A stretch of 52,838 nucleotides of DNA from Microcaldota archaeon (GTDB lineage: Archaea; Micrarchaeota; Micrarchaeia; Anstonellales; Bilamarchaeaceae), in NCBI GenBank assembly GCA_016212505.1, contig JACRGB010000001.1, forward strand, positions 1-52,838, read 5' to 3'. The notes under the pieces are model-generated. The model did not search any database and had not been told where the DNA came from. It saw nothing but the letters and a program-made list of their open reading frames with translations. Of this stretch, positions 1 to 52,838 are shown piece after piece (within the stretch, counting starts at the first letter, position 1; the number at the start of each line of letters is the position of its first letter). The position numbers were made by a program, and so were the translations under genes.

Positions 1-63
1 CATCACCAGATGCTGATAAACCCTGAAGCAGGACAGCTTCAGCTAACTGCCTTTCTATCCTAA
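1..63 (+). CDS. C-terminal tail of an upstream CDS (partial)
   Basis: Frame 1 open from base 1 (HHQMLINPEAGQLQLTAFLS) to TAA at 61-63. Confidence 0.4.
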   Translation, partial: HHQMLINPEAGQLQLTAFLS

Positions 64-170
64 GCGCGAGCGTTAATACTGCGGGCTTTAGCCCGCAGAT
101 AGCGAGCGCACAAATTTGTTTTTACACGAAGTGTTTTATTTAATCCGGCAGAAGTGTTTGTTTTAGGCCT

Positions 171-329
171 TCAATCAGAAGATTCATTGATAAGTCCTGT
201 TGTGTTTCTTACCAACAATATTATGATTCGTTCCCAATCTCGTTCAGGAATACTTTTCGAGCGCCCTACTGTCCATGTTGATACCCTGGTTGGTATGGTT
301 CGTGGTTCAACTTTCGAATGATTGCCCAT
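171..329 (-). CDS. Small 52-aa hypothetical protein
   Basis: ATG-to-TGA ORF MGNHSKVEPRTIPTRVSTWTVGRSKSIPERDWERIIILLVRNTTGLINESSD, shorter than the ORF-track cutoff; TATA-like GTTATAAACC upstream on the minus strand. Confidence 0.35.
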   Translation of the reverse strand: MGNHSKVEPRTIPTRVSTWTVGRSKSIPERDWERIIILLVRNTTGLINESSD

Positions 330-421
330 TGATCGCCTTACCTTGATGGTTTATAACTTGTTCAATTCAGATATTTTATCCGTATAATCTTATTTATCGA
401 TATTTATCTGGGCTGAATTTT

Positions 422-1609
422 ATGTTAATTGGTGTAGTTGGAAAACCATCAACCGGTAAAAGTACTTTTTTCATGGCAGCAACTTCAGTGCCGGTCGAGC
501 GATCATCAAGGCCCTTTACCACGATAAAGCCAAACCGCGCAGTTGCATATGTCGAAGTCGAGTGCGTTGATAAGGATTTTGGAAAGCAATGCAATCCAAG
601 AACCGGATTTTGCGTGAAGGGCCGAAGGTTCGTTCCAGTGGAACTATTGGATGTTGCAGGTTTGGTTCCTGGGGCGCATGAGGGCAAGGGACTTGGAAAC
701 AAATTCCTCGACGACCTGCGCCAGGCAGATATTCTTGTTCATATAGTTGATGCCAGCGGATCAACAAACGAAGTTGGCGAGCGAGTGCCAACCGGAAGTT
801 ATGATCCCTGCAATGATGTTCGTTTCTTAGAACAGGAACTGGATTTTTGGATAAAAGGTATCCTTGATGCTAACTGGGCGAAGCTCGTTCGTGAAGGTAG
901 GCTCAACAAAGAGAATGAGGATGTAATTACCCCGCAATTTTCTGGTTTAGGAATGGGCCGCGACATTATTGCAAAAGTTTTGAAAGAGTTGCGGCTAGAA
1001 GAAAAACCTTTGGGCGACTGGACTGAAGAAGAAAAACTTGCGCTTGGAAAAACTTTAAGGAAAATAGGAAAACCAATGATTATTGCAGCAAATAAATGTG
1101 ATTTATCTACTGGTTGGGATAATTATCAGAAATTAAAGAAAACTTTCCCGGAATATGTTGTCATTCCATGCTCAGCAGAAGCGGAAATTACCCTCAAAGG
1201 CGCTGCAAAGGCCAATTTGATTGAATACGTTCCAGGAGATAAGGAGTTCAAAGTAACCGGCCACTTAAATGATGGGCAGTCAAGCGCCTTAGGGATCATG
1301 AAAGCTGTTTGCGATAAATATAATGGGACAGGAATCCAGAAATGCCTAAACGCTGCAGTATTTGATTTCCTCCATTACATTGCAATATTTCCTGGTGGTG
1401 GAAACCTTCAGGATTCGGATGGAAATATTTTACCTGACTGCTTCCTCCTACCCCGAACAACTACTGCACTTGATTTTGCCTTCAAGCTCCACTCTGATAT
1501 CGGAAAAGGATTTATCAAGGCAATTGACTATAAGACAAAACAGGCGGTCGGTAAGGAACATCCGCTTCACCACCGGGATGTTATCGAGATCGTTTTCAAG
1601 AAACCATAA
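422..1609 (+). CDS. YchF/OBG-family GTPase with C-terminal TGS domain (archaeal type)
   Basis: P-loop GVVGKPSTGKST, DVAGLVPGAHEGKGLGNKFLDDLRQAD, NKCD; TGS-like C-terminus. Confidence 0.93.
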   Translation: MLIGVVGKPSTGKSTFFMAATSVPVERSSRPFTTIKPNRAVAYVEVECVDKDFGKQCNPRTGFCVKGRRFVPVELLDVAGLVPGAHEGKGLGNKFLDDLRQADILVHIVDASGSTNEVGERVPTGSYDPCNDVRFLEQELDFWIKGILDANWAKLVREGRLNKENEDVITPQFSGLGMGRDIIAKVLKELRLEEKPLGDWTEEEKLALGKTLRKIGKPMIIAANKCDLSTGWDNYQKLKKTFPEYVVIPCSAEAEITLKGAAKANLIEYVPGDKEFKVTGHLNDGQSSALGIMKAVCDKYNGTGIQKCLNAAVFDFLHYIAIFPGGGNLQDSDGNILPDCFLLPRTTTALDFAFKLHSDIGKGFIKAIDYKTKQAVGKEHPLHHRDVIEIVFKKP

Positions 1610-1657
1610 GAATCCAAAGCAATAAAACATCTAACTTCCTAGGCCTTTTGTGCGTTT

Positions 1658-1897
1658 ATGTCTACACTAAAACCAATTCTTGCAGTTTTGGCAATTGCAT
1701 TAATCCTTACTTTCATCTTCCAAATTGACATAGTAGCAAGCAAACCCCTTCTACTGATTTTTGGAGGCATTATCGTAATTCTCCTTGCAATTTCGTTCTT
1801 TGAAATTTTGGGAGAGCTAATCGGAATTTTTATTTCGTTAATCGCATTCCTTTTTCTTGTTTATTTGTTTTTGCTAATACTAAAATTTCTCACATAA
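1658..1897 (+). CDS. Small hydrophobic membrane protein
   Basis: 79 aa, two to three hydrophobic segments. Confidence 0.6.
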   Translation: MSTLKPILAVLAIALILTFIFQIDIVASKPLLLIFGGIIVILLAISFFEILGELIGIFISLIAFLFLVYLFLLILKFLT

Positions 1898-1919
1898 ATT
1901 ATTTCCACACGGTGGTTCT

Positions 1920-2216
1920 ATGATTATTGTTCTTACAACTGTTGCAAAAAAATCCAATGGAGAATCTCTTGCAAAATTATTGATAAAAAATAAGCTCGCT
2001 GCCTGCATTAACATAATAAAGATCGAAAATTCAATCTACAAATGGAAAGATAAATTAGTAAATTCAAAAGAGTACCTGCTAGTTATCAAAAGCACAAGAC
2101 CTTTCAAACAAATAGAAAAATTTATCAAGAAAAATCATCCCTATGAACTTGCGGAACTAATGTCATTCAAAGTAGATGGTGCCAGCAAAGAATATCTGAA
2201 ATGGATGACCGAGTAG
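1920..2216 (+). CDS. cutA: CutA1-like divalent cation tolerance protein
   Basis: KLAACINI...YKWKDKLVNSKEYLLVIKS...HPYELAEL family pattern. Confidence 0.9.
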   Translation: MIIVLTTVAKKSNGESLAKLLIKNKLAACINIIKIENSIYKWKDKLVNSKEYLLVIKSTRPFKQIEKFIKKNHPYELAELMSFKVDGASKEYLKWMTE

Positions 2217-2525
2217 TTAGCCAAGCCCTTTTATCGTTCCGCTTGACTTTAGCGCAATTGGCCTTGTTTGTATATTATCAATCGTTTCAATCAAAGCAAG
2301 GAATCCTAAAACTTTTTCAAGTGCCTCCCGTTCGCACCTTAGGATTCCCTTATTTTTCACCTTATCGTAGCTTACAAGTTTTAGTGCAACACTCGATAGT
2401 CCATATTCGCCAAAAAACTTAAGTGCCTGCGCGTAAAGCCCGCGCTTTAGCCGATCCTCTTCCATTTGAGGTTCGCTTAACTTAAATAAAACGTACCTTT
2501 TTCTCAGTGAACCTGCTTTTACCAT
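2217..2525 (-). CDS. rnp2: RNase P protein component 2 (Pop5/Rnp2)
   Basis: LRKRYVLFKL...GILRCEREALEKVLGFLALI typical of archaeal Pop5; internal Met preferred as start. Confidence 0.8.
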   Translation of the reverse strand: MVKAGSLRKRYVLFKLSEPQMEEDRLKRGLYAQALKFFGEYGLSSVALKLVSYDKVKNKGILRCEREALEKVLGFLALIETIDNIQTRPIALKSSGTIKGLG

Positions 2526-2577
2526 GGATATATTAGATAATTCAATCTTTTTAAACGGTTCAATCTGATATCTAATA

Positions 2578-3159
2578 ATGAACAAACCTGATTTTCATTT
2601 TTCAGCCCTATTAAAGAGACTTAAGCGGGGAGGCCCTGCAATCACCCATCCAAAAGATGCAGGCTTGATTATTGCATACACTGGCCTCAATAAGGAATCA
2701 AAAGTTATTGAACTTGGCTCTGGTTCTGGATTCATGACGGTGCAGATGGCTTCAATTGCCAAGGAAGTTGTCAGTTACGAGAAGCGAAAGGAATTTTTGG
2801 ATCTTGCCCAGTCAAATGTTATGCGGGCGAATTTCGGGAATGTTACTTTTAAGTTTCGGGACGTACTATCCGGAATTGATGAAAAAGATCAAACCTTTGA
2901 TTTGGTTTTCTGCGATATTGCAGAAGCTGATAAAATCGCAAAATACGCTTATGATGCGCTGAAAAAGGGTGGTTATTTTGTCTGCCATTGCTTACAAAGC
3001 GAGCAAGCAAGATTGGCCCATCTGGAAGCCCAAAAGTCTTTTTCAGAAGTTTTCACTATTGAAGGAACTATTAGGGAATATGAGGCAAAAGAATTCGGCT
3101 TTAGGCCGCAGCATTTTGGCTTAACTTACACCGCATTTCTGGTTTTTGCCAGAAAATAA
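2578..3159 (+). CDS. tRNA (adenine-N1)-methyltransferase-like SAM methyltransferase (TrmI family)
   Basis: VIELGSGSGFMTVQMA motif I; DVLSGIDEKDQTFDLVFCDIAEADK. Confidence 0.8.
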   Translation: MNKPDFHFSALLKRLKRGGPAITHPKDAGLIIAYTGLNKESKVIELGSGSGFMTVQMASIAKEVVSYEKRKEFLDLAQSNVMRANFGNVTFKFRDVLSGIDEKDQTFDLVFCDIAEADKIAKYAYDALKKGGYFVCHCLQSEQARLAHLEAQKSFSEVFTIEGTIREYEAKEFGFRPQHFGLTYTAFLVFARK

Positions 3160-3237
3160 GGCCCTAGCTGATACTTTTAAAGTCTACGCTCTTAATTTCT
3201 TTTTACCAAATGCGTATTTTCATTAAGGTGAATTATC

Positions 3238-3510
3238 ATGGCAACAGTTGAAGTAAAAAACGATGGCGGAAAAGTAGAAGTACCTGATGGATCTTTGCTT
3301 GCCGATATTGACGGTAAATGCTCAGTACTATTTGCATGCAAATCAGCAAGCTGCGCATCTTGCAAGGTAAAAGTGCTCGAAGGAATGGAAAATCTGGAGC
3401 CTCCAAACGATTTGGAAAAAGCAGGTTTGGAAATATTTGCAACTGATCCTTCTGAGCGATTAATGTGCCAGTGCAAGCTCAAAAAAGGAAAAATAGTCGT
3501 TGAGTATTAG
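3238..3510 (+). CDS. Plant-type 2Fe-2S ferredoxin
   Basis: Cys pattern ACKSASCASCKV...LMCQCK; GGTGA upstream of ATG. Confidence 0.85.
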   Translation: MATVEVKNDGGKVEVPDGSLLADIDGKCSVLFACKSASCASCKVKVLEGMENLEPPNDLEKAGLEIFATDPSERLMCQCKLKKGKIVVEY

Positions 3511-3671
3511 TTTTTATTTTCTTATCATTAACTTCTCTCTTTACGCAGGAGTAGCGATGCGCTTGAAATCTCTGATTTCATGATTTGCAACTCCGGCCTG
3601 AGGTACTTCTTCAGGTGTAACGATAATTCTTATGCAGGAGTAGCGAAGCGGTCAAACGTGACAGACTCAAG

Positions 3672-3782
3672 AGGCCCTTTGGCTTGGGTCTTTCTAAGGG
3701 CAAAGCCCCTGGGAAAGCCCTGAGGCAACCAAAGTCGCCAAAATAGTTGCGTAATGTTCCTCAATCAATTGCGATTTGGGAA
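3672..3782 (+). other. Predicted canonical 37/38 tRNA intron (111 nt)
   Basis: 4-bp CTCA:TGGG helix between 3-nt bulges AGA and AAA; cleavage gives anticodon loop CTCAAGA. Confidence 0.82.
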
Positions 3783-3814
3783 ATCTGTTGGCTCAGCGCC
3801 TTCGAAGGTTCAAA

Positions 3815-3927
3815 AGAGCCCTTTTTTGGAAAAAAGGGTTTTCCTATGGAACGAGAGTTCCATGGACCCATTGAAACGAATTCTCGTTTCAATCGGGCAC
3901 CCCAAAAAACCTTGGGTTGACTGAAAA
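3815..3927 (+). other. Predicted T-loop (59/60) tRNA intron (113 nt)
   Basis: 4-bp TTCA:TGAA helix between 3-nt bulges AAA and AAT; cleavage restores T-loop TTCAAAT. Confidence 0.82.
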
Positions 3928-3968
3928 TCCTTCCTCCTGCAATTAGGTTTTTCCTGAGTTCCTAACAG

Positions 3969-4532
3969 TTATTTCAACTGTTTTTTGATTGCTTTAGCGA
4001 ATTTAGAAAGAGTTTCAATACTTGGAGCGGGATCTCTGTTCCATTCAATTTTTACTTTGTCATTTTTGAATCTAGGAATTATGTGAAATTTATTTCCAAA
4101 TTGAGTCGAATACCCCGCCGCTTGCGGCGATCCAATTTGGAAAGTTGTGACCGAATGAGGGATACCCCACGTCGCGAAGCGACCGAGCCATCAAATGGCG
4201 AGTGCTTGCAGTGGGGTCTCTTCGGTCACATTCATAATGGGTCACTAAATTCCAACCTGTCTTAGAAACATCATCATCAGAAAGATGGCTAATTGCATCT
4301 GGTTTACAAGCCTTTCTAACCGCTGCCGAGAGTTTCTTGACAACGAGAAAAAGATGTGCTGCAATTGTATCCGGCAGTTCTATGAAATCACGATAATGTT
4401 TTTTCGGAATTACCAATACATGATATTTATTTATTGGTTTTGATCAACTATTGCGAAGCAAACTTTATCCTCATAAATTAGGGCTTTCTGATTATCGGTA
4501 TTACAAAAAGTACAAATAAGTTCCTTATTCAT
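3969..4532 (-). pseudogene. HIT-family protein, disrupted
   Basis: MNKELICTFCNTDNQKALIYEDKVCFAIVDQ / KPINKYHVLVIPKKHYRDFIEL...GWNLVTHY / KFHIIPRFKNDKVKIEWNRDPAPSIETLSKFAKAIKKQLK; 1-nt frameshift in an A-run near 4443 and a ~142-nt insertion at 4092-4233. Confidence 0.8.
4092..4233. repeat. Nested-hairpin insertion inside the HIT gene
   Basis: TTCCAAATTG...CAATTTGGAA enclosing CGCCGCTTGCGGCG; GTGACCGAA...TTCGGTCAC enclosing ACCCCAC/GTGGGGT, GTCGCGAAGCGAC and GCCATCAAATGGC. Confidence 0.75.
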
Positions 4533-4662
4533 ATTTGAGAGTTTGGAAAGGCCGTTTTATATTCTCTGCTTCTCACTTTACAAAATTATTTATTTTCTAA
4601 TCCCTATTCATTTCTCATAATCCTTATGCTTTCCGACAAAACCACTCTCTTAATTTATTCTT

Positions 4663-5037
4663 TCACCGACTTTTTCGATATTCAAATATTTTATCATAAG
4701 TTGGATGATCATAAATATCAAGAATTACTGCAAGTATTTCCACTTCATCATTTTTCAAAGTGTAAATTAGTCTCCAACCTCCAGTTAAATTCATCTTCCA
4801 AAGATTTGTTACTTTGTATAATTCAATATATTTTTTGGGAATTTGCTCTTTAGATATGCAAATGCCTGCCTGAGGTTTCATTTTAAGATAAATAATTTTG
4901 TTCTCAATTGATTTGAGTAATTGCTGGTTTTCTGAATTAGTTATGTTATTTTTCTTTTCTTCATCAACCGATTCAACTAACTTTCTGTATGCAGGTAGTA
5001 TGTCTTCTGCAATGACAACTGCAACAGGTTTGTTCAC
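4663..5037 (-). CDS. RelE/ParE-like toxin candidate
   Basis: C-terminal LYKVTNLWKMNLTGGWRLIYTLKNDEVEILAVILDIYDHPTYDKIF pattern; 4-nt overlap with the upstream ORF. Confidence 0.6.
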   Translation of the reverse strand: MNKPVAVVIAEDILPAYRKLVESVDEEKKNNITNSENQQLLKSIENKIIYLKMKPQAGICISKEQIPKKYIELYKVTNLWKMNLTGGWRLIYTLKNDEVEILAVILDIYDHPTYDKIFEYRKSR

Positions 5038-5321
5038 ACTCTCAGCCCCTTATCTATTGCTCTTTTGAGTTCTGGACTTGGATTGTAGACCCAAACTATG
5101 CCCTTATGCCCATCAATGATTTTTCCGCTGTTCTCTAAATATTCAAGTATGACGTTGAGTGTCTGGTGCTGGACTTGCGTTGCTAATTTTTTCTTTAATG
5201 CTTCACGTTTTATTGGAAGTTGTTCCTTTTGCAGAACTTCCTCTACCATCAGCACTGTTTTTAGATTTGGATAATGGAGAGGTTCTTTTTCCAACTGAAC
5301 TGTTTTTTGGATGCCTTTCAT
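5034..5321 (-). CDS. Winged-helix protein, candidate antitoxin
   Basis: wHTH-like sequence, translationally coupled to the 4663-5037 ORF. Confidence 0.55.
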   Translation of the reverse strand: MKGIQKTVQLEKEPLHYPNLKTVLMVEEVLQKEQLPIKREALKKKLATQVQHQTLNVILEYLENSGKIIDGHKGIVWVYNPSPELKRAIDKGLRV

Positions 5322-5665
5322 AGTTAAATATATACACCACTTAGTATAAAAATGTATGGTTTTTGTATGAATGTATACTGATACCTAAAACGCTCTCTTT
5401 TTAACCTCTGCATAATACTGCTGATATCGACGGAAAGATAAAACGAAGGTAGCACCTTCAGGTGTTTCCTGAACACAGAACGAGCGATTCAAAGTTTTAC
5501 CTGAATTCACAAACTTGCGAAAATCGGTTAAGTCCTCAGGTATTCCCTGAGGGTCTTCCTCCTGCAATTTATGCTGCATCTTAATATTTGAAGGAATGTG
5601 AAAACATAAATCTGATTCCAGAATCATTCGGCACTTATATAAAATATTATCAAAATATATTAGTT

Positions 5666-6274
5666 ATGGTTCTTATAAAGCATAAAATAAGATCTGGAGA
5701 AATACGTGTTCCTAAAGGTCATGAGACACAAGTTAAACGAGATGAGGCATTAGCCAATACCCTCAAGGAACAATTAATGGGTAGGGATCTAGAATCAATT
5801 ATCATCTCAAGGAATGCAGTTGTTATTCATTTCAAGGATTCTCGAATAATATTCGAATATGACGAAAACAAGGTAGCCTTCGGGAATTTCAATGTTTCTC
5901 GTGGTTCCCAGGTATCTTCATCAAAATTTACAGTTTCCTACGGTGATTTGCCAAAAGAAGTGGCAGAACATTCTTCCGGTACTATGCATAGCGAACTACA
6001 TGGTATGGATAACCATCTTATTGAGCTAAATTTCAAAGTGTTCGATAGCCGATTTGCTTTAGCAGGTGTTGAAACTCTGATCTTTCATGATAAGGGAAAA
6101 TATTATCAGGACCATCATGTACTGTCAGTTACTCTTGCCGCAAAGAATACTGTAAGTCCAAAAGATGCTGTTGAGGACTATAAAGTTGGTGCCCTTATCG
6201 GCAGCTCTGGCCACCCCGTCAAAATAACCTTGCAAATTGGGGATAATGTAAAAACATACGTTTTGACAGATTAA
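5666..6274 (+). CDS. Hypothetical protein
   Basis: ORF 5588-6274; internal Met (MVLIKHKIRSGEI) taken as start. Confidence 0.5.
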   Translation: MVLIKHKIRSGEIRVPKGHETQVKRDEALANTLKEQLMGRDLESIIISRNAVVIHFKDSRIIFEYDENKVAFGNFNVSRGSQVSSSKFTVSYGDLPKEVAEHSSGTMHSELHGMDNHLIELNFKVFDSRFALAGVETLIFHDKGKYYQDHHVLSVTLAAKNTVSPKDAVEDYKVGALIGSSGHPVKITLQIGDNVKTYVLTD

Positions 6275-6398
6275 TCCTCTAATTTCGAACAATTTGTGGG
6301 AGCGTTGAAAAGTTCAAGTGCTCCTGCAATTACTTTTTCTCCTATTTATCTTTTCTATCTGAATTTCAAAACCTTTTTATCACCATGTTATTGATAAT

Positions 6399-7535
6399 GT
6401 GCTTATGCGTTCACTCTATCAAGTACCTCGCCCTCAACGAGAAGATGCCGGGCGAATTTGGAGCAGTCGTCTGTTTCTTCATCCCATAATGCAGGTTTTA
6501 GGCGATGGTAAAGACAAGCTGGATCCCCGTACGTTTGTAGAAAGTGTGCGCAACCGGTTTTTTCCACTTGATTCAGAACTTAGCAGGGTACAAAAAGAGT
6601 TCATAAGCGCAATGAACCGCGGGTCGGATACCTTGAATTATTTGGCGCGTGAACATCTTCCTCCTGAACATTCTTCTATTCATAAACTATTTGCAGCAGG
6701 ACATTTTCACGATGTTTCAAGTATCCAAATACTGCTTGAAGATGCACGGGCAAGGTACCGGTCATTAAAAGGTTCGAATAATGGGGATCCAAAGAATTGG
6801 CGAACATTATATGAAGTAATCCGCGGGCTGGAAATAGGCCACCAGGTACTGCGAATTGATACGGAAAAAGAAGTCCAGTTATCTTTACGTTATTATGTAA
6901 AATTGATGGACTGATTCAATAAATTTCTTGATATCTCGCCCGGTGCGGCAATTTCTTCAGAATCATTCAGCTATACTTTCGGGACCGATTTTGGTGTAGA
7001 ACTATATGGAAACGAAAACGTTCCATTTAAATCCAGATTAAAGTGTTTAACTTCAGAGGGAAAAATCAAGTATGGTTCCTTACTCATGAAGGCCTACTTG
7101 GATTTACTGGAGGGCAATTCCAAGAGCGGATTAACCACAAAAGATTACACTGGAGTTGAATTTATTGTTAAAAATGATGAAGAAGTAGAAATACTTGTTG
7201 ACCGATTTAGGGCTACAACTATTAGCGGAAGGTTAGAGGGCTTTAAGCAGCGTAAAAGAGCAGTTGCCGTATCGGATAATCAAGATGCAAGTTCTGCATT
7301 TGGCTTAACTAAATTTATCCTCAGAGTCCCGGTACTGGTTGATCCAATACCTGATCATCCATTAAACGATTTGACCTGCCAATTACTTCCAGTGGAAGTT
7401 CAAATCCTGACTTTAGATGATCATCAGATACGCAGAACCCATCCTGATGCAAAACACGAAAGCTATAAAAAACGCCAATTCAAAAGATTATTTCCTGCTA
7501 TTTTTCCAATGACGATATATCGACCATTTCTTTAG
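6399..7535 (+). pseudogene. RelA/SpoT-like nucleotidyltransferase candidate split by one in-frame TGA
   Basis: ORFs 6399-6914 and 7086-7535 share a frame and the 171 nt between them are fully open; only TGA 6912-6914 interrupts; C-terminal PVEVQILTLDDHQ...KKRQFKRLFP. Confidence 0.6.
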
Positions 7536-8086
7536 TTAGCATACCTTACTCTTTTTTCGATTTTCTTTACTCTTTCAAAAATAGTATGGCAGTTTTTGTA
7601 TTTTTTGTATCCATCAGCAAATGCGCTCTTACTCTGTTCGCCCTGAATTGACCGGATCATGGTATAGAAATCAACTGCTTTATCCTCAACATCTTTTGAA
7701 ACAAAACCAAGGCCAAAATCTATTACAATCAAATTATCTTTCTGCTCAAGAAGGTTTGCAGGTGTATAATCCCCATGGATTATGTCCACAGCGTGGAGTT
7801 TTGCAAGTATTGTTCCTGCCTCAAAACATTCATTTTTGCTCATTTTTGGTCTTGATCCATCAATTTCGCTCATCGTAATAGCACAACCAAAAACTTCAAA
7901 AACAACCGGGCAATTTACTCCGGCGAGCTTGGCGCGATGCAAAAGCCTTGCTTCCACACGGGTTCTTTCCATTCTCAATTTCCTATCAATTTCACCAATG
8001 CGATAAGTTTTCTGAATGCGACTCTTTATGATCGCGCTTTTTCCAAGGATTTTTGTTTTTTTGATTATCGCTTCTGCGCCTCTCAT
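7532..8086 (-). CDS. bud32: KEOPS-associated kinase Bud32
   Basis: DIIHGDYTPANLL, VIDFGLGFVS; start at MRGAEAIIKK. Confidence 0.9.
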   Translation of the reverse strand: MRGAEAIIKKTKILGKSAIIKSRIQKTYRIGEIDRKLRMERTRVEARLLHRAKLAGVNCPVVFEVFGCAITMSEIDGSRPKMSKNECFEAGTILAKLHAVDIIHGDYTPANLLEQKDNLIVIDFGLGFVSKDVEDKAVDFYTMIRSIQGEQSKSAFADGYKKYKNCHTIFERVKKIEKRVRYAN

Positions 8087-8091
8087 TTTTT

Positions 8092-8793
8092 TCACCTTTG
8101 GTTTCCACCGAATGCCAGTTTCGAAAATATCAGTGCAATTACCAGCAGCATCCCCCAGCTTACTATGATGAATGGGCTTATCAAGACTGCCCCAAGCCCC
8201 AACAGTATGAGTATGGTACCAATCCATACCATTTTATTCCATGCGAACACTTTGCTCCCATCGAGCGGAAATGCAGGGATCATGTTGAAGAGTGCCAGGA
8301 TCAAGTTTATTTTTGCACCAAACGCCCAGACATTAAGCGGCTCCCCAATAAAAGAGAGGTGAAAAACCACTGGAAAAACCTTACTGAGCGCTATAAAAAA
8401 ACCAACAAGAAGCAGGTTTGTCAAGGGGCCCACGATGGAAATTATTCCATTTTCCGCTTTGGTTATCTTATTCGAATAAATGTAAACTGCTCCAGGTGCT
8501 GCAAATAACACACCAAAAACCGAAGTAATGAGCATGAGCAGGAGCCCTTTTGTCCACATTATGAATCTGGCACTTGCGCCATAATAAATCGCAACGAGCT
8601 TGTGGGCCATTTCGTGAAGTATAAATCCGCTGCCAACTGTCACAAGCGAAAGTACCATGAACACTAAAAATTCCTTTGGCGAACTTAGGAGGCCATTTAT
8701 CCCTGCAAATACGATCGCGAATCCGAGCGAAATTGCAATTACGCTTATTATGATGTGCTCTATTTCCTGCTTATCAAAATATAGTCCTTCCAA
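8092..8793 (-). CDS. M50-family site-2 protease-like membrane metallopeptidase
   Basis: HEMAHK (HExxH), NMIPAFPLDGSKV, multiple TM segments. Confidence 0.88.
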   Translation of the reverse strand: MEGLYFDKQEIEHIIISVIAISLGFAIVFAGINGLLSSPKEFLVFMVLSLVTVGSGFILHEMAHKLVAIYYGASARFIMWTKGLLLMLITSVFGVLFAAPGAVYIYSNKITKAENGIISIVGPLTNLLLVGFFIALSKVFPVVFHLSFIGEPLNVWAFGAKINLILALFNMIPAFPLDGSKVFAWNKMVWIGTILILLGLGAVLISPFIIVSWGMLLVIALIFSKLAFGGNQR

Positions 8794-9180
8794 TTAATCC
8801 ACCAGCCGCTCTTCGTAAATAGGGCGTACCCTTGGCGGGCTGATGAGGCCTGTGTAGCTTTCAATTACGCCAACGACCTCGCCGCCATTTTCAAGAATTA
8901 TTTTTATTTTTTCATTTTTCCTTCCGTTCTGGACCGCCCTGCCGATTTTTCCCATCAGGCTCGGAATCGCCGAGTCGCCTATTACTGAAACCGAGTCGCC
9001 TTTCCTTACTCCCCTCACTTCAGGATAAAAGGCAGTTATTGCAATCGATCCTACCACCCCGAGCGCAAAGAGCCGCAGGGTTTCAACTAGCCCATAGCCT
9101 AGCAATGCAAATGACAGCAATGCTATTGAGAGCGAAAGAAGGATTAGTTTGACAAATAACATCAGCCGCATTACTTTCAT
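8794..9180 (-). CDS. Membrane-anchored protein of unknown function
   Basis: Two N-terminal TM segments plus a soluble domain; directly upstream of the M50 gene. Confidence 0.6.
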   Translation of the reverse strand: MKVMRLMLFVKLILLSLSIALLSFALLGYGLVETLRLFALGVVGSIAITAFYPEVRGVRKGDSVSVIGDSAIPSLMGKIGRAVQNGRKNEKIKIILENGGEVVGVIESYTGLISPPRVRPIYEERLVD

Positions 9181-9250
9181 CTCCTTTACTTCCCCTTACT
9201 TAATTACTCGGCCTGCTTACTTAGACCTGCTTTGGCCAATGGCCATGCAA

Positions 9251-11398
9251 TCACCTATACATAGCCGCAGCATTGGTCTTGAACCGGTTTAAGGAATCCA
9301 CGTGCTCCTTCCGGACGCTTGGGACTATTGCCTTAACTGACATTTCAAAGTGCTTTGCAGAAACCTTTTTGGCCCCTTCCCTTATTGCGGCCATTCCTGC
9401 TTCCCGCACAAGATTGTCAATATCTGCCCCAGTGTACCCTTCAGTAAGTTTTGCAAGTTCCTTAATATCAACATCTCTATCAAGCGGCATCTTCATAGTG
9501 CATATTTTGAATATCTGCAGCCTGGCCTTTTCATCTGGCGATGAGACCTCGATTATAAGGTCAAATCTTCCAGGCCTCATAAGAGCAGTATCTAGTATGT
9601 CCGGTCGATTTGTTGCCGCAATAACAACAACGCTTTTTAGCGAGCGCAAGCCATCCATTTCAGTTAGCAAAGTATCCACTATCCTTTCAACTGCCATAGC
9701 ACCATCTGCGCCTGAACCAGTCCTGCGCGGTGCCATGGCATCGATTTCGTCAATAAATAATACGCAAGGGGCTGCAGTCCGGGCCTTTCTGAATAATTCC
9801 CTCACTGCTTTTTCCGATTCACCAACATATTTTGTCAGGACCTGTGCCCCGCTTATTGAAATGAAATTGGCCTCACTTTCATTAGCAACCGCTTTAGCAA
9901 GCAAGGTTTTTCCAGTTCCAGGTGGCCCGTACAAGAGAATGCCTTTTATGGGCCGGATTCCCATTTTGTCAAATATTTCCGGCTTCTTAAGCGGCAGCTC
10001 AACAGCTTCCTGAACCTGCCTTTTCACTTCGTCCATCCCGCCAATGTCAGCCCATTTGGTAGTTGGCTTTTCAACATAAACTTCACGTAGCGCTGAAGGC
10101 TGAATTTCGTGCATTGCACTGAAGAAATCGTCCCTGGAAACCCGTATGCTGTCTAAAACTTCCTGCGGAAGGACATCATCATCAACGTTCATAGATGGCA
10201 GTACCCGTCTTAGTGCTTTTATTGCAGCTTCTTTTGTTAGTAAGGAAAGGTCCGCGCCAGTATATCCATGAGTGACTGAAGCAAGCTCCTCAACATTAAC
10301 ATCCTCAGTTACCGGCATGTTCCGAACATGTATGGTTAATATTTCGTTTCTGCCCTTTTTATCCGGAACCCCAATTTCTATCTCCCGGTCGAACCTTCCT
10401 GGTCTTCGTAAGGCCGGGTCAATTGAATCAGGCCGGTTGGTTGCGCCAATAACTATGACTTCGCCCCTTGCCTTGAGGCCGTCCATCGTCGTGAGAAGTT
10501 GGCTGACCATCCTTTTTTCCACTTCGCCCATAACTTCTTCCCGCTTTGGTGCTATCGCATCGATTTCATCAACAAATATTATCGATGGCGCGTTTTCCTG
10601 AGCTTCGGCAAATAATTTACGGAGCCGTTCCTCGCTTTCACCGACATATTTGCTGATTATTTCGGGCCCTCCGACATAAAAGAAGTTCGCGTCCGATTCA
10701 TTAGCAACCGCTTTAGCAAGCAAGGTTTTTCCAGTTCCAGGTGCGCCATAAAGAAGGACCCCTTTTGGCGGGTCGATCCCAAGCCGCTCAAATATTTCCG
10801 GATGCCTTAGGGGGAGTTCGATCATTTCCCTTACTTTTTGTATGGCATCCCGAAGGCCACCGACATCATCATAAGTTGTATTTGGGACATTTGCAATTTC
10901 CTTTATTGGCTCTTTCTTTATTTTTACCTCGGTATCCTCGTTTATGATTACTGCGCCCTGGGGAAATACCTGTGCAACTACCAGAGGAATAGACGTGCCG
11001 AAAATTCCGACAGGAAGGACATTGCCTTTTATGATCGGCTTTCCCACCAGCCTTTTTTTCACATACTGGTCAAACCCAACAGAATACCTTACCGGTTCCT
11101 GGGGTGCAAGCACTATTTTTTTTGCAACTTTTACCTGCACTTGCTCCACTTTGAGCTTTTCACCAAGCCCGATCCCGACATTCTGCCTAAGGATGCCATC
11201 GATCCTTATCATGTCCAGGCCTTCATCATCCTGATGGGCCTGCCATACTATTGCAAGTGCAGTTTTCCTTCCTGATAATTTGATGATATCGCCTGTGGAT
11301 ACCCCAAGGGCGCTTTTTGAGCGTGAATCAATCCTGGCTATTCCCCGTCCAATATCATTCTGAAATGCTTCCGCAACTTTAAGGGATGCTGCTGCCAT
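9251..11398 (-). CDS. cdc48: Cdc48/VCP-like double-AAA ATPase
   Basis: Two Walker A ([16 protein letters not shown]) and Walker B ([24 protein letters not shown]) sets, N-terminal Cdc48 domain. Confidence 0.97.
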
Positions 11399-11425
11399 AA
11401 CAAATCACCAGATTTTTATCTTTGA

Positions 11426-12445
11426 TTATCTTTGAACATGGATTCTGCCGTTCCTTTCCTCGACCTTAACTGCTATTTTAGTGTTTATTAGGGTATCTTT
11501 TTTAAGGGAAACAACGCTCTCGAGGGTTATGTCGTTCGCAACCACAAGGCCCATCAGCCTGAGGGCGTTTTCCCGATCTAAAATTATTTCCTTTGCTTCT
11601 TCTTTTGTATCCCCATCTTCTACTGATACGATCATACTCTGGCCAGCTTGGCCTTCTTCTACATATTCTAGTTTTTTTATGGTGCCAACTAGAACCTCGT
11701 CCTTTCGTTTTGAGAGCAAGCGAGTTAGCTGATTTAGGATAACTAAACTGTTTTGACTATCCATAATGCCATTTTCAATTATTACCTCATCGCCAACCCT
11801 GAGCTTGGCCCCGCGGTCAATCCCCTCAGTTATTGCGCATTTCATTTCGTCCTCGCCATTGGAAATTGAAAAAACAAAACAGACAACTTTTGTTTTTTTA
11901 CCATCACCAGCGCTGGTTTCGATCGCTACCTTGCCTTCTATTCTGCTTATTATTTCCCGCAAATGTACTGCCCCGGGCGCATTGAGCGATTTTAAGTTCG
12001 AAAATTCAGATTTTTTGCTAACCTCAACCGATCCGCTATATCCCAAATTGAGCTCGTTGTTGCGCTCATATGCCCCCTTGACAACTATCTCATCATTAAC
12101 CCGGAGGTTTTTGGCAATCTCAACATCCTCATTCCAAAGTATGAGCGGCTTGCGTCCGCTAGCATCAGCAACTTCAACCACCTTTGATTTTTTTCCCGAG
12201 CTATATGTGGCAGTTGGCCATATTTTCCTGATGGTAGCAGAAATAGATATTCTCTTGCCTCCTTTGGGAACATCAATTATCCTGTAGAATTTTTCCTCAT
12301 TGGGAAAAAGGCCTGCCTCTTTTGCAATAATGCGCATGGCTGCCTCTCGGTTAAGGAGGCCGTGGAAAGACTCGACCTTGCAATCAATTTCTTCCTCCAT
12401 CTTTTCTTTGCCAATTTTTTCAAGCAGTAAGTTTTCCAGGTTCAT
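11426..12445 (-). CDS. RPA-like ssDNA-binding protein (OB folds)
   Basis: Tandem OB-fold-like segments (VVEVADASGRKPLILWNEDVEIAKNLRVNDEIVVKGAY). Confidence 0.75.
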   Translation of the reverse strand: MNLENLLLEKIGKEKMEEEIDCKVESFHGLLNREAAMRIIAKEAGLFPNEEKFYRIIDVPKGGKRISISATIRKIWPTATYSSGKKSKVVEVADASGRKPLILWNEDVEIAKNLRVNDEIVVKGAYERNNELNLGYSGSVEVSKKSEFSNLKSLNAPGAVHLREIISRIEGKVAIETSAGDGKKTKVVCFVFSISNGEDEMKCAITEGIDRGAKLRVGDEVIIENGIMDSQNSLVILNQLTRLLSKRKDEVLVGTIKKLEYVEEGQAGQSMIVSVEDGDTKEEAKEIILDRENALRLMGLVVANDITLESVVSLKKDTLINTKIAVKVEERNGRIHVQR

Positions 12446-12447
12446 GT

Positions 12448-14328
12448 TTATCCCTCTCGTCTATAAACATAGGCTAGCAATGCCTCCCCTGCTGACCACA
12501 CATTTATTGTATTCAAATCGCCTCCATTTTGGGCAATCTGGGGTTCAGCTTTCTTTAAAAGATCCGAAAATTTTGCAGCTGTTTTTGTTCCTATCAAAGC
12601 ATCCAAGATAGCATTAGTTACTTGCCCTCTTCCTGTGGATGTATTGCTGAAAAATCTAAGGTCGGTGTTTGGATTATTTGCAATATATTGTGCTGTGCTT
12701 CCTGAACTGCCACAACTTCCTGGAATGAAAATTATTTGGCCATTTCCGTTGCCAAAAATATCATATGGAAAACTCTTCTCAAGACTGAAACTATGTCCTC
12801 TGAATGTTACTGTCCTATTAGGATTTTCACCAAGTTTTGCCTTTACAAATTTTTGGTTATCTCCAGGACTTTCCCCCATAAAAAGAATTATTCTTGCAGT
12901 TTTCCCTTCATATATGAGTTCCCCATCGACCCCTCTTTTAGGTTTGCCATATTTTCTGAACCACTGTTGGCTAAGTTTCCAATGGTTTTCCGTATCATTT
13001 TTGTCAAATATCTGAATTATCGATAACTTTCCTGCTGTGCTGTATCGCCCTGGCTCAAAGATTGCTTTGGCATCTAATTCAGACATTTGTTTTTTATTAT
13101 TCTCCAAAACAAGAGTAGTGGAAGATTCAATCTTAACTAATAGGAACTCAATAGCAGCCACTATTTTTCTTTCCTCTTCAGAAATAGTTATCTTTTTTGA
13201 AAGATATTTATATCTTTCAGTTAATATTCCAAAAAATTCAGTAAGTATTTTTTGCATCTTATCCGGTGCCTTCATCTTATCTAAGGCGTTGGCCAAAAGA
13301 AAATAATATGTTGGATCAAATGTGCTATTTGCTAGAGGCTTTATCATGTTGCCTATTAGGTTAGTCATATCCACTTCATTGAGAAGGGAATTTTCTCTTC
13401 CATAGATTCGGTCATAGTTAATTGCACGAAAAAGGAAATTCCTTACCAAATCAGTATTGACACTATGATCCTGAAATAATTCCGAAACGCTTCTGCCCTT
13501 AAGGTCTTTTTTCAACCTATCAAAAAGCATATGGTTGGTTGAAGTATGGAAATATTGAGGATCTGAAAGAAGTAGGCCTAAAACCTGTGCAGTTGATAAG
13601 CTGTCCATATATCTCTCGCGTTTTTCTTGTTGTCCGTGTAAATCATCAAGCGGCCTTCCCAATTCAATTGAAACATTTTTATAAGAAAGAACATTTATGA
13701 CGAATTGATCAAACTTCAATTTACCATCAAAATAAAGGACAAAAAGATCGGCAATTTTACTGTTCCCAAGCGCTTCAAAAGCAGCAGATGTTCCATTTCC
13801 CGCAGTTCTTGCAATAGCAGAAAAGGACTGCACAACTCGTAGGGGATCTTTCACGAATAACTCCGGAATTTTATCTGTTCCCAAAGCGGAAAGTGCAGCT
13901 TCTGCTCTCGCACCACCAATTTTTGCAATTCCTACAAATGAAGCTATTAATTTATCTGGATCTTTAATAAAAAATCTTGAAATTTTCTCATTTCCTAGCG
14001 CAAAAAAAGCCTCATATGTTGCTTCCCTAAGATTCTTAGCGATCTGAACAAACTTATCTGTAAACCTAACAAAAAGATTAATTCCAATGTAATCAGTTTC
14101 AAAATAAGCAAATACTGCGTCTGATTTTCTTCCGGCATATCCCTTTATTTCCTTTAAAGCACTTACTTTTGAATTTCTTTCTGTTTCTGGAAGAGTAGAA
14201 ATTTTCTTAGCTAATTTATCTGGGCATTCAGGCATTTCTTTTTTAATGAGCTCAAATGTCCATACTTTATAAGGTACTTTTTTCTTTTTATCTTCGACTG
14301 CTAATGGTTTGAAGTGGAAAATGAACAT
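12448..14328 (-). CDS. Helical-repeat protein with C-terminal caspase-like cysteine peptidase candidate
   Basis: Three ~37-aa repeats (FxxIA..AxxALGxxKIxxLFxKDP); C-terminal VTFRGHSFSL...IIFIPGSCGSSGSTAQYI His/Cys pattern. Confidence 0.6.
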   Translation of the reverse strand: MFIFHFKPLAVEDKKKKVPYKVWTFELIKKEMPECPDKLAKKISTLPETERNSKVSALKEIKGYAGRKSDAVFAYFETDYIGINLFVRFTDKFVQIAKNLREATYEAFFALGNEKISRFFIKDPDKLIASFVGIAKIGGARAEAALSALGTDKIPELFVKDPLRVVQSFSAIARTAGNGTSAAFEALGNSKIADLFVLYFDGKLKFDQFVINVLSYKNVSIELGRPLDDLHGQQEKRERYMDSLSTAQVLGLLLSDPQYFHTSTNHMLFDRLKKDLKGRSVSELFQDHSVNTDLVRNFLFRAINYDRIYGRENSLLNEVDMTNLIGNMIKPLANSTFDPTYYFLLANALDKMKAPDKMQKILTEFFGILTERYKYLSKKITISEEERKIVAAIEFLLVKIESSTTLVLENNKKQMSELDAKAIFEPGRYSTAGKLSIIQIFDKNDTENHWKLSQQWFRKYGKPKRGVDGELIYEGKTARIILFMGESPGDNQKFVKAKLGENPNRTVTFRGHSFSLEKSFPYDIFGNGNGQIIFIPGSCGSSGSTAQYIANNPNTDLRFFSNTSTGRGQVTNAILDALIGTKTAAKFSDLLKKAEPQIAQNGGDLNTINVWSAGEALLAYVYRREG

Positions 14329-14442
14329 GTCTATAAATGTGCGTCAGCACTTACAAAGGTTTCGGTATTCCAATTTATCATAGAAATAAAATACTTTGGC
14401 GTGCAATTGGTTTATGCATGTTTTCTAGGCCCCTGAGATAAC

Positions 14443-14832
14443 CTAAGATTTTTGCAGAAGCAAAGATATATTTTCTTTGAGTTGTGGAAGATCTATTTTG
14501 ATCGTGCTCCAGACTGCCTTAAGATCAACCCCAAGATAATCATGGATCAGCTTATCTCTAGTCCCTGCAATCTCCTTCCAGGGTATATTGGTGTGTTTTG
14601 AGCGGAATTCCTTAGAAATGTTCTTTGTTGCTTCACCTATTATTTCAAGCTGCCTGACCACCCCATCCTGAAGTAGTTTGTTAGAGGACAAATTTTCGCA
14701 AAAATTTGTCCGCATTGGAATTTGCAAATTCCAATATAATAAAAAATCTTTTTGTGATTTGCCTTTCAAGTAATCTTCTATTGCATTTATCGAAATGAGG
14801 ATGTGGCTTATGTAAATATCATCTTTTTTCAA
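14443..14832 (-). CDS. hepT: HepT-like HEPN toxin (DUF86)
   Basis: RDKLIHDYLGVDLKAVW (RX4HXY); 4-nt overlap with an MNT gene. Confidence 0.88.
   Translation of the reverse strand: MKKDDIYISHILISINAIEDYLKGKSQKDFLLYWNLQIPMRTNFCENLSSNKLLQDGVVRQLEIIGEATKNISKEFRSKHTNIPWKEIAGTRDKLIHDYLGVDLKAVWSTIKIDLPQLKENISLLLQKS
14686..14735. repeat. Two-hairpin module A (inside hepT)
   Basis: GGACAAATTTTCGCAAAAATTTGTCC-GC-ATTGGAATTTGCAAATTCCAAT. Confidence 0.85.
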
Positions 14833-15113
14833 GAATGATACACCTTAGCTTCCTTCTTTATGTATGGCAAAATGAGTGGGCTTACTGATGACTCAGTTAC
14901 TAAGTCAACTTTTTTTCCTGCAATTTTTGACGCTTCCTGCTCTAAACGAACCAGCTCAAAGAGGGATTTAGTTTCCTTAAACGAGATCAGAACATCAATA
15001 TCACTGCCCTTTTTCATTTCCCCTCTCGCACAGGAGCCAAAAATTGATATTTTTTTTGCACCGTTTTTGGTTAAGAATGCCACCATCTGCCTGATATCCG
15101 GTCTTGATCTCAT
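14829..15113 (-). CDS. mntA: MntA-like minimal nucleotidyltransferase antitoxin
   Basis: FGSCARGEMKKGSDIDVLISF. Confidence 0.9.
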   Translation of the reverse strand: MRSRPDIRQMVAFLTKNGAKKISIFGSCARGEMKKGSDIDVLISFKETKSLFELVRLEQEASKIAGKKVDLVTESSVSPLILPYIKKEAKVYHS

Positions 15114-15153
15114 AAAGATAATTTTAAGAATAAGATATTTATAAGGTTACTTA

Positions 15154-16152
15154 ATGCATATTTTTTCTAATCTGGAGTATTCCTTCATAATTGCCGAGCT
15201 TGGCCCAAAAATAATTGGTAGGCATATGCATAAAATAAAAAAAATCGGCGAAAAAATTTACCGGATTAAGGTTGGGGATGAAGATATAATCTGTGAACTT
15301 GGTATTCGGCTTCATTCCACCAACTATTTAGAGCAGTCCGCTCTAACCGACAAATTCGTTGAGAAAGTGGAGAAAGAGCTTGATAATGGAAAACTCACCT
15401 CAATTGAGCAAATAAACAATGACCGGATTATTTCCTTTACCTTTAACAAAGGAAAACTTGTTTTTGAGATGTTTGCCCAGGGCAATGTAATTTTTATCAA
15501 GGATGACAAAATAGTCGCGGCAGCCAAATATGAATCCTGGTCGGATCGTGAAATCAAAGCAAATTCGCCTTATAATCCTCCAAAGCCCTCGGTTTCTCAA
15601 AAATTAGAGCCATCAGAAAAATACATTATCGTATCGCTGATGAAGATGCCTTTTGGCAAAGAATATGCGCTTGAAGCATTAAGCAGGCTGAAAATAGATG
15701 AAAAAACCCCTGGGAAAAGCCTAAGCGGAAATAAACTGCAGCAACTGGAAGGGGAACTTAGTTCAATAAAATCAAACTCCGCGCCCACTGCATTCTACAA
15801 GGACGGAAAAGTACTTGATTTTGCACTTACTAAGCTTTCCAAATATTCTGATTTAGAAAGCAAGGCTTTCCATAGCCTATCTAAGGCAGCAGACGAATAT
15901 TACCTTAATTTTGAAAAACCAAATCCTAAACTGGAAAAACTTAATGAGCGGCTGGAAAAACAAGAGCAACGGCTGACTGAACTGCAAGAAGAAGAAAAAG
16001 CCTTCAAGGAAAAAGGAGATCATATTTACAATAATTACGAAAAAGCAAGCGAGATTATTGGCTTAGCAAAGAACGTGCAGTTTGATGAAATCGAGCGAAA
16101 GTATAAGGGAAAAATAAACAAAAAAGATAAGTCGGTTGAAGTGGAACTTTAA
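15154..16152 (+). CDS. NFACT/RqcH (NEMF/Tae2) N-terminal region, short form
   Basis: NFACT-N start (MHIFSNLEYSFIIAELGPKIIGRHMHKI...) and coiled-coil; ends before an NFACT-R domain. Confidence 0.78.
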   Translation: MHIFSNLEYSFIIAELGPKIIGRHMHKIKKIGEKIYRIKVGDEDIICELGIRLHSTNYLEQSALTDKFVEKVEKELDNGKLTSIEQINNDRIISFTFNKGKLVFEMFAQGNVIFIKDDKIVAAAKYESWSDREIKANSPYNPPKPSVSQKLEPSEKYIIVSLMKMPFGKEYALEALSRLKIDEKTPGKSLSGNKLQQLEGELSSIKSNSAPTAFYKDGKVLDFALTKLSKYSDLESKAFHSLSKAADEYYLNFEKPNPKLEKLNERLEKQEQRLTELQEEEKAFKEKGDHIYNNYEKASEIIGLAKNVQFDEIERKYKGKINKKDKSVEVEL

Positions 16153-16183
16153 GCGTTTGCCTTCTTCCCTACCTTTCATTAGC

Positions 16184-16564
16184 TTATTTTACAAATCTTA
16201 CGTTTTCCAGTCCTTCAAAATCCCTATCTGCAGTTACTAATTCAAGATTATGGATGGATGCACTCGTATAGATTATTGAATCGATGAGGCTGATTTTCTT
16301 TTTTATCTTCCTAAGCATGCAGTAATCTTTTCCAGCTACTTTCAACATTTCAAATTCCATTTGAATAATAGTTGAATTATTTGTAATTTTTCTTAACTCT
16401 TCATTAATATCCAGCTTATTTTTTTCTGCCCATTGAGAAACTTCGGCGATCGTAATTATGTTAGTATAAAGTGCTAAACTAGTAGATGTAATCTCCAGTA
16501 TTTTCCTGCCTTTTTCGGTTCCCTGAGCAATCTCTATCCATGCAGACGTATCGAGAAGCATCAT
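16184..16564 (-). CDS. vapC: PIN-domain toxin VapC
   Basis: MLLDTSAWIEIAQG, ISLIDSIIYTSA, LVTADRDFEGL. Confidence 0.9.
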   Translation of the reverse strand: MMLLDTSAWIEIAQGTEKGRKILEITSTSLALYTNIITIAEVSQWAEKNKLDINEELRKITNNSTIIQMEFEMLKVAGKDYCMLRKIKKKISLIDSIIYTSASIHNLELVTADRDFEGLENVRFVK

Positions 16565-16779
16565 ACAAATTCTCTTGTTGTCTTGTCTCTCTTAAAAGGT
16601 TTAGTGCCCTTGGCAGAACCAAAGATTTTTTCCAATTCTGATGCTCTCCTATGTACTAGAAGTGCAATATCCACTTCATCCCCCATTGTAAGACCCATTT
16701 CATCTAATTTTTCCTTGGGTATCAATACACATGCAGAAGTTCCAAGTGGCCTTATCTTTGATCTAAACACTTCATTCAT
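16561..16779 (-). CDS. vapB: AbrB-type antitoxin VapB
   Basis: SACVLIPKEKLDEMGLTMGDEVDIALL; 4-nt overlap with vapC. Confidence 0.85.
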   Translation of the reverse strand: MNEVFRSKIRPLGTSACVLIPKEKLDEMGLTMGDEVDIALLVHRRASELEKIFGSAKGTKPFKRDKTTREFV

Positions 16780-16837
16780 TTTTTCACCTATTATAATATA
16801 TTATTATGGAAATAAATAGCTATCGTTTTTGAGAAAT

Positions 16838-17383
16838 TTATAATTTCATGTAAATTTCATCAACATATTTTCCTTTTTGCAGTACCCATTTTGGAAGCCT
16901 TGCAAACTCTTTCAAACCTAGCTTCCTGTACAGTTTGATGGCAGGTTTATTCGTAGTAAAAACAGTCAGGTAAAGATTCTTTGGGTTTAGTTTTGTTCTG
17001 GAGATTTCAATATTTTTCCGAAGCAATATTTCTCCAAGTCCAATTCCCCTGTACTTTTTGCCAATAGCAAGGCCAATAACGACATTATCCTTTAGCTTGA
17101 ACAATTTTCTTGTCGAATCGCTTGTGCCAGCAATTTTACCATCAACTTTTGCTATGATGCAAAAGCTTTCGTTTTTCAAGAACCCCTTCAGATGATTCTT
17201 CTTCCATTCATTTTCTTCTTTCAAAGTGAATTTCCGGTCATAAGAAAGGTTTGCCCCTTCATCAACAAACGCATTTATGAAATTCATCAATTCTTTCGCG
17301 CTATCGTTAGGTTTAAGAAAATCAATGGTAGCAGTTCTGCCATCTTTCAGCTTCATGTTGGTTGGCAATCCGAATCGTCCCAT
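16838..17383 (-). CDS. GNAT acetyltransferase
   Basis: VVIGLAIGKKYRGIGLGEILLRK acetyl-CoA loop. Confidence 0.85.
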   Translation of the reverse strand: MGRFGLPTNMKLKDGRTATIDFLKPNDSAKELMNFINAFVDEGANLSYDRKFTLKEENEWKKNHLKGFLKNESFCIIAKVDGKIAGTSDSTRKLFKLKDNVVIGLAIGKKYRGIGLGEILLRKNIEISRTKLNPKNLYLTVFTTNKPAIKLYRKLGLKEFARLPKWVLQKGKYVDEIYMKL

Positions 17384-17408
17384 AAAATTTTCCCCCTATC
17401 CAGATGAA

Positions 17409-18194
17409 TTAACCATAATGCGCTCCGCCAAGATCGTTCGTCATTATTTCTTGCAGTTCTTTTTTTAATTCCGTTTTTTCTTTTTCGCTAATTTTTAACA
17501 AATCAACCTTATCGTTCCATTTTGCAAGTGCGCGTACGATCCGGTTAAGCATCCTTTCGCTATCCCCATATTTTGCATAATCTATCAGTGCTCGTAGGGC
17601 GTATAATGATTCAGAAGTCCCCAGCGCTTCAAGAATTGCCGATCTCATCATGTGGTTGGCTTCACTTTCATAGGTACACAAATGAGTAAAATGATATGTC
17701 AGAAGCTTAGCCGAATCATCTCCCCTGAGCCGTGCCAGGATTTTTATCAGTTCAACAATTCCTTCTATTGAAGTATTGTAGTTGAACATGGCCCGATAAA
17801 CATTCATACGCAATTGGGCAGGCTCTTGTGCAGGATTTTTCGCCTTAAAATAATCAAAAGTGTGCATTATTTTCATCTCAATTGTCTGGGCAAGATTTTC
17901 ATGCATCATATATAGGATTAGCTGCTTTACCGTATCATTTCCGCTATTGAAAGTTTTCACGATTTTTTCGACCGCCTCATTTTTTGCATCTTCTTTTGAG
18001 GCAACCGGATATACCTTGATCACTACAATAGCAGCTTCCACTTCCTTCAAAATAGGGGTAATGTCGTCTTTCTTTTCTGCTGGCTGCTCAGTTGGTTTAA
18101 CTACCTGCTCAGTACTTTTTGTGCTCTGATCAGTTTTCTTATCCGAAGTTTTAGTGTCTTTAGGGATATTTGGCTCTGGCAACAGAATCACCAA
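17409..18194 (-). CDS. HEAT-like helical hypothetical protein
   Basis: 261 aa helical, low-complexity N-terminus. Confidence 0.5.
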   Translation of the reverse strand: MVILLPEPNIPKDTKTSDKKTDQSTKSTEQVVKPTEQPAEKKDDITPILKEVEAAIVVIKVYPVASKEDAKNEAVEKIVKTFNSGNDTVKQLILYMMHENLAQTIEMKIMHTFDYFKAKNPAQEPAQLRMNVYRAMFNYNTSIEGIVELIKILARLRGDDSAKLLTYHFTHLCTYESEANHMMRSAILEALGTSESLYALRALIDYAKYGDSERMLNRIVRALAKWNDKVDLLKISEKEKTELKKELQEIMTNDLGGAHYG

Positions 18195-18234
18195 ATAAAA
18201 TAAACCTTCGCGCTTATTAAATTACGGTATTCGA

Positions 18235-18786
18235 ATGGAAATTCTTTTTGCCACAAGCAACAAACACAAATTTGAAGAAGCAAAATCATTTTTTGGTAAT
18301 GCTCGCCCCGCCCTTAAACTCACCCATCAGCCATTTGATTATTCCGAAATTCGTTCAGATAATGTTGAAGAAATCGCCAAAGATGCTGCAGCAGCTGCGT
18401 ATAAACAATTCAAGAAACCGCTTTTTGTAGAAGACTCCGGGCTCTTTATCAATTCGCTAAATGATTTTCCCGGAACTTTCTCTGCTTGGACAATGAAAAA
18501 GATAGGCAATATAGGGATTCTCAGACTCATGTCCGACTCAACTGACCGGACTGCAAAATTTGTTAGTTGTATTGCCTATCATGACGGGAAAAAGATTTCA
18601 ACCTTCATCGGAACTTGCGAAGGCTCTATCGCCATCAAAATCAGCGGTGTTGACGGCTTTGGCTACGACCCAATCTTCATCCCTCAAGGAGAGCAAAAGA
18701 CATTTGCCCAAAGCATACAATTAAAAAACAAGCTCTCACATAGGTATAAAGTACTTCTAAAATTCTGCGAATATCTACACGATTAG
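18235..18786 (+). CDS. XTP/dITP diphosphatase (RdgB/Ham1)
   Basis: LFATSNKHKFEEA, LFVEDSGLFI, GVDGFGYDPIFIPQG. Confidence 0.95.
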   Translation: MEILFATSNKHKFEEAKSFFGNARPALKLTHQPFDYSEIRSDNVEEIAKDAAAAAYKQFKKPLFVEDSGLFINSLNDFPGTFSAWTMKKIGNIGILRLMSDSTDRTAKFVSCIAYHDGKKISTFIGTCEGSIAIKISGVDGFGYDPIFIPQGEQKTFAQSIQLKNKLSHRYKVLLKFCEYLHD

Positions 18787-18822
18787 CAGATTTATTGGAT
18801 TATTTTAATGGTGTTATGACGT

Positions 18823-19275
18823 ATGGCACGATTGCATTCGAAAAAGAAAGGTAAAGCCGGGACAAAAAGGCCAAAATCAAAGGTCGCACCTAATTGGTCT
18901 GATGAAAAAAAGGCCGAGTTGACCCCACTTATTGTCAAGATGTCCAAGGAAGGAGTTCCACAATCTAAGATCGGTCTCTACCTAAGGGACCAGAAAGGGG
19001 TTCCAAACATCCGTGCTACTTTGGGCATGACTCTTGGCGCTTTTCTAAAGAAAGAAAATGCTGCACCAGAGTATCCTGAAGACCTGCTCAGCCTAATCCG
19101 AAAAGCCGAAATTATCAAAACTCATCTTAAAACTTCCAAAAAAGACCTTCATAATAAGGTAAAATTATCCCATGTGGAATCAAAAATTCATCGGCTCAGC
19201 AAGTACTACTCCTCTAAGGGAATTCTTCCAAAAGGATGGAATTATGCAAATCAGGTCTCTCTAATCGCAAAGTGA
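18823..19275 (+). CDS. rps15: Ribosomal protein uS15
   Basis: MARLHSKKKGKAGTKRP...GVPQSKIGLYLRDQKGVPN. Confidence 0.96.
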   Translation: MARLHSKKKGKAGTKRPKSKVAPNWSDEKKAELTPLIVKMSKEGVPQSKIGLYLRDQKGVPNIRATLGMTLGAFLKKENAAPEYPEDLLSLIRKAEIIKTHLKTSKKDLHNKVKLSHVESKIHRLSKYYSSKGILPKGWNYANQVSLIAK

Positions 19276-19340
19276 TGGTAATATCTGATGTTAAATATAT
19301 GATATATGGACAAATTGAACGGTAAACTGATGGTGATTAT

Positions 19341-19934
19341 ATAGCTGGAAAGAAAGCAAAAATTGTTGACAAATGGAAATCTAAGAAATGGTATTCTGTA
19401 AAAGCGCCCACTCTATTCGAATCAAAAGAACTTTGTGAAGTAGTTGCTGGAGATGAAAAATTACTGCAAAACCGGATCATACGAAAGAACCTCATGACCA
19501 TGGGCATCGGAGGAAACTCCCAAATGTCTATGTTCACCACACTTCTATTTAGGATAAAAGAAGTAAAAGGCACTGATGCCCACACTATCTTAATAGGGCA
19601 CGATATTGCTCCCTCGTTTATCAAAACATTTGCAAGACGTGGCAGATCCCTGATCCATCAGGTTGCTGATGAGAAGACAAAAGATAATGAATCGTTAAGG
19701 CTCAAGGTCATTGCAGTTACTGGTGCAAGTGTCAGCCAAAATACAAAAAGAAACCTGCGAAATGCACTTGTTGAAGAAACCAAAAAAGCAATCACTGAAG
19801 GCAAATTCGACGATGTAATGCAAGATGCTATTTATGGCAGGTTATCCGCAAGGATATTCAACCGCCTTAAGCAGATAACTAAGATGAGGCGCGTGGAAGT
19901 ACGAAAATCCGAGCGCACCGAAGTCTTTAAATGA
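19341..19934 (+). CDS. rps3ae: Ribosomal protein eS1 (S3Ae), apparent ATA start
   Basis: (M)AGKKAKIVDKWKSKKWYSVKAPTLFESKEL... is open from ~19326 and lacks an in-frame ATG/GTG/TTG before the conserved N-terminus; ATA 19341 is preceded by GGTGAT. Confidence 0.85.
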   Translation: MAGKKAKIVDKWKSKKWYSVKAPTLFESKELCEVVAGDEKLLQNRIIRKNLMTMGIGGNSQMSMFTTLLFRIKEVKGTDAHTILIGHDIAPSFIKTFARRGRSLIHQVADEKTKDNESLRLKVIAVTGASVSQNTKRNLRNALVEETKKAITEGKFDDVMQDAIYGRLSARIFNRLKQITKMRRVEVRKSERTEVFK

Positions 19935-19967
19935 TCGTGCCGAGCGCTAACCCGTATATGTGATCAT

Positions 19968-20306
19968 ATGCTTCCCGGCGGAATTGACCCAAGAAAAATG
20001 GATGCCCTGATGAAGCAGATGGGCATAAAATCCGAAAATATAGACGCTACTCGTGTAATTATTGAAACCCAAAACGGAAAACTCATTATCGACCAGCCTC
20101 AGGTAACCCAGGTCACTATGCAGGGCCAGAAATCTTTTCAAATCGCAGGGGCTGTCCGTGTGGAAGAACCGAGCAACTCAAATGAGGATGATCTTAAAAT
20201 TATTATGGAAAAAACCGGCTGCACCCTTGAGCAGGCCACAGATGCACTCACTAAAAGCAATGGGGATCTTGCCGAAGCGATAATGCTGCTGGAAGCTAAA
20301 GAATAA
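19968..20306 (+). CDS. nac: Nascent polypeptide-associated complex protein (NAC + UBA)
   Basis: MLPGGIDPRKMDALMKQMGIKSENI; C-terminal UBA-like helix. Confidence 0.93.
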   Translation: MLPGGIDPRKMDALMKQMGIKSENIDATRVIIETQNGKLIIDQPQVTQVTMQGQKSFQIAGAVRVEEPSNSNEDDLKIIMEKTGCTLEQATDALTKSNGDLAEAIMLLEAKE

Positions 20307-20332
20307 AAATTATCCCACCTATTTAGTTAGCA

Positions 20333-20923
20333 ATGTCGCGGGAAATACTGTTGATTGTTGCTCTTCTTATTGTCATAGTGCTAATCGTAAAAGTAGCAGA
20401 ATTATTCCAAAAAGTGCCTGCAGAAGCTGATGCCAGCCGGTTCGTGCTTGAAGACCTTAACAGCAAATACCGTAATGCCGGCATTTCAATAATGAGCATT
20501 GCACCTAGGACCAATGATAATGGCGGCAAATACTTTGAAGTTAAGACCAAAGTGGTAATGCATCCGCAAGGGGCATGTCCCGAACGTTCGCACATTTACT
20601 ACAATTATCCTACGCAGAACTTTGTCCCGCAGCCTTCCGATGTTGTTACCTCCAACTGCGTTGTTTGCCAGGAAAAGAGCTGCACCATCGCATTTCCAGA
20701 AGAAGCAGTTATAGGATCTCACACCTTAACCGGCACTGAAATGGTCCAGGCTTATGTGGATTTATTTGGTTCGAGCCTGCTTCCGCCACAGGTAACTGAA
20801 GGCAGTGATTCCTGGACGGTTAAATGGGACTCAACCGCTGCACAATATTATCTTGTGGTTTCGCTTAAGCGCAATGGCGTAGTGACCAGCGTAAAAAAAT
20901 TCGATAAGGCTAGACCAGCGTAA
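20333..20923 (+). CDS. Membrane-anchored hypothetical protein
   Basis: N-terminal TM segment, four Cys, 196 aa. Confidence 0.6.
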   Translation: MSREILLIVALLIVIVLIVKVAELFQKVPAEADASRFVLEDLNSKYRNAGISIMSIAPRTNDNGGKYFEVKTKVVMHPQGACPERSHIYYNYPTQNFVPQPSDVVTSNCVVCQEKSCTIAFPEEAVIGSHTLTGTEMVQAYVDLFGSSLLPPQVTEGSDSWTVKWDSTAAQYYLVVSLKRNGVVTSVKKFDKARPA

Positions 20924-20984
20924 TCTGATTGTTTTGCTTATCAATAGATTGTTTTCTTTCTGTTTAGTAGCAGCAAAAACAATT

Positions 20985-21383
20985 CTACTTCCCAAGCAGT
21001 TTACTACTAATGCCTTCAAGGAGTCGCATTCCATCCGCCAAATCCATGTGGGCATCCAGGGTCATGGTTGAAGGGCCATATTGCGGCGCGTCAATAGTTA
21101 CAAATAGACTTTGTGTACCTTTTGACCAAAGTGTCCTTTCTTTTCGTCCTGGAGCTCTGGTCTCATATGGGTGTGCAGATTGTTCGGCAACCTCTACATG
21201 TGCCTTTCCATCGCCTTTTAACTTACACCTAAAACCCTGTTCTTCCAGGATAGTGCCCAGAAATGTAAAGGCCCGATGAACTCTTCTTGTGCTTCCAGTA
21301 TAACTATCACAAGAACCCGCGGGCATCCTTTCCAATGACAGTCTTTTTGGCGCTTGTGCAACTAATAATACCATAAACAACAA
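20985..21383 (-). CDS. Hypothetical protein
   Basis: 132-aa ORF. Confidence 0.45.
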   Translation of the reverse strand: MLFMVLLVAQAPKRLSLERMPAGSCDSYTGSTRRVHRAFTFLGTILEEQGFRCKLKGDGKAHVEVAEQSAHPYETRAPGRKERTLWSKGTQSLFVTIDAPQYGPSTMTLDAHMDLADGMRLLEGISSKLLGK

Positions 21384-21404
21384 ATAAACGCAAGGATATT
21401 AAAA

Positions 21405-22469
21405 TCAATTTATTTGCACTTTGTTCTCGTCTTGGAATTTGTATATTCCAATTCGGACAAATTTTTCAAATTTGTCCTGCTCTATAATTATTTTTCTCTC
21501 TGTAAGGAACTTGGTTATTATTTCCGCATTGGTTTCCAAGTGCCCGGTTATTTCGCTGGTTTTGTATCTGCTGTTTCCTTTAGCGAGTGCAGCATATATT
21601 AGCAACTGGTCCGCAAGATGCTTATCCACATCGCTCTTTTGTTTCTCCTCGTTTTTAAGTCCATCGAGCGCTTCCTGGGCAACTGCCTCAGCCCGTTTTC
21701 CTTTTTCACCCAGAACATATGCTCCACGGCTGCCAGCATATGCCGTCACTGCATTTCCCACACTTAGCGCTTCATCCTGCCTGATAAAAACTTTTTCAAT
21801 TTCATTTTGTACAAATATCTTCTTTTCCCGAATGGCAATGCCCATATCCAAACCAGCAATTCGGATAATCGCGCTTATTTTTTCGTTTTCGTTATCGGTC
21901 CACAATTCATTCCCAATTAGTCCGCTCGCGCTTGGTTCGATTTCCAAATCAATAATTCCGCCGCCTTTTGGGTAATATCCAGCTTTTTTCATGCTGGTTT
22001 TTACCTTTGCGCCAAACCGCCCGATCGCAGGGACAAAAACGTTCTCAAAATAATCAAAACCCGGAGATTTCATTACGTGCGTTCCGCCAATAATTCTCAC
22101 CTGGCTTGCCTTCTCTGCTTTAGTAAGTAATATTGGCAATATTGTCTGCGCCACCAGCGTAACTGAACCAGCAGTCCCAATATCAAATTCGTATTTTCCG
22201 CCAACAATTGGCCCAGGAACAAATTTTAGCTCGGTACTCCCTACTTCTGCCCCTTCCAGGGTTCCTCTACATATGTTGCGGACCGCTTTGCACGCCATCA
22301 AATGCTGGGGTTGCAATCCTGGGTTTGGCCTGCCGGCCCTTATGTTAATTATGCGTACTGGATTTTGGGTTATGGCCGAAAGGGTCATTGCAGTTCGGAT
22401 TACTTGTCCGCCACCTTCACCAAATGAGCCGTCAATTTCAATTATTTCATTTTTTCGATCGTCAATCAT
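21405..22469 (-). CDS. rtcA: RNA 3'-terminal phosphate cyclase
   Basis: IDGSFGEGGGQVIRTAMTLSAITQNPVRIINIRAGRPNPGLQPQH; C-terminus encoded by a hairpin module. Confidence 0.95.
   Translation of the reverse strand: MIDDRKNEIIEIDGSFGEGGGQVIRTAMTLSAITQNPVRIINIRAGRPNPGLQPQHLMACKAVRNICRGTLEGAEVGSTELKFVPGPIVGGKYEFDIGTAGSVTLVAQTILPILLTKAEKASQVRIIGGTHVMKSPGFDYFENVFVPAIGRFGAKVKTSMKKAGYYPKGGGIIDLEIEPSASGLIGNELWTDNENEKISAIIRIAGLDMGIAIREKKIFVQNEIEKVFIRQDEALSVGNAVTAYAGSRGAYVLGEKGKRAEAVAQEALDGLKNEEKQKSDVDKHLADQLLIYAALAKGNSRYKTSEITGHLETNAEIITKFLTERKIIIEQDKFEKFVRIGIYKFQDENKVQIN
21432..21477. repeat. Two-hairpin module B (inside rtcA 3' end)
   Basis: TTGGAATTTGTATATTCCAA-TTC-GGACAAATTTTTCAAATTTGTCC. Confidence 0.85.
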
Positions 22470-22481
22470 AATACTCACAAA

Positions 22482-22850
22482 TTATTCGTAAATTTTTTCG
22501 TCTTCTTTTTTCCAAAATGGCTCAACAATGCATATTGCCACAATTTCTTCATCGTTGGATAAGTTTTCAATGTACTGTATGGTGTTTGGAGGAATGAAAA
22601 CAGTATCGTTGCCCTTAACCTCAAATTCTTCCTTTCCAATATGCATTTTTCCCTTCCCGGAAATTATGAAATAAACTTCGCTCGATTCTAGCGAATGTTT
22701 TTTGCTTCTTTGTTTTGGCAACACCTTAAACCACGCCAAAGAATATCCAATCGGAAAGCCACCTTTATCCGGATTCAAAATCTCCCGCAATACCGTTTTA
22801 TCCCGGGCAATAAATTCCGGGCACTCTTGGAGTTCAATCTTATTTTTCAT
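22482..22850 (-). CDS. Cupin-domain protein
   Basis: KKHSLESSEVYFIISGKGKMHIGKEEFEVKGNDTVFIPPNTIQYI. Confidence 0.85.
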   Translation of the reverse strand: MKNKIELQECPEFIARDKTVLREILNPDKGGFPIGYSLAWFKVLPKQRSKKHSLESSEVYFIISGKGKMHIGKEEFEVKGNDTVFIPPNTIQYIENLSNDEEIVAICIVEPFWKKEDEKIYE

Positions 22851-22897
22851 AATTTCTTTTAATGTCTGAAAGATTTAACTGTTGGCCCTTTTGTCGG

Positions 22898-22960
22898 TTG
22901 GAGGTGTCAAAATCTATGCAAAACCTCCAAATCAACGAAACTTATAGTTTTTTATAAGTT
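22898..22960. promoter_or_regulatory. Two inverted repeats upstream of the AbiE-like operon
   Basis: TTGGAGGT...ACCTCCAA (22898-22930) and AACTTATAGTTTTTTATAAGTT (22939-22960). Confidence 0.5.
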
Positions 22961-22978
22961 ACGTTCATTAATAATAGT

Positions 22979-23629
22979 ATGAAAATCCCACTAGCAAATA
23001 AGCTTAGAAGAAGAATTCACCTAGAAACTGCAATGCTGCAGGATGAAGTCTTAGAGATTGTTTATTCCCTAGAGTCAAATGCAATTCTTCATGGAGGAAC
23101 TTGCATTTGGAGATGTTATGCGGGAAATAGGTTTTCTGAAGATTTGGATTTTTATTTTAAGATAACTGAACAATTTGAAACCGGTCTAAGAAAAAAGCTC
23201 AAGGAAAGAGATCTTCTGTTGCTAAAATATAAGAAGACCTCGAATTTATTGTTCTCTAAAATTTCTGACGGGAATATTGAAGTTCGATTAGAGGTTAATT
23301 TAAGCCCCAAGAAACTAGTTGGTGTGGTCCGGCCATACGAAAAAATAGATGGCTCATATGTGGATATTTTTACCCTTTCCCCAGAAGATCTTATCCTCGA
23401 AAAAATATCCGCCTATCAATCAAGAAAATTAATTAGGGATATTTATGACATATATCACTTGAGCAAATATGTCCAAAAAGAAGACCAATTTAAATCGCAA
23501 TTACTTACTTTCCTAAATTCAATCCAAAAACCGATTGATGAACCAAACCTCAAGGCAATAGTTTATACAGGAGCAATACCTTCCTTTAAACAAATTTTAG
23601 AATATCTCAACTCGAGGTTTTCAAAATGA
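22979..23629 (+). CDS. AbiEii-like nucleotidyltransferase toxin
   Basis: LHGGTCIWRCYAGNRFSEDLDF motif. Confidence 0.88.
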   Translation: MKIPLANKLRRRIHLETAMLQDEVLEIVYSLESNAILHGGTCIWRCYAGNRFSEDLDFYFKITEQFETGLRKKLKERDLLLLKYKKTSNLLFSKISDGNIEVRLEVNLSPKKLVGVVRPYEKIDGSYVDIFTLSPEDLILEKISAYQSRKLIRDIYDIYHLSKYVQKEDQFKSQLLTFLNSIQKPIDEPNLKAIVYTGAIPSFKQILEYLNSRFSK

Positions 23630-24204
23630 AGTACTTATCTTTATTTCGGGAAGCGTTCCGAGATCGCCAAACTTTCACTATTGCAGATGTATTGCATGTA
23701 CTTTCAAAAAAAGGAATAAGCGATGAGTATACTTATGTTCTAATAAATCATTTAACAAAAAAAGGTGAGATTAAGAAAATAAAACGCGGGGTTTATACAT
23801 TTAAGAGTGATCTGACCGTAGTAGGTTTTGCTTATTCCCCTTTTTACTATGGTTTAGCGGAAGCCCTTTCTTTGCGTAAGTTATCCGACCAGGAGGTTAA
23901 CCCGATAGTAATAACCTGCCGGAAAGTCCGGACTGGCACCAAGAACTTTCTCGGAAATAATTATCTTGTAAAAAAATTTGACCGTAAACTATTTTTTGGT
24001 TTTGAAATGATAAAATATTATGATTTTTGGATTCCTGTTTCAAATCTCGAAAAAACTCTTATAGATTTTGTTTATTTTAGGCAAAAATTGTCAAAAGAAA
24101 CTATTAAAGAACTAAAAAAACAACTTCGAAATGATGTATTGAAAAGTTATCTGAAAAAAGTTCCAAAATGGGTAAAAGTGAGAGTTTCGGCCCTACTTGC
24201 TTAG
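23626..24204 (+). CDS. AbiEi-like antitoxin (wHTH)
   Basis: Partner overlapping AbiEii by 4 nt; N-terminal wHTH. Confidence 0.78.
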   Translation: MKYLSLFREAFRDRQTFTIADVLHVLSKKGISDEYTYVLINHLTKKGEIKKIKRGVYTFKSDLTVVGFAYSPFYYGLAEALSLRKLSDQEVNPIVITCRKVRTGTKNFLGNNYLVKKFDRKLFFGFEMIKYYDFWIPVSNLEKTLIDFVYFRQKLSKETIKELKKQLRNDVLKSYLKKVPKWVKVRVSALLA

Positions 24205-24678
24205 ATCCTCTACAATGGCATTATTTATGCGAACGATCTCTTTTGGGGAGACCTTTGTCAAAGCTTTCTGCGATCCGCCACCGCTATAAACTACTTCCTT
24301 ATCCATAACCAAATTATCTATAAAGAAGCGGGCTTTATACCCAAATGAAGGAGTTCCACCTGCAGGATAGCCTGTTCTTTCCAATATTTCCTCGCTATCA
24401 GCAAACCTAACCCTTTTACTTCCTAATATAGTGCCTACTTTCTTCACATCAACCCGCCTAATTCCTGGTATGATTGCAACAATAAATTCGTTCTTATGGC
24501 CATTCTCATCATCAACCAGGCAAATGTTCTTGACAAACTCTTCGGGTGTAGCCTTTGCAGAGCGTGCTGCCTCCTCAACCGAGTGGCAGGATGTCTCAAA
24601 AACCAGAAGCTGGGCATCAATTGAATTTGCATTGATAAATGCCCTTAATTTCTCTTCGTATTCATTCATGCTTATCAT
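24193..24678 (-). CDS. YbaK/ProX-type aminoacyl-tRNA deacylase
   Basis: SIDAQLLVFETSCHSVEEAARS...YPAGGTPSFGYK. Confidence 0.85.
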   Translation of the reverse strand: MISMNEYEEKLRAFINANSIDAQLLVFETSCHSVEEAARSAKATPEEFVKNICLVDDENGHKNEFIVAIIPGIRRVDVKKVGTILGSKRVRFADSEEILERTGYPAGGTPSFGYKARFFIDNLVMDKEVVYSGGGSQKALTKVSPKEIVRINNAIVEDLSK

Positions 24679-24744
24679 CGGCCTATTACTAGCTAAATTA
24701 TAGAATTAGAATTAAAAGGTTAGTAACACGAAACCTAAATATCA

Positions 24745-24910
24745 ATGCATCTGACGGGTATGCAAAATTAGGCCAGCGCATCGCTGCGCTGGCAAGGCGA
24801 CCAGTTATCCTCCCATGCACTTTAAAAAAGAGCGTTAAACCTTGAACGATCCTTGTTCAAGATTGACGAATTAAAAATTCGTCAAGCATGATATCTTAGA
24901 CCTAACTGGT
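24745..24910. repeat. Nested-hairpin island
   Basis: GCCAGCGCATCGCTGCGCTGGC; CTTGAACgatccttGTTCAAG; TTGACGAATTaaaAATTCGTCAA; outer ACCAGTTA/TAACTGGT. Confidence 0.7.
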
Positions 24911-24920
24911 ATATAAAGGT
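24908..24920 (+). promoter_or_regulatory. TATA-box-like element upstream of the structured RNA candidate
   Basis: GGTATATAAAGGT ~40 nt before the first stem. Confidence 0.4.
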
Positions 24921-24958
24921 TTTTATTTGTCAGATGACGGATGGCTGTGTTACGTTTT

Positions 24959-25279
24959 CGGCTCTGTAGAATTGCTTCAAGCAGCGGCACCGTCAATAGG
25001 GGCTGCGCGCTGCGGCAATTGCGTTCCGAAACGCAATTGTAGCTGCCGCATAAAAAATGCGGCATCAATAGCAAACCACGCTGAGGTAATCATGGGCAAA
25101 ACCGGTTGCATTACTTTCGTGGTTTGCTATGGTCGCCTTCGAAGGCGACCGACTGCCCCGAGGCAGTCGCCGCTATTGGCGTATTGGAAATGGACATTTC
25201 CAATACAGACAAATTTTTGCTAAAATTTGTCACGGCGCAGCCCGATCTGCCGCTGCTATAGAGGGTTTCTACAGAGCCG
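24959..25279 (+). ncRNA. Candidate structured RNA / compound palindrome (multibranched)
   Basis: 13-bp closing stem CGGCTCTGTAGAA/TTCTACAGAGCCG, nested GCAGCGGCA/TGCCGCTGC and GGGCTGCGC/GCGCAGCCC stems, seven internal perfect or near-perfect hairpins, followed by a T-run. Confidence 0.5.
25181..25231. repeat. Two-hairpin module C (inside the structured island)
   Basis: GTATTGGAAATGGACATTTCCAATAC-A-GACAAATTTTTGCTAAAATTTGTC. Confidence 0.85.
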
Positions 25280-25342
25280 TTTTTTCCTTAACTTATATGG
25301 GATTGTCAGCGGTTTTAATAATATCTGTTCATCAATAACTAT

Positions 25343-25906
25343 ATGACTAAAAGTCCTACTCCAAGAGATCCTCCCCGGCCTGCTCCTGAGCGGACAGCTG
25401 CAGCTCGTTCGGGAGTTAAATCCCCTCTTTCTGATCGTGTGTCTATCCTGCCAGGGAAAATTATCGAGAGTTTGAAAACCCTCGGCCGAAACTGGAGCGA
25501 TTTGGTAGCCCAGTCAATTGGTCTCCACGCTTTAGATAAAAGAGGCACCCGGCTTTTCGTAACTGAAGGGGAAAAATTCGTTGCATACTCTACTAGCGAT
25601 CAAGAGCAGCTTATGCTAGATGTTATGCGTTCATTTTCAACTGGCGGATCACTGCCTCTAACTCCTCCTGAATATGGGATAGCGGTGTATGAGCAGACTA
25701 ACAATAGTTATCTTGTGCTAGTTGATAATGGTAAAACCAGAAAGCTTATTTTGAGGACATTTCTCTCAAGTTATTTGGAGCCTGAGCAGAATGGCTGGGG
25801 TAATGTTCTAGAGGCGATCCGGTCTGCAGAACGGGAAGCTGCAAAACCAGAAAATCGGGGCAAAATTATTATCTCTGATCTAGGTTCAATAACGATCCAA
25901 GGTTAA
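25343..25906 (+). CDS. Hypothetical protein
   Basis: 187-aa ORF convergent with the giant gene. Confidence 0.55.
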   Translation: MTKSPTPRDPPRPAPERTAAARSGVKSPLSDRVSILPGKIIESLKTLGRNWSDLVAQSIGLHALDKRGTRLFVTEGEKFVAYSTSDQEQLMLDVMRSFSTGGSLPLTPPEYGIAVYEQTNNSYLVLVDNGKTRKLILRTFLSSYLEPEQNGWGNVLEAIRSAEREAAKPENRGKIIISDLGSITIQG

Positions 25907-25932
25907 CCGAACCAAAAGCTATTCATATACAC

Positions 25933-28900
25933 TTATTTTGACGCTTGCCTTGCAGGCTGTGAAGAACTTTGTTTCGGATTTATTACCCCATCCAAAATAT
26001 CCCCCCACATGCCTTGATAACCATCTGTCCTTCCTTTCCCTAAAAGATGATCAAAAACAGGTATGGCATCATCTGCGTTGAAGAGGCCCCTGCCATATCT
26101 GTCAACTCCCTCGTATTCTGGCGCACCATTCATTGGGGCAGGAACTGTTGGTAATTTTCCTCCTCTTTCTCCGGCGTGGTGTGCTTCTATCTCTCCCACC
26201 ATTTTTGGGCTCAGTTGCTGCCCAATACCTGCAGTATATCCGTCATTTCCCATAAAGGCTGCACGCATATTATTTGCAAAACCATCAGTGCTTCCAATCT
26301 GCCTATGCCATTGGCTAGCCCCATCTGTAATGGCTGCTGAAGCAAACTGCGCTACTTCTGAAATTCCTATTCCCTCAATTGATGCAAAAGGATGAAGTGC
26401 TTTTCCAAGATCCTCAGAATAATGGGGGATCAGATGATTTTTTGAAGAAGAAATATCATAGCCCCCATTTGCTCTTTTGGATACCAAAAATTGCCCTGCA
26501 GCATCAGTGTCTATTCGTCCTATTTTGAAAACTGCCGGCCCCTGTTCTGTGCTAACTACTGTGTAGCCATTGCTTTCAAGGAAAGGCACAAGGAAAGGCG
26601 CTTCTGCTGGAGGAACTGCCAGAAGCATAGCCTGAAGGTTTGAAGAATGGCTATCGTAAGAACCCGTGAGCATAAGTCCTGTGCTCGCATAACCTATTTC
26701 TTTGAAAACCGCTTCGGGGTGCTCCTTGTAAAATTGCAACAATCTGGGATTTTCTTTTAAGTTAGATAAACTCGATGCATCAACAGTGGAAACTCTGATC
26801 TCCCTCCCAGCAAAATTGACCCCACCTTCAAAATCTTTTATATGTTCCATCAAACCATACGTTGTAGAAACTCCATCTGAACCTACAAAAGTAAATGGCC
26901 TGCCGTTTGCTTCAGTTATTATTTCTGGCGTTGGTATCCCTGCGATTCTGCCCGTTTTTGCACCAAAAGCAGCAGGCCGCAGGTCCTCCCTTTTCGCAAA
27001 TAATGAACGTTCATGGCCAGATGGTTCAACTATTTTTATTTCATAAGCCCCAATTATCCCCTCGTGTCCGGTAATTCCCGTAATTTTGCTTCCAGCAGGA
27101 ACCCGTGCCAAAATATGCTGGGTAAGTTCACCAGATAATAAAAGATGCCCTATTGCTGGATATTGTGCTGCATATCTTTGGTGTTGTGGGTTGCCTGAGA
27201 GGTATGTTTTGTATATTCCCCTGCGATCTAGTTCACTACTCAGTGCCATAGCCGCTTCAGCAGTGTTGTTGTGTTTTAGGTAAGGCTCCTTAAGAACCCC
27301 TGGAGCTAAACCAAGGGCGCGCTCGGCTTCTGCAATTCCCCTTAAATTATACAAGTAAGCTGCACCATCTTTTTTACCAGCAGCATGAAGGTTCCTTATT
27401 GTGAAATCTTGCTTTTCTGGAGTTGATGAGAGGAATTTTTCTGCAGTTCTAACTCTTTCATGGGCATTTGGTGATTCGATTCCAGCAGCAACTGATGTTG
27501 TTTCCGCTAACTCACTTCTTGAAAGTGCTGGACGCACTTCTGCAGCTTTAGCTGATTTTGATACTCCTTCCCGAGGAGTGGTTGGTTTGCTGCTAAATAA
27601 TCCCCAAAGGTTTCCTAATCCTCTTTCTTTTGGTTGTGCAATTTGCCCTGGCCTGGTGATTGGCTCATCTACGGGCCTTTGTACTATTCGTGTTGGTTGT
27701 TGTGCGCGTTGTGCCTGTTCTTTTTGTGCTTGCGTTTCGACTCGTGCTGCTTGTTGTGGTTGCTGAACTGGCTTTTGGATTTGTGCCGCTGCTGGTTCGG
27801 CAACTGGCCTCGGGGCAACTTCAATCCCTAATAATCCATCTGCTTCCCGCCTGAACTTTGCTGCGTTTCCTTCTAGCCTTCCTGCCCTTTCTAAAGTGCG
27901 GCCTTCATTAACTCCCGCACGATGGTTCGCCCTAATTTCAGCAGCTTCCGCTTCGAGTGCTTTTGCCTGATCCAAAAGCATATTCGCCCTCATATGGTTT
28001 GGACTTTGTGCGGCTGCTATTGGCTGTGGTCCTTGCTGCCCTGGCCTTTCTGCTGCCGCTGCCAGGGCTTCTTTTGCCCGTACTGGCCCTGCTAATTGTT
28101 CAACCGGCGCCTCTGCTGCTCGCTTGATTTTGGTGTCTGCCCGCTGCTGCTGTATGTGCGCTGCCCAGCTCATTATTCCATCTGCCTCGGCAGCTGCTAG
28201 CTGGTTTGGATCATAAACCGTTCCCTTTCTTTGCACTTCTGCAATCTGCGCCCGATAATTTCTTGTAGCGGTTACTGCTTCCTGATGCTCCAGTGGCACT
28301 GGCTCAGATGGGTTGTTTAACAAGTATTCCAATGTCCTTGCGATTTTTCGTTGTTCCTGGTTAGGCGGTTTGCTATACTGCTCCGGACCCCACCTTGCCT
28401 TAAACTGTGTTTCGAGCGGAGCTGAGCTGCTTACTCTGCCCACTACTGCCTCCAAATCCTCGGCATTTGGCCTCGGCCTTTCTTGGACTGGGCTTTGCCC
28501 ACCTTCCGCTCTTCTCCCCACTACTTCTTCTAGGGCGGAGGTGGGTCGGGCTTTTGCCCTATCCATTGCATCAGCAGCCTGATGTAGCATATCTGCTCCA
28601 TCCTGATAAATATTCGCATGCATCTGGCCAATCCTGTTTCTGGCCTTTTCAGTTGCTTCCCTTGCCTTTGCTTCTTCTCTTGCTGCATAATCTCTTATTT
28701 CGCTACCTCTTTTCAAGCCCAATTCTTCTACGTTGTGGATGAGCCTCATCCTATTTGCAGCTTCCTGGGCTTTCTGGTCTGTACTAAATTCTGTCAGGTT
28801 TTCTGTTTCTTCAATTGCAAGTGCGATCTCTTTTCTGGCATTTAGGTTATCTCTATTTGCCTTGTATTGTTTTGCCAGCCTATCTACTGATGGAGCAATA

Positions 28901-31900
28901 TCAACTGGGAACTCACTTGAACTTCTTCTTCCTTCGGCTACTTCTTTTGCAGCTGCGGCAAGTTCGCATGCTCTTTCATACTGATTTTGTGGAATGCTTG
29001 CCTTGAGTTCCCCTTCTGCGAATGTTCTATTTCCATCTGCAGCTACTGGTAGCTGCTCATCATATTGCGGATGTCTTGATTCTACTGCTCTCTCTTGGGC
29101 AGGTGCAATAGGTTCGCTTTTAGGCCCGCCAGTTCCTTGTTTTTCTGCAGCAACTGTTTCATTTACTGCCGTCTTTGCAGCTTCCCGTATATCTTTTGGA
29201 GTTGGTCGCTCACCCCCAGGATATTGTTCACTTAAAAGTTGCATCATTCGTGCAACTTGGTCAGTTGGCGTAACCCATTTACCAACATCTTCAGATTGCA
29301 TGGACGCTAGTGTCCTTTCATATTCCGAAACCAGGCCATCTGTCCTGGCTCTTAACTCAGACACTTTAACTGCTGCGTCTTCACCAGGAGTTAGTCTTTG
29401 TCCACTAGCGAGTTTTTCCCGTCCGCTTTGTGTTAATCTGTGCAGATCTGCTTCCCTTAAGTCAAGTCCAACTGCGCCCCGTTGCCTGTTTCTTCTTCTG
29501 GATATTTTATCAAATTCTTTTTCCGCTGCACCTATCTCATCCCCGGCCTGCGCTGGTTTTTTCGAACCCACTCCAAATGTATCTTTCACTGTTTCCCATG
29601 CTGCTTTTGCAGAACGTGCGGCTTTTTGCCCAAATCTTTCTGGAGTACTTTCTGGAACTGGTTCTCCAAATGCATCATCGAATCCAGCAGGAAGTTCAGT
29701 ATCCATTTGACCTGGCGAATTTGTTTGCGATTTCTTTTCTTTGACAACTTCTAAAATTGCCCTTTCTTCAGGCACGCCACCTTTGACTTTTTCAGCTACT
29801 TCTCGTGCATCGTTAATATCAGATAAACGCACTTCTCCACTTCCAAAGGTCTGATTGTGCAGAGTATTATGTATTCTTCTAGCATTATCTGCTTCCTCCT
29901 TTGTTATCTTTATTGAAGCATCAGTAGATTCTGTTGCAGTAGTCAATACTTTTTCAAATTCCAGTCGCTTTGGTTCATATGCAACCCTTTTAGCAAAGTC
30001 TGCAGCGATCTTTGTTACTTCTGCTTGTTTGGCCACATCTGTTTCTTCGGAGACGCTTCGTTTTTCTGATAAAAGTAAATTAACTGGGTCAACCGTTTCT
30101 TCAAGTATTTGTCTTATGTATTTTTTTTCTCCAGCTTCCTCGACTTTAACTTCAATAACTTTGGCACCAGTTTCGCTTGTACCATGTTTCTTTAGCTCTG
30201 CAGCAATTTCCGCCTCACTTGCCCCTTCTTTAATTTCAATGAGCTTGCCTGTTCGTTCAGTAAATTTATATTTTCCAGATAATATTGCAGCTTCTTCAGG
30301 GCTTAATATGAGTTTTCCATTTCCAATATCATCAAGAATCCTTGCATTTTTCTTTACCTTTTCGCTCGCTCCTTCAAGTTGCCCTTCAAGTACTGCTGAT
30401 CCCTTATCAATTGAATAAGCTCGCTCTATTTGTGCAACTCTGCGAGCTGCACTTCTTTCGTTGCCTCGGCCTCCTTCTAACACTTCAAGATTTGGTTTTG
30501 CTCCAGCCGCTGGTTTTGCGCCTTCAGCTGGTTTTTCTACTGGCTGCGGAGCTCCAACTACTGCCCTTTGTCTTTCCGCTTGCACTTCTTCCGGGAATGA
30601 GCGCTCAGGGGCCAATCTTGCTGCGGCTGCTTCTGCTGAAACTGGCGTCCTTGCTCTTTCACCTTCAGCAATCTTCCTAAATCCAAGCCCTTCCAATAAT
30701 GTATCTATCTTTTGCGGCGAAATCCCTCTCTTTTCTTTCAGATAAAACAGGAAATCTTCAGGTGTTCTGACCCAAAGATAATTATGCATGTCTCGTAATG
30801 CTCTGACTATTTCCGGATCCATAACTCCAGCAGCATCACTCATGAATTTTTCCACTGTTAAAGGCGTTCCATCACGTGCTAAGAATCTTGGTACTGTTTC
30901 ATTATTTTTTCCGTCATAGTAAAGATGAGATGCGGAAACAAGTGCTGAAAGACGCAGTCCTGCCCCTCTTCCACTCTGGCTAGTTTCATCTGCCTGATAA
31001 TTGAATACGACTTTACTCACTTGTTCTTTGGTCCTTTGAACTGCTATACTGTATGCCCTTTCTTTAGCCGTTCCATATGTTGCCCCAGGCTCAAGCGCAA
31101 GTGTGTATGGATCAGGGACTTTTTCATAGAATATTTTTGCTCCTTTAATCTCCCCTGCACCTGCCTTATCTTTTACCCTCTCCTTGAATATTTCCTGAGT
31201 TCTTTTCAATGCTTTACCAAGACTATCCAACACCGCTCCTTTAGCTTTTTCACTTACCCCAACAAGCTCAAAGGCAAAAGCCATTGGCCCATCTACATAT
31301 ACCTTTACTTGCCCGCCTAATCCGGCTTCATTTAGTGCAGTATCCAAAGCAATTTGCATTTGCTTTGTTATTGCATCTGCAATTGGATGCCCTAGCTGGT
31401 TCACAACACTAGGCCCAGAAATATCTTTTTCAATATGTGTGACTCCCTTTCCATTCTTACTTGCAAGGGCAAGAATATCCGATTTGAAATTTGGATCAAA
31501 TTCAACCCTGAAAGTAGCAACCATTTCTATTGCTATATCTCGCCTTTGCGTTTTTTTTGCTTCTACAAGGTTTACTAATTTTACTTTGTTTGCAGCAGAT
31601 TTCATTGTTTTATCAATGAAGTTCTCTATGTGCTGCGCTGCTTCTGGGTTTTGCGGCCGTAAATTATTTAGCGTATCATGTACTTCAAGCCCTGCTAAAG
31701 CTGCATCAAGTGAATTGTACTGCCTTCCTCCAAATGTATAGGTCCGTTTTCCTCCATCTATTTTAGCTTCTACTGTTCCGCCATGTGCGCTTACTCCAAC
31801 TAATGCATCAGATAACGGGCATCCTTCTTCTACTCCTCTTGCTTTGGCCTCTGTTTTCAAGTGTGCATTAAAAGCATCTCTATATGCTTCTATCGGAGTT

Positions 31901-34900
31901 TTCGTTCCTTCCAATATTTCTTTTGGAACATTTTGATATCGTGCTCTCTGTTCAGGTGACATTGCCTCAAACTTAGCTGGAGTAAGGGTAATGACATCTG
32001 CAGGAAGTGCAATTACTATTTCATCACCAATCTGGGTCTGCATTTTAACTGCAATTTCCGGATGCTCGGCCATGAACTTTCGCCCTGCTTCAAAATAAAT
32101 TAGCAAACCAAGATTTCCAATTTCCTGCGCGTTATATGTTCGGTCATGCACTGCCCAATCCTTGCCTCCAAGCCCAAATCCATTTTTCATCCAGGTTTTT
32201 GCACCATCGAAAAATATCAGTCCCAAATGAGGAGATTCAAGAACAATACGGTCATTTTCGCTTAGAAGAGGAAGTATTTCTGCAGAAACTTCCGCCCCGT
32301 TATTAAGCACCTTGAATATGTTGAATTTGTCTTCTGCAACGTATCCAATCCTTTTACGCGCTTCATTAAGTGCAGTTTTCAATGCCAGGGCAGCATCTTT
32401 CAATGTATCAAAATAGCTTCTTTTATCATCGTTGGGTGTGGCTTCCAAACCAAGAGATGCCTTTAATGTGGAAGCATCCCCCCTAACTCCTTCTGAAACA
32501 AGCTCATGAAGTCTTTGCCCAGTTTCTTCAACACTAATTCCTTTTGCAACTTCAACTGTTTGGGATGGAGCAACTCTTTCTTCACCCTTTGTTATTGCTT
32601 TTTCTTCCGCCTGTGCTCTTGCTTCTAGCTCTTTTGCTTTCGCATTTGTTTCAGTCATTTCCCGATATATTTTTCTTCTTTCACTTGGTAAAGCTTCTGT
32701 ATCGACTGCTTTTACATATTCGTCGGCAAGTGTGTGCGCTTTTTTCCTTAGTTCTTGAGCTTTTGTGTGCAATTCCCGGGCCGTAGGTGCAGCCTCAATT
32801 TCTCCGGAAATAACTGCAGTGCCCCTTCTTTCGCCAGGAGATTTTATGGCTGGTTCCCGTCTTGCTGCCTCATCCCTAAGTTGAGCTGCTGCTTCTTCAT
32901 GTGCTGCTGCCTTTTGGGTTTTGCCCTCAATAATATTTTCGTATCGCGCTCTCCATCCGCCAGTTAATCGTGCTGCCCTCTGTTTAGCTTCTGAAGTTTC
33001 TGCTCGCAAATCTTCTGCCTTTCTTGCTTCTGCAGCAGCAGCTTCGCGCAATTGTGCCGGAGTTTTTGTTACATCTTTTAGGAGCGGATCAACTGCACCA
33101 ACAACCTCTCTTCGGATTTTTGGATCAACTTGTGGAACATCTACTTCTCCAGCTGCCCTGCTGGTCCTTCCCTCACTTACTACTCCTCCGGAAACAACTG
33201 TGCCGCTTCTTCCTTCTCCAGGCGATCTGGTTCCTGGAGCTGGTGAAGGACCCTGCCCACTACCAGTAGTTTCAGGGGGGAAACTTCCCCGAGGAACCAC
33301 TAATTGCTGACCATCAAATAGTTGTCTAAACTGCGCCCTCGTATGAACAAATGGCAGAGCGGATTGGAAACCAACTGTAAGAATGTTCAAATAGTCCATC
33401 TTTGTAGCATCAGGACCTAAATTATGCACCGATTCGTAAAGCCCCGAAACCATGTGCACTCCACCATAAGCCCAATTCGCGAACCCGGCGTATTTTGCAA
33501 CATGCCGCATTGCATACATTCCGCGCTCGGCCGATGTTACGCCCCTGCCAGTTGCTTCTGCGAGCATTATTGACTGGGCACCAACCTGCGCAATGCGCGC
33601 AAGACCAAGAGTTCCAACTGTTGCCCCAAACATCACTAAACTAGTAGTATCTATTTCGCCAGTTTTACGGGCATTATTGGCAATATCCAATCCCCAAAGA
33701 GCAAGTCCTAAACCGCCAGAAACAAATCCTGTTCCGATCAGTACTACGCTCTTGGCAAATTCAACTCCTTTTTCAAGTTCCTGATTGTAGTGAAGGCGCT
33801 CCTTTTCTGCTTTATTGAATCGCTCGAGATCGCGTGTGGGTTCGCCTGGTTGTGGGATTTGTTTTCCTTTTAATGATTGTTTGAGCTCATCCCTTTGTTC
33901 CAAGAGCCCATCAAGTTCCTTCTGCATTTTATCTTCTTGCTTAAATGCCCCATCTGCAAGGCCGGCATATTTTTTCTTTGCACCTTCTGATTTTGCAGCC
34001 CGCGTCTGTTTCCTATAACTTTCGGCCGCATCAAATTGGCCTTCCCTTTTTTTATCTAAATCCAGAATACGTTTTTCCAAAGTTTCGAGTTTTTTGCCGT
34101 CATCTACCCGCCCCTGGGGTTCAATGACATTTACAAGCAGGTTCCTTTCAAACATAACATAGAGCGCATCTTTTTGTTTTGAATCAAATGATGTTGAGGA
34201 GTACATGCTAAAGAGCACTGAAAAATTGGTTTCAAGCGCATCAAAATATCTTTGCTTGGAAGCTATTGCATCAGGAGATCCGCTTTGAGCAGTTTTCAGC
34301 GCATTAAGTTCATCATAAGTTTTTAGTATTTGTCCTCTAAGAAGTCCTGTATATCTATTGAATACCGGACCGGCAGCTATTGGGCTCTGATAAAAACTAA
34401 CAAATCCAGATTTCATATATTGGTCTGCATCAGCCCATAAATTTCCGCCACCCCCAAGGCCATCTATCTGCCTGTGCACGAAACTCTCAACAGTTTCGCC
34501 AGAAGATCTTTTTGCAGAAATATGATAGTTCCTTATCGCACCTTCAGTATGAAAATCGAATGTCGCGAAAATTTTATTTTCCTTATCTATAACATAGGTA
34601 GCCCCGTTTCCTTTCCCAAAACTAATATCAAAAACCCGATATCCATTATATTCTGCTGCATTTTGAGGAATTAAACCCGCAGGAAATATCTCGCCTTTTT
34701 GTGCAAGTATTATTGAAGCATCATTTGCAGATCGCAGTGCAATATTGAAGTTTCGCTCAGCATTTTCAAAATCTCTTTTTAACGAAGGATCTTTACCAAG
34801 TGACTGTGCATGCGCTGATGCTGAAAGCATATGTTGCATCGCATCCATCATTTTTGAGAATCCTTTCCTGTGACTTTCGAAACTCAGGTTAGTTAGGCGG

Positions 34901-36792
34901 AAAGTTTGTGCAAGTGTTTCAAATTCATCCTGCTCAAGATCAAGTCCCTTGGCTTTTTTGAGCATTTCATCCAATTTTATCCCCTGGACCTGTGCCCTTA
35001 ATCCAAGGAGATTTTCACCCATCAGCCTCATCGTGCGTTTATCATTATCATCAAGGCGGCCATCTTTTGCAAATTTGTCCAAACTAGTAAGGCTTTCATT
35101 TGTGCTATCAAGCAATTTCTTTCGCTCTTTGACCATATCTTCAATTGCAAGAACTCGTTTTGCCCGCTTATATTGGTCGTCAACTGCAGCGCGAATATCC
35201 AAACCTGCAGCCGCAAGGTCGATTGGATTTTTAGTTTCAGTGATTTGTTTTTTCAAATCATTTATGACTTTCTGCCATAACTCGGCTGTAAATATTTTGT
35301 TTCCCTTACTATCAGTTGCAGAACCGACTTCTTTAGCCATTTCCGCTATCTTCTTCTCAATTTTATTTAGTTCGGCTACTTTCTCCGCCTTTGCCTTTCC
35401 AAACTGACTGGTGATTTCAGTGCTTTGCGTTTCTTTTAACAGCTCCGTTCTTTTTTCTTCTGGAGTTTTCAATATTTTTGCATAACTAATTGCTATTTCA
35501 TGGAACTTTTCTGCCTCTTTGATCAGACCTTTTTGCGTTGATTCTAATTCTGCCACAAGTGCTCTTTCAATTCCTCTTGCCACCTGGATGTAATCTTTTG
35601 AAACTGAACTTTGTTGGTCTCCTTCTTTTGCCTTTGCATAAAGTTCTCGTGCTGCTTTTGCAACTTCTGCAGCACCTTTTCCGACTTTTCCTTCGAGTAA
35701 ATCAATTTCGCTATTGAACCTTGCAATTTCAACAGAAGTTTCGTGTTTTTTCAATATCTCCTGCTGCTCCTTCCAAAACTCAAATGATTTTGGCTGCGCA
35801 TCTGGTTTCTGCATCTGCTCCAAGGTTTTTCCAAGTTCTTCAAGATATTTTATTGAGGGCGCAATTTCGCCTTTTCTTTTTTCATTTGTCTTTGCAATAT
35901 CAAGATAAATATTTCCTAATTCAGCTGCAAATATGCCCTCGTTAGTCATTCCTTTTGAATAAAAATCTGCTGCAAGTTCGAAATATTGCTTTGCTATTTT
36001 TGTATCTGGATCAGTTGCTTTAATTGATTCTGCTGCCATTCTTGCCTGCGCTTCATACTGCGCATTTTGAATTTCTCGTCCATTTTCGCTTTTTTCTATT
36101 ACTCTGGCAAGTTCTGCCGCCCGCTCTTGAGCTGCTTTATTTTTTGATCCAACATAAAGTGTGCGGGCGCATGCTACCGCAATGGCCTTATCAAAATCCG
36201 GCTTTTCATCGGCCATCGCATCGAATGCAGTTTTAGTCATTTGGGTTATTGTAGCTGCATTTGGAACATTGCTTTTTGATAATGCAGTTATCTGGTCATC
36301 AAATTGTATTAATGCTAGAACAACAGAATAATCTTTGATTGCCAGAGGTAAATTTGTTTCTGCTTTTTCTAATCGCCCAATCAACTCTTTTGATTTTAGT
36401 ACAATTAGATCTGCCCTTCCGTGCTCCTCCCTATTCATTCCACTTCTTGCACTGTTAATTTGTTTGACTAACCTTTCAAGTTGCTCTTTTATTGCAAGTG
36501 CCTCCTGCTGTTCCATTTTTTCTGGTGCATTTGCACCAGTTATTTTATCAAGCTCAGTTTGAAGTTTTTTTGCAGAAGCGAGCAGCTGGTTTACTCTATT
36601 TGTTGCTGCTGAAACATCTCTTTGTACTGTTTGCCGGGTTTGTTTTGCCCTCTCGATTTCTTTTGCGGTCTGGGTAAGGACAGGCACAAGTCCTCTTGAG
36701 AATCGCACGAGTTTTATCGCTTCTTCTGTGGCTGCAGCCTGTTCTGGGGGAGCTTTCTCTTTTTCAACCATTTTAGCTATCTCCCCGTGCAA
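25933..36792 (-). CDS. Giant 3619-aa multidomain protein; coiled-coil, degenerate GGDEF-like and C-terminal kinase-like domains
   Basis: Uninterrupted 10.9-kb ORF; hydrophobic segment GVEFAKSVVLIGTGFVSGGLGLALWGLDIA; HIEKDISGPSVVNQLGHPIADAI...VYVDGPMAFAFEL; LFAKRED...YGLMEHI...GSYDSHSSNLQ...GRIDTDAAGQF. Confidence 0.9.
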   Translation of the reverse strand: MHGEIAKMVEKEKAPPEQAAATEEAIKLVRFSRGLVPVLTQTAKEIERAKQTRQTVQRDVSAATNRVNQLLASAKKLQTELDKITGANAPEKMEQQEALAIKEQLERLVKQINSARSGMNREEHGRADLIVLKSKELIGRLEKAETNLPLAIKDYSVVLALIQFDDQITALSKSNVPNAATITQMTKTAFDAMADEKPDFDKAIAVACARTLYVGSKNKAAQERAAELARVIEKSENGREIQNAQYEAQARMAAESIKATDPDTKIAKQYFELAADFYSKGMTNEGIFAAELGNIYLDIAKTNEKRKGEIAPSIKYLEELGKTLEQMQKPDAQPKSFEFWKEQQEILKKHETSVEIARFNSEIDLLEGKVGKGAAEVAKAARELYAKAKEGDQQSSVSKDYIQVARGIERALVAELESTQKGLIKEAEKFHEIAISYAKILKTPEEKRTELLKETQSTEITSQFGKAKAEKVAELNKIEKKIAEMAKEVGSATDSKGNKIFTAELWQKVINDLKKQITETKNPIDLAAAGLDIRAAVDDQYKRAKRVLAIEDMVKERKKLLDSTNESLTSLDKFAKDGRLDDNDKRTMRLMGENLLGLRAQVQGIKLDEMLKKAKGLDLEQDEFETLAQTFRLTNLSFESHRKGFSKMMDAMQHMLSASAHAQSLGKDPSLKRDFENAERNFNIALRSANDASIILAQKGEIFPAGLIPQNAAEYNGYRVFDISFGKGNGATYVIDKENKIFATFDFHTEGAIRNYHISAKRSSGETVESFVHRQIDGLGGGGNLWADADQYMKSGFVSFYQSPIAAGPVFNRYTGLLRGQILKTYDELNALKTAQSGSPDAIASKQRYFDALETNFSVLFSMYSSTSFDSKQKDALYVMFERNLLVNVIEPQGRVDDGKKLETLEKRILDLDKKREGQFDAAESYRKQTRAAKSEGAKKKYAGLADGAFKQEDKMQKELDGLLEQRDELKQSLKGKQIPQPGEPTRDLERFNKAEKERLHYNQELEKGVEFAKSVVLIGTGFVSGGLGLALWGLDIANNARKTGEIDTTSLVMFGATVGTLGLARIAQVGAQSIMLAEATGRGVTSAERGMYAMRHVAKYAGFANWAYGGVHMVSGLYESVHNLGPDATKMDYLNILTVGFQSALPFVHTRAQFRQLFDGQQLVVPRGSFPPETTGSGQGPSPAPGTRSPGEGRSGTVVSGGVVSEGRTSRAAGEVDVPQVDPKIRREVVGAVDPLLKDVTKTPAQLREAAAAEARKAEDLRAETSEAKQRAARLTGGWRARYENIIEGKTQKAAAHEEAAAQLRDEAARREPAIKSPGERRGTAVISGEIEAAPTARELHTKAQELRKKAHTLADEYVKAVDTEALPSERRKIYREMTETNAKAKELEARAQAEEKAITKGEERVAPSQTVEVAKGISVEETGQRLHELVSEGVRGDASTLKASLGLEATPNDDKRSYFDTLKDAALALKTALNEARKRIGYVAEDKFNIFKVLNNGAEVSAEILPLLSENDRIVLESPHLGLIFFDGAKTWMKNGFGLGGKDWAVHDRTYNAQEIGNLGLLIYFEAGRKFMAEHPEIAVKMQTQIGDEIVIALPADVITLTPAKFEAMSPEQRARYQNVPKEILEGTKTPIEAYRDAFNAHLKTEAKARGVEEGCPLSDALVGVSAHGGTVEAKIDGGKRTYTFGGRQYNSLDAALAGLEVHDTLNNLRPQNPEAAQHIENFIDKTMKSAANKVKLVNLVEAKKTQRRDIAIEMVATFRVEFDPNFKSDILALASKNGKGVTHIEKDISGPSVVNQLGHPIADAITKQMQIALDTALNEAGLGGQVKVYVDGPMAFAFELVGVSEKAKGAVLDSLGKALKRTQEIFKERVKDKAGAGEIKGAKIFYEKVPDPYTLALEPGATYGTAKERAYSIAVQRTKEQVSKVVFNYQADETSQSGRGAGLRLSALVSASHLYYDGKNNETVPRFLARDGTPLTVEKFMSDAAGVMDPEIVRALRDMHNYLWVRTPEDFLFYLKEKRGISPQKIDTLLEGLGFRKIAEGERARTPVSAEAAAARLAPERSFPEEVQAERQRAVVGAPQPVEKPAEGAKPAAGAKPNLEVLEGGRGNERSAARRVAQIERAYSIDKGSAVLEGQLEGASEKVKKNARILDDIGNGKLILSPEEAAILSGKYKFTERTGKLIEIKEGASEAEIAAELKKHGTSETGAKVIEVKVEEAGEKKYIRQILEETVDPVNLLLSEKRSVSEETDVAKQAEVTKIAADFAKRVAYEPKRLEFEKVLTTATESTDASIKITKEEADNARRIHNTLHNQTFGSGEVRLSDINDAREVAEKVKGGVPEERAILEVVKEKKSQTNSPGQMDTELPAGFDDAFGEPVPESTPERFGQKAARSAKAAWETVKDTFGVGSKKPAQAGDEIGAAEKEFDKISRRRNRQRGAVGLDLREADLHRLTQSGREKLASGQRLTPGEDAAVKVSELRARTDGLVSEYERTLASMQSEDVGKWVTPTDQVARMMQLLSEQYPGGERPTPKDIREAAKTAVNETVAAEKQGTGGPKSEPIAPAQERAVESRHPQYDEQLPVAADGNRTFAEGELKASIPQNQYERACELAAAAKEVAEGRRSSSEFPVDIAPSVDRLAKQYKANRDNLNARKEIALAIEETENLTEFSTDQKAQEAANRMRLIHNVEELGLKRGSEIRDYAAREEAKAREATEKARNRIGQMHANIYQDGADMLHQAADAMDRAKARPTSALEEVVGRRAEGGQSPVQERPRPNAEDLEAVVGRVSSSAPLETQFKARWGPEQYSKPPNQEQRKIARTLEYLLNNPSEPVPLEHQEAVTATRNYRAQIAEVQRKGTVYDPNQLAAAEADGIMSWAAHIQQQRADTKIKRAAEAPVEQLAGPVRAKEALAAAAERPGQQGPQPIAAAQSPNHMRANMLLDQAKALEAEAAEIRANHRAGVNEGRTLERAGRLEGNAAKFRREADGLLGIEVAPRPVAEPAAAQIQKPVQQPQQAARVETQAQKEQAQRAQQPTRIVQRPVDEPITRPGQIAQPKERGLGNLWGLFSSKPTTPREGVSKSAKAAEVRPALSRSELAETTSVAAGIESPNAHERVRTAEKFLSSTPEKQDFTIRNLHAAGKKDGAAYLYNLRGIAEAERALGLAPGVLKEPYLKHNNTAEAAMALSSELDRRGIYKTYLSGNPQHQRYAAQYPAIGHLLLSGELTQHILARVPAGSKITGITGHEGIIGAYEIKIVEPSGHERSLFAKREDLRPAAFGAKTGRIAGIPTPEIITEANGRPFTFVGSDGVSTTYGLMEHIKDFEGGVNFAGREIRVSTVDASSLSNLKENPRLLQFYKEHPEAVFKEIGYASTGLMLTGSYDSHSSNLQAMLLAVPPAEAPFLVPFLESNGYTVVSTEQGPAVFKIGRIDTDAAGQFLVSKRANGGYDISSSKNHLIPHYSEDLGKALHPFASIEGIGISEVAQFASAAITDGASQWHRQIGSTDGFANNMRAAFMGNDGYTAGIGQQLSPKMVGEIEAHHAGERGGKLPTVPAPMNGAPEYEGVDRYGRGLFNADDAIPVFDHLLGKGRTDGYQGMWGDILDGVINPKQSSSQPARQASK

Positions 36793-37108
36793 TTATTTGT
36801 TCTTGTTTTGAACAAATTTCAATAAACTGATTTAGCCGCTTTACTCTACCGCTAAGATCCTTGGTCCCTTTCTTCTGTATGGATTTTTTTTCCCATATCA
36901 TTAGTTCATTATAGAAATTTTTGAGCCTGCTTATTTTGCTTTGTAAAGACGGAGGTTGTTTTCCTGCTGCATTCCAGGATTCAATTGCAGTTTCTATTGC
37001 AGAAAGGGTTTTGCTTATGTTTTTTTCTGTTTGTTCCTCAAGTGTGCTCACTTTTTCTTCCATTTCTTCCGGATAGTCGAAGCTATCTGACATAGTGGGA
37101 CTTGCCAT
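36773..37108 (-). CDS. Small coiled-coil hypothetical protein
   Basis: 111 aa; overlaps the giant ORF start by 20 nt. Confidence 0.7.
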   Translation of the reverse strand: MASPTMSDSFDYPEEMEEKVSTLEEQTEKNISKTLSAIETAIESWNAAGKQPPSLQSKISRLKNFYNELMIWEKKSIQKKGTKDLSGRVKRLNQFIEICSKQEQIIARGDS

Positions 37109-37157
37109 AGGGATCTACTATCATTACTCTCTCCTTTTTTAAATATCTTAGCTCGGC

Positions 37158-37820
37158 TTAGTTTCCCTCGTCTCTTGCACTTTCAAGAAGATGGCCCGCT
37201 GCATCAATTACTTTTATTCGCTCTATTTCTTCCCTAATAGGATGATAAACGCGCAAAGCTGTGACTGAAATTAACTTTATTATCGAGCTTTTAGTTTTAG
37301 CAGCATCGAGCATTCCTTCGACCTTTACTATTTCATCTTCGGAAAGTTTTTTTGTCTTTAAGTATTTCCTTTCTAGCCCGATAAACTCATCAATTGTGCC
37401 GTTGTTCCATGCCCGAACAACACTTACTTCAAAATCAAGATGCTCATCAGGAATTTTTCCTTCAAGATATTTTTTTACTATTGCTTCTGCTTGGGTTATC
37501 GCAAAGCGGCCCCCTTTGGGGTCTTCGCCTAATTTTATAAGTTCAAGAAGGCGTGCTTTTTTTGATCCTGATGGTGATAAATCTGATGAGGATGCTGATG
37601 GTGATGCAGAGCTGACTTTATTTTTAACAGATTCTAATAATTTACGGTCTTCATTTGAAATTGGCTTTGAATAAAATTCTTCGTAAGCCATTACTGCCAT
37701 CCAGGCACCTTGCGGAGGTCGATCTACTTCTGGTTTTTCAGTTTGTTTTCTGCCGCCTCCCCCTGATCGCCCTGGTCCTTTTCCTTTTTTGGCTGAGATC
37801 ATATATTCAAAATTCTGCAA
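37158..37820 (-). CDS. Hypothetical protein
   Basis: 220 aa, co-directional with the giant gene. Confidence 0.65.
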   Translation of the reverse strand: MQNFEYMISAKKGKGPGRSGGGGRKQTEKPEVDRPPQGAWMAVMAYEEFYSKPISNEDRKLLESVKNKVSSASPSASSSDLSPSGSKKARLLELIKLGEDPKGGRFAITQAEAIVKKYLEGKIPDEHLDFEVSVVRAWNNGTIDEFIGLERKYLKTKKLSEDEIVKVEGMLDAAKTKSSIIKLISVTALRVYHPIREEIERIKVIDAAGHLLESARDEGN

Positions 37821-37887
37821 ATGTAATTTAAAATCCCCGCGGTCGATTGATCAAAAGAAGTTCGTGATGAGGTTCTTTCTACCATAA

Positions 37888-38451
37888 TTACCTTTCAATT
37901 CGATTTATCCCGTCTATTGTTCTTCCTATTATAATCGTGTATTCTAAGGCTGCTATTCTAAGTCCAGGTAATGGAACATCACAAAGTGCTGCGCACTCAT
38001 CCAAGTTTCCAAAATTTAACTCATAATCCCTAATAATCTGCTGGGCACTATTGCTGAAAAATGACTCTGATATGATGTTTCGTGCAGCCCTTACTGCCCG
38101 ATCAAATGACCTATAAAACGACTCATTTTTTGTGCTTAGAACTAATTTTTGCATTCTTTTTAACCTTTCCAAAAGATCACGAGCTATCGAAATTCTCATT
38201 AATCTCATTGCACGATCTTCTTCTAATTCTGGCCTGCCTTCTCTGAAACGTTCTGCAGCAATATAAGTCTCCATTTGTTCTCGTGTCTGCAAATCCTCAA
38301 TTGTTGAAACCCAAAATCGTTCTCTTTGAGCATTTATTGCTGCTCTTCTAAATAATTCGATAGGCGGAGAATCCCTGCCCTTTGCTTCCCCTTCTTTCTT
38401 CATAACTGGTGGTTTGCCAACTGCGGTCATATGAAGGAGCTTTCCCGTCAT
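37888..38451 (-). CDS. Helical hypothetical protein
   Basis: 187 aa, co-directional. Confidence 0.65.
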   Translation of the reverse strand: MTGKLLHMTAVGKPPVMKKEGEAKGRDSPPIELFRRAAINAQRERFWVSTIEDLQTREQMETYIAAERFREGRPELEEDRAMRLMRISIARDLLERLKRMQKLVLSTKNESFYRSFDRAVRAARNIISESFFSNSAQQIIRDYELNFGNLDECAALCDVPLPGLRIAALEYTIIIGRTIDGINRIER

Positions 38452-38549
38452 TAGGTTTAATTTATTCCTAAACGTTTAAAAACTACACGCTCAATCAGAA
38501 AAACACACATCATTCTGACTTATGTACCACTCAAATTGTATTTAATTAT

Positions 38550-40040
38550 TCAATCTGGTACCGATGCAGCTGCAGAAGTAACTTTCGGTATTCTTATCTG
38601 TTTTCGGGCCTGCTCAAAAATTGCCGTTTCTGCATGCACTATGCCATATACTTCGTGAGAACTCAAACCTTCTGCAAGAGGATTGTGTGTGTTTGAACCG
38701 AAGTGGGTTCTGTCTTGGCTATGTCCTCTTAGTGAATTTACTGAACCCGAGTGTGTATGAGGTTGCCTATGTTCTATTCCTTCATCCTGTGCATTTCCTA
38801 TGATGATTTCAAAATGTGCGGATTCTCCCAAATGCATCTGCTCATGATGCGATGAATGTCCGGATGATTCGTGTGATCTGTGTATGGTGTGAACTCCTCC
38901 GAAATACCAATCGTGATGGGGATGATGGGTATTTGCATGAACTTCAAAAAGTCCCCTAAAATCCGGGCCGCCAACTATTGCCGCTGCCCCAATTGGGTTA
39001 TGGTAGTGATGGTGCGAAACTCCGTGTTCGCTGTGCTCGCTTTCATGAGAATGATCCGAGTGTTCTGAATGTGCCAAATGATCGTCAAAATGATAGGACC
39101 AATGATGGACCTGTTGATGAGCGTGATGATGTGAATGATGATCCGAATGATGGCCAAAATGCCCTGATGAATGGTGTGATGATTCATCCTCATGATCTGC
39201 TTCGCCTCCTTCGTGTTGGTGTGCGCTGTGCGAATATGTTTCATGCGAATACGTACCCTGCCCATGTGTGTGGTGCGTATGCACTTCGATTTCATAAACT
39301 CCAAGGAAATTCGCAAATCCTATCCTTCCAGCCGCACCAATTGCGTTATGGTTGAGCGGGCCTTCCTCGCCTGTGTGCGACATTGAATGGTGATGATGAG
39401 CGTATTCTCCACCTTCAGCTTGATGGGCCAAAGTTATACTGATTTCTTCATCTCTTCCTCCACCAAATGATTCCGAATCATTATGATGTGAACCTACTGC
39501 AAATGGATTTTCCCAAATTCCATTAGCTTCTTTACTATGGTCCTGATGGAATCGTTCGCTTGTAGTACCATCATCATTTGATTTTTTATTTTCCATTTCC
39601 TGCTCTGTTGCATGAATGACTGCGCCGACTAACTGTGAAAGGAAATGTTCCGGGTTGAAAAATGGTGTCCGTTTTCCATGGAGCATATACCAGTTCCACC
39701 TGGAGCCGCTGCAAGCAGCTTCGGCGGTCATCTTCATGTGGTTGTTCTTTTTGGCGTAATAAAAACACCTGAATATCGAACGGCCCGAAAGGTAAACATA
39801 TCCAGTATAATCTTTTGTGGAGAAATTTGCAATAAATTTTCCTTTTTCTATTTTCGCTTCAGTTCCTTTAGTAGTGTTCTCTAATTTTCTTTTAGCCTGT
39901 GTCCTGAATCTTTCTTTATGATGCGCGTGCAATGCTTCAGCAATTGGCCTAGGTAATGCCTTAGCTAAAGGTTGTTTTTTACGAGCTAAGGATTTAGCTG
40001 GCCTTTCATTTGGTTTCGAAGTTCTAAAACTAAGAGTCAT
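38550..40040 (-). CDS. Histidine-rich protein with internal duplication
   Basis: Runs such as SSHHSSGHFGHHSDHHSHHHAHQQVHHWSYHFDDH; two related blocks with HNxIGAA...G..F.G.(Y/F)E(I/V)(E)VHxxTHH. Confidence 0.8.
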   Translation of the reverse strand: MTLSFRTSKPNERPAKSLARKKQPLAKALPRPIAEALHAHHKERFRTQAKRKLENTTKGTEAKIEKGKFIANFSTKDYTGYVYLSGRSIFRCFYYAKKNNHMKMTAEAACSGSRWNWYMLHGKRTPFFNPEHFLSQLVGAVIHATEQEMENKKSNDDGTTSERFHQDHSKEANGIWENPFAVGSHHNDSESFGGGRDEEISITLAHQAEGGEYAHHHHSMSHTGEEGPLNHNAIGAAGRIGFANFLGVYEIEVHTHHTHGQGTYSHETYSHSAHQHEGGEADHEDESSHHSSGHFGHHSDHHSHHHAHQQVHHWSYHFDDHLAHSEHSDHSHESEHSEHGVSHHHYHNPIGAAAIVGGPDFRGLFEVHANTHHPHHDWYFGGVHTIHRSHESSGHSSHHEQMHLGESAHFEIIIGNAQDEGIEHRQPHTHSGSVNSLRGHSQDRTHFGSNTHNPLAEGLSSHEVYGIVHAETAIFEQARKQIRIPKVTSAAASVPD

Positions 40041-40106
40041 AACAAATATCTCAAGTGCCGCTCTATATTTAAACCTTGCCGCAAGGGACTACGTCAAGCG
40101 CCTAAA

Positions 40107-41459
40107 TTAGTCGACTTTAGCAAGATATTTGCTAACAAAAACCAAAAATTCATTGATTTTGGTTTTGCTGATGCTCGCCCCTGCAGCCATTACGTGGCCG
40201 CCCCCAACACCACCTAATTCAACCGAAGCTTCTCGCATTAGGTTCCCAACATTCACTCCTTTTGCAATTGTTGCTTTTGTTGCGCGGCCGGAAATTTTTA
40301 TCATATCATTATCTGAAGAAGAAATCCCCACTATCAGCTTTCCCGCTCTTTGTCCCATAATCATCCCGCAAACTATCCCGACTATGCTTTCATCAACAAT
40401 TCCCCGGCCATCAAGGAAATAAAACTTGCCAAAATCCTGCACCGAACCAAGGGCGAATTCAATTCCTTCCCTGAGCATTTTGCGGTGAAGGGCAAGTAAC
40501 TTTCGCGCTTCTTCGTGTGCTCCCTGATCGCCAAGGCAGACTTTTATCCCAAGCTCAGGTTTGTTGTGCCTTCCGCATGCATTAAGCAAAGTGGAAAATT
40601 CATTGGCTTCGTATGTCTCATTCTTTGGCCTATACGGGAAAATATAGCTTTCACCAACTAGCTCAATTTTTTTGCCCGATGAATTTGCAAGCACGCTTGC
40701 AATAGAGCTTACTAGCTTTTGCTTTTCTTCGAGCGAAAGGTCGGAATAAGTTTTTTTGTTGTTTTGGTTATTATTAGATCCATTTTCGTTTTCATAATCT
40801 GTTTTTATTTTCAGATCATCAAGAAGTTGCGCAGCCCGATCTTCCCTAAATGATATCCCCGGAATGTACGGATCATCAGAATAAGCCAAAAACTGCACAA
40901 GTGGCCTGCAATATCTGCCATAAAACCGCAAATCAGTTTCAATTTTTATTTCGCCACTCCTCACTCCCTCTTCAACAACCCATTTGTTCATCCCAATCAT
41001 TGGCGATTGCATATCACCAGTAGCGCCAACTATTGCAAGATCAGCAAATTTTCTAAATACACAATATGCAGTACTGGCAGCAGAAAGTTCATGGCCCCCA
41101 TCAATTCCAAATAATAAAGGATTAATCTGGAATTTTTCAATTCCTTCGGTCTGGTGATGATCTATCACAAGCACATCCCCAAGCTCATTCACCCGCTTAT
41201 TCCCCCCGCCAAGGTCAACAAAAATTATTTCTTTTTCCTTTTCTACTTCGCTAATCGCAAAATCATCCAGTTTTCGTATGCATCTCATCCGATATTTTCT
41301 ATTTTCTTCCCTGAACGCACCAGCTATCAGTGCCCCTGAACTTACCCCATCCGCATCATAATGGTGGACAATTAGCGGATCCTTAAATGAAAGTGCGAAT
41401 TTTTTTGCTTCATCACATTTTTCAAAAAATCCTGCCTCATCACGATTCATCGGATCCAT
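40107..41459 (-). CDS. DHH/DHHA1 phosphoesterase (archaeal RecJ-like nuclease)
   Basis: HHYDADGVSSG, VDLGGG, VIDHHQ, GGVGGGHVMAAGA. Confidence 0.93.
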   Translation of the reverse strand: MDPMNRDEAGFFEKCDEAKKFALSFKDPLIVHHYDADGVSSGALIAGAFREENRKYRMRCIRKLDDFAISEVEKEKEIIFVDLGGGNKRVNELGDVLVIDHHQTEGIEKFQINPLLFGIDGGHELSAASTAYCVFRKFADLAIVGATGDMQSPMIGMNKWVVEEGVRSGEIKIETDLRFYGRYCRPLVQFLAYSDDPYIPGISFREDRAAQLLDDLKIKTDYENENGSNNNQNNKKTYSDLSLEEKQKLVSSIASVLANSSGKKIELVGESYIFPYRPKNETYEANEFSTLLNACGRHNKPELGIKVCLGDQGAHEEARKLLALHRKMLREGIEFALGSVQDFGKFYFLDGRGIVDESIVGIVCGMIMGQRAGKLIVGISSSDNDMIKISGRATKATIAKGVNVGNLMREASVELGGVGGGHVMAAGASISKTKINEFLVFVSKYLAKVD

Positions 41460-41495
41460 GAAAAGTTATTAAACGTTTATCTATTAATTCCCTTC

Positions 41496-42011
41496 ATGGT
41501 TCAGGAAACCGTTATCGCATTGGCCTCATTCGTCATACAGGCCGGATTAGCCATGGTCTTTTCAGCCTGGGCGCTTTTTACTACGATAAAAGTGCTTGAT
41601 AAGATGACTGCCGGAATCGAGGAATGGGAAGAAATCAAAAAGGGAAACTTGGCAGTAGGTGTATTTTATGCTGTTGTCTTACTCTCAATGTCAATCCTCA
41701 TGTGGCCAAGAATAGAAGATATCCTATACACGATAAACGGTTTTACACCTATAGGGAGGCTGCTTACCTCATTTGGATTATCCTTGCTAAATTACCTGGT
41801 TGCAATGATTTTTTCCATTAGTGTATTTTACCTTTCAATAAACCTGATTGATAAGCTGACTTCTGATATGAACGAACTGCAGCAGCTGAAAAAAGGCAAC
41901 CTTGCAGTTGCGCTGATAATGTCCGCAATACTCCTCAGCATAGTTTTTCTGGTCCGGATACCATTAGAACATATTTTTGATATAATAAAAATGGTTGAAT
42001 CGAATATTTGA
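41496..42011 (+). CDS. DUF350-like duplicated membrane protein
   Basis: Two related halves, each with DK(M/L)T...KKGNLAV. Confidence 0.65.
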   Translation: MVQETVIALASFVIQAGLAMVFSAWALFTTIKVLDKMTAGIEEWEEIKKGNLAVGVFYAVVLLSMSILMWPRIEDILYTINGFTPIGRLLTSFGLSLLNYLVAMIFSISVFYLSINLIDKLTSDMNELQQLKKGNLAVALIMSAILLSIVFLVRIPLEHIFDIIKMVESNI

Positions 42012-42066
42012 ATCAATGTTGGCCTGCTTTTGAGCGGGTACATCTGTTTTAAATAATTTTTATCGT

Positions 42067-42164
42067 ATTGTAAATTTGATAATTTACAATTCGTAGCGAA
42101 CACGGTTCGCTACAGGAGAAATTCAAAGAATTTCTCCACGGACAAAATTTATGAAATTTTGTCC
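42067..42164. repeat. Hairpin module D (upstream of proS, four hairpins)
   Basis: ATTGTAAATTTGATAATTTACAAT; GTAGCGAACACGGTTCGCTAC; GGAGAAATTCAAAGAATTTCTCC; GGACAAAATTTATGAAATTTTGTCC. Confidence 0.85.
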
Positions 42165-42224
42165 ATTCTATATCAAAAGAAGTTAGAAAGTCGAATTTCA
42201 AATGTTCTTATTTCCGGTGAAACT

Positions 42225-43688
42225 ATGAATATTCCAAAATCAAATTTCAGCGAGTGGTATAATACAATTATCAAGGAAGCGCAGCTTTGCGACCTTAGGT
42301 ACGGCATAAAGGGATTTGTGGTTTTCATGCCATGGGCGGTAATGACCATGAACAAAATGTACGGCATGTACGAGCGCTCCCTTGAGGTTCGCGGGCATGT
42401 TCCGGCATTATTCCCTGCTTTAATTCCTGAGAGCTACTTTATGCGCGAATCTGACCATGTCAAAGGATTTGTGCCTGAGGTTTTTTGGGTTACTGAGGCT
42501 GGGGGCAATAAAACTGAAGAGAAATATGCAATGAGGCCAACCAGCGAGACTGCAATGTACACCATGTACGCTCTTTGGATTCATGGAATGACCGACCTTC
42601 CATTGAAAATTTACCAGCGCTGCCAGGTCTGGCGGCATGAAACCAAGGCAACAAAGCCATTTATCCGGAGCAGGGAATTCCACTGGATCGAGGCACACGA
42701 CTGCTTTGCAACCCGCGAGGGGGCTATGGCTCAGGTAAAAGAAGATATGGCTATGGCAGAAGAAGTAATTCACGGGCAGTATTGCGTCCCATTTATTTTT
42801 TTCAAGCGGCCGCAGTGGGATAAGTTCGCAGGTGCAGAAGACACATATGCTGCTGACGCGCTGATGCCTGATGGCCGGACATTGCAATTGCCTTCCACAC
42901 ATATGTTAGGGCAGCATTTCTCAAAAGCATTTGATATAAAATATACCGACGCGAGCGGCAAGGACGAATATGTCTGGCAGACCTGCTATGGCCCGGCCAT
43001 TTCAAGGATTTATGCCGCAGTAATTGCAACCCATGGCGATGATAAAGGATTAATCTTACCATTTGATCTTGCACCCTTGCAGATTGTTATCGTTCCTATT
43101 ATCAAACCAGAAACAAAAGATTCTGTTCTTGCTAACTGCGAGGAAATAAAAAATTTTTTGGTTAAGCAAAACCTCACCGTGAAGATCGATGATTCCGAGC
43201 GGACCCCCGGATTCAAATTTAACGAATGGGAAATGAAAGGCGTTCCCATCCGTCTCGAGCTCGGAATGCGTGATATTGAATCAAATTCGGTTATTTTGGT
43301 AAGGCGCGATAATGGCCAAAAAACAAAAGTCAGCACTCTTGATCCAAAACTGTTAATTGAAAAAATTGAAGAAAGCGCAAACAACATGCGTCTTGAGCTT
43401 AAGAAAAAAGCAGACGAGTGGTTTGAAAAGAAACTTGCTACTGCAGAAACAATGGATGAATTAAGCAAAAAGCTTGAAACTTCTGGTTTTATTCAGGTTC
43501 CCTTTTGTACTGATCAGATGGAGGGGGAAAAATGCGCTGATCTAGTTAGGGAAAAAGCCCAGGCAAATATGCGCGGGTCCATTTTTGAATCAAAAGAAAA
43601 GCCCGATTCTGCAAAACCAAAAGGAAAAAAATGCATTGCATGCCAAAAACCCGCGGCAATTTACCTTTACGCTGCAAGGCAATATTAG
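42225..43688 (+). CDS. proS: Prolyl-tRNA synthetase (archaeal/eukaryotic type)
   Basis: MRPTSETAMYTMYALWI, FHWIEAHDCFAT, CIACQKPA; GGTGAAACT before ATG at 42225. Confidence 0.95.
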   Translation: MNIPKSNFSEWYNTIIKEAQLCDLRYGIKGFVVFMPWAVMTMNKMYGMYERSLEVRGHVPALFPALIPESYFMRESDHVKGFVPEVFWVTEAGGNKTEEKYAMRPTSETAMYTMYALWIHGMTDLPLKIYQRCQVWRHETKATKPFIRSREFHWIEAHDCFATREGAMAQVKEDMAMAEEVIHGQYCVPFIFFKRPQWDKFAGAEDTYAADALMPDGRTLQLPSTHMLGQHFSKAFDIKYTDASGKDEYVWQTCYGPAISRIYAAVIATHGDDKGLILPFDLAPLQIVIVPIIKPETKDSVLANCEEIKNFLVKQNLTVKIDDSERTPGFKFNEWEMKGVPIRLELGMRDIESNSVILVRRDNGQKTKVSTLDPKLLIEKIEESANNMRLELKKKADEWFEKKLATAETMDELSKKLETSGFIQVPFCTDQMEGEKCADLVREKAQANMRGSIFESKEKPDSAKPKGKKCIACQKPAAIYLYAARQY

Positions 43689-43722
43689 TGGTTACTGCAT
43701 ATGTTTTTCGTCGAAACTCTGC

Positions 43723-43753
43723 TTTATAATACTTTTCTAACATAAATTATAAC
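43723..43753 (+). promoter_or_regulatory. Shared kinase promoter block, copy 1
   Basis: TTTATAATACTTTTCTAACATAAATTATAAC. Confidence 0.7.
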
Positions 43754-43762
43754 TTAGATATT

Positions 43763-45325
43763 ATGACGAAAATAATGGATCTATTAAGAAGAACAGGCGG
43801 AGTAAAAACTCCAGCTGGCCCAGAGGTTACTCTAAAAGTTAAACCATTCCCCGTTCGACCTCCGTCAAATGGGGGCCAAAGAGCACCAGGGGCTCTTCCA
43901 GTTAATGAACCTCCCATGAATCATCTAGCCGGTCCAGAAGCTACAAGCACAAAAACTGCAAGCGCAGAACCTACAACAGATACTCTTCAGGATTTTTCAG
44001 TATTTCATACCGATGAACGCGGGGTAGCCTACAAACAAGTCCGTTTGATTGGAGAAGGCGGTATGGGGGCAGTTTATCTTGCCAATGGCCCAGAAGGCGA
44101 ACGCGTAGCATTAAAAGTTATCCATCCCGGCGAAATTACAAAAACCAACATGAAGCGATTTATCAAGGAAGCCCGGGCACTTGAAGCACTTTCGGGGCAT
44201 CCTAATATCCTCCAGCTTATTTCGCATTCAGTTGAAGCAACCGACCAGCCCTTTTTCGTAATGGAATTTGTGGATGGTCCTGATCTTACGAAATTAATTA
44301 GTGAAAAAGCCCCCATTAAACCTGCTGATTATCGTTTATGTTCATCTATCCTGGCGCAATGTTGCACTGGTCTTTCTTTTATGCACGCAAAGGGATTTAT
44401 TCATCGTGATCTTAAGCCCTCAAACCTTTTCCTAACTAAGGAAGGCACCCTAAAAATAGGCGATCTGGGACTTGTCCTTCGTAGCGATCCAGATGATACT
44501 ATGAAAAAAGTTACGAGCCGCCTTACAAGAACAGGAAGTTTTGTAGGTACTGTTGGCTATATGGCGCCAGAGCAGGCATATGAAAAAACTTATGACCATA
44601 GGGTCGACATTTATTCTTTAGGTGTAATCATGTACGAGATGTTTTGCGGAAAACTTCCGATAGAAAACTCGAAATCCACTACCGATCCAGGGCCAATTGC
44701 CCCTGCAGTGTATTTTCATATGAAAACTTCCAAATACGGAGAAATCCCCTCTCCGAACCAAGTTCGCAGGGCTAATAATTTGCCGCCAATGTCCGCAAAA
44801 CTTGAAGATGTGATTATGCGCGCTATCCATCCTAAACCAGAAACACGTCCAACCCTATCTGAAATTCAGGAGGCAGTATCGCATCCAAAACCCCTGCATT
44901 TAGGCCGAAAGCTGATCATTACAACTTTGGGCGTCGTAGTGATGGCAGCTGTTTCTGTTATTGCACTCAAACCAGAACTACTGGACCATATTCCCCGGCC
45001 ATCCATTCCCTCCATTTCCAGATTTTTTCCCCCTCCGGATACTCAGCCGCAAGTAGAGACGGCCAAAGCCCCTTCGCAAGTACAAAAAATATTTATTGTC
45101 CCAGAAGGGACAAGCATAATCGGGCCTGATTCGGTAAAACACCCAACCCGCCCAGGAGCTGGGACTATTTCGGTTGCAATAACCTACCCCTATAGTGCCA
45201 ACCCTACTGTTTTTACATTTACTTTGGGCAAAAAAGTCAAAACAAAACCTGTTGATCTGGCTGCAGATGGCCAGGTAGAAGTTAAAAAAGACGAATTCAC
45301 ATTGCCCAAAAAAAGAGGCAAATAA
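43763..45325 (+). CDS. Hanks-type Ser/Thr kinase 1, single TM, extracytoplasmic tail
   Basis: GEGGMGAVYLA, VALKVI, FIHRDLKPSNLFL, GDLG, APEQA; TM LIITTLGVVVMAAVSVIAL. Confidence 0.93.
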   Translation: MTKIMDLLRRTGGVKTPAGPEVTLKVKPFPVRPPSNGGQRAPGALPVNEPPMNHLAGPEATSTKTASAEPTTDTLQDFSVFHTDERGVAYKQVRLIGEGGMGAVYLANGPEGERVALKVIHPGEITKTNMKRFIKEARALEALSGHPNILQLISHSVEATDQPFFVMEFVDGPDLTKLISEKAPIKPADYRLCSSILAQCCTGLSFMHAKGFIHRDLKPSNLFLTKEGTLKIGDLGLVLRSDPDDTMKKVTSRLTRTGSFVGTVGYMAPEQAYEKTYDHRVDIYSLGVIMYEMFCGKLPIENSKSTTDPGPIAPAVYFHMKTSKYGEIPSPNQVRRANNLPPMSAKLEDVIMRAIHPKPETRPTLSEIQEAVSHPKPLHLGRKLIITTLGVVVMAAVSVIALKPELLDHIPRPSIPSISRFFPPPDTQPQVETAKAPSQVQKIFIVPEGTSIIGPDSVKHPTRPGAGTISVAITYPYSANPTVFTFTLGKKVKTKPVDLAADGQVEVKKDEFTLPKKRGK

Positions 45326-45380
45326 TCTTCTGATAAGTATGGTGTATCTGCTCATCTGATGCATGATACACACTGCCCTG

Positions 45381-45411
45381 TTTATAATACTTTTCTGACA
45401 TAAATTATAAC
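45381..45411 (+). promoter_or_regulatory. Shared kinase promoter block, copy 2
   Basis: TTTATAATACTTTTCTGACATAAATTATAAC then ATG. Confidence 0.7.
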
Positions 45412-47433
45412 ATGAGAAATCTCAGCAGGCCTGGTACTTCACATTCTAGCCCTACAGGTAGTGGCGAGTTGGCTCATCGGCATCGTGGACCGCATGAACC
45501 TACCAGGGCACATCGTGTTCTTTTTTCAGAGATGATTATGGATCCTGATCTTGATTCTCTAATCGGTAAAACCCTTTCCTCTGATAAGCGCAACAAATAT
45601 TCTATTATGGGCAAGATCGGTGAAGGTGCGCAAGGCGCGGTTTATCTTGCAAAAAAAGTAACAGAACAAGAGGAGGCCGCAGGCAGGGTGGATTTTTCAG
45701 TAGCTGACGATCTTTTCGCAGTAAAAATTTTGCCACCTGGCCTTGCAGAACAAGACCAAATGGTCAGTAGGTTTCTTGAAGAAGCGGCGAGCTTATCCCG
45801 AATCAGATCTGATGGAATAGTCCGGTTAGTTGATTTTGGGCTTGGTGATGATAAGCATTCAAAATTCTTTCTGGTTACTCCCTACATTCCAGGCCAGGGC
45901 TTTGATGAAATTCTTGATACTAAGCTTATGCTGCCATTAACTGAAGCTGTACCCTATTTTATTCAAACTGCTAGGATTTTGGTTGCCACTCATGCTGCTA
46001 AAATTGTGCATCGGGACCTAAAGCCCGGCAACATAAGGATTTCTCCAGATGGAAAGGTTTATCTTCTTGATTTTGGCATTGCAAAACAATTAGAAGGAAG
46101 TCTTACTGCAACTGCAAAAGACCAGACCTTTGGAACTCCGGATTTTATGTCCCCAGAACAATTCCAGTCCAACTCACATGTAACTGCCACGGATATTTTT
46201 TCTTTTGGGGTCATAATGTATCTTTCACTTACTGGAGAATTGCCCTTTACTAAATATGATGGGACCAACCTTCAGCAAGTGACAAATGAACGGTTGTCTG
46301 TCCCCGCCAGGCCAATTGCTGATTATCGGCCTGATTTTCCTCCAGTTATTGCAAAAATGATAATGGATACCCTTAATCCAGTTTTTAATCAGCGGCCAAA
46401 TGCAGAAAATATCCTGCAAATACTTTCGGAATTTGCAGCTGCTCACGGACTTGGCGCCTCTCAAAATCCAGCTCATACCGTTGCTCCTGAAGCTATCTCT
46501 GCCGCAGGCCCTGTGGACCCTACTACCGAATCTGGCTCGTTGGCCCCTAAAAAAAGAATTTCCAGAATTTCCTTGCCTACAATTTTAGGATTTGCAGGGG
46601 TGGCAGTTACAGCTATTGGAATCAGTTTAGGAATCAGGCACGCTCTTTTCATGCGATCGATACACTCCTCGCCTCCTCCTTCAGAAAATATTTCCGCAGA
46701 AAAAATCAATCCAACCAACAAAATAATTATTTCTATTCCAGAAGGTGCTGAACTCACCGGCCAGGGCCTTCCAGTCTATCAATCAACCGGCCATGATATT
46801 GTTTTTAATTATCCAGTCGGGGAAGAAAAAATCGCGCTCACACTAAAATCATCCTCAGAGGGAAAACCCGTTCCCTACCCTATTCCCAATAAAAGTGGCA
46901 GGTATGAAATATCCGAAGATTTTTTTTCTGAAAATTCCCTTAACGATGGAATCCGTGATGGTGGCAAACCTACTGATGCTAGTTCCGAAACCAATGGGCC
47001 CTCCAAGGTAGCACTTGGCCAGCGGGCAGATATGGCCATGCGTGCAGATTTGGCTGGTCTGGTTGGTCGGACTGATCTAGCTAGCGGCTCTTCAATCCCA
47101 CAAAATGGTTCCGGTTCACATTCAACCCGAAAACCTAGGCAAGTGAGCGCTAGTGATGGCGGTACTCAAACTTCAAGTGTAAAAATAGTTTTCAAGCTTC
47201 CGGTAAGCGCAGAGCTCAGCGGGCCAGGCGGTATCGATAAGCACCTATCCATCGGTAGTCCGATGGAATTTGTTTATCCAAGGGGAACCAAAGACTTAGA
47301 ATTTACTATTATTTATGATGGGAGTTCCATTACGAAAAAAGTTACTCCTGATCGTGATCGGATGTTTTTAGTACTGGAAGGGGATTTTTCTCCTCTGCCT
47401 TCAAATAACCCTGCGCCCACTGATCAGCGATAG
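45412..47433 (+). CDS. Hanks-type Ser/Thr kinase 2, single TM, two tail modules
   Basis: GEGAQGAVYLA, FAVKIL, IVHRDLKPGNIRI, DFG, SPEQF; two IxxPxxAELxGxG modules. Confidence 0.93.
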   Translation: MRNLSRPGTSHSSPTGSGELAHRHRGPHEPTRAHRVLFSEMIMDPDLDSLIGKTLSSDKRNKYSIMGKIGEGAQGAVYLAKKVTEQEEAAGRVDFSVADDLFAVKILPPGLAEQDQMVSRFLEEAASLSRIRSDGIVRLVDFGLGDDKHSKFFLVTPYIPGQGFDEILDTKLMLPLTEAVPYFIQTARILVATHAAKIVHRDLKPGNIRISPDGKVYLLDFGIAKQLEGSLTATAKDQTFGTPDFMSPEQFQSNSHVTATDIFSFGVIMYLSLTGELPFTKYDGTNLQQVTNERLSVPARPIADYRPDFPPVIAKMIMDTLNPVFNQRPNAENILQILSEFAAAHGLGASQNPAHTVAPEAISAAGPVDPTTESGSLAPKKRISRISLPTILGFAGVAVTAIGISLGIRHALFMRSIHSSPPPSENISAEKINPTNKIIISIPEGAELTGQGLPVYQSTGHDIVFNYPVGEEKIALTLKSSSEGKPVPYPIPNKSGRYEISEDFFSENSLNDGIRDGGKPTDASSETNGPSKVALGQRADMAMRADLAGLVGRTDLASGSSIPQNGSGSHSTRKPRQVSASDGGTQTSSVKIVFKLPVSAELSGPGGIDKHLSIGSPMEFVYPRGTKDLEFTIIYDGSSITKKVTPDRDRMFLVLEGDFSPLPSNNPAPTDQR

Positions 47434-47482
47434 TATCTGGAGTATCTGGCGCCCAAAATCTTCCGAAGAGGATTTATACAGA

Positions 47483-47513
47483 TTTATAATTCTTTTCTAA
47501 CATAAATTATAAC
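47483..47513 (+). promoter_or_regulatory. Shared kinase promoter block, copy 3
   Basis: TTTATAATTCTTTTCTAACATAAATTATAAC then ATG. Confidence 0.7.
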
Positions 47514-49223
47514 ATGCAAGCATCTGGAGTCCCTCCTTCCCAGCCTCCCCGTTCTCCTCCATCCAGAGGTACGCATCCGCCAGTTCCCGTACCAAGGCCT
47601 GAGCTGCATAGTTACACTGCTGCACAGGATCCTCTCATAGACACCGTAATTAGCGGGATTCCGGATTCATCCGGCAATGCACAAAAATACCAGATTGTAA
47701 GCGTTTTTAGGGAAGGTGGCTCTTCCCGTATTTATCTTGGCAGGGCTTTTCCTAATGAAGCCGGTGCGCCTTTAGGATCTTTAGACAAAGCTCCAGAAAA
47801 AACACCAGAAAAAACCCCGGATGAGCACACATTTGCGATCAAGGTCCTACGCAGCTCCTTTAAGAGCAATGATAGGGCACTTGCACGCTTTTTGAGGGAG
47901 GCAGAAATACTGCAAAGATTAAGTTATCATACAAATATACTCCGTTATGTGGATCATGGGACTATTGATGCAAATTCTGGAGTAAGGCCTTATTTAGTGA
48001 CCGAGTACCTTCAAGGCAAAACCCTCTCACAGTTTATCGCAGCACACCGAGACCTCTCCTGGAAAGAGGCAAGTTTTTACATCAAACAGATGCTTGAGGG
48101 CCTGATGGCGGTGCATGGCCAAGATATCCTCCATAGGGACCTGAAGCCGGAAAATATTATCATCCTTGCAGATGGAACGGTAAAAATTCTTGATTTTGGG
48201 ATTGCAAAAGACATTACCCGGTCTAATCTGACCGCGCAAGGCCAACTTTTCGGTACTCCTGATTATATGTCCCCAGAACAAATGACTGATCCTGGTGCAG
48301 TTGATCTGCGTTCGGACATATTCGCCTTAGGGGTCATAATGTTCGAAATGGTTGCCGATGCCTCACCATTCACCCAATATAATGGGCACAACTATACTGA
48401 TCTGGTCCGGGAGAAATTAGCAGGAAAGTATTTTACTCCCAGTGCTGTCCGTTCGGATATCCTCTTGCCTCCAAATATTGAACAAATAATCATGCGGGCT
48501 ATGGCACCAAAATCAGGAGCGCGATACCAAAGCGCCCGGGAACTTCGGGACGCAATTTTCGCGGCAGAAGGATTACTTGTTGATCCCGGAGCAGCCAATG
48601 CCCTTTCATTATCTCCTGATTCATCTCCTCTGCTACTTACCGCTGCGCCAGCAATAACTCCTGCGCCGGCACCGGTTTCGTCTCCCTCCCCCTCACGAAA
48701 ATCCTCCCGCTTCTTTATGGCTGTGGGTGTAACTGCTGCAATTGCCGCCCTTGCCGCGGCAGGATCATTCGGCGCAATATTAGGTTCGCGATTTAGGCCC
48801 GCGCAAGCACCACAAACTCCGCAAGCTTATGCAATAGTTCTTCCAAAACAAGTAACCATAAACTTAACTGCCCCTTCTGGCTCGAAAGTGGTGCTTCCTA
48901 ATGGAAGTATTATCCAGATGGAATCCGGAAATTTTCACTTCGATCTCACTTCCAGCGATGTATATACTTTTGTTGATATAACCCTCAATGGAATAACAAT
49001 AACAAAAAGATTTTCATTATCAAATGATGTAACTATCAATGTAACTGCAGATAATTTTAAAGCTCCAAAACATCGGAGCTCACGCACAGCAAAATCACGC
49101 ATTGAACCTGAAACCGATGATCTTTCATTGGATGAGTCTGAGTCTGATTCTAATTCCAATGCTTCCGGTGTGAGTAAGACCGAAGGCCCTTCCTCTTCCT
49201 CAGCTGATAGCCCAAAAAAGTGA
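47514..49223 (+). CDS. Hanks-type Ser/Thr kinase 3, single TM
   Basis: FAIKVL, ILHRDLKPENIIIL, DFGIAKD, SPEQM. Confidence 0.93.
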   Translation: MQASGVPPSQPPRSPPSRGTHPPVPVPRPELHSYTAAQDPLIDTVISGIPDSSGNAQKYQIVSVFREGGSSRIYLGRAFPNEAGAPLGSLDKAPEKTPEKTPDEHTFAIKVLRSSFKSNDRALARFLREAEILQRLSYHTNILRYVDHGTIDANSGVRPYLVTEYLQGKTLSQFIAAHRDLSWKEASFYIKQMLEGLMAVHGQDILHRDLKPENIIILADGTVKILDFGIAKDITRSNLTAQGQLFGTPDYMSPEQMTDPGAVDLRSDIFALGVIMFEMVADASPFTQYNGHNYTDLVREKLAGKYFTPSAVRSDILLPPNIEQIIMRAMAPKSGARYQSARELRDAIFAAEGLLVDPGAANALSLSPDSSPLLLTAAPAITPAPAPVSSPSPSRKSSRFFMAVGVTAAIAALAAAGSFGAILGSRFRPAQAPQTPQAYAIVLPKQVTINLTAPSGSKVVLPNGSIIQMESGNFHFDLTSSDVYTFVDITLNGITITKRFSLSNDVTINVTADNFKAPKHRSSRTAKSRIEPETDDLSLDESESDSNSNASGVSKTEGPSSSSADSPKK

Positions 49224-49237
49224 CTGATCCAGCTACC

Positions 49238-49268
49238 TATTAAATCTTTTCGTACAATTAACTACAAC
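49238..49268 (+). promoter_or_regulatory. Shared kinase promoter block, copy 4 (diverged)
   Basis: TATTAAATCTTTTCGTACAATTAACTACAAC then ATG. Confidence 0.55.
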
Positions 49269-51251
49269 ATGAGATGGCTACGAAACCGGGGGAATCGTCC
49301 TCCTTCGAATAATCCACCAAAAGAACCAGTAAAAGATAATGATCCTACTAATGTTTTTAAGAGAACTGAAGGCCCGCCTACAATAAGAGACCTTTCCTCT
49401 GCTGCTGGGGCACCTCGTTCAGATGTCACTCATCCTGTGCACACCGGAGATTTGCTAATAGCTGAAGAAAATGTAACTGGCTCAGCTGGTGCACCTCGTT
49501 CCGATCCTCCGCCAGTTCACCCTCTTTCTCCTGATGGTTCAGGAACAGCTGAATTGAATGTTGATGATCTTGTGCCCATCGATTCTCCTGATGCTCCTGC
49601 TTCTCGTGCGGTTCCGCCATCTCCACCACCTGCTCCAAGTGAGGCTGCTCCCCGGGCGCGTCCGCCAGCACCCTCTTCAGACGTAGACGACCCATTAATT
49701 GGCACGGTGCTGACCGGCCGTATGGTTGGCGATCGAATTGTTTTTTATAAAATCACAGAACCACTTGGCAGTGGAGGCCAGGCGGCTGTTTATCTTGCTG
49801 AATGCATTGACCGCTCGGGTGATACAATATCCTCCCCATCAGGTAATGGCTCTAGGGTTGCCCTGAAAATTCTGTCTGATGTTCCTAATGATAATGATGA
49901 TGCTATAGCCAGATTCGTACGGGAAGCAGAAGTATTGATGACGCTGAACCATCCAAATATTATCAAGGCCCTTGATTTTGGGCAGATCGGAAGGACTTTT
50001 TTTATTGCATTTGAAACCCTGAGTGGTTCTTCTTTAGAGAAAACCTCTCCGCCAGTAGCTTGGGGGGATTTTCTCAAACCTATAGTCTTGCAGATCTGCA
50101 ATGCTCTTGAAGCTGCTCATACCAATAATCCAAGCATAACCCATAGGGACATAAAACCATCAAACATCTTTTATTCCCGCGATGGCCAGGTTAAGCTGCT
50201 GGATTTTGGAATTGCAAGAATTGTGGATGACCGGAGTATAGTGACCAGGCCACACATCCGCATTGGCAGCTATGACTATATGGCCCCAGAACAATTTAGG
50301 GACGAAAAAGGCGATTCACGGTCGGATTTATTTTCGCTCGGAGTTTTGATGTACCATATGCTTACTGGCACCTATCCGTTTACTCCGCTTAAGGGCAACA
50401 CTCTAGATGCAGTTGTGTTTTCAAAACTTCACAGTGACCCGGTTTCCATAAGCGATCGTTGCCCCTCGCGCAAGCCGCCTGAAGCTGTTGAAGCAATAAT
50501 TATGAAACTGCTTAAGCGCGATCCAAATGAACGTTATCAGTCTGCAAGAGAAGTGGCAGATGCTATTATTGCAATAGATGCGCCTGCAAAAATAACTCCT
50601 CCCCCTGCCGCACTACCTGCCACTGCAGGAATTCCCGCGCCAGCACCTATCTCCCTCTCTGGTTCTGCGCCTACAGATGCTCCTCCTCTTGCCCCGCCAA
50701 AAAGAAAAAGCAATGTTGCGCCATTTGTGTTTGGTGCGGTTATTGCTGCCCTAGCCACCGTAGCCTTTTTCAAATATGGATCCCCAATGCTCGATCGTAT
50801 TCCGCCCGATCCTCCCAAAACCGTTTCTTCAGTAACAAAGAAGCCCCAGAAGTCCGTGGTCGATGAGTTTACCATTAACTTTAAACTTACCTTTCCTGCG
50901 AATTCTACTTCTAAATTTTCAGACCTACGCGTTGTTCCTGCTAATCCGAAAGTGGCTGTTAAAATAAACCCTGATGGGTTTTCCCTTATTTACCCAAAAA
51001 ACATTGGCAAAAAAGTATCGTTCAAGCTATTCCTAAATGACCAGCTCGTATCTTCCTATGATGCTACTCCTTTTGGATCTGTTGCATCAATAGACCTTGG
51101 TGAAATAAGGCAAGAAATCCGAACTCCCAAAAAATCGCCGCGAACTCGTGCAATTGCCGCAAACCCCCACGATTTGGGCGAGACTGAAGGATCTGCTGCT
51201 GCGGAAAGTCCACAAGATCCAGCAGTTTCTGATGGCGGCGCATTATACTGA
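49269..51251 (+). CDS. Hanks-type Ser/Thr kinase 4, single TM
   Basis: GSGGQAAVYLA, VALKIL, THRDIKPSNIFY, DFGIARI, APEQF. Confidence 0.93.
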   Translation: MRWLRNRGNRPPSNNPPKEPVKDNDPTNVFKRTEGPPTIRDLSSAAGAPRSDVTHPVHTGDLLIAEENVTGSAGAPRSDPPPVHPLSPDGSGTAELNVDDLVPIDSPDAPASRAVPPSPPPAPSEAAPRARPPAPSSDVDDPLIGTVLTGRMVGDRIVFYKITEPLGSGGQAAVYLAECIDRSGDTISSPSGNGSRVALKILSDVPNDNDDAIARFVREAEVLMTLNHPNIIKALDFGQIGRTFFIAFETLSGSSLEKTSPPVAWGDFLKPIVLQICNALEAAHTNNPSITHRDIKPSNIFYSRDGQVKLLDFGIARIVDDRSIVTRPHIRIGSYDYMAPEQFRDEKGDSRSDLFSLGVLMYHMLTGTYPFTPLKGNTLDAVVFSKLHSDPVSISDRCPSRKPPEAVEAIIMKLLKRDPNERYQSAREVADAIIAIDAPAKITPPPAALPATAGIPAPAPISLSGSAPTDAPPLAPPKRKSNVAPFVFGAVIAALATVAFFKYGSPMLDRIPPDPPKTVSSVTKKPQKSVVDEFTINFKLTFPANSTSKFSDLRVVPANPKVAVKINPDGFSLIYPKNIGKKVSFKLFLNDQLVSSYDATPFGSVASIDLGEIRQEIRTPKKSPRTRAIAANPHDLGETEGSAAAESPQDPAVSDGGALY

Positions 51252-51270
51252 TCCAACTAAAAAAGTTGGA
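51246..51270 (+). terminator. Hairpin after kinase 4
   Basis: TGATCCAACTaaaaaAGTTGGATCA. Confidence 0.5.
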
Positions 51271-51625
51271 TCAACTATACAAAACCAAATGAGGTAAAAT
51301 ACAAAAAACCGAGTCGGAAAAACTTATTTGGTTTTGTATATCAAAGGAAAGCGATTGATTTTCAAAACTGGAAACAGTAAACAAATGGAAAATAGCCCCG
51401 GGCAGATATCCGTTTCCTGTTTCGGGTTTTGTGTTTCCCGAAATGGAATTCGAACTGCCGTCAAAAGGTTTCTTCTTTCTTGATGAAACTTCTTTGAAGC
51501 GCAAAGCGCGTTATCGAAAGAAGTTCCTTCCAAAGCCTTCTATCCTTGACCGTTGTCAGCCTTGATTGGCAAATCTTGAAAGATTTCGTTCAAGGCTCTA
51601 GACGACGGGGCTAAACTGTTCGAGT
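51271..51625. repeat. Nested-hairpin island
   Basis: ATACAAAACCAAAT/ATTTGGTTTTGTAT; TTTCGGG/CCCGAAA; AACTTCTTT/AAAGAAGTT enclosing GCGCAAAGCGC; AGCCTTG/CAAGGCT enclosing AAATCTTGAAAGATTT. Confidence 0.65.
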
Positions 51626-51696
51626 TATCTTTGTTACTATATAAGTATATAAAAAACCTTTCACAAACTTCAATAATGATTGGGCTCGTAGTCGAT

Positions 51697-51720
51697 TCTA
51701 TTTTTTTTAAAATAGCGAAA
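51697..51720 (+). other. Predicted D-loop tRNA intron (~24 nt)
   Basis: TCG:CGA helix, bulges ATT/AAA, inner CTATTTT:AAAATAG; removal gives a D-arm of usual length. Confidence 0.65.
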
Positions 51721-51742
51721 ACGGTAAGACGCCACTCTCACA

Positions 51743-51770
51743 GAAACTTTTTGGAAAAAAGTTTTGAGTG
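51743..51770 (+). other. Predicted 37/38 tRNA intron (28 nt)
   Basis: CTCA:TGAG helix, bulges CAG/TGC, inner AAACTTTTT:AAAAAGTTT; spliced loop CTCACAC. Confidence 0.88.
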
Positions 51771-51944
51771 CAGTGGAGATGCGCGGTTCGATTCCGCGCG
51801 AGCCCAATTTTCCCTCAATCGCCAGTTTTCAGTCTAGCGTTTTGCCGACTGGAAAATTGGGCGACTTGGCCGAAGGCCAAGAAGAGTCAAATAATCCCTT
51901 TGTCGCCATTTTCAGTTCCCAGTTTCTGCTGATCCTGTTTTCGT

Positions 51945-51996
51945 ATTGTAAATTTGATAATTTACAATTCGGACAAATTTTTGCGAAAATTTGTCC
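51945..51996. repeat. Two-hairpin module E (upstream of kinase 5)
   Basis: ATTGTAAATTTGATAATTTACAAT-TC-GGACAAATTTTTGCGAAAATTTGTCC. Confidence 0.85.
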
Positions 51997-52024
51997 TTCC
52001 GCTCGCTCCCCTGAATTACGCTCA

Positions 52025-52055
52025 TTTAAAATACTTTTGAAACACTAATTATAAC
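52025..52055 (+). promoter_or_regulatory. Shared kinase promoter block, copy 5
   Basis: TTTAAAATACTTTTGAAACACTAATTATAAC then ATG. Confidence 0.65.
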
Positions 52056-52718
52056 ATGTCGCGTATGAAAAGGCCTCAAGTTCCTGGGCAACCTGCTCAA
52101 CCAGAGCAAGTTCGGCACTCTGCCGGATCAGCTGATACTGTGCTGATGAGCTCTGTTCCTGCAGCAACACAGTCAGCTCCAGCAATGGCACCAGATGCCC
52201 TTTCTACCCAACCACGCAACTCACTTATCGACCTTGTTCTTCCAGCTGGCCTTAATGCTCTTGGCAGGCCAGTTAATTATAAGATCGTTAGGGAATTAGG
52301 CAAAGGCGGCCAAGCATCAGTTTTTTTGGCAGAACGCACTGACCTGGAGTATGATCTTAGTTCAACCCCGTCAATTACCCACCTTAACGTGAACAAATAT
52401 CCCGCTGCGGTTGCGGTGAAGGTTCTCGAAGAACGCTACGTTGCTACTGCGATTACGTTATTTGAAAGAGAAATATCTGCCATCGCTAGTTTGCACAACC
52501 CAAACATTGTAAGGTACATTTCTCACGGTTTATTTGACAAATCCCGCCGCTATGTTATGACTGAATATGTGAATGGCAGATCCCTTGGTGCGCTAGTGAA
52601 TGAAGGGCAACTGGCTTCCTCTCACACCAAAGGAATTCTGGAGCAAATCTGCACTGCAATGGCTGCAGCACATGAAAAGGGCATATATCATCGGGACTTA
52701 AATCGGGTTGCGCGCTAA
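52056..52718 (+). pseudogene. Hanks-type Ser/Thr kinase 5, broken after HRDL
   Basis: GKGGQASVFLAER...VAVKVLEERY...KGIYHRDLN then RVAR-stop inside a nested-hairpin block. Confidence 0.7.
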
Positions 52719-52799
52719 TCCCCACCTTTTCTAAGGTGGGGTCGTAAAAGCGCAACAAATGGTAAGGGGTTAAGGGGAAAAGCCAGATTTTCCCCTTAA
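52708..52799. repeat. Nested-hairpin block interrupting kinase 5
   Basis: TTGCGC...GCGCAA enclosing CCCCACC...GGTGGGG; TTAAGGGGAAAA...TTTTCCCCTTAA. Confidence 0.75.
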
Positions 52800-52838
52800 G
52801 TATCTAATTTTTACCGGAATATTTTTGCTCAGTAGTGG

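Follow-up and report, generated by a model that had tools for sequence, protein, structure and literature searches.

Positions 24959-25279 of the window (the whole stretch of 52,838 nucleotides analysed here, from a Microcaldota archaeon) are occupied by a short repeat, element A, which has been invaded by two further repeats, elements B and C, and not by one RNA gene. We assign a probability of about 0.87 to the reading that small non-autonomous MITE-like transposable elements have nested here, one within another. A DNA search of the region against its own genome (1.48 Mb in 46 contigs) returned 59 matches, falling into three families, and each match other than the region itself spans only part of the query. 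An initial annotation had proposed a candidate new structured RNA or, alternatively, a compound palindrome. The first proposal is unsupported, as the locus splits into three separately dispersed repeat families, uninterrupted copies of A lack the hairpins of B and C, and both the TATA-like box and the T run, close to its ends, fall outside the repeated unit. The second is borne out by the presence and absence of single hairpins among copies, a variation that the annotation had named as grounds for giving up the RNA, and which was looked for and found. The features are the following.

24960..25278, plus strand: element A, MITE-like, about 174 nt without its inserts, defined by own-genome copies and their alignment
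24960-25039, 25130-25181 and 25233-25278: the three pieces of A in the window, whose ends shift by 2 bases with the assignment of the duplications
24960..24971, plus strand: left TIR of A, GGCTCTGTAGAA, the same end being found in elements of genomes G012 and G025
25267..25278, minus strand: right TIR of A, TTCTACAGAGCC
24952..24959: left target duplication of A, ACGTTTTC, eroded, 5 of 8 letters agreeing with GTTTTTTC
25279..25286: right target duplication of A, GTTTTTTC
25040..25129, plus strand: element B, 90 nt, TAGC...GCTA, inside A, defined by other copies and the empty site
25038..25039 (left) and 25130-25131 (right): 2-bp duplication TG of B, relative to the empty site
25182..25232, plus strand: element C, 51 nt, inside A, defined by repeats elsewhere and the empty site
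25180..25181 (left) and 25233-25234 (right): 2-bp duplication CG of C, relative to the empty site
Other copies of A: C30:2127-2299, C42:16643-16817, C29:21831-22007, C3:38241-38415, C8:11554-11792
Partial copies of A: at the ends of contigs C37, C36 and C4
Other copies of B: C30:43194, C10:7409, C2:1180, C14:36491, C36:58349, C43:3935, C42:12186, C2:18912

Uninterrupted copies of A, 173-177 nt long, are found on contigs C30, C42, C29 and C3. Removal of B and C from the window copy leaves 173 nt that align end to end with the other copies, at 82-91% identity to the uninterrupted ones when a few extra letters at the joints are kept. The TIRs are 12 bp long in the window, C30, C42 and C8 copies, with one mismatch in those of C29 and C3. 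Target duplications are of 8-9 bp: in six copies, 34 of 48 flanking letters agree when an 8-bp repeat is assumed, a value reached by none of 100,000 random placements (mean 13.1, maximum 27), and the C8 copy, which fits 8 bp poorly, has an exact 9-bp repeat. The element is too short for a transposase, and its other copies lie at unrelated sites on 5-8 contigs, some of the partial copies at contig ends being perhaps two ends of one copy. With TIRs, a target duplication and several short copies at unrelated sites, element A has the defining features of a MITE. Contig ends C4, C37 and C36 (L027, L016 and L019) break within A copies that carry a hairpin array of two further elements, D and E, so that the assembly itself has been cut by these repeats.

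B has the inverted ends TAGC and GCTA and a TG duplicated relative to its empty site, CAATTGGTCGCC, which is found in the uninterrupted A copies, and thus shows the ends and duplication of a MITE; in copies elsewhere with readable flanks, the GCTA end is followed by TA. C consists of two hairpins, TATTGG...CCAATAC and GACAAATTTTTGCTAAAATTTGTC, and recurs at over 20 further sites of the genome, including four within the window. Its empty site in the uninterrupted A copies is ATTGGCGGCGCAGCC. The TG and CG dinucleotides are doubled around B and C and single in uninterrupted A; given such duplications and empty sites, the layers are best explained by transposition. Three more C copies in the window lie at 14685-14745 (minus), 21421-21478 (plus) and 51943-51998 (plus).

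Beyond the three dispersed families, their empty sites and their duplications, multi-level nests are observed elsewhere in the genome. The C8 copy of A holds D at a site other than those of B and C, and the copies at contig ends C4, C37 and C36, some of which are possibly two ends of one copy, hold a D that itself holds E, a hairpin array. B holds an element F at C10, and at C14 F is interrupted by G. Several copies of C have one or more extra hairpins between or within their own two, and a hairpin pair, X, which leaves a 2-bp duplication, sits at one particular CG of C in either orientation. A C-like element at about 42070-42165 of the window contains the two X hairpins, TAGCGAAC and GGAGAAATTC, and they are inverted there relative to copies L017 and L069. 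The core of A likewise stands both ways round relative to its ends (one way in the window, C30, C8 and C4, reversed in C42, C29, C3, C37 and C36), and orientation and hairpin-sequence states are found in all four combinations. This switching of the A core and of X, and the four combinations, would be expected if hairpin modules spread or rearranged mainly by recombination, or by replication template-switching between palindromes, without transposases, and four transposase families were indeed not found in the genome. We consider such an origin unlikely, since transposition is what yields precise element ends with target duplications, at sites unrelated to one another; recombination could be no more than an additional process, affecting MITE-like elements after their insertion.

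The composite folds as one multibranched structure because each element is built of hairpins and the inserts lie at or near hairpin bases. The 13-bp closing stem that had been described is in place (CGGCTCTGTAGAA, 24959-24971, with TTCTACAGAGCCG, 25267-25279), 12 of its 13 bp being the terminal repeat of A and the outermost C-G pair flanking DNA, and the two further stems and seven hairpins are present and part of the minimum-energy fold. The TATA-like TATATAAAGG upstream and the six-T run downstream are also as described, starting at 24911 and 25280, and the whole window gives no Rfam match at the gathering score. The minimum free energy of the 361-nt region is -183.9 kcal/mol, against -114.2 +/- 5.4 in dinucleotide shuffles (z = -12.8; 0 of 100 as low), a structure far beyond chance because the region consists of palindromic repeats.

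Pairing within A is also maintained among its copies. The RNAalifold structure of eight copies pairs in 98.4% of cells, and two-sided pair-preserving changes number 15, against 5.2 in shuffles (none of 500 reaching 15) and 0-6 after sliding, in a test that favours this structure, as it was derived from those same eight sequences. The covariation could be due to selection on the fold or to arm-templated correction of palindromes, between which eight related copies cannot decide; since pairing is kept by two-sided changes and the core occurs in both orientations, the fold may play a role for element A itself. Measured from the nearest non-apical helix boundary, all 8 insert positions lay no more than 4 nt away (P ~0.002), and 5 of the 8 lay no more than 2 nt (P 0.11) and also no more than 1 nt away (P 0.03). 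These three cut-offs were tried with the data already in view, on predicted folds, so that a preference for helix boundaries is a hint and not a finding. A strict version, in which insertion sites avoid stems, was dropped, as most predicted sites fall just within a stem, a few bases from its foot. It is unlikely that the wider proposal holds, in which Micrarchaeota carry self-nesting hairpin elements with a preference for inserting at the base of another hairpin, as a cruciform or single-stranded target, and grow multibranched structures in which selection maintains the pairing, with flipping cores.

In the window, A lies between a gene with a tRNA-editing domain (24193-24678, minus strand) and an ORF at 25343-25906 (plus strand). 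A crude ORF-based count placed the copies mostly between genes or at gene ends, with tandem, convergent and divergent neighbours all represented and no common regulatory position relative to genes visible; several copies fell within ORFs in this count, and at least in the window that ORF is one running through the repeat itself. The intergenic placement and the maintained pairing are compatible with copies that the host recruited after insertion and keeps for an action in cis, as DNA or as RNA (for instance as terminators, processing sites or sites of protein binding), but position and orientation relative to genes are inconsistent in the same crude count, and we give such recruitment a small chance. 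Just upstream of A, a palindrome-rich stretch at 24690-24950 is single-copy in this genome; perfect palindromes GCCAGCGCATCGCTGCGCTGGC and TTGACGAATTAAAAATTCGTCAA lie at 24756-24900. Adjacent genes at 22979-24204 match the domains of AbiEii (a nucleotidyltransferase toxin) and the AbiEi antitoxin, and are likely a type IV toxin-antitoxin pair. Directly downstream, a 3619-aa ORF (25933-36792, minus strand) is very large for a 1.5-Mb genome.

A genuine structured noncoding RNA, with B and C as lineage-specific expansion segments and the dispersed copies as an RNA gene family, is very unlikely: the fold z-score, the 15 two-sided changes in A and, close to the ends, the TATA-like box and the T run would suit it, but B and C stand alone elsewhere, target duplications are present, Rfam gave zero matches, A was found in its own genome alone among 41 genomes searched by DNA, and no promoter upstream or terminator downstream is common to the A copies, since their homology ends with the terminal repeats.

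Elements with the ends of A and a different interior were found in relatives G012 and G025, with direct repeats of 8-9 bp; those of G012 have the exact 8-bp repeats CTTCTTTT, GAAATAGC and ATCATTTG. The conserved right end of B, ACTTTCGTGGYTTGCTAT, is present in Ca. Micrarchaeota and Ca. ainarchaeum assemblies, where TA comes after it and the hairpins before it vary, the pattern to be expected of a mobile family whose end is fixed while its interior changes. Three matches to ACTTTCGTGGYTTGCTAT in bacterial assemblies, without the rest of B, look like chance. B-like elements with extra hairpins beside the conserved right end were seen in a LacPavin MAG (L044, L047 and L057) and in NC_groundwater_1744 (L036, L049 and L056), and nesting appears to extend beyond this genome, to other Micrarchaeota. 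Viral contigs were considered as carriers, and a search with three exact patterns gave zero matches. The relatives keep the tRNA-editing gene, but the other neighbours are not beside it there, and an orthologous locus without A was not found in them.

A nest of MITE-like elements would have arisen in two steps. A would have inserted between the tRNA-editing-domain gene and the ORF at 25343-25906, with a duplication of about 8 bp, and B and C would then have inserted into A beside its hairpins, each with a 2-bp duplication. Transposases acting in trans would presumably have moved the elements, that of A being possibly IS6-like, to judge only from end sequence and duplication length. Against this reading stand the four transposase families missing from the roughly 90% complete genome, the window copy of A keeping 5 of 8 duplication letters, the failure to find an orthologous A-less locus in relatives, and two-sided pair-preserving changes exceeding the needs of a purely inert repeat.

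The families sought in the genome were PF01610, PF13610, PF01797 and PF13358. For element A, the ends and 8-bp duplication of ISL3 presumably fit, but a search of 84 genomes of the order found PF01610 in none. An integron attC site, whose core we take to be GTTRRRY, was set aside for B, in which this core is missing and whose flanks are duplications, not gene cassettes; IS200/605 (Y1_Tnp) and IS630 (DDE_3) were also rejected as its partners, being absent from the genome. IS6 was rejected as the partner of A, PF13610 being absent from its own genome; two PF13610 matches in 83 genomes had no A-like ends within the stretch read around the gene, and A was not found to share its ends with an autonomous IS6 of the same or a related genome, as an IS6-derived MITE would. 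The A end GGCTCTGTAGAAA, with GGTTCTGTAGAAA as its form in G025, resembles the IS6 end consensus GGTTCTGTTGCAAA (PMC6807381), and the IS6 target duplication is 8 bp (PMC7986276), a likeness in ends and duplication length that does not amount to membership. Unlike the IS6-family MITEs, two of which are in ISfinder (PMC7986276), A has a GC-rich multi-hairpin core and not the interior of a shortened insertion sequence, and its genome has no IS6-type transposase. A transposase gene between GGYTCTGTAGAAA ends or ACTTTCGTGGTTTGCTA ends, if present in complete Micrarchaeota genomes, would name the mobiliser.

The closest precedent is the small mobile repeats (SMR-A) of Haloquadratum walsbyi, inserted in PATE and IS605-type palindromes (PMC3119063). 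Those, too, are short archaeal repeats that have inverted ends but no transposase, enter the palindromes of other mobile elements and form conglomerates. However, SMR-A are about 110 bp long and make no target duplication, whereas duplications here are of 2 bp for B, C and X and 8-9 bp for A, which places B and C outside SMR-A; the host element is MITE-like with TIRs, which PATEs lack (PMC3119063), and the nests reach three levels, unlike those of SMR-A in Haloquadratum. Bacterial REP/BIME palindromes, which are targets of insertion sequences (PMC1525189), are similarly dispersed, extragenic and open to other mobile elements, but in the present case what inserts is a hairpin repeat too, and Y1_Tnp, the type associated with REPs, was not found in this genome. 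Prokaryotic MITEs are described, in the portion of PMC10969869 considered here, as short, intergenic elements with TIRs, target duplications and transcripts predicted to fold stably; A agrees in length, TIRs and target duplications, and the multi-level nesting and switching of core orientation seen here do not figure in that portion.

In the literature searched, no report of MITEs or transposase-linked palindromic repeats in Micrarchaeota was found, and A, B and C are new families of a known kind in this phylum. If insertions prefer hairpin bases, a genome with many copies and empty sites would be well suited to the study of hairpin-directed insertion. A folding z-score from a single genome would strongly call such a nest an RNA, and a multibranched 'RNA' may prove to be an assembly of nested mobile palindromes, which calls for caution in structure-based RNA discovery in DPANN archaea.
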